In this document: one piece after another, positions 1 through 64,000 of the stretch
Position numbering within the stretch: the first letter of the stretch is position 1
Layout of the letters: the number at the start of each line of letters is the position of its first letter
DNA from: Spirochaetae bacterium HGW-Spirochaetae-3
Lineage (GTDB): Bacteria > Spirochaetota > Spirochaetia > Treponematales > UBA12059
Assembly: GCA_002839315.1 (NCBI GenBank)
Contig: PGXV01000013.1
Coordinates: 1-64,000, forward strand
Length of the DNA: 64,000 nt
Reading direction: 5' to 3'
The notes under the pieces: generated by a model
What the model was told of the DNA's origin: nothing
Databases searched by the model: none
The model's input: the letters and a program-made list of their open reading frames with translations, nothing else
Program-made: the position numbers and the translations under genes

Positions 1-97
1 CGACCCTGCCGAGCTCCACCGGGCTCACGCCGGACAGCGCGCCGTTGAAGCTACCTACCGCCGTCCTGGCGGCTCCCGCTATATATACGTCTTTCAT
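1..97 (-). CDS. atoB: acetyl-CoA acetyltransferase (thiolase), N-terminal fragment
   Basis: Only the first 32 codons lie in the window; the gene runs off the left edge on the minus strand. The translation begins MKDVYIAGAARTAVGSFNG, the usual start of type II thiolases, which condense or cleave acetoacetyl-CoA. An AAAGGAA ribosome-binding site lies just before the ATG at 97. It is the last visible gene of a probable atoE-atoD-atoA-atoB operon and would take the acetoacetyl-CoA made by the CoA-transferase to two acetyl-CoA. The active-site cysteine lies outside the window. Confidence 0.85.
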   Translation of the reverse strand, partial: MKDVYIAGAARTAVGSFNGALSGVSPVELGRV

Positions 98-125
98 CTA
101 TCCGTTCCTTTCACGCCATCGGCGA

Positions 126-791
126 TCAGCCGAGGTCGACTTCCCTGCAATCCTTGTCGACGACGATATCGGCGTCGGTCTTCTCGAGAATGTATTCTAC
201 GGTATACGGCTTGAAGTACTCCTTGAGCACGAACGCGCCGTTCTTCACCTCGAACAGGCCGATATCCGTTACGACGTAATCGACCTCGTGGGCGGCCGTC
301 AGCGGCAGCTTGCACTTACGGAGGAGCTTTGAGTTTCCCTTCGCGTCGAAGTGCTGGGTAGCCGCGAATACCTTCTTGGCGCCGACCGTCAGGTCCATGG
401 CGCCGCCCATGCCGGGAACCATCTTGCCCGGCACCTTGTAGTTGGCGAGGTTGCCTTCCTGGTCGACCTCAAGCACGCCGAGGACCGTCGCGTCGACGTG
501 CCCCCCGCGGATGATGGCGAAGCTCATCGCGGAGTCGAAGAAGCATCCGCCCGGCTGGATGGTCACGCAGCTACCGCCGGCGTTGACGAGCATCGGATCT
601 TCCTTGCCGGCCTCGGGAACGGGGCCGAGGCCCATGAAGCCGTTCTCCGACTGCAGTATCAGCTCGACGCCCTCGGGGACGTAGTTGCCTACGAGGGTGG
701 GAAGCCCAATGCCCAGGTTGACGACGTCGCCGTTCTTGAAGAACCGCGCGATGCGCTTGGCGATGTTTTCCTTGCTCGGTACGTATTCCAT
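126..791 (-). CDS. atoA: 3-oxoacid/acetoacetate CoA-transferase, subunit B
   Basis: The 221-residue protein is the beta subunit of a class I CoA-transferase, which moves CoA from an acyl-CoA donor to acetoacetate or another short-chain acid. The SENG motif with the catalytic glutamate is at about residue 49, after the glycine-rich LGIGLP segment, and a GGAMDL motif follows near residue 110. The length matches the family. A longer reading upstream is possible, but the ATG at 791 has a GAGGA ribosome-binding site and leaves an 11-base gap to the subunit A gene. Substrate range (acetoacetate, butyrate, other acids) cannot be told from sequence. Confidence 0.93.
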   Translation of the reverse strand: MEYVPSKENIAKRIARFFKNGDVVNLGIGLPTLVGNYVPEGVELILQSENGFMGLGPVPEAGKEDPMLVNAGGSCVTIQPGGCFFDSAMSFAIIRGGHVDATVLGVLEVDQEGNLANYKVPGKMVPGMGGAMDLTVGAKKVFAATQHFDAKGNSKLLRKCKLPLTAAHEVDYVVTDIGLFEVKNGAFVLKEYFKPYTVEYILEKTDADIVVDKDCREVDLG

Positions 792-802
792 GTCCTCTTC
801 CC

Positions 803-1480
803 CTACTTCTTCGCCTGTACGAGATGCGTTACGACGACCGACGGGGTCACGACGACCTCCGGGTCGAGCTGCCCTATCTCCACGATCTCGTCGGCCTCGA
901 CGATGACGGTCTTGCACGCCATCGCCATCAGCGGGTTGAAGTTGCGGCCGCTCTTGTCGTAGGTGCAGTTCCCCGCCTTGTCGGCCTTCTTCGCGCGTAT
1001 CAGCGCGACGTCGCCTGACAGGCCCGTCTCGAGGAGGTACCTCTTGCCGTCGAGGTCTATGACCTTCTTGCCTTCCTGGACCTCGGTACCGACGCCGGTC
1101 GGCGTCAGGACGCCGCCCAGGCCGGCGCCGGCGGCCCGGATGCGCTCGGCCAGCGTGCCCTGGGGGACCAGCAGCACCTCGGTCTCGCCCGCGTTCATCT
1201 GCCTCTGGATCTCGCCGTTGAGGCCGATGTGCGTCGCTATTACCTTCTTGAACTGCTTCTTGGCTACGAGCGGGGCGACGAAGGTCATTTCCCCGGTCTT
1301 CAGGTTGTGGACCGCGCAGTCGTTGCAGACGAGGGTCAGGTTCTTCGTACCCTTCTTCTCCAGCGCCGCGAGCAGCGCGGGCGGCGATCCGCAGCCCATG
1401 AAGCCGCCGAGCATGACGACGTCCCCCTCCTTTATGAGTCCTACGGCCTGTTCGGCCGTGACGATCGGTTTCGCTAGCAT
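803..1480 (-). CDS. atoD: 3-oxoacid/acetoacetate CoA-transferase, subunit A
   Basis: This 225-residue alpha subunit pairs with the next gene to form the class I CoA-transferase. The CoA-binding loop GGFMGCGSP is at residues 25-33. The ATG at 1480 has an AGGAG ribosome-binding site seven bases away. It sits between atoE and atoA on the minus strand; the 136-base gap to atoE holds a perfect stem-loop that may set the ratio of permease to enzyme. Context (AtoE permease, thiolase, AtoS/AtoC) points to growth on acetoacetate or short-chain fatty acids. Confidence 0.93.
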   Translation of the reverse strand: MLAKPIVTAEQAVGLIKEGDVVMLGGFMGCGSPPALLAALEKKGTKNLTLVCNDCAVHNLKTGEMTFVAPLVAKKQFKKVIATHIGLNGEIQRQMNAGETEVLLVPQGTLAERIRAAGAGLGGVLTPTGVGTEVQEGKKVIDLDGKRYLLETGLSGDVALIRAKKADKAGNCTYDKSGRNFNPLMAMACKTVIVEADEIVEIGQLDPEVVVTPSVVVTHLVQAKK

Positions 1481-1565
1481 GTCTTACTCCTATGTGTTCC
1501 GGGTCGCCCCCCGTCGAGACGGGAATAATGAGGCGCTCGGGATCTTCAGATGCCGGGAGGATCGC

Positions 1566-1595
1566 GCGCGATCCGGCCGCTCGGCCGGATCGCGC
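1566..1595 (-). repeat. perfect 13-bp stem-loop between atoE and atoD
   Basis: The arms GCGCGATCCGGCC and GGCCGGATCGCGC flank a four-base loop. No T-tract follows on the minus strand, so full termination is unlikely. Partial termination or an RNA-stabilising or processing stem inside the ato operon is more plausible. Confidence 0.6.
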
Positions 1596-1616
1596 CTATT
1601 CAGGCGGCTAGAGGTT

Positions 1617-2951
1617 CTAGAGGAAAAGCAGTCCGAGAGACGTGATGAGGCCCGCCCACAAGAGGATCACCGTGGTATAGCCCATGATATCCTTGATGTT
1701 GAGCTTGGCGACGGCGAGGAGCGGCAGCGCCCAGAACGGCTGGAGCATGTTGGTCCATGCGTCGCCCCATGCGATGGCCGAGGCGGTCTGCGCGTAGGAG
1801 ACGCCGAGGGCCTTGGCGGCCGGCATCATGATCGGGCCCTGGACGGCCCACTGGCCGCCGCCGGATGGCACGAACATGTTGACGATACCGGCGGACAGGT
1901 ACGTGAAGAAGGGGAAAGTCTCCGGCGTCGAGATCGCGACGAACCAGGTGGAGAAGGTCGCGGCGAGGCCGGACTTGACCATCATACCCATGATGCCCGC
2001 GTAGAACGGGAACTGCAGCACGATGCCGCCCGCGGTGCCGACCGACTTCGTTATGGCGCGGACGTACGCGATCGGGGTCTTGTGGAAGATCAGGCCGAGG
2101 GCCAGGAAGATGAAGATGACGATGTTAAGGCCGAGCGAGCCGCCCTTGACGAAGTAGAGCACGGAGTAGATGACGCCGACCACGCCGATAACCAGGGCGA
2201 GGACGATGGAATTCTCCTGCCTCTCGGCCGGCGTCATGTCCTTGCGGGCCTTGACGACGATTTCATCGTCATCCTCGACGAAGATGGCGGGATCGACTTC
2301 CATGATCTCTTCCTTCTTCTTCGGGTGCATCAGGTAGTTGATGACCGGGATGCTGATGAGAAGGACGAGCGCGATGATCAGGGTCTGGGACGAGAACAGG
2401 GTCTCGCTGGTCGGGACGATGACGCCCTCGCCGAACTTCTCCATCACCGGGTTCTTGCCCGCGACGGTAAGCTGGATCGAGCCGGACAGTCCGGAGTGCC
2501 AGATGATGAAGCCGGAGTAGGCGCTCGCTACGAGCAGCGGATAATGGATGCCGCCCTTGCTGTTCTTGGCTATCTCCTTCGCGAGGATAGCGCTGACGAT
2601 GAGCCCGAAGCCCCAGTTCAGGTAGTTGGCCACGAGAGCGACGACCGTGATCGTCATGATCGCCTTGATCGGGGTGTTGGCGAATTTGGCTATGGCGACC
2701 ATAGTCCGATGCACCGGCTTAGAGAGGGCCAGCGCGCTGCCGAAGACAAGCACGAGCACCATCTGCATCGAGAACCCGAGCAGGTCCCACATGCCGCCGC
2801 CCCAGTACGTCGTCATTTCCATGAACGACGAGCCCTGGATGAGCATGCCCAATCCGAATACGATCACCGTCAGGATGATGGCGAACACGAACGCGTCCGG
2901 AATCCATCGCTTGGCGACCTTAGTGAAGAAATTTCCTAGAGCTCTGACCAT
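1617..2951 (-). CDS. atoE: short-chain fatty acid transporter, AtoE family
   Basis: This 444-residue integral membrane protein has about ten to twelve hydrophobic segments and family-typical stretches (KRWIPDAFVFA near the N-terminus, YWGGGMWDLL, HSGLSGSIQLTVAG, VPSGGGQWAVQGP). AtoE proteins import short-chain fatty acids such as acetoacetate and butyrate across the inner membrane. A GAGGAGG ribosome-binding site precedes the ATG at 2951. It is the first gene of the operon and has a sigma-54 promoter 35-50 bases upstream, so it should be switched on by the AtoC homologue encoded next door. Confidence 0.93.
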   Translation of the reverse strand: MVRALGNFFTKVAKRWIPDAFVFAIILTVIVFGLGMLIQGSSFMEMTTYWGGGMWDLLGFSMQMVLVLVFGSALALSKPVHRTMVAIAKFANTPIKAIMTITVVALVANYLNWGFGLIVSAILAKEIAKNSKGGIHYPLLVASAYSGFIIWHSGLSGSIQLTVAGKNPVMEKFGEGVIVPTSETLFSSQTLIIALVLLISIPVINYLMHPKKKEEIMEVDPAIFVEDDDEIVVKARKDMTPAERQENSIVLALVIGVVGVIYSVLYFVKGGSLGLNIVIFIFLALGLIFHKTPIAYVRAITKSVGTAGGIVLQFPFYAGIMGMMVKSGLAATFSTWFVAISTPETFPFFTYLSAGIVNMFVPSGGGQWAVQGPIMMPAAKALGVSYAQTASAIAWGDAWTNMLQPFWALPLLAVAKLNIKDIMGYTTVILLWAGLITSLGLLFL

Positions 2952-2985
2952 TGCGGCCTCCTCTTTCTGTAGTACCCGTTATACT

Positions 2986-3001
2986 AGCAAGAACCGAGCC
3001 A
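2986..3001 (-). promoter_or_regulatory. sigma-54 (-24/-12) promoter of the ato operon
   Basis: On the minus strand this reads TGGCTCGGTTCTTGCT. It has GG and GC separated by ten bases and differs from the TGGCAC-N5-TTGCT consensus at one informative position. The start of transcription would be near 2975, leaving a roughly 24-base leader with a ribosome-binding site before atoE. The neighbouring atoC gene encodes the matching type of activator and rpoN is also in this window. Confidence 0.8.
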
Positions 3002-3050
3002 AACGTTATAAAAATACAGAAACCCGCGGCGCGGGATTCTCGGGAAGAGG

Positions 3051-3062
3051 AATAGCGCTATT
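3051..3062. promoter_or_regulatory. candidate upstream activator site (12-bp palindrome)
   Basis: AATAGCGCTATT is a perfect palindrome centred about 80 bases upstream of the predicted ato start site, a usual distance for an enhancer bound by an NtrC-type activator. Binding by the AtoC homologue is inference; a short palindrome alone is weak evidence. Confidence 0.35.
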
Positions 3063-3193
3063 TTTCCGTCGGCTTACTATTACTTCGTAACGAATTACGG
3101 AACGTCGCCCGTCAGCCGGGTACGTTGGTCCTATGTTCGAGGCGGGACGATTCGTAGCGTCGTGAGGCGAACGGATAGCCGTCGGCGCAAGAA

Positions 3194-3233
3194 TCGGCAG
3201 GAACCGCGCAATTCCTTGCGCGGTTCCTGCCGA
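3194..3233 (-). terminator. stem-loop after atoC
   Basis: An 18-bp perfect stem with a TTCC loop begins three bases after the atoC stop codon. Only a short T-rich stretch (TTCTT) follows on the minus strand. It probably ends the atoSC transcript and insulates the ato promoter. Confidence 0.65.
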
Positions 3234-3236
3234 GCG

Positions 3237-4574
3237 TCAATGGATGCCGTATTTTTCCAGCTTGTACTGCAGATTCCTGATGGAGACGCCGAGGTCCTTC
3301 GCGGTGGCCGTCCGGTTGCCCTTGAAGTAGGCGAGGCGCCTTACGATGACGTCGTGCTCGAAATCCTCCATCAGGTCCTTGAGCTCCAGTTTCAGGGTCG
3401 CCTGGTCCTGCTCCTCGAGTATCAGGGAGTCGGGCTCTATGGAATCGCCCTCGGCGTAGATGAACGCGCGCTCCAGCGCGTTCTTGAGCTCGCGCACGTT
3501 CCCCGGCCAGGCATAGGCCCGGACAAGGGCCATGGCGGCGTCGGATATACGCAGGGACGGAGTATTATATTTCCTGCGCAGGAGATCGAGCAGGTAATCG
3601 CAGACGAGCGATACATCGTCGCCGCGGTCGCGGAGCGGCGGCACGGTGAAATGTATCACGTTTAGCCTATAGAACAGGTCCTTCCTGAATCGTCCGGCCG
3701 CGATCTCTTCCTGCAGGTTCTTGTTCGTCAGCGCTATGATCCTCGTCTCTACCGCGACGGGGCTGACGCCGCCGACGCGGTAGAACGTCCGCTCCTGCAG
3801 GAAATCCAGGAGCTTGGCCTGTACCTCGTACGGGATCTCGGTTATCTCGTCCAGTAGCAGCGTGCCGCCGTTCGCCAGCTCTACGCGGCCCTTCTTCTGC
3901 GCGCTGGCGCCGGTGTAGCTCCCTTTCTCGTGGCCGAAAAGCTCCGACTCGAACAGCGTCGGCTGGATGCTCGAGCAGTTGGCGTATACGAGCGGGGCCT
4001 GCGCCCCCGACAGGCTGAAATGTATCTGCTTGGCGAGCACGTTCTTGCCCGTACCGGTCTCTCCGGTTATGAGGATGGGCACGTCGGCGAAGGCCAGCTT
4101 GGGGATCAGCGCCTTTATGCTCAGGATCGCCGGGCATTCGCCGATGAAGTCCTCGAAGTAGATACGGTTCTTGTTGAGGTTCCAGAGTACCGTATTCTCC
4201 TTGCTGACGGAGACGAAGTCGATGGCGCGCTTGACCGACATAAGGATGGTGTCGACGTCGAAGGGCTTGGTTATGAAATCGTAGGCGCCGGCCTTCATCG
4301 ACAGTACGGCGTTGTCGACCGTGCCGAGCGCGGTGATGATGACGACCGCGAGCATGGGATTGACGGCCTTGAGCCTCGGTAGGAGGTCGGCGCCGTTGCA
4401 ATCGGGTAGCATCAGGTCGAGGATGCACAGGTCTGGCTTGTCCCTGGCTACGGACGCCAGGGCGGCCGCCCCGGTATCGGCCTCCACGACCGAAAAGCCC
4501 TCGAGCGACAGCAGGTCCTTGAGGAAGGTCCTGACGTTGGCCTCGTCATCGCATATCAGAATCTTCTTTAACAT
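3237..4574 (-). CDS. atoC: sigma-54-dependent response regulator AtoC
   Basis: This 445-residue NtrC-class regulator has a receiver with phospho-acceptor Asp53, an AAA+ domain with Walker A GETGTGK (171-177), the sigma-54-contact loop as GSYTGA (218-223) and Walker B LLLDE (239-243), and a Fis-type helix-turn-helix at the end (NRTATAKDLGVSIRNLQYKL). Its start overlaps the end of the kinase gene by seven bases, so the two are translationally coupled. The loop keeps the functional glycine, so it should activate sigma-54 holoenzyme. The ato operon promoter lies just beyond its 3' end. Confidence 0.92.
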   Translation of the reverse strand: MLKKILICDDEANVRTFLKDLLSLEGFSVVEADTGAAALASVARDKPDLCILDLMLPDCNGADLLPRLKAVNPMLAVVIITALGTVDNAVLSMKAGAYDFITKPFDVDTILMSVKRAIDFVSVSKENTVLWNLNKNRIYFEDFIGECPAILSIKALIPKLAFADVPILITGETGTGKNVLAKQIHFSLSGAQAPLVYANCSSIQPTLFESELFGHEKGSYTGASAQKKGRVELANGGTLLLDEITEIPYEVQAKLLDFLQERTFYRVGGVSPVAVETRIIALTNKNLQEEIAAGRFRKDLFYRLNVIHFTVPPLRDRGDDVSLVCDYLLDLLRRKYNTPSLRISDAAMALVRAYAWPGNVRELKNALERAFIYAEGDSIEPDSLILEEQDQATLKLELKDLMEDFEHDVIVRRLAYFKGNRTATAKDLGVSIRNLQYKLEKYGIH

Positions 4575-6388
4575 GCTCCGTCTCCCTCCGGCTTGGATTC
4601 CTTCGGCAGGAAGATGCTTACCTTGGTGTACACGCCTTCCGTCGAATCTATGAACAGGCTACCGCCGTGGGCCTCCACGATCTTCCTCGAGGTGGCGATG
4701 CCGAAGCCGTTGCCCGTCGCCTTCGTCGAGAATAGCGGATTGCCTATCTTGGGCAGGACGTCCGCGGGGACGCCGACGCCCGAGTCCACGACCCGTACCG
4801 ATACCGCCGACCCCTCGCCGCGGACCAGCGCGACGACCCGGCCCCCGCCCTTGGCGGCCACGGCCTCGCAGGCGTTCTTCAGGACGTTATCGAGCACCTG
4901 GCCCAGCTTGAACGCGTCGACCTCGGCGAGGCAGTCGTCGCCGGGATCGGCGAACACCGCCGGCCGCACGCCGTACGGGCTCCAGTCGTTACGGATCACG
5001 GCGTCGCGGACCAGCTCCGCGACGTCGCACGGACGCGGTTCCAGGCGGCTCTTGCCGCCGTATACGAGCATCTCGTTGAGGAGACGGTTCACCCTGTTCA
5101 GCTCGTCGTTTATCAGCCCGATATACGTGGCGCGCTTCTCCTCGTCGATGCCGGCCCTGCCGAGGAGCTGCGTGAATCCCTTGACCGAGGTCATGGGATT
5201 CTTGACCTCGTGCACCACCGCGAGCGCCATCTCGCCCAGCATGGCCGCCCGCTCCTTCTCCTGGATCTGCCGTTCGTAGCCTCGTATCTTGGTGATGTCC
5301 CTGAAGACGAAGACGGCGCCCAGCCTGGAACCGGTCTCGTCGAGCATCGCGTTTCCGTAGACCTCCATGATGCGTTCCTCGAACTCGATCTCGACGCCGG
5401 ATACGGCCCCGTTGGCCCCGAGGCCCGTCTCTATGGCCTCGATGACGCCGACGATGCGAGGGTCGAACGTGTCGCGGTATCCGGTATCGATGAAGTCCTC
5501 GCCGAATTCGGGGAACATCTCGAAGAACGCCTTATTAGCCCGCGTAACGACGCCCGAGCACGATATCGCCAGCACGCCGTTCATCACGCCCTCGAGTATG
5601 TTCTTGTTATAGCACTTGACGAGGTTCGTGGTGTCTACGAGGTCGTTTATCGTATTGACGATGGTCGACAGCTCCCCCGAAACCTGGGGGATATGGTAGT
5701 TGGGCATATGGAACAGGACCTCTATGCCCTTCTTGATCGAAGTGATCTTGTCGAGCAGGCCCTTCATCGTGATCGTCAGGCTCACGTAGATAAGGAAGAA
5801 TATGAGGATCTGGATAAGGAAAACGCGCTCGATGATCGGCCCGAGCTGCTCGTCTATCATGTCGAGCGTCTCGTTGGACCAGATATAGCCTATGGTGGCG
5901 CCGTCCCGGTTGATAGGCCACATGCAGTTGAGGATGTCGCCCCTGACGAGCGAGCCGGTCTGGACCATCGGCTCGCCGGACGCCATGACCGCGTAGCCCT
6001 TGTGCCCCTCGAATATGGGATGACCTACCGTATACTGGAACTGCTCACTCGGTCCGTACGTGAGCACGGCGTCCAGTTCCCTGCCGTAGTACCCGACGCC
6101 GACGCCGGCGTTCCCCATGGCTACGAAATCGGTGACGGCCCTGAGCCTCGAATTGAGAACGGCGATCTTCGTCGCGCGATCGGCGCCGAGCGCGCCTTCC
6201 TCGGCGAGGATATCGTCGTAGGTCCCCTCCAGCGCGGAGTCTAGCTGCCTCGCCAACCCGAACAGCTTGTCGCGCTTCTCGACCAGTATGCTCTCGGTGA
6301 TCTCCTGCTTCAGGAAGAGCGACATGCCTATCATAGGCACGATGACGCTCAGGAACATAAGGATGAGGAGCCGGGTGGTCAATCGCAT
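4568..6388 (-). CDS. atoS: sensor histidine kinase AtoS
   Basis: This 606-residue kinase has a transmembrane segment near residues 8-25, a periplasmic sensor of about 150 residues, a second transmembrane segment near 190-208, a HAMP-like linker, a PAS domain (about 265-360), the phospho-acceptor His393 in VVHEVKNP, and an ATPase domain ending in NGFGIATSRKIVEAHGG. The sensor carries blocks I know from E. coli AtoS (GYYxRxLDAxxTYxPS, VRGDILNxMxPI, GYIW). I chose the ATG at 6388. An in-frame TTG at 6424 coincides with a consensus -35 box, so it is probably promoter. No ribosome-binding site is visible and the mRNA may be leaderless. Confidence 0.9.
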   Translation of the reverse strand: MRLTTRLLILMFLSVIVPMIGMSLFLKQEITESILVEKRDKLFGLARQLDSALEGTYDDILAEEGALGADRATKIAVLNSRLRAVTDFVAMGNAGVGVGYYGRELDAVLTYGPSEQFQYTVGHPIFEGHKGYAVMASGEPMVQTGSLVRGDILNCMWPINRDGATIGYIWSNETLDMIDEQLGPIIERVFLIQILIFFLIYVSLTITMKGLLDKITSIKKGIEVLFHMPNYHIPQVSGELSTIVNTINDLVDTTNLVKCYNKNILEGVMNGVLAISCSGVVTRANKAFFEMFPEFGEDFIDTGYRDTFDPRIVGVIEAIETGLGANGAVSGVEIEFEERIMEVYGNAMLDETGSRLGAVFVFRDITKIRGYERQIQEKERAAMLGEMALAVVHEVKNPMTSVKGFTQLLGRAGIDEEKRATYIGLINDELNRVNRLLNEMLVYGGKSRLEPRPCDVAELVRDAVIRNDWSPYGVRPAVFADPGDDCLAEVDAFKLGQVLDNVLKNACEAVAAKGGGRVVALVRGEGSAVSVRVVDSGVGVPADVLPKIGNPLFSTKATGNGFGIATSRKIVEAHGGSLFIDSTEGVYTKVSIFLPKESKPEGDGAC

Positions 6389-6394
6389 GCTTAA

Positions 6395-6424
6395 TAAAAA
6401 GGCCCAACGGCTCCCCGTTGTCAA
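6395..6424 (-). promoter_or_regulatory. atoS promoter, possibly leaderless
   Basis: A perfect TTGACA (6419-6424) is followed after 18 bases by TTTTTATT. The -10 match is poor but the position puts the start of transcription on or close to the ATG at 6388. A small stem-loop (CAACGG/CCGTTG) falls in the spacer. Confidence 0.45.
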
Positions 6425-6450
6425 TGGCGAGGAAGTATATTATCGGATTA

Positions 6451-6479
6451 TTGCATAGAAAAATGCTACTATATATACT
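6451..6479 (+). promoter_or_regulatory. sigma-70-type promoter of the protease operon
   Basis: TTGCAT and TATACT are separated by 17 bases. They lie 37 bases before the ATG at 6517, which has an AAGGA ribosome-binding site. Confidence 0.7.
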
Positions 6480-6516
6480 GGCTCGATTCGAAACCCATCA
6501 TTAGTAAGGATAATCG

Positions 6517-8280
6517 ATGAAAAGGCTTTCAACGGTACTCGCTCTCATCGCGTTCGGCCTCGTAACGGCCGGGGCGCAGATACGGCCGCTGGTCCCGATA
6601 GTCAGGCCGGTGCTACATGAAAAGACGAAGGTGTTCATCCTGGACCTGGCCGAATCGATGGCAAAGGACGGCTACGACGACGCTTCCGACTACCTGAAGG
6701 CCTGGGCCGAGGGCGGATTCGGATCCGGCTTCGTCATCGTCGAGAAGGACGGCCGGAACCTGGTCATAACCAACCGCCACGTCGTCGCGCAGGCGGAGAC
6801 GGCGACGCTCGAGTTCGAGGGCGGCGACGGTTCGACCGTCACCTACAAGGACTGCCCCGTCGTCGGCGTCTCCGAGACGCTCGATATAGCCATCATCGGC
6901 TTTCCCGAGGGCGTCAAGCCGTTCGCCAAGGGCCTGTCCATCGGCTCGAGGCTGCCCGAGGACGGCTCGGACGTGCTGAGCGCCGGATTCCCCGGGCTCC
7001 TCTCCAGGCCGTCATGGCAGTTCGGCAAGGGCAGCGTCACGAACAACAAGGCTCGCATACCCGAGCTAGCCGACCCCGCGGAAACCGTGCTCATACAGCA
7101 TTCCGCGCCTATCGACCCGGGAAGCTCCGGCGGCCCGCTCGTCGTCGCGAATCCCTCGGCCTACGGCGGCTACGAGGTGATAGGCATCAACACCTGGAAG
7201 GTCAACGGCAGGCAGGACACCAACTTCGCCATACCCGGCACCGCCATGCGCGCCTTCATCGACCAGGCGCTGAAGCCGTCGTCGGTATCCCCGAAGGAAG
7301 CGCTCGCGTCCAGGGTCGCGGCCTTCGTCGCGGCCGCGGCGGCTCCCGAGGACGCGTACAAGGGCCTCGATCGCTTCGTGTCCTACGACCTCGTGTCCCG
7401 CTCGGGCGAACGCTACCTCAAGAACGCCCTCGCGAGCGCCCCGACGAAGGTCCGCGACTCGATAGTCGAGAAATTCGTCGGCGTATCGCCGGTAGAGGGC
7501 CTCCGCCTCGCGATAGCGTACGGCATAGCCGAGGCGCTCAAGGCCGGACCGGCCTTACGCTTCGACGGAGCAGCCGCCGTCACCGAGGGAGACGGCTCCA
7601 GCGTCGTCGAGCTGGCCCGCGACGGCGGATCGCTGCAGACCCGCTGGATACGCGAGCACGGCTACTGGCGACTGGAGACCTTCCCCGAGCCCGAGGCAGC
7701 GTCCGCCGGCGATACCAAGGACAAGAAGGGCAAGGAGAAGAAGGCCGGGGAGAAGGGCGTCGAGCTCGTCAGCCCCTTCGACGCCGGGGTATCGCTCGGG
7801 GTCACCGCGGAGACAGGCTCGTACGGCTTCAAGATGGGCAGCCTCGGGCTTACCCTGCCGCTATTCGACGGCTCCTCGTTCCTCGCGTTCCGTAACGATA
7901 TATCCGTCGGCGCCCATTCCTATGAATCGACGGATATCTACGATCCCGGTGAGAAGACGACGCTCGTCATATCGTTCCTCGGCTCGCTGGTAGCCCAGTT
8001 GCCCGTACGCCTCGGGGACCTGTATATCGTGCCGTACGTCAAGCCGGGCGTCGGCTTCGTGATGACCACCAGCCTGGACATCGACCTGGGAGGCGCGACG
8101 ACCGCGCTCGCCGGCGGTCTCTACGTGACGCCGCCGGGCTGGGGCTGGTCGCTCGGCGCCGAGTACTCCAGGTGGAGCTGCACCAGCATGGACGCGCTCC
8201 TGGACTCGGGGTCCGGGGACACGGAGAAACAGACCATGAACGCCGTCACGGTCTACGCTACCATGAGCCTATTTTACTGA
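6517..8280 (+). CDS. exported trypsin-like serine protease with C-terminal barrel-like domain
   Basis: The 587-residue protein starts with a signal peptide ending near TAGAQ (residue 21). Residues about 65-250 form a chymotrypsin-fold protease of the HtrA/S1C type with the full triad: His88 in NRHVV, Asp123 in LDIAII and Ser204 in GSSGGPL. No PDZ domain is visible. A helical linker (260-400) ends in a lysine-rich stretch. The last 160 residues alternate polar and hydrophobic positions like a small outer-membrane barrel, and the protein ends in MSLFY with a terminal aromatic, as barrels do. This fusion is unusual; the barrel call is inference. It heads an operon with a lipoprotein and a secreted protein. 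Confidence 0.75.
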   Translation: MKRLSTVLALIAFGLVTAGAQIRPLVPIVRPVLHEKTKVFILDLAESMAKDGYDDASDYLKAWAEGGFGSGFVIVEKDGRNLVITNRHVVAQAETATLEFEGGDGSTVTYKDCPVVGVSETLDIAIIGFPEGVKPFAKGLSIGSRLPEDGSDVLSAGFPGLLSRPSWQFGKGSVTNNKARIPELADPAETVLIQHSAPIDPGSSGGPLVVANPSAYGGYEVIGINTWKVNGRQDTNFAIPGTAMRAFIDQALKPSSVSPKEALASRVAAFVAAAAAPEDAYKGLDRFVSYDLVSRSGERYLKNALASAPTKVRDSIVEKFVGVSPVEGLRLAIAYGIAEALKAGPALRFDGAAAVTEGDGSSVVELARDGGSLQTRWIREHGYWRLETFPEPEAASAGDTKDKKGKEKKAGEKGVELVSPFDAGVSLGVTAETGSYGFKMGSLGLTLPLFDGSSFLAFRNDISVGAHSYESTDIYDPGEKTTLVISFLGSLVAQLPVRLGDLYIVPYVKPGVGFVMTTSLDIDLGGATTALAGGLYVTPPGWGWSLGAEYSRWSCTSMDALLDSGSGDTEKQTMNAVTVYATMSLFY

Positions 8281-8294
8281 TGCGAGGAGATACG

Positions 8295-8888
8295 ATGAGG
8301 AAGCATGCATGGAGAGTCGGCGCCGCGCTGGCACTGGCGATCGCGCTCGGCGGCTGCGTCTCGGCGGGACCGTCAAGGGTGAGCAGGGACGAAATCGGAG
8401 ACCCGACCGACCGTACGCTCATGTTCGGGTATCTCGGGAACCACGGGCTGATCGTGAAGCACGCGCTGCAGCAGGCCAGGTTCATACAGCTCGACCCGTC
8501 GCAGCCCAACGGCCTGGTCACCGCCGTACGGCCACAGGGAGATTCCGGCATCTTCTACCTGCCGCCGGTCCCGGCCGGGAGCGCCTGGAAGCTCCTCGAC
8601 TTCACCACGAAGTCGGGACAGACGACGACCAGGTGGCTGCAAGGCATCTCCGGGAAGGAGCCGTACGATCCCAAGCCGGCTAAGCCCGGGCTCATGTACC
8701 TGGGCGCGTTCGCGCAGACGAGCCGGGAAACCGAGGCCGAGGCCGGGAAAAGCTATAAGGAATGGGGAATTTTCCCGGTAGAGGACGAAGGCTACGAGCT
8801 GGAAGCCCTCAAGGCCATGCGCTCTAACTTCAAGGGCACCGCGTGGGAGGCGATCATCGACGCCAGGATACAGGAGCTGAGCGTATGA
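8295..8888 (+). CDS. lipoprotein of unknown function
   Basis: This 197-residue protein has a lipoprotein signal peptide with the lipobox LGGC (Cys21). The ATG at 8295 was chosen over one at 8280 because GAGGAG lies six bases upstream of it. I do not recognise the mature domain; it includes a YLGAF segment and a charged C-terminal helix. It lies between the protease and another secreted protein, whose start overlaps its stop as ATGA. The next protein has a similar YLGSF segment, so the two may share a fold, but that similarity is slight. A role with the protease at the cell surface is inference. Confidence 0.7.
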   Translation: MRKHAWRVGAALALAIALGGCVSAGPSRVSRDEIGDPTDRTLMFGYLGNHGLIVKHALQQARFIQLDPSQPNGLVTAVRPQGDSGIFYLPPVPAGSAWKLLDFTTKSGQTTTRWLQGISGKEPYDPKPAKPGLMYLGAFAQTSRETEAEAGKSYKEWGIFPVEDEGYELEALKAMRSNFKGTAWEAIIDARIQELSV

Positions 8889-9466
8889 ACAAGCGAATAC
8901 GCGCGCTCGCCGTCGCGCTGGCTATCCTCGCCGTCGGCGCATACGCGAAAGACAAGCCCTCGACCCCGATCAAGCCCAAGCGCGACGAGGTCGTCTTCAT
9001 AGTGAAGGTCAGGACGCAGCCGAGCCTGCCCGTCGACTTCCTCAGGGGATACGTCAAGGAGAGCAAGCGGGGCGAGCAGCCTACGACCGCGTACGCGGCC
9101 CTGTACTCGAAGAACTCCTTCTTCGGTTACCTGGGACACGAGATAGGCGCGCTGAACGAGTTCGGCTACTTCGCGGTCAAGCCGAACAAGGAGAGGACCT
9201 TCGCGTTCCCCGCGATAAAGATCCTGGCCCTCAACGTCAGCGACCTGAGCATCATGGTCCCCCTGAATACCGAGCTGACCGTTCCCGAGGGCGTGACGCA
9301 CGTCTACCTGGGCTCGTTCGTCTTCCGCTATTCAGACGTCTACTTCACGCCTTCGGAGATCGTGAGGCTTGACGAATTCGACGAGGTCAAGGCGGAGCTG
9401 ACGGCCGCGTTCGGCGACGACTTCAACCTGATCAGGGCCCCGCTCAAGGAAGCCTCCCTCGAATAG
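8885..9466 (+). CDS. secreted protein of unknown function
   Basis: This 193-residue protein has a signal peptide (MNKRIRALAVALAILAVGAYA) and no lipobox, so the mature form is probably periplasmic. Its start codon overlaps the stop of the lipoprotein gene, so the two are coupled. Segments such as EGVTHVYLGSFVFRYSDVYF look beta-rich. I do not recognise the family. It is the last gene of the protease operon, which ends at a clear terminator. Confidence 0.7.
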   Translation: MNKRIRALAVALAILAVGAYAKDKPSTPIKPKRDEVVFIVKVRTQPSLPVDFLRGYVKESKRGEQPTTAYAALYSKNSFFGYLGHEIGALNEFGYFAVKPNKERTFAFPAIKILALNVSDLSIMVPLNTELTVPEGVTHVYLGSFVFRYSDVYFTPSEIVRLDEFDEVKAELTAAFGDDFNLIRAPLKEASLE

Positions 9467-9489
9467 GCGCCGCGTTCCGACACGACCGG

Positions 9490-9525
9490 CCGGGGATCCG
9501 CGACGCGGGTCCCCGGTCTTCTTTT
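9490..9525 (+). terminator. rho-independent terminator of the protease operon
   Basis: A 12-bp GC-rich stem (CCGGGGATCCGC with GCGGGTCCCCGG, one G-T wobble) with a three-base loop is followed by TCTTCTTTT. Confidence 0.85.
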
Positions 9526-9542
9526 GACACGATCGGTCCGCC

Positions 9543-9571
9543 TTGTCATGATTCCCGCCAGTCGATAGAGT
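9543..9571 (+). promoter_or_regulatory. thioesterase promoter, possibly leaderless
   Basis: TTGTCA, 17 bases, then TAGAGT, ending nine bases before the ATG at 9581. An overlapping alternative is TTGACA (9524-9529), 17 bases, CATGAT. No ribosome-binding site is seen before the ATG. Confidence 0.55.
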
Positions 9572-9580
9572 ATTCCCATC

Positions 9581-10330
9581 ATGAACGACATATTCGAAGA
9601 ACGATTCAAGGTATGCACCTGGGACGTAGACCAGGCCGACCGGCTGACCATGGCGGCGGCGTTTAATTATTTCCAGGAGGCCGCCGGGCACCACGCGGCG
9701 GACCTCGGCGTAGGCTCGGAATACATGAGGGCCAACGGCATAGTCTGGATACTGTCCAGGATGAGCGCGGCGCTCGAGTCCAGGCCGGTCTCGGGAGCCA
9801 GGCTCAGGGTAAGGACCTGGCCGAGGGGTACCGACCGGCTGTTCGCCAGGCGCGACTACCAGATCCTCGACGAGGCCGACGCCGTGGTAGCCCGGGGCCG
9901 CTCGGGCTGGCTCATCGTCGACGCGGAGAATTTCCGGCCGCGCCGTCCCGAGGCGCTGGCCGCGGGCCTTCCGACGAACGACGGGCTGGATTCGCTGCCG
10001 GACGGGGCCGGGGCGATAGCGGCCTCCGAGGGCCTGGAGAAGGCGATGGACAGGGTGGTCGGCTACTCCGACCTCGATTGCAACGGGCACATGAACAACG
10101 CCCGCTATGTGCAGTGGATACAGGACGCGCTCGACCCGGCGGAGCTCGCCGAGGCGTCGGCGATGCGCCTGGACATCAACTACCTGGCGGAGATGAGACT
10201 CGGAGTCCCCGCCGGGCTCTACGCGGGGGCGATCGACGGCGACGCCGCGTGGCCGCTGCGCAGGGCCATAGAGGGAAGGACGTCCGAGGGCCAGAGCTCG
10301 TTCAGAGCCGAGCTTTCGCTGCGACGATAA
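9581..10330 (+). CDS. acyl-ACP thioesterase
   Basis: This 249-residue cytoplasmic protein has the double hot-dog layout of the FatA/FatB-like family: an N-terminal repeat starting FKVCTWDVDQADRL and a second repeat with DLDCNGHMNNARYVQW (164-179) that carries the presumed catalytic Asn168 and His170. These enzymes release free fatty acids from acyl-carrier protein. Chain length preference cannot be read from sequence. It is a single-gene unit with its own promoter and no Shine-Dalgarno sequence. Confidence 0.85.
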   Translation: MNDIFEERFKVCTWDVDQADRLTMAAAFNYFQEAAGHHAADLGVGSEYMRANGIVWILSRMSAALESRPVSGARLRVRTWPRGTDRLFARRDYQILDEADAVVARGRSGWLIVDAENFRPRRPEALAAGLPTNDGLDSLPDGAGAIAASEGLEKAMDRVVGYSDLDCNGHMNNARYVQWIQDALDPAELAEASAMRLDINYLAEMRLGVPAGLYAGAIDGDAAWPLRRAIEGRTSEGQSSFRAELSLRR

Positions 10331-10342
10331 GCCGGCGGACGC

Positions 10343-10367
10343 CCGGGCCGGCCTTATAGCGGCCCGG
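10343..10367 (+). terminator. weak stem-loop after the thioesterase gene
   Basis: CCGGGCCG and CGGCCCGG form an 8-bp stem with a nine-base loop. It is followed by ACGCTTTCCC, so the T-tract is poor. Confidence 0.4.
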
Positions 10368-10394
10368 ACGCTTTCCCTCCCGCCGCGTTTTTCT

Positions 10395-10400
10395 TATATT
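10395..10400 (+). promoter_or_regulatory. -10 box of msrB, leaderless arrangement
   Basis: TATATT ends six bases before the ATG at 10407, predicting transcription start on the start codon. No convincing -35 box is visible. Confidence 0.4.
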
Positions 10401-10406
10401 ACTAAT

Positions 10407-11033
10407 ATGCTAACGTATAATAAAGCCGGTACTATCCGCCGCGCGCTGGCCTTCGCCGCTATCGCGTCGACAGTGGCGCTATCGGCCTGCGGCACCCCGC
10501 CCGACGGCGAGCGGCCGAACGGCTCGGCTCCGGCGACGGAGCCAGGAGGACTGCCCATGCCCGTGATAAAAGCCGCCGACGCGGCCAACGTATGCTACGT
10601 AGAGCCGACCGAAGAGCTCCGAGCCAGGCTCTCCCCAGAGCAGTACGCGGTCCTGGTGCAGAACGGAACGGAACCGCCGTTCCGCAACGCGTACTGGGAC
10701 AACCACGAGCCGGGCGTCTACGTAGACGCCATCGACGGCGTGCCGCTGTTCGCGTCCCTCGAGAAATTCGAATCAGGAACCGGATGGCCCAGCTTCTGGT
10801 CGCCTATCGACCCGTCGAGGATCAGCCTCGTGGAGGATCTCTCATACGGGATTCGCCGCGTAGAAGTGCGCGCGAAGGCCTCCGGCGGGCACCTGGGGCA
10901 CCTGTTCGAAGACGGGCCGCAGCCGACCGGCCTACGCTACTGCATCAACTCGGCGTCGTTGCGGTTCATACCGCGGGACAGCCTGGCAGACGAAGGCTAT
11001 CCCGAGCTCGATTCGCTATTCGCGGAGCGCTGA
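10407..11033 (+). CDS. msrB: peptide-methionine (R)-S-oxide reductase, lipoprotein
   Basis: This 208-residue MsrB repairs R-methionine sulfoxide. It has a lipoprotein signal with Cys28 (LSAC), so it acts outside the cytoplasm. The domain from about residue 65 has GTGWPSFW, GGHLGHLFEDGP and the catalytic Cys179 in RYCINSASLRF. The four zinc-binding cysteines of many MsrB proteins are replaced (YVDAID and VRAKAS at the usual CxxC places), a known zinc-free form. Cys63 could be the resolving cysteine. No msrA is adjacent. It converges with yigZ with a gap of two bases. Confidence 0.9.
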   Translation: MLTYNKAGTIRRALAFAAIASTVALSACGTPPDGERPNGSAPATEPGGLPMPVIKAADAANVCYVEPTEELRARLSPEQYAVLVQNGTEPPFRNAYWDNHEPGVYVDAIDGVPLFASLEKFESGTGWPSFWSPIDPSRISLVEDLSYGIRRVEVRAKASGGHLGHLFEDGPQPTGLRYCINSASLRFIPRDSLADEGYPELDSLFAER

Positions 11034-11035
11034 TC

Positions 11036-11662
11036 CTATACCGGCCGTGCTATCGTCATGGAGCCCTCGATCTTCGGGACGACGCGGCCCGCGCTCAGCT
11101 CGGACAACCCGGCGGCGAAACCGCCGTATGACGACGCGGCTATATCGACGACGAGCCTGACCTCCTCGGCGAAATCCTCCGATACCGCCTGGGCGCCCGT
11201 CTCCGCCATCAGCATGCGCGTACGATCGAACAGGTGGTACGGCACCGAGAACGAGGCCCGCCTGGCCTCTACGAGCTCGGCCCGCCTGACGCCCGACAGC
11301 ACCGCCCTTCCCGCCTCCGAGTAAGCCTTCACGAGGCCTCCGGTACCCAGGAGGGCGCCGCCGAAATATCTCGTCACGACGACGGCGACGTTACCGAGCC
11401 CGGAGCCCTTGAGCACGGCGAGCAAGGGCCTGCCCGACGTTCCGGACGGCTCGCCGTCGTCGGAGCAGAACTCGCTTACCGAATTGCCTCCCCCTATGAT
11501 GAAAGCCGGCACATTATGGGTCGCGTCGGGGAATTCACGCCGTATCGACGCTACGTACTCGCGCGCCGCCTCGGTCGACTCAACGGGCGCGAGGCTGGCG
11601 ATGAAGCGCGAATTGACTACGACGATCTCCGCGCGGGCGGATTCGTACGGAACCGTTAGCAT
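11036..11662 (-). CDS. yigZ: YigZ/IMPACT family protein
   Basis: This 208-residue protein has the family hallmarks: [11 protein letters not shown] near the start, the middle block [14 protein letters not shown] (about 68-81) and [22 protein letters not shown] (about 95-116). YigZ relatives bind ribosomes or act in translation control in eukaryotes; the bacterial role is not settled. There is no Shine-Dalgarno sequence, and TATAGT on the minus strand (11669-11674) ends six bases before the ATG, suggesting a leaderless mRNA. Confidence 0.88.
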
Positions 11663-11668
11663 AGGGGC

Positions 11669-11674
11669 ACTATA
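11669..11674 (-). promoter_or_regulatory. -10 box of yigZ, leaderless arrangement
   Basis: TATAGT on the minus strand, then six bases, then ATG. The best -35 (TCGAGC, 18 bases further) is weak. Confidence 0.5.
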
Positions 11675-11708
11675 CCACGAGAGCCCGCCGAGGCTCGATA
11701 CTACCGGC

Positions 11709-11736
11709 TTGTTCCGCGCTTCGCATGCGTTATACT
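11709..11736 (+). promoter_or_regulatory. promoter of the chemoreceptor gene
   Basis: TTGTTC, 16 bases, TATACT. It lies 29 bases before the ATG at 11766, which has GGAG five bases upstream. Confidence 0.65.
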
Positions 11737-11765
11737 ATCTGTCATTCCAAGCGCGTGGAGCTCAT

Positions 11766-13406
11766 ATGGCAAAAAAAGGCAAGGGACTACTGAATGCATT
11801 CATCGGACCCTACGCGGGTTCCGATGTCCGGCTCTTCAAGAAGGCGAAGCTGCTCGCTCCGGTTATGACGTCGACTACCGCGCTCGCCGTCGTCCTGGCC
11901 GTGTTGATGGCCGTGACCAAGGCGTACGCCGTAGCGGGCATCCTGCTCGGGCTCATCGCCTTCTGCGCCTTCGCGCTGGCGATGATGGCCAAGGGCCACT
12001 ACGAGGTCGCGTCGACCATCTTCATGTACTCCCTCTTCGCCGTCATGTTCGGGGCCATCAAATTCGACCAGTACCAGAACCTCTACGAGTGCTACGTATT
12101 CGGCACGCTCGGCGGCTTCCTCCTTATAACCGCCGGCCTCGTCGCGGCCAGGCCCCGTCAGTCGTGGACGCTGACCGTCCTGAACCTGGCGGCCATCGCC
12201 TCGCTCTACTACTTCGACGCGCTGCCGCTGGATAACGGAGTCGTTACCGAGCTCGCGGCGCAGTCGCTCGGAACCAGCGCGGTAATCGTCATCGCCGGCG
12301 GTATATTCAGCGCCATGGCCATAAGGATGCAGGCGGAGCTGGTGGCTGACACGAAGCGCTCGGCCGAGACGGCCAGGCGCCAGTACGAGGAGATGGCCGC
12401 CGCGGTAAGCGCCGCCCAGACATCCGCGCTCGGCATAGGCACCCGGTTGGCCTCGTACGCCGAAGACCTATCCGACTCCGCGAGAGAGCTCCGTGACGCG
12501 GCCGCCGAGGAGACGATCGGCCTCCGGTCGCTCGACGAGGCGCTGGCCGCCGCGGAGGACGGGGAACGGGTCTCCGGCGCCGCGCAGGACCGGGTACAGG
12601 CCTCGCTGGACGAATACTCCGCCAAGGTGCTCGAGGCGTCGGCGGCTATATCGCAGATGGTCGAGGCCGTCGACGGCATAGGGCGCCAGGCGACCGAGCG
12701 CCGCGAAGGCATGGACAAGCTCGTGGACATGGCGCGGGACGGCGACGAGCGCGTCACGCAGATAGGCGCGGCGATATCGGGCATCGTATCGGCGACGGGG
12801 AAGATGGACGAGATGAACGCGCTGATAGGCGCGGTCGCCGAGCGGACCAATATGCTGGGAATGAACGCGGCCATCGAGGCGGCCCACGCCGGCGAGGCGG
12901 GCAAGGGATTCGCCGTGGTCGCCGAGGAGATACGGACGCTATCGGAAATGGCCGCCGAGGGCTCGGGGTCGATAGCCGCGATACTGTCCGAGACGCGGGA
13001 CGTCGTAACGAGCGCTTCGCGCGCGAGCGCGCAGACGAGCGAGTTCTTCTCGCGCATGTCGGAAGAGGTACGGAGCGTATCCGCGACGCTCGGCGAGCTA
13101 CTGTTGCGGTTACGTGAGATTTCCGCCGGTACGGCGGGCGTCACGGAGGCCGTCCACGGATTCTCGGCCCTGGCGGAGTCGGCGGGCGCCGCGGTAGACG
13201 AGACCAAGTCGGCGTTCCAGAACGCGGCGTCGCGCGCGGCCTCGTCCAGGACGGTAGCAGCGGCCATGCGCCAGTCCGCCGCCAGGATGGCCGAATCGTG
13301 CGACTCGCTCTTGTCCAAGGCGTCGGTCCTGAACGATCTCGGCCAGGAAAACGTACAGAAGATGGAAGACCTCCGCTCCAGGCTCGAAGAAGCCGGGGCG
13401 GCATGA
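11766..13406 (+). CDS. methyl-accepting chemotaxis protein with six-helix membrane domain
   Basis: This 546-residue receptor has about six membrane helices in residues 25-190 instead of the usual two helices around a periplasmic domain, and then a long coiled coil. The signalling tip reads [34 protein letters not shown] when pieced across about residues 358-391, close to the family consensus. It should pass signals from the membrane or from a molecule inside it to CheA/CheW. The ATG at 11766 has a ribosome-binding site; a longer in-frame reading upstream overlaps yigZ and is rejected. No other chemotaxis gene is nearby. Confidence 0.88.
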
Positions 13407-13440
13407 GGCGCGGCGAGACCCGCGCGGAAAGTACGGTAGC

Positions 13441-14484
13441 ATGAACATAGTACGGAAGCGACTCCTCGGGCCGATCGCGATAGCCGCGTTGGCGGTTACG
13501 CTCTCTGTCTCCTGCGGAAGCGTTCCGCGGGACGAACGGGACGCCGACGACGATCGGCTCGGGCGCGCCGTTCCCGACGAACGCTCGTCCCGCGACGAGG
13601 TACGGGCCAAGATAGCGGAAGCCATGGCGCTATCGCTCAGCGGCGAAACCGACAAGGCGCTCAAGAGCGTATCCGAAGCGATACAATCGGCCAGGAACGC
13701 GGCGGGCCGCACCGGCGCGCTGGAGGCCAAGGCCTGGGCGCTTTTGCTCGCCGGATCGAGGCAGGCGGCGATGGAAGCGCTCCAGGAATCCGTTACGGCG
13801 GGCGGTCCGAGCGGTCCGGGCCGCGCCGTGCTTGAATTCCGGCTGGCGGCGGCGGAAGGCATCGCGGCCGCCAGGCGCAAGGCTTCCGAATCAGGCGCTC
13901 CCGGCGATATAGGCGGAAGGGCCGCGTTCGCGATAGCCGTCATGCTCGGGGAAAAGGACCTTCGCGACGTCGAGATAGAAACCCCCGAGGAGGCTTCTGA
14001 ATACGCGACCTACCTCGCCGGATACAGTCTGGCTCCGGATGCGGCCTCGCGAGGGCGGTACGGTCCGGGAGCGGATTATCCCGTCATCGTCGTCGCCGAA
14101 CCCGAATCCGTCGGCGCCGACGACGCGACGATGGCCGTCGCCCGATTGGCCTGCCGCGACGCCATCGCGAGGCGAGGACTATTCCGCGTCGTCGACGTCG
14201 ACTCCAGGAAAGCCGCCATAGAGGAATTGGAGCTCGAGCTATCGGGGGCGACCGCGGGAGACAGGGACAAGGCGATCGGGAACCTGTACGCCGCCGATTA
14301 CGTAGCCTCCGGCAGCGTCGTCAAGGCGGACTCCGGCTGGCTGGTCGCCTATTCGCTATCGTCGGCGGATGACGGCCGTATCGTCGCGAGCGACTTCTCG
14401 ATGGCGGGAGACCACGCCGCCATCATGTCGGCGGCCGCTCGATTCGCGTCCGCGCTCGACGGCCTTGCGGCAGACGATCGGTAA
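13441..14484 (+). CDS. lipoprotein with TPR-like and CsgG/FlgO/LpoB-like regions
   Basis: This 347-residue lipoprotein has a lipobox ending at Cys25. Residues about 50-150 are alanine-rich helices of TPR type (SLSGETDKALKSVSEAIQSA). The C-terminal half, with AADYVASGSVVKADSGWLVAYSL and GRIVASDFSM, looks like the alpha/beta domain shared by CsgG, FlgO and LpoB proteins, which sit at the periplasmic side of the outer membrane. It follows the chemoreceptor after 34 bases and may be co-transcribed, though a joint role is not evident. Domain call is by eye. Confidence 0.6.
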   Translation: MNIVRKRLLGPIAIAALAVTLSVSCGSVPRDERDADDDRLGRAVPDERSSRDEVRAKIAEAMALSLSGETDKALKSVSEAIQSARNAAGRTGALEAKAWALLLAGSRQAAMEALQESVTAGGPSGPGRAVLEFRLAAAEGIAAARRKASESGAPGDIGGRAAFAIAVMLGEKDLRDVEIETPEEASEYATYLAGYSLAPDAASRGRYGPGADYPVIVVAEPESVGADDATMAVARLACRDAIARRGLFRVVDVDSRKAAIEELELELSGATAGDRDKAIGNLYAADYVASGSVVKADSGWLVAYSLSSADDGRIVASDFSMAGDHAAIMSAAARFASALDGLAADDR

Positions 14485-14495
14485 GGGCGACTCCG

Positions 14496-15053
14496 TTGCC
14501 TCAATTCTCCAGCTACTGCGAGTACTGCGCCGCCGCGCCGGAGGGAGACCCTAACCGCGAGTACCATGATCGCGAGTACGGATTCCCGATCCAGGAGGAC
14601 GAAGGCCTGTTCGGCCGCCTCGTCCTCGAGATTAACCAGGCGGGCCTGTCGTGGATCACCATATTGAAGAAGAAGGACGCGTTCGCGCGCGCCTACGACG
14701 GCTTCGACGTCGACGCGGTCGCCGAGTACGGCGATGCCGACGTCGCGAGGCTGCTCGCCGACGCCGGCATCGTGCGCAATCGCCTCAAGGTGGCCGCCGC
14801 GATAGAGAACGCCCGCCGCATCGTCGCGCTGCGCCCCGGGTTCGGCTCGTTCAGGGGCTGGCTCGACGTGCACCACCCGCTGACCAGGGAAGCGTGGCTG
14901 AAGCTGTTCAAGCGCACCTTCGTATTCGTCGGCGGCGAGATCGTAGGCGAATTCCTGATGAGCACGGGATACCTGCCCGGCGCCCACGTCCGGGGATGCC
15001 CCGCCGGGGACAGAGCCGTCGCCGCCGGAGCGCCGTGGGCTCTCCGGCGCTAG
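14496..15053 (+). CDS. tag: DNA-3-methyladenine glycosylase I
   Basis: This 185-residue enzyme removes 3-methyladenine from DNA in base excision repair. Family features are the N-terminal YCEYC and YHDREYGFP, the LVLEINQAGLSW helix, and the C-terminal zinc ligands HVRGC, which pair with the N-terminal Cys and His to form the known zinc snap. The start is a TTG at 14496, 11 bases after the lipoprotein stop, with AAGGGCGA as a weak ribosome-binding site. An 8-bp stem-loop (15023-15049) lies in its last codons. It converges on typA. Confidence 0.9.
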   Translation: MPQFSSYCEYCAAAPEGDPNREYHDREYGFPIQEDEGLFGRLVLEINQAGLSWITILKKKDAFARAYDGFDVDAVAEYGDADVARLLADAGIVRNRLKVAAAIENARRIVALRPGFGSFRGWLDVHHPLTREAWLKLFKRTFVFVGGEIVGEFLMSTGYLPGAHVRGCPAGDRAVAAGAPWALRR

Positions 15054-15059
15054 CCTAGA

Positions 15060-16892
15060 TTACGATGCGTCCCGCTTGCTGCACTTCCTGTCCTGGAAGG
15101 TCAGTATCGTCTTTCGCAACCTGATGAAATTAGGGGTTACCTCGACCATCTCGTCGTCCGCCAGGAACTGTATGGCTCGCTCCAGCGTCATCGGTTGGAT
15201 CGGCGTGAGCGTCAGCGCCTCGTCCTTGAGCACCGAGCGCATATTGGAAAGCTTCTTCTCTTTGCACGGATTGACGTCGAGCTCCGAGTCGAGGTTGTGC
15301 TCCCCGACGATCATGCCTTCGTAGACCTGCTCGCCGGGCACGATGAAGAGGCGCCCGCGCGGCTCGAGGTGGTAGAGCCCGTAGGTGACGGCCGCTCCCG
15401 AGCGGTCGGACACGAGCGACCCGGTAAAGCGATTGATGATATCGCCGCGGTATTCCTCGTACCCCGACAGGTACGAGTTCATGATTCCGGTGCCCTTGGT
15501 GTCCGTAAGGAAGATATCCCGGTATCCGATGAGCGCGCGGGAAGGCACTGAGAACTCGAGCCTGACGCGACCGCCGTCGTGGCAGGCGTAGCTGAGCATC
15601 CGCCCCTTGCGCGCCGATAGCTTGTCGGTGACGATCCCGGCGAAATCCTCGGCGCAGTCGACGAAGAGCTGCTCTATCGGTTCCAGCTTCGCCCCGTCGA
15701 CATGCTTGAAGATGACCTCGGGTCGGCTCACGCATATCTCGAAGCCTTCACGCCTGAGCATCTCTATGAGTATGACCAGCTGGAACTCGCCGCGGCCCCG
15801 TACGATGAAGCCGCCGGCGCCCTTGGCCTCCTCCACCTGGATGGAAACGTTGTTGAGCGTCTCCTTGCGTAGCCGCTCGAATAACTTCAGGGACTGGACC
15901 TTCTTGCCGTCCATACCGGAAAAAGGAGAGGTATTGACGAAAAAGCGCATGGCGACGGTCGGTTCGTCGACTATAAGCCGGGGTAGCGCCTTGGGGGCGT
16001 CGCGATTGCAGATGGTATCCCCGATATGCACGTTCTCGATACCCGAAAGAACGATGATATCGCCGGTCTCTGCGCTGTCGGCCTCGATCAGCTTGACGCC
16101 GGAATAGGTATGGAGCTTCGACACAGACAGGGCCTCGCGCTTATCGCCCTCGCCTATGCATACGAGTCCGTCCTTGGAGTGAGCCCGGCCGTTGATCACC
16201 TTGCCGATCGCCTGGCGGCCGAAATAATCGGAGTACGACAGGTCGGATACGAGCATCTGGAACGGCTCGGCCTTGTCGAAGATCGGGGCCGGCAGCTGAG
16301 CCAGTATCGCGTCGAGGAGCGGATGCAGGTTGTCTCCTGGCCCGTCGAGCGTATCCTTGGCGATACCGGAACGGCCGATCGCGTACAGCACGGGGAACTC
16401 GAGCTGGGCGTCGTTCGCGCCGAGGTCTATGAAAAGGTCGTATATCTCGCTCAGGACCTCCGCCGGGCGGGCGTCCTGCCTGTCTATCTTGTTGATGACG
16501 ACGATGACGGCCAGGCCGCCGGCCAGAGCCTTGCTGAGCACGAAGCGGGTCTGGGGCAACGGCCCTTCCGACGCGTCGACGAGCAGTATCGCCCCGTCTA
16601 CCATCGACAGCGCCCGTTCAACCTCGCCGCCGAAGTCGGCGTGCCCCGGCGTATCGAGTATATTGACCTTTACGCCCTTCCAGATGATCGAGCAGTTCTT
16701 TGCGGCTATGGTGATCCCGCGCTCGCGTTCCAGGTCCATGCTGTCCATCAGGCGTTCCTGGGTCTGCTGCCCTTCCCGGAACAGGCCCGATTGCTTGAAC
16801 ATGGCGTCTACGAGCGTCGTCTTGCCGTGGTCGACGTGAGCTATGATGGCGATATTGCGTATCGAGGGGTTACTGGATCGTTCTTGGGTCAA
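15060..16892 (-). CDS. typA: ribosome-associated GTPase TypA/BipA
   Basis: This 610-residue translational GTPase has G1 AHVDHGKT (18-25), the RGIT switch I motif, G3 DTPGHADF and G4 NKID, followed by EF-G-like domains and the TypA-specific C-terminus. It binds 70S ribosomes and affects 50S assembly, stress and cold adaptation. The start is TTG at 16892 with AGGA seven bases upstream; no better ATG is in frame. Length matches the family. It is a single gene converging on tag. Confidence 0.96.
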   Translation of the reverse strand: MTQERSSNPSIRNIAIIAHVDHGKTTLVDAMFKQSGLFREGQQTQERLMDSMDLERERGITIAAKNCSIIWKGVKVNILDTPGHADFGGEVERALSMVDGAILLVDASEGPLPQTRFVLSKALAGGLAVIVVINKIDRQDARPAEVLSEIYDLFIDLGANDAQLEFPVLYAIGRSGIAKDTLDGPGDNLHPLLDAILAQLPAPIFDKAEPFQMLVSDLSYSDYFGRQAIGKVINGRAHSKDGLVCIGEGDKREALSVSKLHTYSGVKLIEADSAETGDIIVLSGIENVHIGDTICNRDAPKALPRLIVDEPTVAMRFFVNTSPFSGMDGKKVQSLKLFERLRKETLNNVSIQVEEAKGAGGFIVRGRGEFQLVILIEMLRREGFEICVSRPEVIFKHVDGAKLEPIEQLFVDCAEDFAGIVTDKLSARKGRMLSYACHDGGRVRLEFSVPSRALIGYRDIFLTDTKGTGIMNSYLSGYEEYRGDIINRFTGSLVSDRSGAAVTYGLYHLEPRGRLFIVPGEQVYEGMIVGEHNLDSELDVNPCKEKKLSNMRSVLKDEALTLTPIQPMTLERAIQFLADDEMVEVTPNFIRLRKTILTFQDRKCSKRDAS

Positions 16893-16972
16893 GAGGTTGT
16901 CCTGATGTGCTTTTTACGGCGGGAGATACGGCAGTATACAGGATAGTCGCACGGTTGGTATACGTCCCGGAC

Positions 16973-17001
16973 TTGCGCAATTTGCTTCCTCGGCCTAGAC
17001 T
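16973..17001 (+). promoter_or_regulatory. promoter of the deoxynucleoside kinase gene
   Basis: TTGCGC, 17 bases, TAGACT, ending 20 bases before the ATG at 17022, which has GGAAAG as ribosome-binding site. Confidence 0.6.
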
Positions 17002-17021
17002 GGCCAACCGGAAAGCGAAAA

Positions 17022-17666
17022 ATGAAGAAATACCTCGTGTTGGCCGGCAATATCGGCGCAGGAAAATCGACCCTCGTAGGATTACTGTCGGAGCGTCTCG
17101 GCTACCGGCCCTATTACGAACCGGTAGCGGAGAATCCGTACCTGGAGGACTTCTACGCCGACATGGAGCGCTGGGCGTTCCATTCCCAGGCCTTCTTCCT
17201 GACACATCGCGTACGATCCCACCGCGCCTTGATGGACGATCCCTATTCGGTGGTACAGGACCGTTCCATGTACGAGGACGCGGAAGTATTCGCCCGCAAC
17301 CTATACGAGCGCGGTTCGATGAGCGCCCGCGATTGGGCCACCTACAGCGGCCTCTACCGCACGCTGACGAGCCTCCTCCCACCGCCCGACCTCGTCGTCT
17401 ACCTGAAGGCCTCGGTCCCGACACTCAAGAAACGAATCGCCCTGCGGGGCCGCGACTTCGAGGCGAGCATCCCCGACGAATACCTGACCGGGCTCAACGC
17501 GCTCTACGAGGAGTGGATAGACGGCTTCGACTTGGCCCCTGTGCTCGTCGTGCCCGGCGACAGGCTGGACTTCGTAGCGGAACCCAAGCACTTCGACGCC
17601 ATCGTGCGCACCATCGAATGCCGGCTTCGCGACAAGCAGGGCAATCTCTTCCCCGTAGGCATGTAG
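17022..17666 (+). CDS. deoxynucleoside kinase (dAK/dGK family)
   Basis: This 214-residue enzyme phosphorylates deoxynucleosides in the salvage pathway. It has P-loop GNIGAGKST (9-17), the substrate-binding EPV and ENPYLEDFY segments, the DRS motif in VVQDRSMYEDAEVFA, and the LID arginines in RIALRGRDFE. Length and motifs match bacterial deoxyadenosine/deoxyguanosine kinases; the exact base preference is not certain. It is a single gene upstream of the lacI-type gene. Confidence 0.88.
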   Translation: MKKYLVLAGNIGAGKSTLVGLLSERLGYRPYYEPVAENPYLEDFYADMERWAFHSQAFFLTHRVRSHRALMDDPYSVVQDRSMYEDAEVFARNLYERGSMSARDWATYSGLYRTLTSLLPPPDLVVYLKASVPTLKKRIALRGRDFEASIPDEYLTGLNALYEEWIDGFDLAPVLVVPGDRLDFVAEPKHFDAIVRTIECRLRDKQGNLFPVGM

Positions 17667-17676
17667 CGTTAGGCTC

Positions 17677-17705
17677 TTGACGCATCGATCGTTGAGCCTT
17701 ATGAT
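17677..17705 (+). promoter_or_regulatory. strong promoter of the LacI-family regulator
   Basis: TTGACG, 17 bases, TATGAT. The operator palindrome starts on the next base, so a bound repressor would cover the start of transcription (about 17712). Confidence 0.8.
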
Positions 17706-17719
17706 TGCAACCGGTTGCA
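17706..17719. promoter_or_regulatory. LacI-family operator O1
   Basis: TGCAACCGGTTGCA is a perfect 14-bp palindrome with the central CpG-flanked form typical of LacI/GalR operators. It overlaps the predicted transcription start of the regulator gene, which indicates autorepression. An identical copy lies at 18749. Confidence 0.88.
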
Positions 17720-17720
17720 T

Positions 17721-18728
17721 ATGTCCATGAACAAACTCAATTCGATAGACGACATCGCCAAGATAGCCGGCGTATCAAAATCCACGGTCTCCCGGGCCCT
17801 GAACGACAGCCCCCTCGTCGAAGCGGGAACCAAGGAACGTATCGTCGCTATCGCCAGGGAGCACGATTTCAGGCCGAGCGTAGCCGCTCGCGCCCTCTCC
17901 CTCCGCGCCAGCAAGACCGTCGCCTACGTCATAGACGCGTACGACCACGAGTGCGGCCTCGAGTCGCCGTTCAGCATGGAGCTCATGGGCGGCGCGGCGA
18001 CCGGACTCCGCGAGCTAGGATACGACATGCTCATTACGCAGGCTAACGAGTCGCGCGGAGATTGGGCCGCCGAATACCTCGGCTCCAGCCGCGTCGACGG
18101 ATTCATCCTGATGACATACGATAACAAGCGCCGGCACGTAGAGCGCCTTATCGAGCTGGACGCGCCCTTCGCCGTATGGGGCGGTTGCGACTCTCAGCCG
18201 TGTTGCTCCGTATCCGGGGATAACGAGCAGGGCGGCAGGCTGGCCGGCGAGCATCTCGTCTCTATCGGGCGGCGGAGGATAGGATTCATAGGCGATAGCG
18301 ACGACGACGACGAGGTACGCGGCCGACGCGTCGGATTCATGGCCGCCGTCTATCCATCCGGATCGGCGGGGACGCCGGCGCTCGAGGCGTTCGGGGATTT
18401 CTCCGAAGGTTCCGGCTACGCCGCCATGAACGAGCTGGTGGAGAGGGAGCCAGCCATAGACGCGGTCTTCGTCGTCGGGGACATGATGGCTATCGGCGCG
18501 ATGCGAGCCCTGGCGGACCGCGGCATACGAGTCCCCGCGGACGTAGCCGTCATAGGGTACGACAACCTTTTCATCTCGGCGTATACCACGCCCACTCTGA
18601 CGACCATCAGCCAGCATATCGCCGATACCGGCAGGATGATCGCGAGGAACCTGGTAGCGCGCATCGAGCGCGGCATCGTCTCCAGCGCGAAGATACCCGT
18701 GGAATTGATACGGCGGCAATCGGCGTGA
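17721..18728 (+). CDS. LacI/GalR-family transcriptional repressor
   Basis: This 335-residue regulator has the N-terminal helix-turn-helix IDDIAKIAGVSKSTVSRALN and hinge helix RPSVAARAL, then a periplasmic-binding-protein-like sugar domain (about 60-335). The effector is likely a sugar or related small molecule but cannot be named. ATG 17721 is preferred; TTG 17715 and ATG 17727 are also possible. None has a ribosome-binding site, because the operator fills the space, so the mRNA is predicted to be nearly leaderless. Its twin operators mark itself and the next gene as targets. Confidence 0.9.
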   Translation: MSMNKLNSIDDIAKIAGVSKSTVSRALNDSPLVEAGTKERIVAIAREHDFRPSVAARALSLRASKTVAYVIDAYDHECGLESPFSMELMGGAATGLRELGYDMLITQANESRGDWAAEYLGSSRVDGFILMTYDNKRRHVERLIELDAPFAVWGGCDSQPCCSVSGDNEQGGRLAGEHLVSIGRRRIGFIGDSDDDDEVRGRRVGFMAAVYPSGSAGTPALEAFGDFSEGSGYAAMNELVEREPAIDAVFVVGDMMAIGAMRALADRGIRVPADVAVIGYDNLFISAYTTPTLTTISQHIADTGRMIARNLVARIERGIVSSAKIPVELIRRQSA

Positions 18729-18748
18729 CGGTTTTTTTTATCAGGTTT

Positions 18749-18762
18749 TGCAACCGGTTGCA
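18749..18762. promoter_or_regulatory. LacI-family operator O2
   Basis: A second copy of TGCAACCGGTTGCA, part of the 16-base TTGCAACCGGTTGCAT shared with O1. It lies 18 bases before the ATG at 18781 and just upstream of AAGGAGG. No good promoter is visible between the lacI-type stop and this site. Confidence 0.85.
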
Positions 18763-18780
18763 TTTCATAAGGAGGATAGC

Positions 18781-19365
18781 ATGAAAGAAAACGATGAGGC
18801 GTACGCCCGGACGCGGCCCGCTCCGGCGGGGAATTCGGCCCTGGAGCAATACGAGGAGTTCGCGCTTCGGGCGGATTTCGGGCTCGCGCTCCGGCGCTCC
18901 AGGCTACGGTCGGCACTCGGATCGCTTATCCATAGGCTGTGCCGCCTGTACGAGGCGATGAGCCTGGGTCGAGCCGCGCCTCGAGCGTGCGCGGTATCCG
19001 CAGGGCTCTATACCGGGTCCGGAGACGGCGAGCCGATAGAACTGCCGCTGGATGATATCGTCGGCTCGATAGACGCGAAAGGCCGCCACGTCGCCCGCCC
19101 GCCGAGGCTGGCGAGGCGGGATTACGACGCATGGGCGGCGTTCTATACGACGGCGCGCGAACGCGGCCCCGAGCGCGTAGGAGGCCGATACGGAGAAGGC
19201 GGTTTCTACGTCGACTCCGGGGCGAACGCCGCGATCCTCATCGAGGTCGCGCGCTCGCTCGGCTACGACAGTATCCCGGCGCTCGCCCGGGCGCCGGCGA
19301 GCCGTGGCGGCGACCTCCTATGCGCCAGGGCGCCGCGCCGGAGAGGCGCCCTCGGCCTGGCCTAG
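18781..19365 (+). CDS. ParB-like-domain protein with degenerate active site
   Basis: This 194-residue protein has an arginine-rich N-terminus followed by a part that resembles the ParB/sulfiredoxin-like fold: IELPLDDIVGSID (about 79-91) and GGFYVDSGANAAILIEVARSLGYDSI. In relatives I know the second block reads DGNHRVSVA. Here the His-Arg pair is replaced by alanines, so nuclease or nucleotide-binding activity is doubtful. An AAGGAGG site precedes the ATG. It stands directly behind the second LacI operator and is the likely regulated target. The assignment is by eye and tentative; the function is unknown. Confidence 0.55.
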   Translation: MKENDEAYARTRPAPAGNSALEQYEEFALRADFGLALRRSRLRSALGSLIHRLCRLYEAMSLGRAAPRACAVSAGLYTGSGDGEPIELPLDDIVGSIDAKGRHVARPPRLARRDYDAWAAFYTTARERGPERVGGRYGEGGFYVDSGANAAILIEVARSLGYDSIPALARAPASRGGDLLCARAPRRRGALGLA

Positions 19366-20717
19366 GAGGCGTCGCCCGGCTTGCTCCTGGCTATCAACGC
19401 CTCGTAGGTCATCTCGTCCAAGGGGTAGAACTGTACGAGCACCGCGGCCAGGAGCAGGATGACGGCCGGGATGGGACCTACGAGAAGCCGGATCGCGAAC
19501 AGCGCCCTGGGGCCCTGCGCTACGTCGGGCACGTAGTGCGCGGCGGCGAGTATGAATCCGAGCATCGCCGTGGCGGCGGAGGTTCCCAACTTCGACATCA
19601 GGGTCCAGATACCGTAATAGGCGCCCTCGTTACGATGGCCGCTCTTCACCGCCTCGACCTCGACGGTATCGGGCAGCATGGCGTAGGGCGGCACGTAGCC
19701 GAAGCCTATGCCGACTCCGCCGAATACCATCATCACGATCGTAAAGGCCGGCGGCATCCTGTGGCCGAAGAAGAAGATAGAGAGGCAGACGGCGGCCAGG
19801 ACCGTGAAGCAGATCTGGTAGGTCCTCTTCTTCCCGATCTTCTTGGCGACGAAGACGCTCACCGGTATGAAGAACATAGCCACGACGAGCAGCATAAGCA
19901 TCGCTATCGTCGTCAGCCCCTCGTTCCGGAAGACGTACTTGAAGTAGTACGCGAGTATGCCCTGGAGGAAATTGAGCCCCGTCAGGTTGAGCGCGTACGT
20001 GAAGAGCAGGATAAGGTACGGCTTATTGGTGAACACGGCGGAGTAGGTCTTCCAGAAGCCGTGCGGGATCGCGCCTTCGCGGTGTTTCTCCTTTACCGAG
20101 ACGCCGGTAATCAGCGAGGTGACCGCCATGATGACGCCGAAGATGACGCCGACGAGCAGGAAGCCTTCCTTCTTCGAAGGCGTTAGTCCGATGAGGGGGA
20201 GCACGATGCCCGCGCCGAGTATGGTACCTATCACCGCGAAGCCGAAACGGTAGCCGTTGAGGCTCGTCCGTTCGTTATAATCCTTCGTGAGCTCCGGGGT
20301 CAGCGACGCGTACGGGACGTTGACCACGGTATACGCGGTATTGAGGAGGCACAGCGCGACCGTCGCCCATACGGTCAACGCGACCGGGTCGGTAAAGCCG
20401 GGGGCCCTGAAGAAGAATATCATCGTGAGCATCAGCGGAATAGCGCCGAAGATGATATACGGTCGGCGCCGGCCCATCTTCGACACGGTCCTGTCGGAGA
20501 TGTAGCCCATCATGGGATCCGTCACGGCGTCCCATATCTTTCCTATCATCACCGCCAGGCCGGCCATGGCGGCCGGTATTCCCACGGTATCGGTGAGGTA
20601 GTACATGGACCAGAAGCCCATCGCCGTGAAGAACAGGTTACCGCCCAGGTCGGCCACGCCGAACCCCATCTTGACCCGGACGGGCAACCGCTCGCCGGAC
20701 TCAGTCGCTTTCGTCAT
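19362..20717 (-). CDS. sugar:cation symporter, GPH (melibiose carrier) family
   Basis: This 451-residue permease has twelve predicted membrane helices and the GPH signature features: GFGVADLGGNLFF at the start, the DPMMGYISDRT loop after helix 2 and GRRRPYI. Members import glycosides, pentosides or hexuronides with sodium or protons; the substrate is unknown. Its start overlaps the end of the upstream acyltransferase gene by 17 bases and its stop overlaps the convergent ParB-like gene by four bases. It lies next to a LacI-type regulator, but no operator copy is in front of it. Confidence 0.88.
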   Translation of the reverse strand: MTKATESGERLPVRVKMGFGVADLGGNLFFTAMGFWSMYYLTDTVGIPAAMAGLAVMIGKIWDAVTDPMMGYISDRTVSKMGRRRPYIIFGAIPLMLTMIFFFRAPGFTDPVALTVWATVALCLLNTAYTVVNVPYASLTPELTKDYNERTSLNGYRFGFAVIGTILGAGIVLPLIGLTPSKKEGFLLVGVIFGVIMAVTSLITGVSVKEKHREGAIPHGFWKTYSAVFTNKPYLILLFTYALNLTGLNFLQGILAYYFKYVFRNEGLTTIAMLMLLVVAMFFIPVSVFVAKKIGKKRTYQICFTVLAAVCLSIFFFGHRMPPAFTIVMMVFGGVGIGFGYVPPYAMLPDTVEVEAVKSGHRNEGAYYGIWTLMSKLGTSAATAMLGFILAAAHYVPDVAQGPRALFAIRLLVGPIPAVILLLAAVLVQFYPLDEMTYEALIARSKPGDAS

Positions 20718-22068
20718 TATTCAGCTCCTTGATGCATGATTGATACGCGTTCTTCAATTCGACGAGCGCCTGGGACGTCGCGACTCTCCGATCGACGAGA
20801 TAGCCGGGCAAGCGGGCGCTCAGGTCTATAGCGGGCGACGCGACGACGACGGCTCGTTTCGGGCGGACCGCCACGCGGCCAGAGATAGCGCCGCCGGCGA
20901 GCCTGTTCGCGAAGTCCCACAGGTTCTGCGCATACTCTACTACGGCTCCGAACGGCGCTCCTTCTGACGGAGGGTCGGAGCGGAAGTACCAGGCGAGGTC
21001 GGCTAGCTCCATATGGCGCATCGCGTACCAGGATTCGCCGGCCCGGCGGTCTAGCACGGCCCTATCCAGCGGCGCGGCGCGTCGCGGATCCTCGCCGGGC
21101 GGCAGATAGACCCTATCCCAACCGACTTGTCGTATGCGGTACAGGCGCTCTATGGCGTCGCCAGGGCCGCGGGCTATGCCCAGGAGGCGTTCTCCCGTGC
21201 ACAGCGCGGCCTCGACGATGGCCTCCGCCCGAAGCGCGGCGCCCGGCTCCGCGCCCTTTTCCAGACCGTACTGCCGCTCTGCGATACGCAGGATCGCCTC
21301 GAGGGCGTCGGCGAGACGGCCAGGCATGGCGATGCGCCGCTCGGGCGACGACGGAGCGCCGGAGCCTACGAACGACTCGATACGCAGGACGAGCCGCTCG
21401 AGCGAGGCGACCGCGCGGCGATCGTACTCGTATCGTACCGATATCGGCATCAGCACGACGTGCTCGGGCCGGCCGACCCTCTCGAGTCGGTCGGCGGATC
21501 GGAAACCCAGTCGCACGGCGCCGGCCTCGAGCCGCGGCACGTCTCCGCTCGTATAGCTGACCTGGCCTTCAGGCGACAGCGCGAGCGGGTACGGGCCGTC
21601 CTCTATAGCCGCGCGTATCCTGTCCATACCGACGGTATCCATCTTGCTGTGGTGTACCGGCATGGCGCCGACGCGCGGCAGCAACCATCGAATCAGGGGG
21701 CCGCCCCACCGAGGGACCTCGTACCCGTGCACGAATACCGCGTGAGGGCGCCTCGGCAATCGAACGCCGAGGCGCCTCGCCTCGCGGCCCAGCCCCACGG
21801 AGAAGATCCACGACAGAAGCTGGGGCTCGTCGCCGTAGGGATGGCGGAACGCCAGCATTACCCGCCGCTCCCCGTCGAAGGCGGCGCGGAACGCCTCGAC
21901 CAGGACGTCGCCGCCGCGCAACTCTATACGCTCGAAACCTAGCGCCATGCGCAGGTAGGCGCCTAATACGGCATGGGCGAGGCCGAGGACGGCCGCGGAG
22001 ACGTGAGGCTCGGGGAGCCCGACGTCGGGTCGGGCCCTGGATACGGGGCGGGCATACGTTCCGTTCAT
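20701..22068 (-). CDS. PlsC-like acyltransferase with variant active site
   Basis: This 455-residue protein has the two key blocks of glycerolipid acyltransferases: FRHPYGDEP around His76 and the SPEGQ block (165-169) that matches the PEGTR motif. The usual HX4D is changed: the aspartate is at His+4 and a glutamate at His+5. The extra 250 C-terminal residues are not familiar. It probably acylates a lysophospholipid or another lipid at the inner membrane; substrate is unknown. It is co-transcribed with the sugar symporter (17-base overlap). No Shine-Dalgarno sequence precedes the ATG. Confidence 0.7.
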   Translation of the reverse strand: MNGTYARPVSRARPDVGLPEPHVSAAVLGLAHAVLGAYLRMALGFERIELRGGDVLVEAFRAAFDGERRVMLAFRHPYGDEPQLLSWIFSVGLGREARRLGVRLPRRPHAVFVHGYEVPRWGGPLIRWLLPRVGAMPVHHSKMDTVGMDRIRAAIEDGPYPLALSPEGQVSYTSGDVPRLEAGAVRLGFRSADRLERVGRPEHVVLMPISVRYEYDRRAVASLERLVLRIESFVGSGAPSSPERRIAMPGRLADALEAILRIAERQYGLEKGAEPGAALRAEAIVEAALCTGERLLGIARGPGDAIERLYRIRQVGWDRVYLPPGEDPRRAAPLDRAVLDRRAGESWYAMRHMELADLAWYFRSDPPSEGAPFGAVVEYAQNLWDFANRLAGGAISGRVAVRPKRAVVVASPAIDLSARLPGYLVDRRVATSQALVELKNAYQSCIKELNNDESD

Positions 22069-22077
22069 GACCGTAGG

Positions 22078-22106
22078 AGCATACCCCGTCCCGGCCGCGT
22101 CCGCAA
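22078..22106 (-). promoter_or_regulatory. promoter of the acyltransferase-symporter operon
   Basis: On the minus strand TTGCGG, 17 bases, TATGCT, ending nine bases before the ATG at 22068, so the leader would be about two or three bases. Confidence 0.6.
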
Positions 22107-22134
22107 GCGAGTACGTCCGGCGCCTCCGCGCGGC

Positions 22135-22163
22135 TTGCTCCCAACCGTGTTAATGCGTACATT
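22135..22163 (+). promoter_or_regulatory. promoter of tpx
   Basis: TTGCTC, 17 bases, TACATT, divergent from the acyltransferase promoter. The tpx ATG at 22198 has an AGGAGGG site. Confidence 0.6.
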
Positions 22164-22197
22164 CCTATGAGGTGAATGAAGAAAACCAGGAGGGCAT

Positions 22198-22710
22198 ATG
22201 GCTACCGTCACTCTCAAAGGCACGCCGATAACTACTTCGGGCGATCTCCCGAAGGTAGGATCGAGGATACCGGACTTCAAGCTTACGAAATCCAACCTGT
22301 CGGACGCGACGCTGGCCGACTTCAAGGGCAAGGTGCTTATCCTTAACATCGTGCCGAGCCTCGACACGGGCACCTGCGCGGCCAGCGCCAGGGCGTTCAA
22401 CATGAGGATCAAGGAGATGGGAGGGGCGCTCGTCCTTACGATCAGCCGCGACCTTCCGTTCGCCCAGAAACGATTCTGCGAGGCGGAAGGCATCGACGCG
22501 GTCGTGACGCTCTCCGAGCTACGGGACAGGAGGTTCGGGCAGGACTACGGCGTCGCGATAGCGGACGGTCCCATGGAGGGGCTCCTGTCCCGCGCGGTCG
22601 TCGTCGCCGACGCGGCCGGCCGCGTCGTATATACCCAGCAGGTCCCCGAGATAGCCCAGGAGCCGGACTACGCGGCGGCGCTCGCGGCGGCCGAGGCGGC
22701 GAGCGCGTAG
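22198..22710 (+). CDS. tpx: thiol peroxidase
   Basis: This 170-residue atypical 2-Cys peroxiredoxin reduces hydrogen peroxide and organic peroxides using thioredoxin. It has the Tpx-type active site PSLDTGTCAAS with peroxidatic Cys60 and resolving Cys94 in LPFAQKRFC. Length and the N-terminal VTLKGTPITTSGDLP segment match the family. A strong ribosome-binding site supports the start. It is followed by copZ, which has its own operator. Confidence 0.95.
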   Translation: MATVTLKGTPITTSGDLPKVGSRIPDFKLTKSNLSDATLADFKGKVLILNIVPSLDTGTCAASARAFNMRIKEMGGALVLTISRDLPFAQKRFCEAEGIDAVVTLSELRDRRFGQDYGVAIADGPMEGLLSRAVVVADAAGRVVYTQQVPEIAQEPDYAAALAAAEAASA

Positions 22711-22771
22711 GCTCGGGCTATCGCGACGCGTTGGCCACGGCCCTTCCCATACAGGCGGATCTTCATTATAT

Positions 22772-22790
22772 TATACCCCTGGGGGGTATA
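22772..22790 (+). promoter_or_regulatory. CsoR-type copper operator in front of copZ
   Basis: TATACCCC and GGGGTATA are perfect inverted arms with a three-base spacer, the layout of CsoR operators. A -10-like TATATT (22767-22772) touches the left arm, so a bound repressor would block transcription until copper binds it. No csoR gene is in the window. Confidence 0.75.
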
Positions 22791-22811
22791 TCTCCCAAAG
22801 GAGTTGCCGGT

Positions 22812-23021
22812 ATGAAGACTATCGTAACGATAGAGGGAATGAGCTGCGGCCATTGCGCGATGCGGGTCAAGTCGGCCATCGAGGCGGTAAGCGGCGTATC
22901 GAGCGCCGTCGTGGACGTGACCGAAGGCAAGGCCGTGGTCGAAGGCGAGGGGCTCGACGCCAATATGCTGCGCGGCGCGGTGGTCAAGGCGGGATATTCC
23001 GTCGTGTCCGTACTGCCATAA
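22812..23021 (+). CDS. copZ: copper chaperone, HMA domain
   Basis: This 69-residue protein is a single heavy-metal-associated domain with the metal-binding GMSCGHC (Cys12, Cys15) and the conserved GV...VDV and AGY segments. CopZ carries Cu(I) to a P-type exporter in the cytoplasm. An AAGGAG site precedes the ATG. No copA ATPase is adjacent, so the exporter must be elsewhere or absent. The CsoR-type operator just upstream fits copper induction. Confidence 0.9.
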   Translation: MKTIVTIEGMSCGHCAMRVKSAIEAVSGVSSAVVDVTEGKAVVEGEGLDANMLRGAVVKAGYSVVSVLP

Positions 23022-23045
23022 AAAAACCCCGGCGCCAAGCCGGGG
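23020..23045 (-). terminator. rho-independent terminator after dnaJ
   Basis: The stem CCCCGGC/GCCGGGG with a five-base loop is followed on the minus strand by seven Ts. It lies between the convergent copZ and dnaJ genes. On the plus strand the T-tract is missing, so it mainly serves dnaJ. Confidence 0.88.
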
Positions 23046-23063
23046 TCCTTACGGTTAACGCAA

Positions 23064-24206
23064 CTATTTGAGCTCCGACAGCTTTATAGGCCGCGGTTCC
23101 GATTCGTCGCCTTCGACCTTGACGAGCTCCTCAAGGAGCTCCTTGCCTCGCTTCGTCAGTTTCTGCGGCACATGGATCATCAGCTTGATGTACATGTCTC
23201 CGCGCTTGGCGCTACCATTGGCTCCGGGCACGCCCTCTTCCCTCAGGCGGAGCATCTTGCCGTGCTGGGAACCCGGCTGGACGGACACCTTTACCCTCTT
23301 GCCGTCGATAGTCGGCACGGTGATCTCTCCGCCCAGCGTCGCCTTCATGACCGATATAGGCACCGCGCAGTACAGGTCGTAGCCGTCGCGCTCGAAGAAT
23401 TCGTGCGGCTTGACGTGGATGAACACGTACAGGTCCCCGGACCTGCCGCCGTTGGGCCCCGCGTCGCCCTGACCGGCGACCGCGAGGCGCTTGCCGTCGT
23501 CTATGCCCGGCGGGATGGTAACCTTTATCTTCTGCTTCTTCTTGGACAGGCCCGAGCCGCTACATACCTTACACGGCTTGTCGACGATATGCCCCTCGCC
23601 TCCGCATGTCGGGCAAGGACTGGCTATAGAGAAGAAGCCCGAGCTGCGGCGCACCTGGCCGGACCCCTGGCACGTCGGGCACACCTTACGGCCGCCGCCG
23701 GATTCGGACCCGGATCCCTTGCAGGTAGAGCAGCTCTCGTCGTGGCTATAGGAAATCTCGACGGTCGTACCGAACACGGCCTGCTCGAAGGTCAGCTCCA
23801 TATCGTAGCGGAGATTAGAGCCGCGCGGAGACTCGCCGCGCCGCCTTCCGGATGACGAGCGGCCGCCTCCGCCGAACAGGTTATCGAAGATGCTCGAGAA
23901 ATCGCCGAAGCCTCCGAAGATATCCTCGAAGTCGCGGTAGATGTTCGTGAAATCCTGAGCTCCGCCCTGGCCGCCCATGCTGTCGACGCCGGCGAAGCCG
24001 AATTGGTCGTACGCGGCGCGTTTCTGATCGTCCGAGACTACCTCGTAGGCTTCCGTGGCTTCCTTGAAGCGCTCCTCGGCCGCCTTGTCGCCCGGGTTCT
24101 TGTCCGGGTGGTTCTGGATAGCCAGCTTGCGATACGCCTTCTTGATGTCGTCCTTGCTGGCGCTCTTCTGGATGCCAAGGACCTCGTAATAATCTCGTTT
24201 AGCCAC
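23064..24206 (-). CDS. dnaJ: chaperone protein DnaJ
   Basis: This 380-residue type I J-protein has the J-domain with HPD (NHPDKNPGD, about residue 33), a Gly/Phe-rich linker with DIFGGFGDF, four zinc-finger repeats of the CxxCxGxG type ([32 protein letters not shown]), and the C-terminal substrate-binding domains. It delivers unfolded proteins to DnaK and stimulates its ATPase. Start is GTG at 24206 with AAGGG upstream. It is separated from dnaK by 134 bases. Confidence 0.97.
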
Positions 24207-24340
24207 GGTTAACCCTTATAGGAGATTTGAACGCAGAGAATAACAGGATAAGAGAAGAAGGGAAAGCACGGGCGAATCATATAATTCCCTCTTGCCTTCC
24301 CTCTTCATCGCTCATTCTCTTCGTTTATCCTTCGTATCTA
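24207..24340 (-). other. dnaK-dnaJ intergenic region with imperfect inverted repeat
   Basis: This 134-base gap is A/G-rich on one side and C/T-rich on the other. Segments near 24245-24263 (AGGATAAGAGAAGAAGGGA) partly complement 24297-24332, so a long imperfect hairpin could form. I cannot tell whether it processes or attenuates the transcript. No gene is seen. Confidence 0.4.
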
Positions 24341-26281
24341 CTACTTCTTGTCGTCGTCGTCTACGACGCGGTAGTCCGCGTCCTCGGCGCCGCTATCGTT
24401 GGGCGAGCTATCGGCACCGGCCTGCCCAGCGTCACCGGCGCTAGCCTCCGGGCCGCCCGCCGCGCCCTGGGCGTCGGGGGAAGCCTGTTTGTAGACCTGC
24501 TCGGCGAGCTTGTAGGAGGCCTGCTTGAGCGCCTCGATCTTCTCCTTCATCGGTTCCGCCTCGTTGGTCTCGACCGCCTTCTTGAGCTCCGCGACCGCGG
24601 CCTCGATGGCGGCCTTCTCCTCGGCGCTCACCTTGTCGCCGTAATCCTTGAGCGACTTCTCCGTGGTGTAGATCAGGGAGTCGGCCTCGTTGCGGGCCTC
24701 GGCGCGATCGCGCTCGCGCTTGTCCTCCTCGGCGTGGGCCTCGGCTTCCTTGACCATCTTGTCGATGTCCGAGTCGTTGAGACCGCTGGAGGCCTCGATG
24801 CGTATCTTCTGCTCCTTGCCGGTGCCCAGGTCCTTGGCGGCGACGTGGACGATACCGTTCGCGTCGATGTCGAAGGTGACCTCGACCTGCGGGACGCCGC
24901 GCGGAGCCGGCGGGATGCCCTCGAGGTCGAATCGGCCGAGCGTCCGGTTCTGGGTGGCCATCTCGCGCTCGCCCTGCAGCACGTGGATAGACACGGTGCT
25001 CTGGCTATCGGCCGCGGTGCTGAATATCTGGCCCTTGCGGCAGGGAATGGTGGTGTTGCGGGTGATCAGCCTCGTGAAGACGCCGCCGAGGGTCTCGATG
25101 CCGAGGGACAGCGGGGTCACGTCGAGGAGCAGCACGTCCTTGACGTCGCCGCCGAGGATGCCGCCCTGGATAGCGGCGCCGACGGCCACGGCCTCATCGG
25201 GGTTGACGCCCTTGCTGGGCTCCTTGCCGAACAGATCCTTGACGATCTGCTGGACCTTGGGGATGCGCGTTGAGCCGCCGACGAGGATGACCTCGTCGAT
25301 CTGGTCGGCCGTCACGCCGGCGTCCTTCATGGCCTTTCGGCAGGGGTCCTTGGACTTCTCGAGGTAGTCCTCGATGAGGCGCTCGAACGCGGCGCGGGTC
25401 AGGCTCTTCTGCAGGTGCTTGGGGCCGGACGCGTCGGCGGTGATGAACGGCAGGTTTATCTCGGCCTGCTGGACGTTGGACAGCTCGATCTTGGCCTTCT
25501 CGGCCGCTTCCTTGAGGCGCTGCAGGGCCATGCGGTCCTTGGACAGGTCGATGCCGGAGTCCTTCTTGAATTCGTCGACGAGCCACTGCATGACGCGCCT
25601 GTCGAAGTCGTCGCCGCCCAGGTGGGTGTCGCCGTTGGTCGACTTGACCTCGAAAACGCCCTCGCCGAGCTCCAGGATGGATATATCGAAGGTGCCGCCG
25701 CCGAGGTCGTACACGGCGATGGTCTTCTCCTTCTTCTGGTCCTTGTTATAGCCGTACGCGAGCGAAGCGGCGGTCGGCTCGTTGATGATGCGCTTGACCT
25801 CGAGCCCGGCGATGCGGCCGGCGTCCTTGGTCGCCTGGCGCTGTGCGTCGTTGAAGTACGCCGGCACGGTGATCACGGCCTCGGTGACGGCCTCGCCCAG
25901 GTAGTCCTCAGCGGTCTTCTTCATCTTCTGCAGGATGAAGGCGCTGACCTCCTGGGGGCTGTAGAGCTTGCCGGCGGCGTCGACGCGTACGTCGTTCTGG
26001 TGCGCGACGACCTTATACGGCACGAGGGTCGTCTCGCTGGTGACCTCTTCGTAGCGGCGCCCCATAAAGCGCTTGATGGAATAGACGGTATTCTCCGGAT
26101 TGGTGATCATCTGGTTCTTGGCGGGCTGGCCGACGACGCGCTCGCCCTTGCCGGTGAAGCCGACGATGGACGGGGTGGTCCGCTGCCCCTCGGAGTTGGC
26201 TATGACGAGAGGCTCGCCGCCCTCCATGACCGCCACGCAACTATTCGTGGTTCCTAGATCGATGCCGATAATCCTTCCCAT
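24341..26281 (-). CDS. dnaK: chaperone protein DnaK (Hsp70)
   Basis: This 646-residue Hsp70 begins with [18 protein letters not shown], has the ATPase phosphate-binding loops ([14 protein letters not shown] and [12 protein letters not shown]), the linker [16 protein letters not shown], the substrate-binding domain and an acidic tail ending [11 protein letters not shown]. It is an ATP-driven folding chaperone in the cytoplasm. AAGGAG precedes the ATG. It follows grpE by ten bases and is co-transcribed with it. Confidence 0.98.
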
Positions 26282-26291
26282 GGGATGCTCC

Positions 26292-26933
26292 TTATGCGTT
26301 CTCTTCGCTTGTATTCGTATCGTTCGCGTCCCTGACGGGCAGGGGCATGCGTACCTTGACCTTGGCGCTCCGCAACACGCGTTCGCGCAGCTTGTATCCC
26401 TTGACGAACTCCTCGACGACGCAGGGCTCCTCGCATTCGCCCTGCTCGCTCATCACCGCCTCGTGTACGTTCGGATCGAAGGCGGCTCCCTCCGAGTCGA
26501 ACCGGGAGAGGCCGTACTTGGAATCGAGCAACCCGAGCAGGTTCTTCTGAATCATGCCTACGCCGTCGTGCAGCGACGTAAAATCCTTCGACAGCTCCGA
26601 GCTCTTGATCGCCCGCTCGAAATCGTCGAGGACTCCGACGAGGTCCGTCAGGATCTGCGAATTGGCGTACTGGATCGCGTCGTCCTTCTCCCTGAACATG
26701 CGCTTGCGGAAATTCTCGTAATCCGCGAGCTTCCTCAGGTACTGGTCCTTGAGCGCTGATACTTCGGACTCCAGCGCGGAGATCCTGTTCTTCGCCTCCG
26801 TCATCGCCTTCTCGGCCTCGGCCTTCGGCGCCGTATCCTCCATAGCCTGGCCTTCGGACGCCGGAGTACCGGTTCCCTCTGGCTCGATGCCGTCTATGCG
26901 TTCTTCGCTAGCATTCTTCTTTTGTTTGGACAT
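26292..26933 (-). CDS. grpE: nucleotide exchange factor GrpE
   Basis: This 213-residue protein has an acidic disordered N-terminus (1-50), a long coiled coil (about 50-110, with [19 protein letters not shown]) and the C-terminal beta-wing domain ([21 protein letters not shown]). GrpE releases ADP from DnaK. It is first in the grpE-dnaK-dnaJ order. No hrcA gene precedes it, and no CIRCE element (TTAGCACTC-N9-GAGTGCTAA) is seen in the 279 bases upstream, so heat-shock control is not by the most common route. Confidence 0.95.
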
Positions 26934-27012
26934 AGCCTCGCTCTACGATGGTGATGGCCGAAAGGCTCGGATTGACGAAACGACGCCATGAGCCATACGG
27001 TTAGTACTTAGT

Positions 27013-27042
27013 AAAATAATAAGGTCTATTTTGAAGCGTCAA
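27013..27042 (-). promoter_or_regulatory. candidate grpE promoter
   Basis: On the minus strand TTGACG, 18 bases, TATTTT. It lies about 80 bases before the grpE start codon. Confidence 0.45.
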
Positions 27043-27128
27043 GGCGATACGCCCCCCTATCGGCAATAATTCGTGAAAATAGGCACGGTTTTTGTAGACG
27101 AAGCCCAAATGCGATCGCGGAGGCCGCC

Positions 27129-27156
27129 TTGACATTACCCGACTATGCTATACCAT
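27129..27156 (+). promoter_or_regulatory. candidate rpoN promoter
   Basis: A perfect TTGACA is followed after 16 bases by TACCAT. The rpoN start is about 57 bases downstream. Confidence 0.45.
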
Positions 27157-27212
27157 TAAATCAAGGGTCCGACGGCCCCGCGCACGGTTAGACCCGAAGT
27201 GGAGGATAGTAC

Positions 27213-28586
27213 TTGCAGTTTCAGCGCCCATCGATCATCCAGGAACAGCGGCAAAAGCTTAGCCCGCAGATGATTCAATCCATCCGCCTCATGGCCCTAC
27301 CATTGCAGGAGCTCAAGGAAGAGATCCAGCAGGAGATAGAGGCCAACCCTGCGCTCGAGGTGATCGAGGACAGATCCACCATGTCCCTTGAATCGATACC
27401 GGAAGAGAAAGAATCCGATTCAGAAGCAGTCCAGCGCTTCGAAAACAGCTCCGACCCTGGCTTTAGCCGGTCGAACGATGACGATTCCGATTCCAAGCGC
27501 ATGTTCCTGGAAGGCGCTATTACCGTTGCCGAGACGCTTCAGGAGCACCTGCTATGGCAGCTCCGGTTGCAGCCGATCTCCCAGGCTCAACGGGCGATAG
27601 GCGAGCGCCTCATCCAGAACCTGGACGCTGACGGATTCCATAAGGAAGATCCGTACCTACTATGCAAGGGCTCGTCCAGGGCCTCCGTAGATTCGGTCAT
27701 GGAGATAGTGCGAGGGCTCGAGCCGATAGGCGTCTGCGTCATGGATTTCAGGGAATCGCTGCTCGTGCAGACGGGAATGACGCCCGACGCGCCTCCCAAG
27801 ACCGTGGAAATCGTCCGCGACCACATCGATCTCCTCGAACGCGGCAAGCACCAGGAAATACAGAAGATCCTCAAGATGAGCGACAAGGAGATGGGGGACG
27901 CGCTCGCCTTCATCAAGGCTCTGAACCCTTTCCCCGGAAGGCAATACTCAGCCGAGGAGACGCGGTACGTCACGCCCGACGTACAGGTCAAGCTCAAGGA
28001 CGGCGAATTCGTCATAGTCATCAACGACGAGGAGATACCGGTCATAGGCATCAACCCGTTCTTCGACAGGCTGTCCGGGGAAAAGCACGACAAGGAAACG
28101 GACGTATTCGTCAAGGACAACATCCGCAAGGCGCGCTGGTTCATCCAGAGCATCCAGCAGAGGAACCGCACGCTGCTCAAGGTCGTACGCTCTATCGTGG
28201 AATTCCAGCGACCCTTCTTCGCCAGGGGACCCAAGCACCTGGCGCCGCTGACGCTCAAGGATATAGCCGGCGAGGTCGGCGTCCACGAGACGACTATTTC
28301 CCGCATCGCCGGAAAGAAGTATGTTCAAACCGACTGGGGCATCTTCGAGCTGCGGTACTTCTTCACGAACAGCATCTCCGGCTCGGGCTCGGGCGGTTCC
28401 AGGTTCTCCAAGAGCGGCGTCAAGCAGGTCATCAAGGAGATAATCGAGAACGAGACGAACGCGATGTCCGATCAGGACATAACCGATATCCTGGCCCGCA
28501 AGGGCATCAAGTTGGCGAGGAGGACGGTGGCCAAGTACCGTGGGGAGCTGAACATGGATTCATCGTTCGGCCGCAAGCGCGGCTGA
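27213..28586 (+). CDS. rpoN: RNA polymerase sigma-54 factor
   Basis: This 457-residue sigma factor has the glutamine- and leucine-rich region I (KLSPQMIQSIRLMALPLQEL), an acidic region II, the core-binding region III, a helix-turn-helix (DIAGEVGVHETTISRIAGKKYV) and the C-terminal RpoN box ARRTVAKYR (435-443). It recognises -24/-12 promoters and needs an AAA+ activator. Start is TTG at 27213 with GGAGG seven bases upstream. It is followed by hpf. Likely clients in the window are the ato promoter and the activator AtoC. Confidence 0.97.
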   Translation: MQFQRPSIIQEQRQKLSPQMIQSIRLMALPLQELKEEIQQEIEANPALEVIEDRSTMSLESIPEEKESDSEAVQRFENSSDPGFSRSNDDDSDSKRMFLEGAITVAETLQEHLLWQLRLQPISQAQRAIGERLIQNLDADGFHKEDPYLLCKGSSRASVDSVMEIVRGLEPIGVCVMDFRESLLVQTGMTPDAPPKTVEIVRDHIDLLERGKHQEIQKILKMSDKEMGDALAFIKALNPFPGRQYSAEETRYVTPDVQVKLKDGEFVIVINDEEIPVIGINPFFDRLSGEKHDKETDVFVKDNIRKARWFIQSIQQRNRTLLKVVRSIVEFQRPFFARGPKHLAPLTLKDIAGEVGVHETTISRIAGKKYVQTDWGIFELRYFFTNSISGSGSGGSRFSKSGVKQVIKEIIENETNAMSDQDITDILARKGIKLARRTVAKYRGELNMDSSFGRKRG

Positions 28587-28626
28587 GCGCGATCGGCCGG
28601 GACTATCCGGCCACAAGGAGGTTTGC

Positions 28627-28917
28627 ATGACCATAGACGTCCGTTCAGTGCACTTTGACCTAAGCGAGGCGAACAGGGCCTACCTGGACAAGAAACTCGA
28701 GCGTATCGCGTACGCGAAGGACCTGATCGTCGACCTGCTCTTCGCCTTCACCAAGGAGAAGCAGTTCAAATGCGAGTGCACGATCAACTTCCGGTGGGGC
28801 GCCAGCGCCCACGTACAGGAGACGGACTTCGAACTCGCGGCGGGCATGGACAAGCTGATGGATATCCTCGAGCAGAAAATAAATAAAGAGAAATCGAAGG
28901 TACAGGACAAGAAATAG
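28627..28917 (+). CDS. hpf: ribosome hibernation promoting factor, short form
   Basis: This 96-residue protein has the single beta-alpha domain of HPF/YfiA proteins (VRSVHFDLSEANRAYLDKKLERI, then a lysine-rich C-terminus). It binds the decoding region of idle ribosomes. It lacks the extra C-terminal domain of long HPF, so it would not dimerise ribosomes by itself. AAGGAGG precedes the ATG, 40 bases after rpoN. The rpoN-hpf order is widely conserved. Confidence 0.88.
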   Translation: MTIDVRSVHFDLSEANRAYLDKKLERIAYAKDLIVDLLFAFTKEKQFKCECTINFRWGASAHVQETDFELAAGMDKLMDILEQKINKEKSKVQDKK

Positions 28918-28938
28918 CCTGACCCCGTAACCATACCG

Positions 28939-28965
28939 GAGGCCCCGCTAGCAAGGCGGGGCCTC
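28939..28965 (+). terminator. stem-loop after hpf
   Basis: GAGGCCCCGC and GCGGGGCCTC form a perfect 10-bp stem with a seven-base loop. No T-tract follows, so termination may be partial. Confidence 0.55.
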
Positions 28966-29038
28966 GCCGTAATCCCCAAGATCCAGTAGCCCGCGAACGG
29001 GCCGGGCGGTTCCAGCGACGACCGTCGCCATTGCATCG

Positions 29039-29067
29039 TTGCGCAACGCCCCGAATCGGAGTATGCT
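29039..29067 (+). promoter_or_regulatory. hprK promoter, leaderless arrangement
   Basis: TTGCGC, 17 bases, TATGCT, ending eight bases before the ATG at 29076. No ribosome-binding site lies at a proper distance. Confidence 0.6.
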
Positions 29068-29075
29068 CCCGAACG

Positions 29076-30065
29076 ATGGACGAAAAGCGATTTACCGTTC
29101 TCGATCTCCTCGACCTCGACCTCAAGGAGCATGACGCCCTCGAGCTCCGTTGCATCTGCGGCCGCAAGGGCCTTGGCAGGCATATCAGCGCCCCTGACAT
29201 CAACAGGCCCGGCCTGGCGCTGTCGGGGTTCTTCGAGAGCTTCGCGTACCAGCGCATCCAGCTCATAGGCAGGGGCGAGGCCGCGTACCTGCACCTGCTC
29301 GCGTCGGAAGGCAAAGAGGGAGGCGTATCCAAGATATTCTCCTTCCCTATCCCCTGCTTCATATTCGCGAACGACGAGCCGCCGGCCCCGATGTTCGCCG
29401 AAGCCGCAGAGGCCGCCGATTGCCCCATACTGCTGTCCGACCTGTCTTCCACGGAGCTGTCCTCGAGGCTGATGCGCGTGCTCACCAACGTGTTCGCGCC
29501 CAAGACGAGCGTCCACGGGGTACTCGTCGAGGTATACGGCATAGGCATACTGCTAACGGGCGAATCGGGAGTCGGCAAGAGCGAGACGGCGCTGGAACTC
29601 ATAGAGCGGGGGCATCGGCTCGTAGCCGACGACGTGGTCGAGATACGGTGCGTCAGCGGCAACATACTGATGGGCTCCGGCGCGAACAAGGTGATAGGCC
29701 ACCACATGGAGATCCGCGGCCTCGGCATCATCAACGTGACGCACCTGTTCGGCGTCGGCGCGATCAGGGACAAGAAGCAGGTCCAGCTTATCTGCGCGCT
29801 GGAGGAGTGGGACGCGGCGAAGGTATACGATCGCATCGGAACCGACGAGAACACCCTGGACATACTCGGAGTCCACGTACCTCAGCTCGACATCCCGGTC
29901 AAGCCGGGCAGGAACATCCCCATCATCATCGAGACGGCCGCGATGAACGAGAGGCTCAAGAAGATGGGCTACCATTCGGCCAAGGAATTCAACCAGAATA
30001 TATTAAGATGGCTTGAGAGCGAGAGCGCCCGCGACGTATACTTCGGCCGGGACGATTCTATCTAA
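29076..30065 (+). CDS. hprK: HPr kinase/phosphorylase
   Basis: This 329-residue bifunctional enzyme phosphorylates HPr at Ser46 with ATP and reverses the reaction with phosphate. It has the N-terminal regulatory domain, then the catalytic domain with conserved His147, Walker A GESGVGKS (162-169), ADDVVEI and the signature IRGLGIINV. The ATG at 29076 matches the natural N-terminus; a longer upstream reading has no support. The HPr gene follows after 25 bases. No sugar PTS permease or enzyme I is in the window, so the pair may act mainly as a regulator. Confidence 0.96.
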   Translation: MDEKRFTVLDLLDLDLKEHDALELRCICGRKGLGRHISAPDINRPGLALSGFFESFAYQRIQLIGRGEAAYLHLLASEGKEGGVSKIFSFPIPCFIFANDEPPAPMFAEAAEAADCPILLSDLSSTELSSRLMRVLTNVFAPKTSVHGVLVEVYGIGILLTGESGVGKSETALELIERGHRLVADDVVEIRCVSGNILMGSGANKVIGHHMEIRGLGIINVTHLFGVGAIRDKKQVQLICALEEWDAAKVYDRIGTDENTLDILGVHVPQLDIPVKPGRNIPIIIETAAMNERLKKMGYHSAKEFNQNILRWLESESARDVYFGRDDSI

Positions 30066-30090
30066 CTCGTTCGCGATCGGAGAGTTCTCT

Positions 30091-30357
30091 ATGATTGAGA
30101 AAATGACCGTCATCAAGAATAGGGCAGGCATCCATGCCCGCCCCGCCGCGCTCATCGTGCAGACGGCCGGGAAATTCAAGTCCAAGGTGTTCCTGCAGAA
30201 GGGCGACGATCGCATCAACGCCAAGAGCATCATGGGCATCATCACGCTCGGGGCGGGATTCGAGACCGAGATAAAGATCATCACCGACGGCGAGGACGAG
30301 AACGAGGCGGCCGAGGCCATAGACAGGCTATTCCAGAACCGCTTCGAAGAGGAGTAA
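30091..30357 (+). CDS. ptsH: phosphocarrier protein HPr
   Basis: This 88-residue HPr has both phosphorylation sites: His15 in NRAGIHARPA (enzyme I site) and Ser46 in NAKSIMGI (HprK site). It is therefore able to be a PTS carrier and an HprK substrate. CGGAGAG precedes the ATG. Its stop codon overlaps the start of the kinase gene that follows (TAATG), coupling HPr to the NtrY-like sensor. The conserved serine makes a degenerate role as a mere NPr protein less likely. Confidence 0.95.
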   Translation: MIEKMTVIKNRAGIHARPAALIVQTAGKFKSKVFLQKGDDRINAKSIMGIITLGAGFETEIKIITDGEDENEAAEAIDRLFQNRFEEE

Positions 30358-32126
30358 TGGCCGACCGGAGGCTTCCGTCGCACCGCGCGACCGACGCGGT
30401 CGTCGTCGCAATACTCTACGCAACCGTCTTCGTCGGCGCCTACGCCTATCTCCGCGCATCCATAAACGACGGCGCCGGCTCCAGCGGAATCCAATCCGGA
30501 GCGGCCGCGGCGCTACTGGCGATAACGCCTACGGCGCTCGCCGGCGTCTTGATCGTATCCGGCGTCCGCTTCGCGAGGGAATACCGCAGGAAAGCATGGG
30601 GCTACCGGCTCCGCGCTCGCTTGATCGCCTCGTTTTTCGTCGTCGCCGCTATGGCTACCGTCCCTACTACGCTGTTCCTCGGTTCCCTGACGAACGAGGC
30701 CGTAGGCTCGCCTTCGTCGCTGGTCGTACGGGAGGCGCTACGCGACGGGCTCGATCTCGCGCTCATCTATTACGCGGAGAAGGAAGCGTCGTTAAAGTAC
30801 TCGGCGGAGAACGATATAGGCGCCGTCGTCGCCACCCGCGGCGCCGACGCCGAACGGGTACTCGCGCGACTTTCGGCGAGGGATCCTTCGATCCGCGCCG
30901 TGGAGCTATTCTCGGACGGCGTCTCGGTCTCGTTCGCGGGCGATTCCGCCGCGAGATCCAGGCCAGGCTCCGCGGAGACGGCAAAAAGCGGGTTCCTGCC
31001 TCGCCTTTCGTCGGGAGGCAACAACTACGCCCGCTACTTCTCGTTAAATTCCGGAATAACTGGCGACGGGCGCGCGATATCGACTATCGTCTCGCTACGC
31101 TTCAAGGCGAAAGCCGAGGATGCGGCGACTGGTTTGTCTACGGCCTTGGGCGTTATAGAGCATTCCGGACGCATCGCCGATTCTTTCTCTGCGTATCTCG
31201 CCTTCTTCTCCGCATGCATGGCCTTCCCGTTCTTCGCGATCGCCATGCTCTTCGCGATCGGAGCCGCCGACCGCCTGTTAAACCCGGTCGCGGCCTTGTC
31301 CGAAGCCATCACCAGGGTCGGATCCGGCGCCAGGCGCGCCCCTTTCCTCTCCAAGCCGGGGGACGAAGCCGGAGACCTGATCGAAGCCTTCAACGCGGTC
31401 CTTGAAAGACTGGAACGGTCCCGGGGCGACGAGTTGCGCAACGAGAAGATAGAAGCGTGGCGGGATATCGCCAGAAAACTGGCGCACGAACTCCGGAACC
31501 CGCTGACGCCGATCAGGCTGTCGGCAGAACGGGTACTCAGGCGATGGAAGTCCGACCCCGAAACCGTAGGTGATATCCTCGAGAAATCCATGGTCGCGAT
31601 CGTGCAGGAAGCGGCTAACATGGAGTCCCTGCTTACCGAATTCAGGGATTTCGCCAGGCTGCCGGAGCCTCAGAAGGATTGGATGGGGCTAAAGCAGACG
31701 ATAGACGAAGCCGTGCACCTATACTCTGCCTCGTGGCCGTCGTTAACCATAGACTGCGATGACATCGACCCGGGCCTCGTCCTCAAGGCGGATCGCGGTT
31801 ACCTGAAGCAGGCGCTCGGCAACCTTATCTCCAATGCCGCGGACGCTACCGAGGGTCGCGGCAAGGTCTGGATTCGCGCCGATCTTGTCAAAACGGTCGA
31901 ATCCCGATACTGTAGGATACAGGTCCGGGACGACGGGTCCGGCATTCCGGCCGATGTCCGAGACAAGGTGTTTTCCCCGTACTTCACCACGAAGCCCGGA
32001 GGCACGGGACTCGGCCTGGCTATCGTCGAGCATATCGTGGCGGCACATGGCGGCGGCATACATTTCGACTCCGGCGAAGGCGTCGGCACCGTATTCTATA
32101 TCGATCTACCGGCGGAGAGCGTATAA
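30357..32126 (+). CDS. ntrY: NtrY-like sensor histidine kinase
   Basis: This 589-residue kinase has membrane segments near residues 14-33, 50-70 and 90-110, an extracytoplasmic domain (about 110-280), a further membrane segment (280-303), a HAMP domain, His377 in KLAHELRNPLTPIRL, and an ATPase domain with NLISNAADA, DDGSGIP and GGTGLGLAIV. The layout and the downstream NtrX-like gene mark it as NtrY-type, a family tied to nitrogen, redox or envelope responses. Its start overlaps the ptsH stop by one base. Confidence 0.88.
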   Translation: MADRRLPSHRATDAVVVAILYATVFVGAYAYLRASINDGAGSSGIQSGAAAALLAITPTALAGVLIVSGVRFAREYRRKAWGYRLRARLIASFFVVAAMATVPTTLFLGSLTNEAVGSPSSLVVREALRDGLDLALIYYAEKEASLKYSAENDIGAVVATRGADAERVLARLSARDPSIRAVELFSDGVSVSFAGDSAARSRPGSAETAKSGFLPRLSSGGNNYARYFSLNSGITGDGRAISTIVSLRFKAKAEDAATGLSTALGVIEHSGRIADSFSAYLAFFSACMAFPFFAIAMLFAIGAADRLLNPVAALSEAITRVGSGARRAPFLSKPGDEAGDLIEAFNAVLERLERSRGDELRNEKIEAWRDIARKLAHELRNPLTPIRLSAERVLRRWKSDPETVGDILEKSMVAIVQEAANMESLLTEFRDFARLPEPQKDWMGLKQTIDEAVHLYSASWPSLTIDCDDIDPGLVLKADRGYLKQALGNLISNAADATEGRGKVWIRADLVKTVESRYCRIQVRDDGSGIPADVRDKVFSPYFTTKPGGTGLGLAIVEHIVAAHGGGIHFDSGEGVGTVFYIDLPAESV

Positions 32127-32146
32127 TCGAATAAAGGAAGAAATCC

Positions 32147-33511
32147 ATGGGCGCCATCCTCGTAATCGACGACGAGCCCGGTATTCGGGCCACCGTAAAG
32201 GACATACTCGAGGACGAAGGCTATGCCACCCTTACGGCCGAGGACGGCCCGATAGGGCTCGAGACGCTACGGCGCGAGAGCGTCGACGTCGTCATCCTGG
32301 ACGTATGGCTCCCGAGGATGGGCGGCATAGACGTACTCAAGGCGATCAGAGCGGACCATCCCGCGATCGAGACGATAGTCGTCTCGGGCCATGCGTCGAT
32401 CGATATGGCCGTCAACGCAGTCAAGCTCGGAGCCTTCGACTTTATCGAGAAGCCGCTATCCATAGAGCGCCTCATAACCGCGGTCAGGAACGCCCGAGCG
32501 CTATGCGAGCTGAAGCTCGAGAATTCCAGGCTCAAGCTGAAGACGATAGAGAACGACGACATGATCGGATCGTCGATAAAAATGGCCGAGGTCCGGGAAT
32601 TGATAGACCAGAGCGCCCGTTCCGACGCGCGCGTGCTCATAACGGGAGAGAACGGTACGGGCAAGGAACTGGCGGCCAGGCGAATACACGAGCTATCGGC
32701 CAGAGCCAGCGGCCCCTTCGTCGCGGTCAACTGCGCCGCGATGCCCGATACGCTTATAGAAAGCGAGCTGTTCGGTCACGAGAAGGGCTCGTTCACCGAC
32801 GCGGTGGCGCGGCGAAAGGGAAAATTCGAGACGGCGCATACCGGAACGCTTTTCCTGGACGAGATAGGCGACATGTCCCTATCGGCTCAGTCCAAGATGC
32901 TACGCGCCATACAGGAGATGCGTTTCGAGCGTCTCGGGGGCGAGCAGACGATAGAGGTGGACGTACGGGTCGTGGCGGCGACGAACAAGGACCTGCGGCA
33001 GGAGATAGCCGCCGGCCGGTTCAGGGAGGACCTGTTCTTCAGGCTTAACGTAATCCCGCTACGCATGCCGGCCCTTCGCGAGCGCCCCGAGGACATACCG
33101 GCGCTCGCCGCCTTCTTCCTGGAACGCCTGGGCGGCGGCTCATCAAGAAGGCTTTCAGAGGGGGCGATCGCCGCCTTGTCGAGCTACGATTGGCCCGGGA
33201 ACATACGGGAACTGAAGAATTTCATGGAACGCGTATCGGTAATGAGCGACGAGGATAGTATTTCGGCGGAGACGATCGCGCACTTCATCGGCCGGTCAGA
33301 CGGCAAGGATGAGGAATCTATTCCCGATCGACTCGATACGCTTTCAGAGTTACGCCTTTCCGAGGCCAGAGAAGCGTTCGAACGTGGATATTTACTGCAC
33401 AACTTACGAAAAAACGGATATAATATCGCCAAGACGGCGGAAACCATCGGCGTATATCCAAGCAACCTGCACGCCAAGATAAAGAAATTCGGTATAGAGG
33501 CCGGCGAATGA
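32147..33511 (+). CDS. ntrX: NtrX-like response regulator with altered sigma-54 contact loop
   Basis: This 454-residue protein has a receiver with Asp52, an AAA+ domain with Walker A GENGTGKE (167-174) and Walker B LFLDEIGDM, and a Fis-type helix-turn-helix (GYNIAKTAETIGVYPSNLHA). The loop that contacts sigma-54, GAFTGA in active members and GSYTGA in the AtoC of this window, reads GSFTDA (214-219), with Asp218 in place of the glycine. The ATPase seems intact, but sigma-54 activation is doubtful. AAAGGAAG precedes the ATG. The lexA start overlaps its stop. Confidence 0.88.
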   Translation: MGAILVIDDEPGIRATVKDILEDEGYATLTAEDGPIGLETLRRESVDVVILDVWLPRMGGIDVLKAIRADHPAIETIVVSGHASIDMAVNAVKLGAFDFIEKPLSIERLITAVRNARALCELKLENSRLKLKTIENDDMIGSSIKMAEVRELIDQSARSDARVLITGENGTGKELAARRIHELSARASGPFVAVNCAAMPDTLIESELFGHEKGSFTDAVARRKGKFETAHTGTLFLDEIGDMSLSAQSKMLRAIQEMRFERLGGEQTIEVDVRVVAATNKDLRQEIAAGRFREDLFFRLNVIPLRMPALRERPEDIPALAAFFLERLGGGSSRRLSEGAIAALSSYDWPGNIRELKNFMERVSVMSDEDSISAETIAHFIGRSDGKDEESIPDRLDTLSELRLSEAREAFERGYLLHNLRKNGYNIAKTAETIGVYPSNLHAKIKKFGIEAGE

Positions 33512-34113
33512 ACGAATTAACGGATCGCCAGAAGGAAGTCCTCGATTATATCGAGGCATTCATACGAGAAAATCCCTATCCCCCTACGATCAGAGAAATA
33601 GCGGCCCATTTCAGCATGTCCGTGAAGGGCGCCTACGACCACCTCAAGGCGCTCGAACGCAAGGGACGGATACGCGCGGGCGGAGGGCGATCGCGGAAGA
33701 TAGAGATCATCGGCAAGTCTATCAAGGAGGGCCGCTCTCCGACGATAGAAATACCTATCCTCGGGTCGGTCGCCGCGGGCAAGCCCATCTTCGCCGAGGA
33801 AAACTACGAATCGTGCGTCCACGTCCCCGCGTCCATGGTCGGCTCATCCCGTTGTTTCGCGCTTAAGGTGAAGGGCGATAGCATGATAAACGCGGGAATA
33901 CTCGATGGAGACCTCGCGGTTATAGAACAGCAGCAGGTAGCGGGCGACGGCGAGATCGTCGTGGCGGCGATAGAGGATTCCGTTACCCTCAAGCGCTTCT
34001 ATAAAGAAAAAAGCAGGGTACGCCTGGAACCCGAGAACGAAGCCTACGCGCCGATATTCACCCAGGACGTCCGTATACTCGGCAAGCTTCGCGGCATAGT
34101 CCGTACCTACTAG
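33508..34113 (+). CDS. lexA: LexA repressor
   Basis: This 201-residue SOS repressor has an N-terminal winged helix (TDRQKEVLDYIEAFIREN, PPTIREIAAHFSMSVKGAYDHL) and the S24 autoprotease domain with cleavage site Ala90-Gly91 in SVAAGKP, catalytic Ser125 in GDSM and Lys162 in VTLKRF. It represses DNA-repair genes until RecA triggers self-cleavage. It starts inside the ntrX stop (ATGA), so it is co-transcribed with a two-component system, an unusual setting. I saw no clear SOS box directly before it. Confidence 0.95.
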   Translation: MNELTDRQKEVLDYIEAFIRENPYPPTIREIAAHFSMSVKGAYDHLKALERKGRIRAGGGRSRKIEIIGKSIKEGRSPTIEIPILGSVAAGKPIFAEENYESCVHVPASMVGSSRCFALKVKGDSMINAGILDGDLAVIEQQQVAGDGEIVVAAIEDSVTLKRFYKEKSRVRLEPENEAYAPIFTQDVRILGKLRGIVRTY

Positions 34114-34119
34114 GCGAAT

Positions 34120-35106
34120 ATGGAATCCGTATTCGCGGTAGGAGGCCCGGAACTGGGTCGCCGTAACGACTTTATAAAGCAGCTCCGCGCCCGTTGCCAG
34201 GCCGAGTGGAAGGGCGACCCGGAGGAACACCGGATATACGCCAATGAAACGCCTGTTTCAGCCTTGTTGGACCTGCTGATGAACGGCTCGCTATTCTCTC
34301 CGGGAAAATTCGTACAGTACCTCGGGGCCGACCAGATCAAGGCCAAGGCTGACGTACAGGCCCTCGTCGAGTACGCCAAGCGCCCGGCGGAATCGACCGT
34401 GCTCGTACTGATCGCCGACGGCTTCGGCGTAGACAAGGCTATCGAGGCCGCCATCGGCAAGGACGCGAAGAAGGTATTCTGGGAGCTATCGGCCCAGGAA
34501 ACAGGACGATGGGTCCGCGATTTCTTCGCCACTCAGGGCATCCGGGCCGACGACGAGGCGGTCGACGCGATACTCGACCTCGTAGAGAACAATACCGAGG
34601 CGCTCAGGACGGAATGCTCGAGGCTGGCGCTATTCTTCTCACGCGGATCGACCATAGTCGAAGACGACGTTGAACGCTACATAGCGCACAACCGCGCCGA
34701 GGACGCGTTCAGCCTGTTCGACAAGATGGCCTCAGGCAGCTTCGAGCAATCGCTCGATACGTTATCGGCGATACTGTCCGACCGGGACGGCTCGGGCATA
34801 GGCCTCCTCGCGGGCCTCCTGTGGTCGTTCAGGCGGCTTTCGTCGTTGCACGCCGCCCTATCCGCCGGAGATCCTTTCGAACAGGCGGCGAGAAGCCTCA
34901 GGATTACCCGAAGATCCGCTCTCGCCAGCTATGATTCAGCTCGCAGGCGCTGGCCCAGGAACACCTGCGAGCGACTGGTAGCGTTCGGCGTCGATACGGA
35001 TGCCAGGCTACGCGCCATGGGCCAATCCAACGAAAAGGTCCTGCTCGAGCTATTCGTCTACGCCTGCGTCGTCGTCAAGGGTCCCGTGCCGCTCGGCCGG
35101 GCCTGA
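34120..35106 (+). CDS. holA: DNA polymerase III subunit delta
   Basis: This 328-residue protein matches the HolA family: an N-terminal AAA+-like domain lacking a P-loop, the segment VLVLIADGFGVDKAIEAAI, VENNTEALRTECSRLALFF and AEDAFSLFDKMASGSFEQSL. The delta subunit opens the sliding clamp in the clamp loader. It starts six bases after the lexA stop. Sequence identity in this family is low, so the call rests on pattern and order of motifs. Confidence 0.85.
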   Translation: MESVFAVGGPELGRRNDFIKQLRARCQAEWKGDPEEHRIYANETPVSALLDLLMNGSLFSPGKFVQYLGADQIKAKADVQALVEYAKRPAESTVLVLIADGFGVDKAIEAAIGKDAKKVFWELSAQETGRWVRDFFATQGIRADDEAVDAILDLVENNTEALRTECSRLALFFSRGSTIVEDDVERYIAHNRAEDAFSLFDKMASGSFEQSLDTLSAILSDRDGSGIGLLAGLLWSFRRLSSLHAALSAGDPFEQAARSLRITRRSALASYDSARRRWPRNTCERLVAFGVDTDARLRAMGQSNEKVLLELFVYACVVVKGPVPLGRA

Positions 35107-35320
35107 TTCCGAACCCGACGCCGCCAATCCGACACGAACCGCGTCGGACGATGAGATTACGGACAAGGAATCCCCCGTCGATGCCGATACTCAATAGCGT
35201 AACAGAGCGTCGGCTTTACACGATAGGGGACTAGTATGCTATTGTACGAAAACATCTTGCCTACCGCGTCCTTTCGTAACGTGTACTCGGGGTTGGCTAA
35301 CTGGGCGGTATTCAGCATCT
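35107..35320 (+). other. noncoding gap before the GGDEF-EAL gene
   Basis: I see no gene, terminator or clear promoter in these 214 bases. A TATTCA (35309-35314) lies six bases before the ATG at 35321 but has a poor match and no -35 box. Confidence 0.4.
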
Positions 35321-37099
35321 ATGCGTAGCGACGAGACGGAGACCGAGAAAGCCGAGCAGTGGGGCGCGGCGTCGAAAGGCGATAGGCTCGCGCTTTCGAG
35401 AGCCCTCCTCTCGATCATGAAAGACGGCGTATTCTTCGCGGACAAGGATCTCAGGATCAGGTACGCGAACCAGGCATTCTCGCGCGCCGTCGGCCTTGAC
35501 GCCTTCGACAGGGAACCGCCTACGCTCAGCCAGCTCTATCCCGAACCGATGAACGACCGCCCCCTCTCCAACGCCAGGGCGGCCCTGGAGTCGATAGGCT
35601 ATTGGAGCGGCGAGCTGACGAAGAGCCGCCATTCCAGCCGTCCGAGCGTCGAGGAAATCCGGATTACCATAGCGCCAGAAATCGCGGCGGACGAATCCGC
35701 GACGTCCGGCGGACCGCGCTACGTAGGCGTCGTACGCGACGTGACCGACGAGCGCGAGGCTCTCGAACGCTTGGCGTGGACTCGCAACCACGACGAGCTT
35801 ACGGGGCTCCCGAACAGGATACTCTTCTCCGCGGCTATCGACTCCGTCATCAAGCGAAGCGACGCTACCAAATCCAGCCTCGTCATCGTTACCGCCGACG
35901 TAGACGATTTCAAGCGCTACAATACCGACTTCGGACACGACTGCGGCGACATGCTCCTCCGGGCGGCCGGCAAGCGCATCGCCGCGACGGTCAGGGCCGG
36001 CGACATATGCGCCCGTACCGCCGGTGACGAATTCAGCATCCTGATGCCCGTACGCGCGTCAGAGGAGGCCCAGGAAGCGGCTGCCCGCGTCAAGACCGCG
36101 TTTGACGAGCCCATCGAGCTGGAAGGAAAGCGCTATCCCCTCCGGGCCAGCCTCGGCGTGGCCGTATGGCCGCGCGACGGCGCGAATTCGGTAGAGCTGC
36201 TCGCCGCGGCAGACGTGGCGCTACAGGCGTGCAAGGATTCAGGCCGAAATTGCATCACCCAGTTCTCCGAAGGCCTGTACCAGAACCGTCGCGGTCGTAC
36301 GACCATGGAGGCGGACCTGAGGGACGCCATAGATACCGGGCTCCTGTGCGTTCACTATCAGCCCGTCGTCAGGGTAGCGACCGGCGCCATAGACAGCGTC
36401 GAGGCGCTCGTGCGATGGGACGACCCGATACGCGGGGACGTCGCGCCGGAGAGCTTCATACCGCTCGCGGAGGAGACGGGCCTTATCGTCAGGCTCGGCG
36501 AGCTCGTCATGCGTTCCGCGTGCAGGCAAGGCGGCGCCTGGTCCAAGGGCGAGGGGCCGGCGCTCAAGGTATCGGTAAACGTCTCGCCGGTTCAGCTCCA
36601 GCGCCCCGAATTCCCGGCCATGATCGCGGAAGTGCTCGAGACGACCGGACTGGCGCCCGATCGCCTCATCGTCGAGATAACCGAGAGCGTCCTGCTCGAG
36701 CGGCTCGACGACGCGGCGCTCGGACTCTCGCGGCTCAAGGCGCTCGGCGTATCGCTTTCCGTAGACGACTTCGGCACCGGATACTCTTCGCTTTCGTACC
36801 TTAAGAACCTTCCCATCGATATCGTCAAGATCGACAGGGAGTTCATCAAGGACATAGAGTTATCGAGCGCGGCGCTCGAGATAGTCGTCGGCATCGTCGG
36901 CCTCGCCCACAGGATGGGATTATCGGTCGTCGCCGAAGGCGTCGAGACCGCGGAACAGTTCTACCTTCTTCGGACTATGGACTGCGACTTCGTTCAAGGC
37001 TTCCTGTTCAGCCACGCGTTACCGCCGCTTGAGCTCGAGGGCCTGTACCTTTCGCGCGGCGGCGGTTCCCGCTACTCTTCCTTCTTCTTCAGGCGCTAG
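35321..37099 (+). CDS. PAS-GGDEF-EAL cyclic-di-GMP enzyme
   Basis: This 592-residue cytoplasmic protein has a PAS-like domain (about 25-150), a GGDEF domain (150-320) whose signature is AGDEF (234-238), and an EAL domain (330-590). The EAL domain keeps all usual catalytic groups: EALVRW (361-366), NVSPVQLQ, VEITES, DDFGTGYSS, VKIDREF and AEGVETAEQ. It is probably a phosphodiesterase that degrades c-di-GMP. The first glycine of GGDEF is replaced by alanine, so cyclase activity is uncertain and the domain may sense GTP. No ribosome-binding site is evident. Confidence 0.9.
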   Translation: MRSDETETEKAEQWGAASKGDRLALSRALLSIMKDGVFFADKDLRIRYANQAFSRAVGLDAFDREPPTLSQLYPEPMNDRPLSNARAALESIGYWSGELTKSRHSSRPSVEEIRITIAPEIAADESATSGGPRYVGVVRDVTDEREALERLAWTRNHDELTGLPNRILFSAAIDSVIKRSDATKSSLVIVTADVDDFKRYNTDFGHDCGDMLLRAAGKRIAATVRAGDICARTAGDEFSILMPVRASEEAQEAAARVKTAFDEPIELEGKRYPLRASLGVAVWPRDGANSVELLAAADVALQACKDSGRNCITQFSEGLYQNRRGRTTMEADLRDAIDTGLLCVHYQPVVRVATGAIDSVEALVRWDDPIRGDVAPESFIPLAEETGLIVRLGELVMRSACRQGGAWSKGEGPALKVSVNVSPVQLQRPEFPAMIAEVLETTGLAPDRLIVEITESVLLERLDDAALGLSRLKALGVSLSVDDFGTGYSSLSYLKNLPIDIVKIDREFIKDIELSSAALEIVVGIVGLAHRMGLSVVAEGVETAEQFYLLRTMDCDFVQGFLFSHALPPLELEGLYLSRGGGSRYSSFFFRR

Positions 37100-37116
37100 A
37101 AGCGTCCCCCTCTCGT

Positions 37117-37145
37117 TTGACTAGACGCTCCGGGCTCGCTACCAT
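37117..37145 (+). promoter_or_regulatory. promoter of the 1013-residue protein gene, leaderless arrangement
   Basis: TTGACT, 17 bases, TACCAT, ending six bases before the ATG at 37152. Transcription would start on the A of the start codon. Confidence 0.6.
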
Positions 37146-37151
37146 GACCGT

Positions 37152-40100
37152 ATGGACAAACGGTCCGTCTCCGTACGCGGTACCTCTCTCGATGACGAGC
37201 CTCTCGACGACGAACTGGGGCCCGAGCCTTCGGTTCCCAGCGGGGCGACTCCCGCGCCCGTATTCAACAGGGAATCGCCAGCGGAGCTACGATCGCGGAT
37301 ACGAGCCCTGGAGCGCGGAGGCACCCGACAACCGCTTCGGCATCGCATAGCCCTGATCGGGGCGGCCGAGCTCGACGAGGCCAGGCCTCGCGCGACTCGC
37401 TCGGGCATCCTCAAGCTTCTCGAGGCGGTTTACGAACGAGGAGAGGAGCACTGGCTTGACCCGGCGGCCGCGATGGCCCCCCTCAGGGAGATCCTGTTCA
37501 AGGAAGAAGCCCCTCCCGGCGCGGACAGGGGTCTATATTTCATCCTGACGAGGCTCGCCAGGGCGGGAATATCGCCGGCGGCGTTCACGCTCCACGTCAT
37601 CATGCCCAGGATGGCCGCCGACTACGACTGGCGCCGATGGAGAAGCCGCCACGTATGGGTGCTCGGGTCGATCGCCGATATGCTGATATCGTTACGCGCC
37701 GACCCGCCGTGGAACGAAGCCAGGCTCGGCTCAAGTCCCGTGCTGACCGACGTAGCGCTGTGCAAGTACGTCGGGCGACCGCTCGCCCGAATCGCCGCAG
37801 AGCGCTTCGCCGCCCAGGAAGGTCCCTTGGCCTCGTGGATGGACGCGTGGAAGCGTTTCACGTTCTCCAGCTCCGGGTTCCTGACGTTCATGCGACGCAT
37901 CGTCCTACCCTGCCTATACCGTATGTCCGGGCGCATAGACCCGGAGCAGCTGGCTCCGATAGCCAGGTCTCTCGCCGACCTGGAGCGCACGCTCGGACGA
38001 CGCATTTCCGCGATGTCCCCGGCGGTCGCGGAGTCGTTCCTGTCCTCGGCCGGCCTGTCCGATTCCTTCGAGGCGAGGATGGAGAGGCGCGCGGCCGCCG
38101 GCACCGCCGCCGCGGGCGCGTTCTCCCTGGCGCAGGAGATCCGCGGCTACGCGGAGCTGGCGTCCGAGCTGGCCAACCTCGACGCAGGCCCCGCCGTACT
38201 CGGGAGAGCCGCGGCGATCAGCCTTAACGCTGATTCCGGTTACCTGCTCGACGCAGCGACGCTGGTACGCGCCCTCCGCCGGGACGAAGGCGCCGCGCTC
38301 GCCCGATGGCATCTTGAGGACTTAGCGCGGATAGGCCCCGCGGAAAGGGCCCGCTATATAGCGATCGTCGCGGCCAACGCCGGCGTCCATCCCCTTTGCC
38401 CCTACGCCAGACCTCCCGCGCCCTTTAGCCGCCGTAACTTCGACGCCGACGCGCTCGCTCTCGCTCTCGGGCTGGACATCGGCCCGCTCCGTTCTGGAGA
38501 CGGCTCGCCTCCCGACCTGGCGACGATGCGGCGCGCGTACCTCGCCGGGCATCCGGACGCCGCCGAACTGTACGCCGAGATATCCGGCGCGGTCGCGAAG
38601 GGCGAGGACCGATCGTGGGACGCGGTCTCGGCGAGGCGCTTCGACGCTCCCGGACCGGGCTTCCATGAGCTTGCCTTACGGAGCCTGATTCCCGGCATCG
38701 GTACGGGCTTCTCGTCCCAGGAGCTCAAGGAAAGATCCATGAAGGCGCTATTCGATCGTTATGGCGAGGCCTCCTCGGGAACCGCCGCCGATATATCGGT
38801 GGATCTGCGCATAGAGCTAAGCGACGAGGCCGGCAAGGGCGTGGACGCGGCGGGCAGGGACGCGGTTCGGGCGCGTATCGCCGTCGACGTCATCGAGGCC
38901 GCGTGGCGGGCTATCGTCTCCGGTGAAGGCGATCCAGAGTGCGGAGCGGTGTTCGCCGAACTCGGCCGGGAAGCCGCCGCGGCGAGGAAGCGGCTGGCTG
39001 ACCTCAGAACCGGTCCGACGGGCGATGATTCGCTCGACGCCGCCGGGGAGAAGCCCGCCGACCGGTCGCGGAGCGGGGTCCGCGCGCTGGAAGCACGCCT
39101 CTCGCTGATGGACGTAGCGTTCGAGTCGATGAAGGTCGTCTCGCCGACGGGTCGCGATCCGAGGCGCTTCGCGCTCGCCGTGCATCTGGCGGCCTATTTC
39201 TTCAAGCCGGGCACCGACGCGGCCTTCGGCGCGCTCGCGGGGGCCGCCGCGCGCTACGCTACCGATCCGTCCTTCTCGACGGTCGCAGCCAGACTCGCGT
39301 CGGACGTCGCGCCGGGCTTCATGGGGGTTGAACAGGCGGCCGTAGTCGCCGACGCCGTCGACGCGCTCTGCGCCGCCTGCGCGGCCGATAAAGCGCTCGC
39401 TGCGGCTCTCGAGAAGGCCGAAGGCGATCTATCGGACGCGCTACGCGGCTCGAGCAGGATCAAAGGCGGGGCCGTCTCTAGAGAGTCGATGGACGCGGCG
39501 CTGCGCAGGATCGCCGCGTACGCGCGGGTGACCGCGGAGACGGCGAAATGGCGAGACCTGCTCGTGCGGCTGGAAACCGCCAAGGCCCCGCGCAAGGGCT
39601 TCTCGCTACGGACATCGCGTAGTTTCCTGGACGCGTACTACGGCGACATGGGCGGCATCTGCCTGTCGGCGAAGCCGGAGCTCATACTCAGGCCCGGCGT
39701 CCTGGTCGCGCGATTATGGGACGTGGACGAGTCGAGGATACGCGGCATGTGCCTCTTCGTATTCTCCCAAGGCCCGGCCAGGAGCGCGGGTATAGGCAAG
39801 TTCTGGTACGCCTTCGCGTTCAACCCCTTGCGCTCGCTGCTACGAGGCATGGGTACGAAGGAGATCGCGGCGCTCTACCTCGGCTTCCGCGCGCTCGCCG
39901 AGGAGCTATCCGCGAGGAGCGGCCTGCCGGTACTCGTACCGGGCATCGGCCCCCGCGGCCCGAGCTCCCACGGAGTCGTCTCTAACGACGGCGCCTTCGA
40001 GACCTTGGTAGCCAATTACGAGATATCCGCAGGATCCCCGCGAGTTTCCGACGCCTCGGGATTCTCTATTTACTATAGTAAGGCGGCCTTCACCGAAGCC

Positions 40101-40193
40101 GTGGTGGCTATAGACCCGCGGCGGCCCGAAAGCTACCGGGCCGTGGCTGAACTCCGGGCTATGGGCGCGTATCAAGGACGGCGGGAAGGGTAA
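37152..40193 (+). CDS. large protein of unknown function (1013 residues)
   Basis: I do not recognise this protein. It has no signal peptide or clear membrane segment, so it is probably cytoplasmic. Residues 1-50 are acidic and disordered. Residues about 50-780 are rich in alanine, arginine and leucine and look like helical repeats. The last 200 residues differ: they are more mixed and aromatic (SFLDAYYGDMGGICLSA, GIGKFWYAFAFNPLRSLL, GIGPRGPSSHGVVSNDG) and look like a separate folded domain. Frame is unbroken and base composition fits the neighbours. It lies between a GGDEF-EAL gene and a convergent diguanylate cyclase gene, so a link to c-di-GMP is possible but unproven. Confidence 0.75.
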   Translation: MDKRSVSVRGTSLDDEPLDDELGPEPSVPSGATPAPVFNRESPAELRSRIRALERGGTRQPLRHRIALIGAAELDEARPRATRSGILKLLEAVYERGEEHWLDPAAAMAPLREILFKEEAPPGADRGLYFILTRLARAGISPAAFTLHVIMPRMAADYDWRRWRSRHVWVLGSIADMLISLRADPPWNEARLGSSPVLTDVALCKYVGRPLARIAAERFAAQEGPLASWMDAWKRFTFSSSGFLTFMRRIVLPCLYRMSGRIDPEQLAPIARSLADLERTLGRRISAMSPAVAESFLSSAGLSDSFEARMERRAAAGTAAAGAFSLAQEIRGYAELASELANLDAGPAVLGRAAAISLNADSGYLLDAATLVRALRRDEGAALARWHLEDLARIGPAERARYIAIVAANAGVHPLCPYARPPAPFSRRNFDADALALALGLDIGPLRSGDGSPPDLATMRRAYLAGHPDAAELYAEISGAVAKGEDRSWDAVSARRFDAPGPGFHELALRSLIPGIGTGFSSQELKERSMKALFDRYGEASSGTAADISVDLRIELSDEAGKGVDAAGRDAVRARIAVDVIEAAWRAIVSGEGDPECGAVFAELGREAAAARKRLADLRTGPTGDDSLDAAGEKPADRSRSGVRALEARLSLMDVAFESMKVVSPTGRDPRRFALAVHLAAYFFKPGTDAAFGALAGAAARYATDPSFSTVAARLASDVAPGFMGVEQAAVVADAVDALCAACAADKALAAALEKAEGDLSDALRGSSRIKGGAVSRESMDAALRRIAAYARVTAETAKWRDLLVRLETAKAPRKGFSLRTSRSFLDAYYGDMGGICLSAKPELILRPGVLVARLWDVDESRIRGMCLFVFSQGPARSAGIGKFWYAFAFNPLRSLLRGMGTKEIAALYLGFRALAEELSARSGLPVLVPGIGPRGPSSHGVVSNDGAFETLVANYEISAGSPRVSDASGFSIYYSKAAFTEAVVAIDPRRPESYRAVAELRAMGAYQGRREG

Positions 40194-40196
40194 TAC

Positions 40197-41261
40197 TCAG
40201 AAGCCAGAGACGCGATTACGGCCGTGATGCTTCGAAACGTACAAGAATTGGTCCGCCCGCTCCACGAGGCTTTCCACGCTGTCCCCTTCCTGAAGCCTGG
40301 CGACGCCGATGCTGATGGTTACCGACCAGGCCACGTCCGGGAACCGTATGGCCGCGACGCCGTCGCGAATCCTGTTGGCGATGAACTGCGTCGTCTCCGG
40401 GTCCGACTTCACCATGTACACGATGAATTCCTCGCCGCCGTACCGGGCCACGGTATCGCTGGTGCGTATGGTCGCCTGGATGGTCTGGGCTATACCGCGG
40501 AGGACATCGTCGCCGACTGCGTGGCCGAGCTTGTCGTTCACGCGCTTGAAGTGGTCGATGTCGATCATCAGGACGTGTAGCTGCTCCTTATAGCGGACGG
40601 CGCGCACGAGGAGGTGCGTCGCGACCTGCTGTATATAGCGCCGGTTATAGAGGCCGGTCAGCGTATCGCGGAACGACAGGTTCCAGAGTTCCTCGTTCTC
40701 GGCTTCCAGGGTCCTCAGGCGCTCCTCGCTGGGCAGGACGTTCTTATGTATGGTGTCGGCGCCGTACAGAGCGAGCATGACGCCGATGGTAACGATGACG
40801 ATATCCTCGAAGAGGAGGGGGCGGCCGACTACGACGACGGCCCGCAGTATCGCCGTCGCCCCGAGCGTCGACGAGATGGCGAGGAACCCGGGTCGGTCCC
40901 AGATCAGGAAGCTATAGATGATCATGCCGGGAATGAACAGGTACGGGGACACGCCAGCGGCTACGTCGAAGACGCATACGATGACGGCGGAGAAATACAT
41001 AGCCGCAGCGATCCGCCGGCTTCGGCTGGAAATTCGCAGCAGGACGGGTCGCTTGCGGTTAAAGGCGTACTCTATGGCCACGCCGAGAGCGAATACGCAC
41101 ATGAGGCCCGGTAATGCTGCGAGGATGAAGAACTCGGCCGACCCTCTATCGAACGGGCTAAAAACGATAGCCCTGACCAGGAGCAGAAGGCATGAGAACA
41201 GTACCAGGAAGAGGCAACGCGCCTTATGGGCTGACATCGATTGAAAGGCCTTCTTGTCCAT
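40197..41261 (-). CDS. membrane diguanylate cyclase
   Basis: This 354-residue protein has about six membrane helices (residues 15-180), a short coiled coil (EERLRTLEAENEELW) and a GGDEF domain with GGEEF. An RxxD inhibitory site (RTSD) lies five residues before GGEEF, so the enzyme should make c-di-GMP and be subject to product inhibition. The ATG at 41261 has GAGG five bases upstream; an ATG at 41288 is less well supported. It converges on the unknown 1013-residue gene with a three-base gap. Confidence 0.92.
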   Translation of the reverse strand: MDKKAFQSMSAHKARCLFLVLFSCLLLLVRAIVFSPFDRGSAEFFILAALPGLMCVFALGVAIEYAFNRKRPVLLRISSRSRRIAAAMYFSAVIVCVFDVAAGVSPYLFIPGMIIYSFLIWDRPGFLAISSTLGATAILRAVVVVGRPLLFEDIVIVTIGVMLALYGADTIHKNVLPSEERLRTLEAENEELWNLSFRDTLTGLYNRRYIQQVATHLLVRAVRYKEQLHVLMIDIDHFKRVNDKLGHAVGDDVLRGIAQTIQATIRTSDTVARYGGEEFIVYMVKSDPETTQFIANRIRDGVAAIRFPDVAWSVTISIGVARLQEGDSVESLVERADQFLYVSKHHGRNRVSGF

Positions 41262-41467
41262 TTTCGCCTCGACGGAACGAGCATTCATAAATAGTCTAGC
41301 CTTTTCATCGTTATCTGACGCCCCGATCAGGATGTATCATGCTCATAGGCATATAGCCATCCTTCCTCGGTACGCTGCACCGTAAATAATATACCGCTAT
41401 TATAGGCTAAGCGCCGCCGGAGAGGATGTCAACAGAGACGGGAAGAAAGCTGGCGGATGAGCGCCTG

Positions 41468-43438
41468 TCATCGGCCGGATACCGGCGACAGGTACAGTCC
41501 TACGAAATACTCGCCGCTTTCGATATCGCGCCCCGCGTCCAAGAGGAAGCGGGCCGACTTTAATCCGATAAGCGACAGCTCGCAACCGGCGCGCAGCCCC
41601 GTCACCAGCGACGACGGTCGGCTATCGGCTCCGGCCCATGCGGCGTCTCCATACAGAGCCAATGATAGGCGGCGCATGATTATCAGCTCGGCGAACGAGA
41701 AAGCCAGGCGCTCCGGTTCCCAGCCGGCGGAAATCGAGGTTCCGAGCAATACGCGGCCCACGCCATCGACTACCGACGGAACGGCTACGCTCAGGGGATC
41801 CGACAAGAACAAGGGCGCATTGCCGTCCGGGTCCAGCGCCGCGCGGGTCAGGCCGCCGAAGCGAAGCGCCAGCGAGGGCGCGGGCATGACGAGCATACCC
41901 GCCGTAGCGTAGGCATAGTGCTCGTCCCAGTCCCCCGAGAGCTGGTGCCCGAAACCGAACGAGAAATCGCGGATCGCCCCTTCTCCGTCGAGGGTCAGGT
42001 CGGCGCCGCTCGACAGGAGCGTCGTTCCGTCATCGACGCCGATACCATCCCGCTCGAGCCGCGACGACAGCTCCAGTCGTCCTCCGTCCCAGGCTCGTGC
42101 GGCTGTGACCCCGCTCCGCTGGTACAGCTCGGGTATTCCGCTATCCACGCCGCCGGTCCATCGCGCCGAGAGGAACCCCTCCAGCCTGAGCCAGGGGGCG
42201 ACGTATAGCCGGCCGGACGCCGCGAGGGCCGGAGACAATGCCCCGTCGGTATAGGCCGCCCACTCCCCGCCGCCGTCCAACGACAGCTCCATCGGTCCGG
42301 CCCGGAGGCCGAGGCTGGCTCCGCCGAACAGGGAGTCGGACAGGTAGTACCTATCCCCCGGATACGCCGTAGAGCGTATCGTCGGCGTCACCGCCAGGCG
42401 AAGCTTCCTCGACGGGGCGCGCTCGAAAGGAGCCCACGAGGCGCCGGCGTCCGCTATGGCCAGGTCGTAGCCGAGCCTCGCGGCCTCGAGCCCGGCGTCG
42501 ACGCCGCCGGAGGCGAGCCCCGCAAAACGATCGGCGGTCGCGTCGGCGGATCGGTACCCTTCGGCCGAAAGCTCGTCCAGCCGGTCGAACGCCATGAACG
42601 AGTACGACTCCACGCCGCACCGTATCCAGATCGCCCCGGGATTGTTCAGCAGGTCGACGACGCCGGCGCGGCGCTTGCCGATATCGATGGACGTATTGAG
42701 AACGATAAGCGGATTACGCAGATTGAGGCCCGTCGCGTCATAGAAGGTGCTCGATACGATGACGGTATCGGAGAAGTCCATCGCGAGGCCTAGCGGCACG
42801 AGGTTCGTTATACCCCCGTCGATGAGCATATGGTCGCCGTAGGCCACGGGAGGGAAGAAGACCGGCAAGGCGTAGGCCGCCTCCATCACCGTCGTGAAGT
42901 CTCCCTCGGCCAGCAGGATCTCGCGCTTGGTCACCAGGTCCTCGCAGGCGACGATTATCGGGATAGGCAAGTCCTCGAGCCGTAGGTCGCCCAGATACAG
43001 CCGTAGCAGGTCGCTGAATCGGCTCGGGTCCAGAATACCTCCCGAGAGCGGGACGGTCGGGTCGAACAGCGCGCCGATCGAGGTGCTCGATACCAGGTCG
43101 TATATCTGGTCGGGGGACAGGCCCGCGGCGTATAAGAGGCCGATGATCGACCCCATCGAATTGGCCACGATGAAATCGGGCACGACGCCCGCCTCCTCGA
43201 GGCGCCTGAGGACGCCGATATGGGCGAACGCCCGGGCCGAGCCGCCGGACAGTACGAGGCCGACGGGCGCCCGCTCGCCTCCGGTACGGGCCTCCAGGCG
43301 GGCGAGGAAGGCGTCTTCGCCGTAGAAGATAGGCGTATCGGCGAGGAGCAGGTCGTCCTGCTGAGCTGACGCAGGCACGGCGCCGAGCGAGCCGGCTAGC
43401 AGGATACATGCGAACAGGGAAGAGACGGATCGTTTCAC
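41468..43438 (-). CDS. patatin-like phospholipase with outer-membrane barrel domain
   Basis: This 656-residue protein has a signal peptide, a patatin domain (about 55-300) with oxyanion loop LSGGSARAFAHIG, Ser94 in ANSMG (Ala for the first Gly of GxSxG) and Asp207 in DGG, then a POTRA-like stretch and about 300 residues of alternating beta strands. This is the layout of type Vd autotransporters such as PlpD and of RssA-like surface lipases. It likely cleaves phospholipid acyl esters at the outer membrane. The GTG start has GAGG upstream. It is last in an envelope gene cluster. Confidence 0.85.
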   Translation of the reverse strand: MKRSVSSLFACILLAGSLGAVPASAQQDDLLLADTPIFYGEDAFLARLEARTGGERAPVGLVLSGGSARAFAHIGVLRRLEEAGVVPDFIVANSMGSIIGLLYAAGLSPDQIYDLVSSTSIGALFDPTVPLSGGILDPSRFSDLLRLYLGDLRLEDLPIPIIVACEDLVTKREILLAEGDFTTVMEAAYALPVFFPPVAYGDHMLIDGGITNLVPLGLAMDFSDTVIVSSTFYDATGLNLRNPLIVLNTSIDIGKRRAGVVDLLNNPGAIWIRCGVESYSFMAFDRLDELSAEGYRSADATADRFAGLASGGVDAGLEAARLGYDLAIADAGASWAPFERAPSRKLRLAVTPTIRSTAYPGDRYYLSDSLFGGASLGLRAGPMELSLDGGGEWAAYTDGALSPALAASGRLYVAPWLRLEGFLSARWTGGVDSGIPELYQRSGVTAARAWDGGRLELSSRLERDGIGVDDGTTLLSSGADLTLDGEGAIRDFSFGFGHQLSGDWDEHYAYATAGMLVMPAPSLALRFGGLTRAALDPDGNAPLFLSDPLSVAVPSVVDGVGRVLLGTSISAGWEPERLAFSFAELIIMRRLSLALYGDAAWAGADSRPSSLVTGLRAGCELSLIGLKSARFLLDAGRDIESGEYFVGLYLSPVSGR

Positions 43439-43469
43439 GCGGAATACCTCATGGTTGCTTGCTCGTCCG

Positions 43470-43979
43470 CTAGAACGGATACCAGCTGACTATCAGCACG
43501 TTCCATACGGCGGAGAAATGATCGGCACCGATATCGTACAGGACGCCGATGGAGAACATCCGGTCGCGGTGGCCGTAGTACGGCGTCCCGATGGCCAGCG
43601 GGGATAGCCTGAGCATCAGGTACGACGGCCCGAGCCCCGGCCCGCCGTCGGTCACGACCGACTGCAGGAACGCCAGCTCGGCCAGCATGTTGAAATAGGT
43701 AGAATCCCTCGGCCCCAGGACGGACAGGCCGAGGCTGGCGCCGGCTATAACGTCCCCGCCGGGGGACGGCGTCATCTCCGCGACGCCGAGGGCCTCCAGC
43801 TCGAGACGGCCGGACAGCCCCAGGGACAAGCCGCCATACGCGTATGTTCCGGGACCGGGGCCGCCGCCCGCGAAGGACCAGGTACCCAGGGATACGCCGG
43901 GTTCCGGCGCGGCCATGGCGGCGGCCGGGGCGAGGAGGCAGAGAAGGAAGAACGGCGCGCGCTTGCCCGTTTTGATCAT
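43470..43979 (-). CDS. small outer-membrane barrel protein
   Basis: This 169-residue protein has a signal peptide ending near AAMAA, alternating hydrophobic strands and a C-terminal phenylalanine (VSWYPF), all signs of an eight-strand barrel. No family is recognised. AGGAG precedes the ATG. It lies between another barrel gene and the patatin gene with short gaps, so all are likely co-transcribed. Confidence 0.7.
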   Translation of the reverse strand: MIKTGKRAPFFLLCLLAPAAAMAAPEPGVSLGTWSFAGGGPGPGTYAYGGLSLGLSGRLELEALGVAEMTPSPGGDVIAGASLGLSVLGPRDSTYFNMLAELAFLQSVVTDGGPGLGPSYLMLRLSPLAIGTPYYGHRDRMFSIGVLYDIGADHFSAVWNVLIVSWYPF

Positions 43980-43987
43980 CGCGGCTC

Positions 43988-44539
43988 CTAGAACAGGAAA
44001 TATGAGAATTCGAAGAGCCTGAGGCCCCAGCCGGATGGATTCAGGCCGCTATCGAGCAGCAACTCCGGCGACAGCAGATTATACCGGGCGTCGCCGGTAC
44101 GCAAGCGGAGGGCGTGGGCGGTCAGGCAGAGCGTTCCCGCGGCTATGCCCCGGGACGGCTCGAAGGCCCAGGAGGCCGCCAACGCGGGGCCGAGGGCGCT
44201 TTCCTGCCGCATGATCCCCTTAAGCGGATGGTCCCGGAGGCTGAACAAGTCGATATCTACGCCGAACTCGATCATCGACGAACCGGGGCGGAACGGGAAC
44301 TGCGGGATCAAGGACCGGACCGACGCGGAGGGGTTGAGGAATTTCAGGCGGAACGGCTCGACGAACAGGCCCAGATCGAAATACTCGCCGGCGGGCAGGC
44401 CGGAATCCTCGGAGAAACCGCGGACGGAGACGACGCTGCCGCCCAGCCATGGCGAGCGCGGTTCCGCAGCTACGGGCGCCGCGGCCGCGACTACGATGGC
44501 CGCCGCGGCTGACAAAGCGAGCCTCGATACGGAATTCAC
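43988..44539 (-). CDS. outer-membrane barrel-like protein
   Basis: This 183-residue protein has a signal peptide (cleavage near APVAAEP) and ends in EFSYFLF with a terminal phenylalanine. Beta-rich segments such as EYFDLGLFVEPFRLKF suggest a small outer-membrane barrel. Start is GTG at 44539, three bases after the stop of the phospholipase D-like gene, with GGGGG as ribosome-binding site. Function unknown. Confidence 0.65.
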   Translation of the reverse strand: MNSVSRLALSAAAAIVVAAAAPVAAEPRSPWLGGSVVSVRGFSEDSGLPAGEYFDLGLFVEPFRLKFLNPSASVRSLIPQFPFRPGSSMIEFGVDIDLFSLRDHPLKGIMRQESALGPALAASWAFEPSRGIAAGTLCLTAHALRLRTGDARYNLLSPELLLDSGLNPSGWGLRLFEFSYFLF

Positions 44540-44542
44540 TGT

Positions 44543-45805
44543 CTACCCCCAGAACTGCATCAGCAGGTTTTGCAGGAAATACTTCGGGCCGCGGTATCGC
44601 GCCGCCTCGTCCCGATCGACGGGCCGGCATCGGAGCAGGATACCGTCGAGCTCCGCCTTTATGAGCCCGACCGGCTCGGGATCGGAAACGACGAACGATA
44701 TCTCCCTGGAGGTCGTCTGCGAGCGCAGGTTGTAGTTGGCCGAGCCGACCGAAGCCAGCCTCCCGTCCGCCATCATCATCTTGAAGTGGAGCAGCGACCC
44801 GACGGGCGACTCGTACAGGTAGACGGCGGCGCCGGCGTCGAGCAGGTCCTCGACGCCGTAGAGCGAGCCGTACAGCGACCGCGCGGTCACGTGCTCGGCG
44901 GACAGCACGACGTTGACCCTGACCCCGCGGTCCACCGCGAAGCGCACCTTGTCCAGCAGAGACGGCGTCAGGTAGGTATAGCACTGCACCAGCCACAGCT
45001 CCTCTCGCGCGAACGCGAAGAAGCCGTCGAACATGGTCGTCACCCGGCCCGGCTCCCGAAGCCCCTGGTCGATGACCGCCAGCGGGAAGTCGCGCGGCCC
45101 TTCGCGGACGGCGAAGTCGTCGGGATCGAGCAGGTCGAGGGAGTACGCGTTCCAGGTGCGGACGAAGGCGTTTCGCAGGTACGCGGCGGCCTCCGCCGAC
45201 TCGAATTCCATCATGCCGTCTATGCATCCGCCGGCGTCCGGATCGCGCAGCGAGTCGTAGTCGATGTTCTGGCCGCCCGCGGCTACTATCCTGCCGTCCA
45301 CCACCCAGTACTTGCGGTGGTCGCGGTCGAAGAGCCCGAGCATCGTGAAGATGCGCCGGCCGCGTATCGGGTTGTACTCGATTATCGGTATGCCGCGCTC
45401 CCTGGCCAGCGGAATGGCGGCCGGGATGGGCCTCGGGTCCATCGGATAGGTACGGTAGTACGACGCCGAGTCCACGAGCAGGTAGACCCGGACGCCCTCG
45501 GCCATCCTGGCCGCCAGAGCGTCGTATATCTCCTCCTGCCTGGATATCTCGGTCGTCAGGAACGACGCGATGAGGATATAGTCGCGGGCGCCGGCTATCA
45601 GCTCCATGGAGCGCTTGAACCAGGCGGTACCGTCCATGAACAGGGCGGGCGTCCCGGCGGCGAACGACGGGACGCCCCGGTCGGCGAAGAAGGCCTCGCT
45701 CCCCGGGTACGCCTCGCTGAGGCGATCGAGCTTGCCGTAGCTGGCGCACCCGGCGGCGAGCGTCAGCGTCGCGAAGGCGACGCCGATAGCCGCCCGCAGG
45801 GTCAC
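44543..45805 (-). CDS. phospholipase D/cardiolipin synthase-like lipoprotein
   Basis: This 420-residue lipoprotein (LAAGC, Cys20) has two complete HKD motifs: His163-Lys165-Asp170 in DHRKYWVVDG and His340-Lys342-Asp347 in HFKMMMADG, each with a following GSxN-type strand (VGSANYN in the second). It belongs to the PLD superfamily that hydrolyses or transfers phosphatidyl groups. Unlike usual cardiolipin synthases it has no N-terminal membrane helices and is anchored by lipid, so it would act in the periplasm. Its GTG start overlaps the aminopeptidase stop by four bases. Confidence 0.88.
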   Translation of the reverse strand: MTLRAAIGVAFATLTLAAGCASYGKLDRLSEAYPGSEAFFADRGVPSFAAGTPALFMDGTAWFKRSMELIAGARDYILIASFLTTEISRQEEIYDALAARMAEGVRVYLLVDSASYYRTYPMDPRPIPAAIPLARERGIPIIEYNPIRGRRIFTMLGLFDRDHRKYWVVDGRIVAAGGQNIDYDSLRDPDAGGCIDGMMEFESAEAAAYLRNAFVRTWNAYSLDLLDPDDFAVREGPRDFPLAVIDQGLREPGRVTTMFDGFFAFAREELWLVQCYTYLTPSLLDKVRFAVDRGVRVNVVLSAEHVTARSLYGSLYGVEDLLDAGAAVYLYESPVGSLLHFKMMMADGRLASVGSANYNLRSQTTSREISFVVSDPEPVGLIKAELDGILLRCRPVDRDEAARYRGPKYFLQNLLMQFWG

Positions 45806-46917
45806 CTGAGGTTCTCCGGGTTAAGGCCCTCGAGCTCCGGGACGACGAAGAGGCCGTCTTTGCGGACGAGCTTGCCGTCGAGCCATATCTCGCCGCCGCC
45901 GAATTCGGGCGTCTGGATCAGGACCAGGTCCCAGTGGACGGCCGAGCGGTTGCCGTTGAAGCAGTCGTCGTAGCTGTTGCCCGGCGTGAAGTGGATGGAG
46001 CCGGAGATCTTCTCGTCGAACAGCGTCTCCTTCATGGCGCGGGTGATGTACGGGTTGACGCCGAACGCGAACTCGCCGACGTAGCGGGCGCCTTCGTCGG
46101 TATCCAGCACGCGGTTAATACGCTGGTCGTCGTTGCTGGTCGCCTTGATTATCTTCCCGTCCTTGAATTCGAAACGGATATTCTCGTAGGTGAACCCCTC
46201 GTGCTCGCTGGGCGTGTTATAGGCGATGACGCCGTTGACCGAGTCGCGGACCGGCGCGGTATAGACCTCTCCGTCGGGTATGTTCATCGAACCGTCGCAC
46301 TTTATCGGAGGCAGGCCCTTGATCGAGAACGACAGGTCGGTGCCCGGGCCGACTATGCGAACCTTATCCGCCTTGGATAGATACTCCACTAACGGGTCCA
46401 TCGCCTTTGACATGCGCGCGTAGTCCATCGTACATACGTCGAAGAAGAAGTCCTCGAAGGCCTCCTCGCTCATCGCGGCCATCTGGGCCATCGCGGCGCT
46501 CGGATAGCGCAGTACCACCCAACGTGTGCCGGGCAAGCGAGCCTCGATATGCACCTTCTTCCAGATGTTCTTATTATACAGGTCCAGTTCGTCGCCGGAT
46601 AAGTCGGACCACGAGCTCAGGTTGCGCCATGCGTTATAACCGATATAGCAGTCCATCTGCTTCATGCGGTCCAATTCGAACCGGGCCTGCATCTCCAGCT
46701 GCTCCGCCGGAGCGCCCTTGAGCAGAGCGCGGTCCAGCGCCTTGTCGCGTAGCGTCACGAATGCGCGGCCACCGGCCTCGTGGATCGCCTTTACGAGAGC
46801 CTTGTCGAAGTCGGGCTCTATGCCGGTATCCTGGACGAGGACGTTCTCGCCGGGCTTAACGGCTACGGAATAGTCGACGAGTATCTTTGCGAGCTTTTCG
46901 AGTCGGGGGTCGATCAC
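45802..46917 (-). CDS. aminopeptidase, family M29
   Basis: This 371-residue protein matches M29 thermophilic-type aminopeptidases, which are cytoplasmic dimeric metallo-enzymes. Visible family blocks are NIPDGEVYTAPV, the metal-ligand region GEFAFGVNPYI and HFTPGNSYDD, and the C-terminal HWDLV. Length is slightly below the usual 400. Start is GTG at 46917 with AAGGAG upstream. It is the first gene of the minus-strand cluster and overlaps the phospholipase D-like gene by four bases, although it has no obvious envelope role. Confidence 0.92.
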   Translation of the reverse strand: MIDPRLEKLAKILVDYSVAVKPGENVLVQDTGIEPDFDKALVKAIHEAGGRAFVTLRDKALDRALLKGAPAEQLEMQARFELDRMKQMDCYIGYNAWRNLSSWSDLSGDELDLYNKNIWKKVHIEARLPGTRWVVLRYPSAAMAQMAAMSEEAFEDFFFDVCTMDYARMSKAMDPLVEYLSKADKVRIVGPGTDLSFSIKGLPPIKCDGSMNIPDGEVYTAPVRDSVNGVIAYNTPSEHEGFTYENIRFEFKDGKIIKATSNDDQRINRVLDTDEGARYVGEFAFGVNPYITRAMKETLFDEKISGSIHFTPGNSYDDCFNGNRSAVHWDLVLIQTPEFGGGEIWLDGKLVRKDGLFVVPELEGLNPENLR

Positions 46918-46990
46918 GGGTTCTCCTTATTCACGGCGCTTTTGAAAGCCATTATATCACGGCTCCGATGGCGCGGCGAGACCGTCAGGC

Positions 46991-47019
46991 TTGACAGCTC
47001 CGCCGGCTTGCCGTATAAG
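46991..47019 (+). promoter_or_regulatory. promoter of the riboswitch-tonB transcript
   Basis: A perfect TTGACA, 17 bases, TATAAG. The start of transcription would be near 47026, right before the riboswitch. Confidence 0.85.
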
Positions 47020-47030
47020 GGGGGTACGTC

Positions 47031-47199
47031 AAGGTTCGGAACGCGGCCGGAGAGACCGCATTCCGCCAAGAGGGAATCCCGTTTAAATCGGGAGCGGACC
47101 CGCCGCTGTAACCGGGAACGAAGACCGTACGATGCCACTGACCGAAGCCCGGTCGGGAAGGCGCGGACCTCGAATACCCCGGAAGCCAGAAGACCTGCC
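47031..47199 (+). promoter_or_regulatory. cobalamin riboswitch
   Basis: The 5' arm, the conserved AAGAGGGAATCC, the GCGGACCCGCCGCTGTAACC core (47101-47120 region), GATGCCACTG and the 3' block GGAAGCCAGAAGACCTGCC occur in the order and spacing of B12 riboswitch aptamers. The whole is about 170 bases. It precedes exbB by about 170 more bases. No intrinsic terminator is visible there, so control may act on translation or by a rho-dependent route. AdoCbl would be expected to lower expression. Confidence 0.92.
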
Positions 47200-47370
47200 T
47201 AGACGATACTGTCCGTGCGGTACGTGGTGATCCGCGCGCGATGCGTAGGCGAGGCCTCCCTTCTCCACAGAGCGCCCTATCCCTATCGTCGTCCGCTGCG
47301 CTCATCCTTCCGCCGGTCCGTGCGAGGTAACGCGGATGGATCTTAGTCTTTCAGATCACGAGCCGGTCAT
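47200..47370 (+). other. expression-platform region between riboswitch and exbB
   Basis: I see no gene here. GTCCGTGCG occurs twice (near 47211 and 47316). No T-tract terminator is visible, and the region before the ATG at 47371 has no clear ribosome-binding site. Confidence 0.4.
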
Positions 47371-48084
47371 ATGCTCGCTATCCTAGCCAGGCTCGCCGCC
47401 GCCGCCGAATTCCTCGGCCGAGGCGGCGCGATTAACGCGGTCATCGGGGCGCTCTACGTCTGCGTCGTCATAGTCGCGGCCGAGCGCGCCGCCTACTTCA
47501 TAGGGACCCGATACCGGCGGCCCGCCCTGCTCGACGGCCTGGCGCGACTCGCCGAGGAGGCGGCGGCGGACGACGGAAGCCCGAGCGGGTTCCCGTGGCC
47601 GGCGCGCTACGCTCGCAGCCAACCCATACGGTTGATACGCGTCGCGCTCCGCGAGCGGGGCCGTTCGCGGGCGTCGATGGACGAGGCGCTGGAACGCGAG
47701 GGAGCGTCGCTCCGTACCGAGATGGAACGCGGGCTCGAGGCGCTGTCTATCATAGGCGCGGGAGCTCCGCTGCTCGGCCTCCTCGGCACCGTGACCGGGC
47801 TCATGGCCGCCTTCGGCCGCATAGAGTCGCTAGGCGGCGCGGTAGATATCGCGGCGCTGTCCGGCGGCATATGGGAGGCGATGATAACCACGGCTACGGG
47901 GCTCGGGGCGGCCATACCGGCGATAGCCATAGGCAAGGCGTTCGAGCGCACCGTCGAGCTGCGGCTCCGCGACATGGCCTACGCCGCGTCGGCGATGGCG
48001 GAGGCGCTCTGCGAGCGCGGATCCGGCGACGCCGAGGACGGTCCCGCCCCCGCGTCACGCCCGGGCGCCCTCGAGAGCGCCTAG
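47371..48084 (+). CDS. exbB: ExbB/TolQ-type proton channel protein
   Basis: This 237-residue inner-membrane protein has three membrane helices: near residues 20-40, 125-150 and 165-190, with the family block IGAGAPLLGLLGTVTGLMAAF and ATGLGAAIPAIA. With ExbD it forms the proton channel that energises TonB. It is followed by exbD after one base. The B12 riboswitch upstream suggests the complex serves cobalamin import. Confidence 0.9.
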   Translation: MLAILARLAAAAEFLGRGGAINAVIGALYVCVVIVAAERAAYFIGTRYRRPALLDGLARLAEEAAADDGSPSGFPWPARYARSQPIRLIRVALRERGRSRASMDEALEREGASLRTEMERGLEALSIIGAGAPLLGLLGTVTGLMAAFGRIESLGGAVDIAALSGGIWEAMITTATGLGAAIPAIAIGKAFERTVELRLRDMAYAASAMAEALCERGSGDAEDGPAPASRPGALESA

Positions 48085-48085
48085 C

Positions 48086-48487
48086 ATGCTGAGTTTCGGC
48101 GCGCCGCGCAGAAGGCGCTCGGACTTGAACGTCACCTCGCTCATCGACGTCGTCTTCATCCTGCTTATTTTCTTCATGATCAGCTCTACGTTCGACAAAC
48201 CGGCCATCGTCGTAGACCTCCCGGAGACGTCGTCGGGCGAGCCGGGCGAGCGGCGGGGAACGAGCGTATCCGTCGAAGCCGACGGCAGCATCTATCTCGA
48301 CGGCCTGGAGACGAGCGTAGCCGGGCTGGAGGCAGCCATAGCCCCGCTCGTATCAGCCGATCCGGACGTCCCCGTCTCGTTGTACTGCGACGATTCGGTG
48401 CCGTTCGGAACCGTAGCCTCCATCGTCGACGCCCTGAAAGCCGCGGGGACGCGCCATGTGGCCATCCGCTACGAACAGGCGCGCTGA
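48086..48487 (+). CDS. exbD: ExbD/TolR-type protein
   Basis: This 133-residue protein has the N-terminal NVTSLIDVVFILLIFFMIS helix with the conserved Asp that carries protons, and a periplasmic domain. It is the partner of ExbB. The following tonB gene starts 32 bases before its stop in another frame, which implies tight coupling. Confidence 0.92.
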   Translation: MLSFGAPRRRRSDLNVTSLIDVVFILLIFFMISSTFDKPAIVVDLPETSSGEPGERRGTSVSVEADGSIYLDGLETSVAGLEAAIAPLVSADPDVPVSLYCDDSVPFGTVASIVDALKAAGTRHVAIRYEQAR

Positions 48488-49067
48488 TCGCGCGCTGACC
48501 GCGGCCATAGTCGCGGCCTTGGCGCTAGCCCACGTAGCCGCGCTGATGCTCGTTAACACGCCCTCGACCGCCGTTCCCGTCGCCGGCACGCGGCTTTCCA
48601 TGGAGTTCGGGGCGGCGGGGCCTCGTCCCGCCGCGATGCCGCCCGAGAAAGCCGCGCCGCCGGTCGACGCCTGGAAGCCCGTACCGCTAGCCGATCCCGC
48701 GCCGGCGGACGAGGCGGACGTCGAGGAGATCCGGCGGGAAACGCGGGCCGCCGAGGCGCCGGCCCGAGGGGGCGAGGCGCCGGGAAGCGTAGACGTGGCG
48801 GGACCGATTCTGCGCCGCCTGCGAGACTACAGGGTCTACCCTATGGCGGCGCGGCGGCGCGGCGTGGAAGGAGACGTGGTCGTCCGCTTCGCGCTGCGCG
48901 CCGACGGGTCCCTGGTAGCGGAGCCGACCGTTTCCGGGGAGGCGCATCCGCTACTCGCGCGCGCGGCCGTGGAATCGGTCGTCGCGGCCGCGCCGTTCCC
49001 CGTGCCGGAGGGCGTCCGCGCCGACTCTGAATTCGTGGTCACCATCGCCTACAGGTTAAGCGACTGA
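48456..49067 (+). CDS. tonB: TonB energy transducer
   Basis: This 203-residue protein has a single N-terminal membrane helix (about 15-35), a proline- and acid-rich stretch (50-105) and the TonB C-terminal domain (YPMAARRRGVEGDVVVRFAL, SGHPLL-like GEAHPLLARAAVESV). It contacts outer-membrane receptors and passes on the energy of the proton gradient. Its end overlaps the convergent membrane-protein gene by 12 bases. No TonB-dependent receptor lies in the window. Confidence 0.92.
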   Translation: MWPSATNRRADRALTAAIVAALALAHVAALMLVNTPSTAVPVAGTRLSMEFGAAGPRPAAMPPEKAAPPVDAWKPVPLADPAPADEADVEEIRRETRAAEAPARGGEAPGSVDVAGPILRRLRDYRVYPMAARRRGVEGDVVVRFALRADGSLVAEPTVSGEAHPLLARAAVESVVAAAPFPVPEGVRADSEFVVTIAYRLSD

Positions 49068-49748
49068 GCCGGCGGCGACCGACGTCGGCCGCCGCCGGCG
49101 CCGTAGCATCCCGAGACCGAGCGGTACGTACGCGCAGCACATGAGTATGCCGCCGATCGAGCTGACGATGTCTATATCGGGGTTGTTAAGGAGCGCGAGG
49201 CCCGCTATGCCGACGATGCCGAGCGCCCGACGGATGCGCTTTTCCATTATGAGCGCGATCAACTGCAGCATGGCCCCGACGGGTAATAGTGGTAAGAGCC
49301 AGAATACCTTGAGCAGGCCGGCCCGATCGACTATCGCCTGCAACGCCGGGAAGATGGCCTGGAAGTCGGTCTCGGGCAGCGAGTCGAACGCCGACAGGAC
49401 CAGGCAGAGCGCTCCCTTGTCCCCGGCGAGTATCACCGCCCCTATGATCCCCGTCAGGCCTCCGGCGAGGGCGAAACGCCTGCCGCGCCCCCTGACGGAG
49501 CCCATGAAATGAGCCAGGCTGAGGATGATGGCCGGTACCGCCGCGAAGACGATCAGGTGGCCGACGTGAAACGACGGCCTATGATGGAATTTAGCCGCGA
49601 GATCGGCGGCGGTCAGCGTCATCGACGGGTAAAGCAGGCGCGGGTGCATCAAGAACCCGAGCGTCAGGAGAATGGGGAATACGACGGTCGCGATCGCCGC
49701 CACCCTCTTCGTCGGGCCGTACACCGGTACGTCATCGGTTAGCATCAT
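49056..49748 (-). CDS. six-helix membrane protein of unknown function
   Basis: This 230-residue protein has about six hydrophobic helices and no recognised family. An ATG at 49748 and another at 49745 are possible; AAGGAG is better placed for 49745. A palindrome that matches the one over the marR promoter lies 13 bases upstream, so MarR likely controls it. It may be a transporter or stress protein, but this is only context. Confidence 0.65.
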   Translation of the reverse strand: MMLTDDVPVYGPTKRVAAIATVVFPILLTLGFLMHPRLLYPSMTLTAADLAAKFHHRPSFHVGHLIVFAAVPAIILSLAHFMGSVRGRGRRFALAGGLTGIIGAVILAGDKGALCLVLSAFDSLPETDFQAIFPALQAIVDRAGLLKVFWLLPLLPVGAMLQLIALIMEKRIRRALGIVGIAGLALLNNPDIDIVSSIGGILMCCAYVPLGLGMLRRRRRPTSVAAGSVA

Positions 49749-49760
49749 GGTCTCCTTATA

Positions 49761-49773
49761 TTAACCTGGTTAA
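49761..49773. promoter_or_regulatory. MarR-type operator between marR and the membrane-protein gene
   Basis: TTAACCTGGTTAA is a palindrome around a central T. A related 13-mer (TACACCTGGTTAA, two differences) lies over the marR promoter. Confidence 0.7.
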
Positions 49774-49797
49774 CAATCAGACGCGGCAAACGCCGCG

Positions 49798-50229
49798 TCA
49801 CAGTAGCCTGAGCAACTCGGACAGGAACGAAGACACTATCTCCGTTTCCCGCGGCGACAGGCGCGCCTCGGCGTCGAACAGCGGGCCGAATGCCCGCCGG
49901 CGGTATTCCCGATGTCCGCGCACGGCGATCGCCCCCCTCTCGGTCAGGGTGAAATTGACCTCCTTCGCGTTATCGGGGGCCCTCGACTTATCGAGGTAGC
50001 CGGCGGCCATCAGCTTCCCGACGAACTTCGAGACGGCGCTCTTCGACACCTCGAGCCGGGCCGCGATGCCAGTCAGGTTTATGCCCGGCGCTTCTGCCAC
50101 GCACTCGAGCGTATGTACCTCGGACGCGTAGAGTAGCTCTCCCGTGCCGTAGTCCCTCGGCGCGGCTTCCATCTCCGAGAGCGCCCGATGGCCCTTGAGG
50201 AATAGTCCTATCGGTCCGTTCGATTCCAT
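49798..50229 (-). CDS. MarR-family transcriptional regulator
   Basis: This 143-residue winged-helix regulator has the MarR layout: helix GINLTGIAARLEVSKSAVSKFVGKL for DNA recognition, the wing with NAKEVNFTLTERG, and long dimerisation helices at both ends. The ligand is unknown. Its ATG has no ribosome-binding site, and its promoter ends six bases before the ATG. An operator half sits in the promoter spacer, which fits autorepression. Confidence 0.9.
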   Translation of the reverse strand: MESNGPIGLFLKGHRALSEMEAAPRDYGTGELLYASEVHTLECVAEAPGINLTGIAARLEVSKSAVSKFVGKLMAAGYLDKSRAPDNAKEVNFTLTERGAIAVRGHREYRRRAFGPLFDAEARLSPRETEIVSSFLSELLRLL

Positions 50230-50235
50230 GAGTTA

Positions 50236-50264
50236 TTTGTACACCTGGTTAACTATAATGTCAA
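50236..50264 (-). promoter_or_regulatory. marR promoter with operator in the spacer, leaderless
   Basis: On the minus strand a perfect TTGACA, 17 bases, TACAAA, then six bases to the ATG. GTTAACCAGGTG fills the spacer and matches the MarR-type operator downstream. Confidence 0.75.
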
Positions 50265-50273
50265 GATGTACTA

Positions 50274-50289
50274 CGCCCCCTCGGGGGCG
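50274..50289 (-). terminator. short stem-loop after the M20 peptidase gene
   Basis: CGCCCCC and GGGGGCG are separated by two bases, just downstream of the peptidase stop. No T-tract follows; it may still separate the gene from the marR promoter. Confidence 0.4.
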
Positions 50290-50311
50290 GAGACGACGAA
50301 GATGGCGCGGC

Positions 50312-51541
50312 CTATAGCGGGCAGAGCAGCCTCTCGAGGAAGCGGTAGATGACCCGGGCGGTACCCACCGCGCTGTCGACGTAGACGAATTCGTCGCGGG
50401 TATGGTAATTCTCGCCGTCGGGTCCGAACACGAAGGTGGGTACGCCGAGGCGCGTCGCCACGGTATTGAAATCGCCGATGCTCGAGAAATACGCGATAGT
50501 CGCGGGTTTACCGGTCGCGTCTACGATGCTCTCCCGTAGAGCGGCCGTATACGGGTGCGACTCGTCGGCGATGTACGGATCGAAGCCGCCCGAGCCGCCG
50601 AATACGCCCTCGCGGAACGAGACCGTCATCTCGGAGCGAATGCCCGCCCGCCGGGCGGCGTCCTCGACCTCGGCTCGCAGGTAGGCCTCGTCCTCGCCGC
50701 GCACGACGTGCCTGAACACCGTGAACGACGCCTCGTCAGCGACGCTGCAGGCTTGGCCGCCGCCCTTCGTCTCTATGACGCATAGCGACCCCGCTCCGAG
50801 CCTGTCGTCCGCGATCCCGACGGACTCCTTCAACGCTATCATGACCTTGGCCGCGTCGACGATGGCGCTGACGCCTTCCTCGGGGTTGGCCGCGTGCGCC
50901 GATTTTCCGGCGAAGCTGACCGTGTAGTTGTATCCGCCGCGCGCGCCCAGGCATAGGCACGGAAACGGTATCCCGCAGAAGCCGCTGCTCGGCTCGGGGA
51001 TGACGGCGAGGTCCACGCCGTCGAACAGCCCGTCCCGTATAGCCGCCTGCGTCCCGAGGCCGTACGGGCCTTCTTCGTCGGACACGAAGGCGTAGACTAA
51101 CTCGCCCGAGAAATCGGGGTGGCGGTGCTTGAACGCGTCCATGGCCAGCAAGATAGCCGCGGCCCCGGACTTCATGTCCAACGCGCCGAGGCCGTACAGC
51201 CTGTCGCCGACTAGCGTCGGGGCGAGAGGATCGGTCCCCCAGCCCTTGCAGACGTTAACCGTGTCGAGGTGGGCGTTAAGCAGTATTCGAGGACCGGGAT
51301 TGGCGCCCTTCACGCTACCGACTACGTTTACGCCGTTGAAATCGGTCTTCTCCGTCTCGTGGTACCGGTGCAGCTCCGGCCTGAACCCTCGCTCGGAAAG
51401 CCATGCGTGGGTAAAGGCCATGACCTCTTTCTCCTCGAAGTAGGGACTGTGCACGCCGATCAGCTCGCCGAGCAGTTCGAGCAGGTTTTCTTTCGTGATA
51501 CCGTCGTCGATCACCGGATTCATGGGAAGCGGGCCTTTCAT
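50312..51541 (-). CDS. M20-family metallopeptidase (ArgE/DapE/CPG2 type)
   Basis: This 409-residue enzyme has the M20 metal site (LLNAHLDTV, LYGLGALDMKSG, SDEEGPYG, PEPSS) and the dimerisation domain (GKSAHAANPEEG). Members are deacylases or dipeptidases such as acetylornithine deacetylase, succinyl-diaminopimelate desuccinylase or carboxypeptidase G2. The substrate cannot be fixed. ATG 51541 and ATG 51523 are both possible starts. It follows the nhaC-type gene on the same strand. Confidence 0.85.
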   Translation of the reverse strand: MKGPLPMNPVIDDGITKENLLELLGELIGVHSPYFEEKEVMAFTHAWLSERGFRPELHRYHETEKTDFNGVNVVGSVKGANPGPRILLNAHLDTVNVCKGWGTDPLAPTLVGDRLYGLGALDMKSGAAAILLAMDAFKHRHPDFSGELVYAFVSDEEGPYGLGTQAAIRDGLFDGVDLAVIPEPSSGFCGIPFPCLCLGARGGYNYTVSFAGKSAHAANPEEGVSAIVDAAKVMIALKESVGIADDRLGAGSLCVIETKGGGQACSVADEASFTVFRHVVRGEDEAYLRAEVEDAARRAGIRSEMTVSFREGVFGGSGGFDPYIADESHPYTAALRESIVDATGKPATIAYFSSIGDFNTVATRLGVPTFVFGPDGENYHTRDEFVYVDSAVGTARVIYRFLERLLCPL

Positions 51542-51589
51542 CGGCTCGGAGACGTGCCGCGGCAGGGCCAGGAGCCGGATACGGAATGA

Positions 51590-51624
51590 AACCGCGGAAA
51601 CGCTCGCAGAGCGCTTCCGCGGTT
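51590..51624 (-). terminator. long stem-loop between nhaC and the M20 gene
   Basis: AACCGCGGAA/TTCCGCGGTT continues through one mismatch into CGCTC/GAGCG with a three-base loop, 15 pairs in all. There is only a short TTT after it on the minus strand. It may be a terminator or an RNA-stabilising element between two co-oriented genes. Confidence 0.5.
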
Positions 51625-51670
51625 GATATGATCGGTCGATCAGGACTCGCGAGTCCGGTCGTAACCCGAC

Positions 51671-53110
51671 TTAGGCCTTGACCTCGGCGTCGTGGTAGGT
51701 CCTGACGGCCGGGTGCTCGCCTTCGCGCCATATGAACTTATTCGTCAAGCCGTAGAGTATCGCGACGAGCGGCGTGATCAGCGCGAGATAGGTATACGGC
51801 AGGTACGCGACGGTGGCCACGCCCAGTACGCCGGTGAAGTACACGCCGCACAGGCCCCACGGGACCAACGGCGACGTGACCGTAGCCGAATCCTCGCAGG
51901 TCCTCGAGCAGACCTGGGGCAGGATATTCAGCTTCTTGTACGCCGGGACCAGCATGCGGCCGGGAATGATGATGGCCATATACTGACTGGCGGAGAACAG
52001 GTTCACGGCGAGCGCGGAAATCACATGGGTAATGATGAGCCCGCGCACGTTGTTGACGACCTTGGAGATCTTGCCGAGCAGCGCCTCCAGCATGCCCGTC
52101 TTCTCCAGTATGCCGCCGAAGCTAAGCGCTATGAAGCCCAGCGATATGGTCCACATCATGCTCTGCAGTCCGCCGCGGCTCAGCAGGCTGTCTACCGAGG
52201 CGACGCCGGTAGTCGACTTGAAGCCGTTGCTCAGGATGCTCATCATCTCGCCGATCCCGATGCCCTGGAAGATGATAGCGAAGATCGCTCCGGCTACCGA
52301 CGCGATGACCATCACGGCCAGGCCGGAAACCTTCTTTATAGCCAGGAAGACGACGAGCGCGGGCAGGAGCAGCGCGACCGGGGATATGAAGTAATTCGCC
52401 TTCAGCCCGTCGAGTATCGTGTTGATCTGGCTCGTGTCGACGGCGCCGCCGCGGAATTTCAGCCCGAGGAGCGCGTAGATGACGAGTGATATGACGAGGG
52501 CCGGTCCGGTCGTATAGATCATGCTCTTGATGTGGTCGAACAGGTCCGCCTCCGCGACGCCGGCCGCCAGGTTGGTCGAGTCGGACAGCGGGGACATCTT
52601 GTCGCCGAATATGGCGCCGGAGACGACGGCGCCCGCGGTCATGGCCGGCGGTATGCCGAGGCCTATACCGATGCCCATGAACGCTACGCCGAAGGTGGCG
52701 CCGGTCGTCCACGAACTACCCGTCGCCAGGGAGGCCACGCAGCAGATGAAGCAGACCGTTACGAGGAACACGTTCGGCGACAGGATCTTGAGCCCGTAGT
52801 AGATCAGCGTCGGTATGACGCCGGCCGGTATCCAGGAAGCGATCAGTACGCCGACCAGCATCAGTATCAGCATGGGTAGCATGGCTATGCTACAGCCGTG
52901 CAGGATGCCCGCCTGGACGTCCGCCCAGGTGAATCCCGAAAGCATGGCTACGATACCGGCCACGAGGCACCCGAGGAGCAGCGTGATATGGGTGACCCAA
53001 TCCTGATGCAGGACGAATATCTGCGTAAACATCGCCACGCACAGGAACAGCAGAACGAAAAGGGCGCCGCCGAAGCTGACCTTCTTCTCTTTCTTGGCTT
53101 TTTCCGCCAT
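51671..53110 (-). CDS. nhaC: NhaC-family antiporter
   Basis: This 479-residue protein has about twelve membrane helices and NhaC-type blocks (LATGSSWTTGATFGVAFMGIG, GAIFGDKMSPLSDSTNLA, SASQYMAIIIPGRM, ATVTSPLVPWG). NhaC proteins exchange sodium for protons, but some relatives exchange organic acids or amino acids. I chose ATG 53110 because GGGAGG lies inside the longer reading that starts at 53131. The nearby M20 peptidase makes a transport role for its substrate possible. Confidence 0.88.
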   Translation of the reverse strand: MAEKAKKEKKVSFGGALFVLLFLCVAMFTQIFVLHQDWVTHITLLLGCLVAGIVAMLSGFTWADVQAGILHGCSIAMLPMLILMLVGVLIASWIPAGVIPTLIYYGLKILSPNVFLVTVCFICCVASLATGSSWTTGATFGVAFMGIGIGLGIPPAMTAGAVVSGAIFGDKMSPLSDSTNLAAGVAEADLFDHIKSMIYTTGPALVISLVIYALLGLKFRGGAVDTSQINTILDGLKANYFISPVALLLPALVVFLAIKKVSGLAVMVIASVAGAIFAIIFQGIGIGEMMSILSNGFKSTTGVASVDSLLSRGGLQSMMWTISLGFIALSFGGILEKTGMLEALLGKISKVVNNVRGLIITHVISALAVNLFSASQYMAIIIPGRMLVPAYKKLNILPQVCSRTCEDSATVTSPLVPWGLCGVYFTGVLGVATVAYLPYTYLALITPLVAILYGLTNKFIWREGEHPAVRTYHDAEVKA

Positions 53111-53316
53111 TGCATTATCCTCCCTCGACATTAATATGTAATCGCGGCCGAGGCCGTGATATATCCGTAATAATGGGGGCAGCGTTTCTGTAAGTAGTAG
53201 GCATTATTATTACTAATCATATGGAGAGTAACATTCATACAGCGATATCACAACTTTTTTATTGATTATTGTTTAAGTTTTTAGGATAAATAATGTACGG
53301 TCGCCGAAAACCGCCC
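53111..53316. other. AT-rich noncoding region upstream of nhaC
   Basis: These 206 bases are clearly richer in A and T than their surroundings, especially 53195-53290. No gene, terminator or clean promoter is seen. It may hold the nhaC promoter and a control region, or an unannotated small RNA. Confidence 0.4.
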
Positions 53317-54717
53317 CTAGGCCATCCATCGCGTCCAGTGCGGCGGCACCTCGATGGCGATGCGCCCGGCGATCGCTTTAGCCCGATACGCCGGATCGAG
53401 CAGGTCGGCGAGGCATCCGTCACGCCCGGCCGCGGGTAGCTCGAACAGCATGGGCGCGGCGCTCGCGTTGACGGCGACGATAACCAGCTCGGCATCCGCG
53501 CCGACGCCGTACGCGCGCTCGAACGCGAGGCCCTCGGCCGAGACCATGAGCCGCCGATAGCTACCGCGCCTGAGGGCGGACGAGCCGCGCCTGGCCGCCG
53601 AGAAGCGGCCTATCGCCGCCGCCAGGTCGGGATGCGGCCCCGTGCGGGGCAACTCGGCGGGATCGAGCGCCGGTCGCAACGGACCGTCGTCCCCGCCGGA
53701 TTTCATTCCGGGTATGCCGTATTCGCTACCGTAGTAGATGGAAGGTACGCCCGGCATCGCGAACATCAGCGCGTACAATGGATATAGCCCCGCGGGGTCG
53801 CGTAGTACGCTGGCCGCGCGGTCGACGTCGTGATTGTCGGCGAACGAGTATAGCGCGCGGCCCCGGCATAGCCCCGCCCCGCTCCACGTTCCGGGAGCGG
53901 CCGTCCCGACGGGCGGCTCGGCGAATAGCCGGTCGAGCGTCCAGGCTATCTCGTGGTAGTTCCTCTCGTTGTAGCTCGACCAGAGGCCCTTGTACGCCTC
54001 GTAGTCGGTGACCGCGTCCAGGTTCCCCTCGCGGAGGATCGGCTCGTACGAATCGCCGTGGACGACCTCCCCGACTAGGGAGAACCCGGGCCGCGCCGCC
54101 CTGCAGCGCCGTCCCAGCTCCGCCATGAAGGGCCGGTCAAGGCAGTCCGCCGCGTCCAGCCTGAGGCCGGCGATACCGTACTCGTCTATCCAGCGCAGGG
54201 CTACGCCGATCAGGTACTCGCGGACCTCGGCGTTTCCGGTATCGAGGCGGACGAGGTCGTAGTGGCCTTTCCAGCCGTCGTAGCGGAACGGCAGCCCGCC
54301 GGGTCCAGGCCCCGGAGCGTAGCCCGCGATCCAATCCGCGTACCTGGAATTCCGCCCCCGCTCGGCGACGTCGAGCACGAAGGGATGCCTCCTCCCTACG
54401 TGGTTGAACACCGCGTCGAGGTACAGACCGACGCCGCGCGCGGCCAGTTCCCTCGACGCGACCGCGAGGTCGGCGTTCGCGCCGAGCCTTCGGTCGACCG
54501 TCAGGTAGTCGACGGTATCGTAACCGTGGCTCTCGGACTCGAATACCGGGCCGAGGTACAGAGCGCCTGCGCCTACCCGTTCCATCGAGGGAATCCATCC
54601 GGGAAGCCCACGCAGGCGCGGCTCGGGGATCGACGTCCCGTCGTTGCGCCGCGGGGCGCCGAAGGCCCCGAGCGGATATAGCTGATAAAAGACTGAATCG
54701 AGTATCCGGTTTTCCAT
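53317..54717 (-). CDS. alpha-amylase family glycoside hydrolase (GH13)
   Basis: This 466-residue enzyme has the GH13 barrel with all conserved regions: DAVFNH (101-106), GLRLDAA with the nucleophile Asp188, LVGEV with acid/base Glu217, and FADNHD with Asp297. No signal peptide is present, so it acts on imported or stored glucans in the cytoplasm. The small size and short linker loops suit a cyclomaltodextrinase or maltodextrin hydrolase; exact specificity is unknown. AAGGA precedes the ATG. It is 12 bases after the tetR-type gene and should share its transcript. Confidence 0.92.
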   Translation of the reverse strand: MENRILDSVFYQLYPLGAFGAPRRNDGTSIPEPRLRGLPGWIPSMERVGAGALYLGPVFESESHGYDTVDYLTVDRRLGANADLAVASRELAARGVGLYLDAVFNHVGRRHPFVLDVAERGRNSRYADWIAGYAPGPGPGGLPFRYDGWKGHYDLVRLDTGNAEVREYLIGVALRWIDEYGIAGLRLDAADCLDRPFMAELGRRCRAARPGFSLVGEVVHGDSYEPILREGNLDAVTDYEAYKGLWSSYNERNYHEIAWTLDRLFAEPPVGTAAPGTWSGAGLCRGRALYSFADNHDVDRAASVLRDPAGLYPLYALMFAMPGVPSIYYGSEYGIPGMKSGGDDGPLRPALDPAELPRTGPHPDLAAAIGRFSAARRGSSALRRGSYRRLMVSAEGLAFERAYGVGADAELVIVAVNASAAPMLFELPAAGRDGCLADLLDPAYRAKAIAGRIAIEVPPHWTRWMA

Positions 54718-54729
54718 AAGGTCGTTCCT

Positions 54730-55311
54730 TTATGAGAATATTCCATGCATGAAGTAGTGCACCGCGCGGCGGAGGAAACCGGCGTCCGGATCGAGGTCGC
54801 CGGCCAGGTACAGCCCGACGTAGGCGTCCGAGGCGCCGATGAACGACGCGGCGTACGGCAGGGCGCGGCCCGCCATGTTGCCGTGATCGACGGCGGCCGC
54901 CTCGAACGCGTCTACGACCGCGGCGTAGAGCGCCTCGAGATGAGGCCTGGCCACGCGGTACGGGTCGCTCGACGGAGGACAGAACGACGAGGCAAGCCTG
55001 ACGCGCGCGAAGTCCGGATCGTCCCGCGCGGCGTCGACGAAAGCCGTCATCGTCGACAGGAGTATTCCGGCGAGATCCCCCCGCCTGGGGCCCGGGTAGG
55101 CGGACGCGGCGCGAACGCATGCGTTGAAGCCGCCGAAGCGCTCTTCGAACAACGCCGACAGGAGCCCCGCCTTGCTACCGAAATGGTAGTACAGCGTCGG
55201 CTTCGTTATACCCGAGGCCTCGCATAGGTCCTGCACGCCTACGGCCTCGTAGCCCCTGGCGGCGAACGCGGCGACCGCCTCGTCCAGAATACGCTTCTTC
55301 GTCGATTCCAT
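54730..55311 (-). CDS. TetR-family transcriptional regulator
   Basis: This 193-residue regulator has the N-terminal helix-turn-helix (ILDEAVAAFAARGYEAVGVQDLCEASGITKPTLYYHFGSK) spread over residues 8-47 and an all-helical ligand domain. The ATG has no ribosome-binding site and its promoter ends eight bases before it. A perfect palindrome lies in the spacer, so it is likely autoregulated together with the amylase gene behind it. Confidence 0.92.
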   Translation of the reverse strand: MESTKKRILDEAVAAFAARGYEAVGVQDLCEASGITKPTLYYHFGSKAGLLSALFEERFGGFNACVRAASAYPGPRRGDLAGILLSTMTAFVDAARDDPDFARVRLASSFCPPSSDPYRVARPHLEALYAAVVDAFEAAAVDHGNMAGRALPYAASFIGASDAYVGLYLAGDLDPDAGFLRRAVHYFMHGIFS

Positions 55312-55319
55312 GATGATCG

Positions 55320-55348
55320 ATCATATACCGTTCGGTATATTCCTTCAA
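55320..55348 (-). promoter_or_regulatory. tetR-amylase promoter, leaderless arrangement
   Basis: On the minus strand TTGAAG, 17 bases, TATGAT, then eight bases to the ATG at 55311. Confidence 0.65.
55323..55340. promoter_or_regulatory. TetR-type operator
   Basis: ATATACCGTTCGGTATAT has perfect 8-base arms around TT. It overlaps the -10 box and spacer of the tetR promoter. It ends 22 bases before the -35 box of the nqr promoter, so nqr control is also possible. Confidence 0.82.
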
Positions 55349-55362
55349 GTCCCTCGGAATTG

Positions 55363-55392
55363 TTGGCATTGAGCGCCCTGAGCGCATATACT
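55363..55392 (+). promoter_or_regulatory. candidate nqr operon promoter
   Basis: TTGGCA, 18 bases, TATACT. It lies 61 bases before the GTG of nqrB. Confidence 0.55.
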
Positions 55393-55453
55393 AAGATCGC
55401 GCTCAAGAGATGGTATACGGTAAGAGTCAGAGATCTTTTCGAGGAGTCATCAC

Positions 55454-56416
55454 GTGTTCCAGAAGCAACCCATGATGCGGCGCGTCCTGTACGCGCTCGC
55501 GCCGATCGCGGCACTTTCGGTCTGGCTGTACGGTCCGCGCATCGTCCTGACGCTCGTCGTCAGCCTCGGCGTCGGCGTACTGGTCGAGTACCTGTTCGAG
55601 AAAAAGAAGGGCGGCAAGGTAAGCGAGGCGGTCCTCGTCACGGGGACCCTATACGCGATGTCGATGCCGCCCGCCGCCCCGCTGTGGATAGTCGCGCTCG
55701 GCATGGCCTTCGCCGTGTTCATGGCCAAGGAAGTCTACGGCGGCTTCGGCCGCAACGTTTTCAACCCCGCCATCGCCGGCCGCCTCTTCGTCTACATATC
55801 CTTCGCCGGCGTTCTCGGCGGCTCGTTCTACGAGCCCGGCGGATTCGGCGCGGCGGCGGGGAGCCTGTTCGGCAGGCCCGACGCGCTGTCCGCCGCCACG
55901 CCCCTCGCGATGATGCGCTCGGGCGGCGACGTATCGACGATCGGCCTGATCCTCGGCGCGCGCTCGGGATCCATCGGCGAGTCGAGCGCCCTCCTGATAG
56001 CCATAGCCGCCGTATACCTCGTCGCGACGAAGACGGCGCAGTGGCGCCTGATACTGTCTACGCTGATCGGCGGCGCGACGGTCGCGGCCGGGCTGTTCTT
56101 CGCCGGGGTCGCGAAGGCCCTGCCTATGGAGAGCCTCCTCGCCGGTAGCTTCCTGTTCGTCGCGGTGTTCATGGCGACCGACCCGGTGTCGGCTCCGAAG
56201 AAGAAGCCTGCGCAGCTGGCCTACGGATTCATGATCGGCGCCGTCGTCATAGTCGTCAGGACGTTCAGCCTGTTCCCCGAGGGCACGAGCTTCGCGCTGC
56301 TTCTCGGCAATACCTTCGCGAGCCTGTTCGACAAGATAGCGAACGACGCGGCGAAACGTAAAACGGCCAAGGCAGACATGGTCGGCGCGGCCGCGGCCGG
56401 GGAGGCGTCGAAATGA
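55454..56416 (+). CDS. nqrB: Na+-translocating NADH:quinone reductase subunit B
   Basis: This 320-residue membrane protein of the NqrB/RnfD family has about nine helices, the block GGFGRNVFNPAIAGRLF and Thr149 in LSAATPLA, the site of covalent FMN. It is much shorter than typical NqrB (over 400 residues) and lacks the longer N-terminus, closer to RnfD in size. GTG start at 55454 with GAGGAG. It is the first gene of the operon: no nqrA or rnfC lies upstream. Confidence 0.88.
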   Translation: MFQKQPMMRRVLYALAPIAALSVWLYGPRIVLTLVVSLGVGVLVEYLFEKKKGGKVSEAVLVTGTLYAMSMPPAAPLWIVALGMAFAVFMAKEVYGGFGRNVFNPAIAGRLFVYISFAGVLGGSFYEPGGFGAAAGSLFGRPDALSAATPLAMMRSGGDVSTIGLILGARSGSIGESSALLIAIAAVYLVATKTAQWRLILSTLIGGATVAAGLFFAGVAKALPMESLLAGSFLFVAVFMATDPVSAPKKKPAQLAYGFMIGAVVIVVRTFSLFPEGTSFALLLGNTFASLFDKIANDAAKRKTAKADMVGAAAAGEASK

Positions 56417-57030
56417 AGAAGGACTCGATGCTGTACGTCGTCCTGTTCACATTCATCGTCTGCGCGGCCTTCGTGCTCGTGCTGGCGGTAGCGAACGAGG
56501 GAACGAAGGACCTGGTAGCGGCCAACAAGGAATTCGCGACGCAGTCCGCGGTGCTCGGCGCCTTCGGCATACCTTTCTCCGGCCAGGCGGACGCCGCGGC
56601 GAAATACGCCAGCGAGATACGGCGGGGGGATGCCGGCGGGTACGCGTCGTGGGCCGCGACGATAGACGGGACGGACTACGTCGCCGTAGAGCAGTCCGGC
56701 GCGGGGCTCTGGGGCACGATCAGCGTGATACTCGCCGCGACGCCGGACGCCGGGCGCGTACGCGGGATACGCGTCGTGGCCCAGAACGAGACGCCGGGAC
56801 TCGGCGGCCGCATCGAGGAAGCGTGGTTCCTCGGGCAGTACGAAGGCGAGAAGACGACCGGCGGCGCGATCTCCATGAAGGCCGGCGCGGAGTCGTCCGG
56901 CAAGGCCGACGCCGACAAGGAGAACGGACGCGTCGACGGCATATCCGGCGCGACCAGGACCAGCCAGTCATTCGGCGCCATAGTCGACGCGGGCCTGGCT
57001 CGCGTCAAGGCGACGGGAGGCTCCCGGTGA
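56413..57030 (+). CDS. nqrC: Na+-translocating NADH:quinone reductase subunit C
   Basis: This 205-residue subunit has an N-terminal membrane helix and a periplasmic FMN domain. The flavinylation site is Thr181 in DGISGATRTS, the target of the ApbE flavin transferase. It overlaps nqrB by four bases and ends in the GTGA that starts nqrD. Length is near the RnfG/NqrC minimum. Confidence 0.9.
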   Translation: MKKDSMLYVVLFTFIVCAAFVLVLAVANEGTKDLVAANKEFATQSAVLGAFGIPFSGQADAAAKYASEIRRGDAGGYASWAATIDGTDYVAVEQSGAGLWGTISVILAATPDAGRVRGIRVVAQNETPGLGGRIEEAWFLGQYEGEKTTGGAISMKAGAESSGKADADKENGRVDGISGATRTSQSFGAIVDAGLARVKATGGSR

Positions 57031-57653
57031 AAAACTCGAAGACCCTGACGATACTCAAGGACAACCTCTGGACCAACAATCCGATATTCATCCAGATCCT
57101 CGGCATATGCTCCACCCTCGCGGTGACGAACAGCATGCGCAACACGATGATCATGACCCTCGGCGTGACGTTCGCGACGGCGCTTTCCAGCCTGACGCTA
57201 TCGGGGCTCAAGGACCTGATGCCGCGAAAGGTCCGCATGATAATCCAGGTCGTCGTGATGTCGTTCTACGTCATCCTGCTCGACATCCTGCTGCGAGCCT
57301 ACCTGCCCGACGTCTCCAAGCAGCTCGGGCCGTACGTGGGGCTCATCATCACCAACTGCATACTGATGGGCCGCGCCGAGGCCTTCGCGCAGGCCAACAA
57401 GCCGCTCCTGGCGTTCTGGGACGGCCTGACGAGCGGCCTCGGGTACATGGCCGTACTGATGGCGATAGCCGTCGTACGCGAGCTCCTCGGCTTCGGGACG
57501 CTGTTCGGCCTCCGCGTGATGCCGGAGGGCTTCGTCGCGTGGACCATCATGATCATGGCGCCGAGCGCGTTCTTCCTGGTCGCGATGGTGATGTGGTGGG
57601 CGAAGTCGGTGCAGGCGAAGCGCGAGGCCGCGCGCAAGGAGGCCAAGAAATGA
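57027..57653 (+). CDS. nqrD: Na+-translocating NADH:quinone reductase subunit D
   Basis: This 208-residue membrane protein has six helices and the NqrD/RnfE blocks NPIFIQILGICSTLAVTNS and ITNCILMGRAEAFA. It lines the electron and ion path with NqrE. The GTG start at 57027 overlaps the nqrC stop and has GGGAGG; its stop overlaps nqrE. Confidence 0.93.
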   Translation: MKNSKTLTILKDNLWTNNPIFIQILGICSTLAVTNSMRNTMIMTLGVTFATALSSLTLSGLKDLMPRKVRMIIQVVVMSFYVILLDILLRAYLPDVSKQLGPYVGLIITNCILMGRAEAFAQANKPLLAFWDGLTSGLGYMAVLMAIAVVRELLGFGTLFGLRVMPEGFVAWTIMIMAPSAFFLVAMVMWWAKSVQAKREAARKEAKK

Positions 57654-58243
57654 CGCCGCTTATCAATCCCGTGACCCTGTTCTTCGCGTCGATATTCACC
57701 AGCAACATCCTCCTGTCCAACTTCCTCGGCATGTGCTCGTTCATATCCATCTCCAAGGACTGGAAGAGCTCGTTCGGGCTGGGCATGGCGGTAACGGTCG
57801 TCATGACCGTCACGGCCGCGATCAGCTGGCTGGTGCTCAGCTACGTGATAACGCCCCTGGGCCTGGAATACCTGTCGTTCATCGTGTTCATCGTCGTCAT
57901 AGCGGCGGTCGTGCAGATACTCGAGATGGTGATAGACCGCGCCAGCCCGGCCCTGTACATGAGCCTCGGCATCTTCCTGCCGCTGATAACGGTCAATTGC
58001 GCTATCCTCGGGGCCATCCTGTTCATGCAGATCAGGAACTACGGTTTCGTGCAGGCCGTCACGTTCGGCGCCGGCTCCGGCGTCGGCTGGTGGCTGGCCA
58101 TCATGCTGCTGGCGGCCATACGCGAGCGCATCGAGAAGAACCCGGTCCCGGCCGGCCTCAAGGGGCCCGGCATCACGATGATAACGATAGGCTTCATGGC
58201 GATGGCCTTCATAGGCTTCTCCGGCATGATAGCGGTCCAGTAA
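57650..58243 (+). CDS. nqrE: Na+-translocating NADH:quinone reductase subunit E
   Basis: This 197-residue membrane protein with six helices pairs with NqrD. Family blocks are SNILLSNFLGMCSFI and PLITVNCAILGAILF, with the cysteines that hold an iron or Fe-S centre between the two subunits. The ATG overlaps the nqrD stop (ATGA). Confidence 0.93.
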   Translation: MTPLINPVTLFFASIFTSNILLSNFLGMCSFISISKDWKSSFGLGMAVTVVMTVTAAISWLVLSYVITPLGLEYLSFIVFIVVIAAVVQILEMVIDRASPALYMSLGIFLPLITVNCAILGAILFMQIRNYGFVQAVTFGAGSGVGWWLAIMLLAAIRERIEKNPVPAGLKGPGITMITIGFMAMAFIGFSGMIAVQ

Positions 58244-58253
58244 GGAGGCGAGC

Positions 58254-59375
58254 GTGAATCCCATCGTTCTTGGCCCGCTCGTCGTAGCCGGCGCGGCGGC
58301 GTTCCTGGCGCTCGTCATATCGATCATCGACCGCATCGTCAACGACTACGGCGAGGTCAGCATCGATATCAACCACGGCAAGAAGCTCCTCAAGGTCAAC
58401 GGAGGGTCGCCCCTGCTCGGCACCCTCGCCTCCCAGGGCCTCTTCGTGCCTTCGGCCTGCGGCGGCCGCGGCTCGTGCGGCGCCTGCAAGGTACGAGTAC
58501 TGACCGACGTCGGCCCGGTCCTGCCGACCGAGACGCCGTACCTATCGCCGCAGGAGCTGGCGAACAGCGTGCGCCTGGCCTGCCAGGTGAAGCTCAAGAA
58601 GGACATAGCGATAGAGCTCCCCGAGGAGCTGTTCAGCGTCAAGAAATTCAAGGCGACGCTCGAAAGGATCGAGGACCTCACCTATGACATCAAGGAGACG
58701 CTGTTCCGCCTCGAGGAGCCGGCGTCCATAGAGTTCAAGAGCGGCCAGTACGTACAGATAGTCGTGCCTCCGTACGGCGAGATTAAGGAAAGCGTCCAGC
58801 GAGCCTACTCCATGTCTTCGAGGCCGGGCGATTCTGGGCATGTGGAGCTGCTTATCCGGCTGGTACCGGGCGGCATAGCGACCACCTACGTGCATAAGCA
58901 CCTGAAGGTAGGCGACGAATTGGAGCTGGTCGGCCCGTTCGGCGAGTTCAGGGTGCACGATACGCCGGCCGCGATGGTCTGCGTCGCCGGCGGCTCCGGC
59001 ATGGCGCCGTTCAAGAGCATGCTCTACGACATGCGCGAGCGGAACGCGTTCCCCGAGAAGGATATATGGTATTTCTTCGGAGCGCGCGGCACCCGTGACA
59101 TGTTCTACCTTGACGAGCTACGGCAACTCGAGAAGGAGTGGCCTCGCTTCCACTTCGTGCCGGCCCTGTCGGAACCCAAGCCCGAGGAGAACTGGGAAGG
59201 CGAGCGGGGCCTGATCACCGACGTGCTCGACCGCTATATCAAGGACCGAGTCGGCAAGGACAAGGGCATGGAAGGCTACCTGTGCGGCAGTCCGGGCATG
59301 ATAGGCGCCTGCATCGCGGTGATGACCAAGAACGGCATCCCCGAGTCGTCCATCTATTTCGACAAGTTCGCCTGA
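58254..59375 (+). CDS. nqrF: Na+-translocating NADH:quinone reductase subunit F
   Basis: This 373-residue NADH-oxidising subunit has an N-terminal membrane helix, a 2Fe-2S ferredoxin domain with Cys69, Cys75, Cys78 and Cys110 (ACGGRGSCGACK), an FAD domain with RAYSMSS and an NADH domain with VCVAGGSGMAPFKSM. Its presence, rather than RnfB, makes the complex Nqr-type. GTG start at 58254 with AAGGAGG. Confidence 0.95.
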   Translation: MNPIVLGPLVVAGAAAFLALVISIIDRIVNDYGEVSIDINHGKKLLKVNGGSPLLGTLASQGLFVPSACGGRGSCGACKVRVLTDVGPVLPTETPYLSPQELANSVRLACQVKLKKDIAIELPEELFSVKKFKATLERIEDLTYDIKETLFRLEEPASIEFKSGQYVQIVVPPYGEIKESVQRAYSMSSRPGDSGHVELLIRLVPGGIATTYVHKHLKVGDELELVGPFGEFRVHDTPAAMVCVAGGSGMAPFKSMLYDMRERNAFPEKDIWYFFGARGTRDMFYLDELRQLEKEWPRFHFVPALSEPKPEENWEGERGLITDVLDRYIKDRVGKDKGMEGYLCGSPGMIGACIAVMTKNGIPESSIYFDKFA

Positions 59376-59385
59376 CGGAGGGCAT

Positions 59386-59835
59386 ATGAAGAACACGCAA
59401 GCAGAGAGGGACGCGTACGGGCGGATGAAGCCCGGCGCGATCACGGCCCAGGGATTCCTCGGGACCGATACGAGGAGCCTGGCCGATATAGTAGAGGCGG
59501 ACCTCGAGGCGTGGCGCCGCGAAGGCGTCGAACCGGATGCGGCCGCCGACTTCCTGGAACGCCTCCGCGACCTCGGCCAGAAAGGACTCGGGGAGCCTAC
59601 GGGCATCGACGGCCGCTGGGTCGTCACCGTCGGCGACGCGCGCGGCCTCCTGCCCTGCCCGTTCCACGACGGCGCGTTCCACAAGAACTCGGTAGAAGCG
59701 GTCGATGAGCGGACCGGCGGACGCGTCGTCTATTCGGATCTGTCCATCCACCTGCTACGGGCCCATCGCTTCTGCCAGGGTACGGGAAGCCCGTTCAGGC
59801 TTGACCCGGCGAAGGTAGCCGGCATGCTGAAATAG
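59386..59835 (+). CDS. conserved small protein of unknown function behind nqrF
   Basis: This 149-residue cytoplasmic protein has the pattern FLGTDTRSLADIVEADL, a LLPCPFHDGAFHKNS block and a terminal IHLLRAHRFCQGTGSPFRLDP. I know similar hypothetical proteins from several phyla but no function. The Cys and His residues could bind metal. It starts 11 bases after nqrF with GGAGGG and is in the same transcript, so a role near the redox pump is possible. Confidence 0.65.
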   Translation: MKNTQAERDAYGRMKPGAITAQGFLGTDTRSLADIVEADLEAWRREGVEPDAAADFLERLRDLGQKGLGEPTGIDGRWVVTVGDARGLLPCPFHDGAFHKNSVEAVDERTGGRVVYSDLSIHLLRAHRFCQGTGSPFRLDPAKVAGMLK

Positions 59836-59858
59836 CCTTACGATCGCCGGGCCCGGAC

Positions 59859-59888
59859 TTGCGCTAACGGACCGGGCCGTTGCACAAT
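59859..59888 (+). promoter_or_regulatory. promoter of the YihY-fusion gene, leaderless arrangement
   Basis: TTGCGC, 18 bases, CACAAT, then six bases to the ATG at 59895. It lies in the loop and arm of a stem-loop (59850-59878). Confidence 0.5.
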
Positions 59889-59894
59889 ACGACG

Positions 59895-61184
59895 ATGCGC
59901 AGGTTCTTTTCGCGTTTCTTCAAGTCACTGACTCAGCGCGCCATCTTCTCGTTCGAGCAATTCTCGCGCCACGAGATGGCGAACCACGCCGCGGCCGGGG
60001 CGTACTCGTTCCTGATGTCCGCGATCCCGGCCGTGCTCGTAATACTGTTCATCTCATCGCGGGCCATCGTCGCCGTCGATCCCGACGTCATCCTCGACGC
60101 GATCGTACCGTTCATCGGCGCGATAGGCGTTCGATCCGCGATCGAGACCTTCGTCACCACGCCGTTAGCCGGATTCACGGGAGCGTTCGGTATCGTGAGC
60201 CTCATATGGGCCGCGCGGCTCTTCGTCGTTTCGATACAGCGCGGCATTCGGGTCATACACGCCGATTCAGAGAAGGCCAGCCCCGTCAGGGAAAACCTGC
60301 TGACCTTCGCGGTAGAGCTCATCGTCATCATCGCCATCGTGCTCATCATCGCCGCCAGGCAGGTTGCGAAGGCCGCGCTCGCCACTATCGATTGGGCCCC
60401 GGCCGCGGAATTCATCGGATTCGCGGTACGGACGTCGATCCACATCGTCCCGTTCGCGTCGCTATGGCTCTTCGTTTTCCTCACCTACAAGAACGTGCCC
60501 CAGCATAAACCACGCCTCGTCCACGCCGCCATCAGCTCGGCGCTATGCCTCGCATCGTACGCGGCGCTCGGCGGGCTGCTCGGCTTAACGCTGGACACGG
60601 ATCGCTACGGCCTTCTCTACGGTATACTCGGAAACCTGATCGTCGGTCTCATCAAGGTCTACTTCTTCTTCTGGCTCTACTTCTTCTTCGCGGAGCTGTG
60701 CTACACGATAGAGAATTTCGATTCCCTGCTGTTCACGCGCTTCCATAAGGTCGCCGTGGCGGGTGAAGAATCGGGCAGGATCGAGCGAGCGCTGTTCGCG
60801 GAACCGGGCAGGCTCTTCAAGCGCTATTCCCGCGTATACGGGGCTGGCACGACCATCTTCTCGCGCGGCGACGAGGATAGGAGCGCCCTGTACCTGTACC
60901 GCGGCGCCGTGGAGCTGTTCCTTCCAGGGAGCGAAGGAGACGCGGGGACGCGGATATCGGTCGTAGACGAAGGTGAGTTCTTCGGGGAGATGGCCTACCT
61001 GCTCGAAGAGCCTCGCTCCGCTAACGCCATAGCCATGGACGACTGCACCGTCTTCGTCTTGCCGCCCGTGCTATTCGAGAGCTTCCTGTCGCGCGACGCG
61101 AGCACGTCCAGGCATCTCGTAGAGCTTATGGCCGCCCGCCTCAAGGCGAACAACGAGCGGCTGTCGCAGGCGGGCGTAGAATGA
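59895..61184 (+). CDS. YihY/BrkB membrane protein fused to a cyclic-nucleotide-binding domain
   Basis: This 429-residue protein has six membrane helices of the YihY family (about residues 35-280, with AGAYSFLMSAIPAVLV, IVSLIWAARLFVVSIQRG and YGILGNLIVGLIKVYFFFWLYFF) and a C-terminal cNMP-binding domain (about 300-410) with GEFFGEMAYLLEEPRSANA, which holds the phosphate-binding Glu and Arg. YihY function is unsettled. The fusion suggests a membrane activity gated by cAMP, cGMP or another ligand. No ribosome-binding site; a TTG at 59880 is an alternative start. Confidence 0.85.
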   Translation: MRRFFSRFFKSLTQRAIFSFEQFSRHEMANHAAAGAYSFLMSAIPAVLVILFISSRAIVAVDPDVILDAIVPFIGAIGVRSAIETFVTTPLAGFTGAFGIVSLIWAARLFVVSIQRGIRVIHADSEKASPVRENLLTFAVELIVIIAIVLIIAARQVAKAALATIDWAPAAEFIGFAVRTSIHIVPFASLWLFVFLTYKNVPQHKPRLVHAAISSALCLASYAALGGLLGLTLDTDRYGLLYGILGNLIVGLIKVYFFFWLYFFFAELCYTIENFDSLLFTRFHKVAVAGEESGRIERALFAEPGRLFKRYSRVYGAGTTIFSRGDEDRSALYLYRGAVELFLPGSEGDAGTRISVVDEGEFFGEMAYLLEEPRSANAIAMDDCTVFVLPPVLFESFLSRDASTSRHLVELMAARLKANNERLSQAGVE

Positions 61185-61711
61185 GGATCCTCGTCGTATC
61201 GGATACGCACGGCGACTGGAAGAGCCTGGCCGCGGTGCTGAGCCTGCTCGGCCGGTCGGTACAGGCGCTTCTACATCTCGGGGACGGCTCCGGCGACGTC
61301 AGGATCGCAGCGGGTTCAGGCGTGCCTATGCCTCCGGCGTACGGCGTCCGCGGCAACGTCGATTCCGACTCGTCCATGCCCCTGCTCAGGCGGTTCGACG
61401 CCGACGGCAGGCTCGTCATGGTAGCGCACGGCCATCGCTATCCGCTCGGCGAAGGGACGTCATGCCTGAAGCAGGCGGCCAGGGACGCCGGTGCCCGCGC
61501 GTTCTTCTTCGGCCATACCCACGTGCCCCATTACGAGGAGCGCGGCGGCGTAGCGATACTGAATCCCGGCAGCCTGTCCCGGCCGCGCGGCCCATGGGGG
61601 CCGAGCCTGGCCATAGTCGAGGCGCCGCCGTCCTCGTCCTGCCTCGACGTCAAGCTGTACGAGCTGCTCGGAGCGCATTCGAAGCCCAGGCTCAGGGCCA
61701 TCCGGTTCTGA
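61181..61711 (+). CDS. YfcE/MJ0936-type metallophosphodiesterase
   Basis: This 176-residue calcineurin-like phosphoesterase has every metal motif in order: SDTHGD, HLGDG, GNVDSD, AHGH and FGHTHVP. Enzymes of this type hydrolyse phosphodiesters, some of them cyclic nucleotides. It starts within the stop of the cNMP-domain gene (ATGA), so the two are coupled. That suggests it may degrade the nucleotide sensed by its neighbour, although activity on physiological substrates is often unclear. Confidence 0.9.
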   Translation: MRILVVSDTHGDWKSLAAVLSLLGRSVQALLHLGDGSGDVRIAAGSGVPMPPAYGVRGNVDSDSSMPLLRRFDADGRLVMVAHGHRYPLGEGTSCLKQAARDAGARAFFFGHTHVPHYEERGGVAILNPGSLSRPRGPWGPSLAIVEAPPSSSCLDVKLYELLGAHSKPRLRAIRF

Positions 61712-61716
61712 GGACC

Positions 61717-61747
61717 TTGCGCACGACGCCGAAAGGCTGGATAGTAC
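61717..61747 (+). promoter_or_regulatory. weak promoter before the DUF4230-like gene
   Basis: TTGCGC, 19 bases, TAGTAC, ending four bases before the ATG at 61752. The match is poor. Confidence 0.3.
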
Positions 61748-61751
61748 GAGT

Positions 61752-62432
61752 ATGGAAGCCAAGATGAAAATTCGCCGCTCTCGTCGCGCGTGGCTCGTCG
61801 CGGGGCTGCTCGCCGCGGCGTCGCTCGTGGCCGCCGGGATCTACATCGGCGTCATGGCGACGGTAGGGCCGACGCCGATCGCCGTCGAGACGTCGTTCCG
61901 CTCGTACGTCGAGGGCATGGCCGTATCGGGGAAGATCGTGCTCGTCGAGGCGCGTGAACGGGTCGTGATCAGGCAGACTACGCCCGGACTCCTCTTCGGC
62001 GACACCTCGATAGGAAGGCTGCTCGGTATCCGTTCCGACGCTACGATCGAAGCCTCCGCATGGGCGGATATCGCCTTCGTCATCGATCTCTACGCCACCG
62101 AGAGCTGGTCCGCGCGATACGACCCGACGAACGGCGGCTCGTTATCGGTGGCGGCGCCGCCGATAGGCATGCTTACGCCGGCGATACACACCGAGACGAT
62201 AGAGATAGCCGCAACGGCGCGGTCCATATTCCTCGACGAACGCCGGCTCGAGGACTCGGCGCTCCGCGACCTGACGGCCCGCTTCGTCGAGGCCGCCTCG
62301 GCGATGATCGACGACCCGGAGCTACGGGCCAAGGCGCGGGCCTCCGTCGAGGCCGTCGCCCGGAGCTTCGCTACCGCCGCGGGATTCCCCGTGGCTAGCG
62401 TCGACGTGTCCTTCGCCCCGGCCGAAGACTGA
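61752..62432 (+). CDS. membrane-anchored DUF4230-like protein
   Basis: This 226-residue protein has an N-terminal membrane helix (about 15-35) and an extracytoplasmic domain with VEARERVVIRQTT, ASAWADIAFVIDL, and a C-terminal helix with ARASVEAVARSFATAAG. The pattern resembles DUF4230 proteins of unknown role. Start at 61752 or 61764 cannot be settled. It precedes the NTPase gene by six bases. Confidence 0.65.
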   Translation: MEAKMKIRRSRRAWLVAGLLAAASLVAAGIYIGVMATVGPTPIAVETSFRSYVEGMAVSGKIVLVEARERVVIRQTTPGLLFGDTSIGRLLGIRSDATIEASAWADIAFVIDLYATESWSARYDPTNGGSLSVAAPPIGMLTPAIHTETIEIAATARSIFLDERRLEDSALRDLTARFVEAASAMIDDPELRAKARASVEAVARSFATAAGFPVASVDVSFAPAED

Positions 62433-62438
62433 CGGCCG

Positions 62439-63143
62439 ATGATACTCGTGCTCTCGGGCGTCAGCGGCTCGGGGAAGACCAGCGCCTGCCTCATTGCGGA
62501 ACGCATGGCCGTAGTCGCGGGGATCGCGGTCGGAGGCGTGCTCTGCCGAGCCGTATTCGAGGGCGGGAGGAAGGTCGGGATAGACGTCAGGAACCTTGCG
62601 GGAGGGCTCGACGGCCCCGCCGCGCCGTTCGCGAGGGCGCGGCTCGGCGCCCCGTCGGCCCCGCCGCCGACGGGGAAGCCCGCACCGGCGTTCGACGACG
62701 CGGATCCGCTCGTCCTCCGCTACGGCATGTGGGAATTCTCGAGGGCGGCGATATCGGCGGCAGACGAGGCTACGGCGTCCTTCCTGGCGGCCGTTCGCGC
62801 TGCTGATGACGGTACACGGCGCGCGACGACTCGCTTTTTAGCCATCGTCGACGAGATCGGGCCGATGGAGCTAGACCGCGGCGCCGGCATGACGAGGACG
62901 CTCGCAGAACTGGACGCGGAGGCGGCGGCGCCTTCCGGCGCGCTCGGGTGCCTGGTCGTCGCCCGGCCCGACATCGCCGACAGGCTGGCCATTCGCTGGA
63001 GCGCGTCGAAGCGGCTGGCGATCGACGGTCTATCGTACCGCGAGGCGGCCGAGACCGCGATCGCCGCTTTCGAGTACCGGGATCCGTTACTGCGCGGAGG
63101 CTATCGTGATGGCGGAGACGGGCCTGCCGTCCTTGCCGTATAG
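62439..63143 (+). CDS. THEP1-type nucleoside-triphosphatase
   Basis: This 234-residue P-loop protein has Walker A GVSGSGKT (7-14), the family block RKVGIDVRNL and Walker B FLAIVDEIGPMEL, as in THEP1/NTPCR nucleotide phosphatases. These hydrolyse NTPs slowly; some act in metal or cofactor gene clusters. A proline-rich insert (about 70-90) is present. Its last 57 bases overlap the convergent gene on the other strand. Confidence 0.8.
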   Translation: MILVLSGVSGSGKTSACLIAERMAVVAGIAVGGVLCRAVFEGGRKVGIDVRNLAGGLDGPAAPFARARLGAPSAPPPTGKPAPAFDDADPLVLRYGMWEFSRAAISAADEATASFLAAVRAADDGTRRATTRFLAIVDEIGPMELDRGAGMTRTLAELDAEAAAPSGALGCLVVARPDIADRLAIRWSASKRLAIDGLSYREAAETAIAAFEYRDPLLRGGYRDGGDGPAVLAV

Positions 63144-63797
63144 GAGCCTGCGATTCAAGGGATCCGCGATTCGCTCGCCCCGGTATACGAAGACGTAATA
63201 ATATTCACCGGGAGGCAGGGACAGCCGTAGCTCGTAATGGCCGGGGGCCGTCTCTTCGAGCTCGTGGATGAAGGGATCCCAACCGTTGAACGTCCCCGCG
63301 ACGGTTATACGCTGTTCCGGCTCTCCCTCGAAGTAGAAAACCGCGCCGCCTTCGCCGGACGGATCCCAGACGCCGAGCACCGTCCTTGGCCGATCGGGCA
63401 ATAGCGCCAGCGACATGCTCGCGCCGGTAGCGACATCGCGCTCCGAGGAGGGATTGGACGGATCGGCGGCCCATAGACCGTCGAGCACGAGCCGATAGCG
63501 AACCATGGCCGCCTCCCCGTACGGTATCGGCACGGCGAGAACGAAGACGCCATAGCGGTTTATCTCGAACGAATGGACCTCTCGCCAGCCTTCGTACGAG
63601 AAAGCGGCGCCGACGAAACGATACGAACCGGTCGCGCTCAGGACCAGGTGCCCGTCGACGACGACGGGCGCGCGGGCTTCCTTGAGTCCGGACAGGTAGA
63701 GGTGCAGATTGACCGACGTTACGTCGAAGGCGAAGGCGCCGCGTACGGAGCCGACGCAGATGACGCAGGTCAAGGCGAGGACGGTCCGAATTCTCAT
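63087..63797 (-). CDS. secreted protein with two glycogen-binding (CBM48-like) modules
   Basis: This 236-residue protein has a signal peptide (cleavage near GAFAFD). The C-terminal half is a CBM48/AMPK-type module with ITVAGTFNGWDPFIHEL, PPGEYYYVFVYRGERIADPLN. The N-terminal half repeats the layout (SYEGWREVHSFEINRYGVFVL, YRLVLDGLWAADPSNP), so it looks like a tandem duplication. A secreted protein made only of such modules is odd, since they usually serve starch or glycogen enzymes. A TATAAT (63807-63812) ends nine bases before the ATG. It overlaps the NTPase gene end by 57 bases. Confidence 0.75.
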   Translation of the reverse strand: MRIRTVLALTCVICVGSVRGAFAFDVTSVNLHLYLSGLKEARAPVVVDGHLVLSATGSYRFVGAAFSYEGWREVHSFEINRYGVFVLAVPIPYGEAAMVRYRLVLDGLWAADPSNPSSERDVATGASMSLALLPDRPRTVLGVWDPSGEGGAVFYFEGEPEQRITVAGTFNGWDPFIHELEETAPGHYELRLSLPPGEYYYVFVYRGERIADPLNRRLLYGKDGRPVSAITIASAQ

Positions 63798-63943
63798 CGA
63801 TGCTCCATTATAAGGATACGTTCCGATTATCGGCGCGTTTCACCCCGGCCTTGACGCGATGCCGTATCGAGCGACAAGAAAGTCTTCTCCGCGATTTCGT
63901 CCTATACAACTTCGAATTTATTCCGTTAATATAAGCGACTGCC
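63798..63943. other. divergent intergenic region at the right edge
   Basis: TATAAT for the minus-strand gene (63807-63812) and TATAAG (63930-63935) eight bases before the plus-strand ATG at 63944 are visible. No clear -35 boxes are seen for either. Confidence 0.4.
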
Positions 63944-64000
63944 ATGCCAAGACTACAGGATATCGAGCAATTCAAGGCCTCTATAAAGAACCTCGGTAAA
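63944..64000 (+). CDS. start of an unknown gene cut by the window edge
   Basis: Nineteen codons are visible (MPRLQDIEQFKASIKNLGK). No ribosome-binding site precedes the ATG; TATAAG ends eight bases before it. The family cannot be named from this fragment. Confidence 0.5.
   Translation, partial: MPRLQDIEQFKASIKNLGK

Follow-up and report, generated by a model that had tools for sequence, protein, structure and literature searches.

A cobalamin riboswitch heads the exbB-exbD-tonB genes of a spirochaete genome that has a single recognisable TonB and a single recognisable receptor

Results

The locus described here lies in a 64-kb stretch of contig PGXV01000013.1 from Spirochaetae bacterium HGW-Spirochaetae-3 (hereafter the window; the genome containing it is G000), where a promoter, a cobalamin riboswitch and the genes exbB, exbD and tonB follow one another on the forward strand. 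The aptamer (47015..47216, +) matched the Rfam covariance model RF00174 over its full length (model 1-189) with a score of 110.3 bits (gathering score 31.5; E 9e-27), and was the sole Rfam match in the 64-kb window; it carries the B12 box AGCCAGAAGACCTGCC and an L5 loop, ACCCG, at 47098-47102. The covariance-model search therefore bears out the full cobalamin aptamer claimed in an earlier, sequence-only reading of this DNA. The promoter (46991..47019, +) consists of a perfect -35 hexamer, TTGACA (46991-46996), a 17-nt spacer and a -10 hexamer, TATAAG (47014-47019), that agrees with the consensus at 5/6 positions, giving a total of 11/12; when the intergenic bases were shuffled 500 times, the maximum was 10/12. 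That reading had called the promoter perfect, which holds for the -35 hexamer and not for the -10. TTGAC and TATAA, that is five of the six bases of each hexamer, are also found at the 17-nt spacing in the related genomes G003 and G006. Judging from the sequence, transcription would start at about 47026, near the first base of the aptamer. With the promoter upstream and the regulated genes on the same strand, the riboswitch occupies a 5' leader.

Downstream lie exbB (47371..48084, +), which encodes the proton channel subunit (PF01618, 98.4 bits) and matches E. coli ExbB structures, exbD (48086..48487, +; PF02472, 101.2 bits) and the energy transducer gene tonB (48456..49067, +; PF03544, 42.2 bits; TIGR01352, 41.1 bits), the start of which overlaps exbD. 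All three are above the Pfam cut-off, and Asp21 of ExbD aligns with the channel residue Asp25 of E. coli ExbD (structure 6tyi); the aptamer and the Ton genes are typical representatives of families already known. The Rfam and Pfam matches also uphold the gene order proposed earlier, the aptamer standing upstream of exbB-exbD-tonB with no other long gene between. In the interval from the aptamer to exbB a strict scan found neither a promoter nor an intrinsic terminator on the + strand, as the sequence-only reading had noted for the terminator, and its absence would be explained by a translational platform. A missed promoter in this interval, which that reading had named as grounds for giving up its claim, was rejected, since the best candidate of a permissive scan from the aptamer into exbB scored 7/12, and the claim stands on this point. 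We regard it as very probable that the riboswitch controls exbBD-tonB.

Two hairpins make up the putative expression platform. Hairpin 1 (47215..47237, +; loop UACGUGGUGAU) follows the aptamer directly on its 3' side, is conserved in G003, G006 and G010, and is a candidate P13/L13. The other, UCCGUG-CGAGGUAA-CGCGGA (47317..47338, +), presents the Shine-Dalgarno sequence GAGG (47324-47327) in its loop and AUG 47336 at its foot, an arrangement of GAGG loop and immediate AUG that is common to four related leaders (the window, G003, G006 and G010). Invariant positions in the aligned leaders amounted to 74% in the aptamer, 16% in the linker, 86% in the Shine-Dalgarno block and 19% after it; the linker (47243-47309) is C-rich and unconserved. 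In G003 and G006, members of the same genus, the platform AUG is the first codon of tonB, and in G010, where the block is similar (stem UCCUG/CGGGA), it opens a CobA-like ORF, by its sequence the probable cobA gene for cob(I)alamin adenosyltransferase. The tonB of G003 (L099:1361-2118) is itself unusual in that it seems to switch reading frame: the platform AUG is followed by about 200 codons and a stop, and TonB_C matches in a different frame, which may reflect a pseudogene or an assembly error.

In B12 switches, L5 (consensus UCCCG) and L13 form a kissing loop that controls a hairpin with the ribosome-binding site, with a bulge in the case of env8HyCbl (PMC10653944). The L5 loop of the window reads ACCCG against the consensus UCCCG (PMC10653944), and among several candidate partner sites in the platform is the Shine-Dalgarno loop CG(A)GGU, which is able to form 5 bp with it if one A is bulged. 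Assignment of L13 by duplex energy was not adopted, the Shine-Dalgarno loop being the best L5 duplex in 0/3 genomes and the best site being a different one in each of the three; with these competing sites, the Shine-Dalgarno loop is a possible L13. Neither platform hairpin had two-sided base changes among three sequences, a small number for covariation, and the minimum free energy fold of the leader was no better than that of shuffles, so that the fold was not used as evidence.

In the window, AUG 47336 opens a 16-codon leader ORF (47336..47386, +; MDLSLSDHEPVICSLS), located between the aptamer and exbB and not mentioned in the sequence-only reading, which is the sole start with a strong Shine-Dalgarno sequence in that interval. 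The ORF overlaps the start of exbB by 16 nt and is out of frame with it (TAG 47384-47386 against AUG 47371), and its Shine-Dalgarno energy is strong, -5.4 kcal/mol, compared with a weak -2.2 kcal/mol for exbB. Short ORFs were also seen in btuB leaders. That of G000 (contig C2, L006:4471-4526) has a strong Shine-Dalgarno sequence, UCGAGGAGU (-8.4 kcal/mol), and a start codon for an ORF of 14 codons, 43 nt downstream of the aptamer and 82 nt upstream of btuB, which has a Shine-Dalgarno sequence of its own; the same motif marks the start of short ORFs (5-24 codons) in G001, G002, G004, G015 and G020. A leader ORF as a general trait of the btuB leaders of the order was rejected: 12/26 had one against 6 expected from shuffles, which leaves six conserved cases from two genera as the noteworthy ones.

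A search of the whole genome (3.88 Mb, 98% complete, 18 contigs) found three cobalamin riboswitches, heading exbBD-tonB, btuB, and btuFCD with B12 salvage genes. The one on contig C2 precedes a 634-aa TonB-dependent receptor, for which the best NCBIfam model was the vitamin B12 receptor TIGR01779 (E 2.8e-52; 178 bits, below the 600-bit equivalog cut-off) and the best PDB matches were BtuB. Behind the third lie btuF-btuC-btuD-cobT, a cobC/cobQ-like fusion and cbiB, the last named from its sequence and the others from their domains. The fusion is an ORF of 916 aa in this riboswitch-controlled salvage operon (contig C4, L007:6314-9064) that joins a CobC/CobD-like aminotransferase domain to a cobyric acid synthase-like domain (CbiA + GATase_3) and is an apparent gene fusion. 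Domain counts for the genome gave one TonB_C, which is the TonB of the window, one Plug and one receptor barrel, and this sole recognisable receptor is the one behind its own cobalamin riboswitch. A search for CbiC, which acts in the synthesis of the corrin ring, found none in the genome; B12-binding domains numbered five. The earlier suggestion of a dedicated cobalamin Ton system, for which further B12 riboswitches and receptors were to be sought in the genome, thus gains support from all these results: two more riboswitches, on btuB and on btuFCD and salvage genes, a single receptor that is itself B12-riboswitched, and a single TonB, in a genome with B12-binding domains where CbiC was not found.

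A second exbB-exbD pair is present on contig C1 of G000 (L119:1348-3367), adjoining a gene that appears CheA-like from its sequence. It is followed by a gene for a 311-aa protein with a TonB-like end (...SGRFTYRF), which matched nothing in Pfam and nothing informative in NCBIfam and is, on the strength of that ending, a possible unrecognised transducer of the TonB/TolA type. The second set may be TolQRA-like or another motor.

Association between cobalamin aptamers and tonB is frequent among relatives. In 99 genomes, 30/71 TonB matches were located ≤8 kb from a cobalamin aptamer, compared with about 0.7 expected, and in 10 of the 61 TonB-bearing genomes of the order tonB followed an aptamer of the same strand at a distance of <3 kb. 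Six of these ten (G002, G031, G034, G051, G082 and G085) have btuB-tonB behind the riboswitch with the receptor gene first, and the remaining four (G000, G003, G006 and G098) have no intervening receptor; B12-riboswitch control of TonB is therefore recurrent in the order, usually as a btuB-tonB operon. No ExbBD was detected by tblastn beside btuB-tonB in G002 and G031, the two of the six searched. In many other genomes the riboswitch-btuB unit and tonB are convergent. G098 belongs to another family and has a tonB-type ORF a few bases after a cobalamin riboswitch with no receptor (L103:623-2295), an apparently independent example of tonB being headed directly by a riboswitch. In G005, of the same genus as the window, cobT lies next to rnf-type genes and is headed by a cobalamin riboswitch with a high score (L101:3610-5064), and Pfam searches of that genome found no TonB and no receptor.

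In G003 and G006 the same riboswitch as in the window heads tonB alone, without adjoining exbBD, and the G006 locus is syntenic with the window, the neighbouring amylase, TetR and Rnf-type genes matching. In the TonB tree these two group with the window (87/97) within the exbBD-linked type (92/86). A recent gain of exbBD at a riboswitch-tonB locus was rejected, the tree fitting loss of exbBD in G003 and G006 better, with moderate support. The closest named ExbB relatives in the public genome set were metagenome assemblies of Spirochaetales, Treponema and Spirochaetaceae, and the nearest exbBD-tonB relatives (ExbB identity 44-52%) lie in FecCD-ABC-binding protein-exbBD-tonB-receptor operons without a riboswitch.

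Discussion

Our findings suggest that the control of exbBD-tonB is likely to be translational. When adenosylcobalamin is scarce, GAGG 47324-47327 would be free and ribosomes would start at AUG 47336; when B12 is bound, the L5 kissing loop would close the Shine-Dalgarno hairpin, making the platform a translational OFF switch. The ribosome would translate the 16-codon leader ORF and restart at the overlapping AUG of exbB, with its weak Shine-Dalgarno sequence, and translation of exbD and tonB would then follow through the tight or overlapping junctions. Whether the leader ORF relays B12 control to exbB in this way is, in our judgement, an evenly balanced question. A relay of this kind has been described in Mycobacterium tuberculosis, where ppe2 is without a Shine-Dalgarno sequence and a riboswitch-gated uORF is essential for it (PMC11260477). 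As in ppe2/uPPE2, the riboswitch of the window would gate the Shine-Dalgarno sequence of a short ORF whose end runs over the start of a downstream gene that has little or no Shine-Dalgarno sequence of its own (PMC11260477). The two differ in phylum and in the downstream gene, which is unrelated, and whereas the ppe2 overlap is a 4-nt AUGA and experimentally proven, that of the window is 16 nt and its relay is predicted. Since the 4-nt NUGA stop/start overlap is absent at the leader ORF and exbB, the leader ORF may act like the ppe2 relay and is not classed as the same.

The riboswitch might instead repress exbB directly at its own weak start, the 16-codon ORF being incidental, for example an ancestral tonB or exbB start that has drifted out of frame. 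This is possible, if the less favoured explanation, and it would account for the GAG found at a workable spacing before exbB (-2.2 kcal/mol) and for the codons after AUG 47336 being unconserved (19% invariant). It fits less well with the conservation of the Shine-Dalgarno hairpin and AUG (86%) at a point where no long gene starts in the window, while exbB has no comparable signal. The same conserved element, being a ribosome-binding site, also speaks against Rho-dependent premature termination in the C-rich stretch of 150 nt between the aptamer and exbB, in which B12 would block leader translation and so expose the RNA to Rho. The C-rich, unconserved linker and the missing intrinsic terminator fit such a mechanism; Rho sites, on the other hand, gave no direct sign, and we consider it unlikely.

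With regard to the cargo, one recognisable TonB and one B12-riboswitched receptor suggest a motor with no other cargo than B12, and the presence of a B12 riboswitch before each of the receptor, the motor and the importer with its salvage genes supports a dedicated system; the three would rise and fall jointly with B12. That the Ton system is used mainly for B12 is highly likely, and the locus is probably an operon, repressed by B12, that encodes the inner-membrane motor of a Ton system with cobalamin as its one cargo. It is improbable that the TonB also serves iron, heme or other cargoes through receptors that Pfam does not recognise, with B12 control as one input, given one Plug and one barrel in the whole genome and the B12 riboswitch on the only receptor. 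Divergent receptors could nevertheless escape Pfam, and this broader role would suit both the second exbBD of the genome and the closest ExbBD-TonB relatives, which lie in FecCD-ABC-binding protein-receptor operons of no evident cargo. The main caveat to dedication is that the second exbBD and the 311-aa protein, if the latter is a transducer as its sequence allows, could share work with the motor of the window. Motors may also be interchangeable, since genus members without exbBD adjoining tonB have an ExbB elsewhere in the genome, as in G003, where it is of about 32% identity. Taken as a whole, the fuller model, in which B12 shuts off the motor of a one-cargo Ton system through a translational riboswitch relayed by the 16-codon ORF and receptor, motor and importer form a three-riboswitch regulon, is put forward tentatively, as somewhat less than an even prospect.

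Ton motors are usually regarded as shared machines regulated by iron, and the Ton genes of E. coli are iron-responsive through Fur and are not known to be under a B12 riboswitch. The translational riboswitch of E. coli btuB, which acts through an L5-L13 kissing loop, shares with that of the window the aptamer family, the position in a 5' leader, the lack of an intrinsic terminator and, as predicted for the window, the repression of a gene for B12 uptake by its product. Unlike it, the riboswitch of the window heads motor genes and not the receptor, and the start codon that it would gate opens a leader ORF. In the btuB-tonB operons of relatives, TonB is under apparent B12 control as it is here, but the receptor precedes it. 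Caldithrix abyssi resembles the genome studied here in that it does not make B12 de novo, has BtuB, TonB-ExbB-ExbD and BtuCDF, and carries a riboswitch on the receptor operon, and differs in that the riboswitch is described for the btuB-btuF operon only and not for the Ton motor genes (PMC5317091). The literature searched, which took in few subscription papers, contained no description of exbBD-tonB behind a B12 riboswitch. The components are known; what appears new is the B12 control of motor genes where the genome has a single recognisable TonB and a single receptor, together with the leader ORF, the response to the ligand being predicted from the sequence.

Should the leader ORF have this role, it would provide a second natural example, from a phylum other than that of ppe2, of a B12 riboswitch that works by way of a short ORF. 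One recognisable TonB and one receptor, both under B12 riboswitches, amount to a natural minimal Ton system, and in such a genome the cost of the motor, the supply of receptor and the cargo could be examined free of competition from other cargoes.
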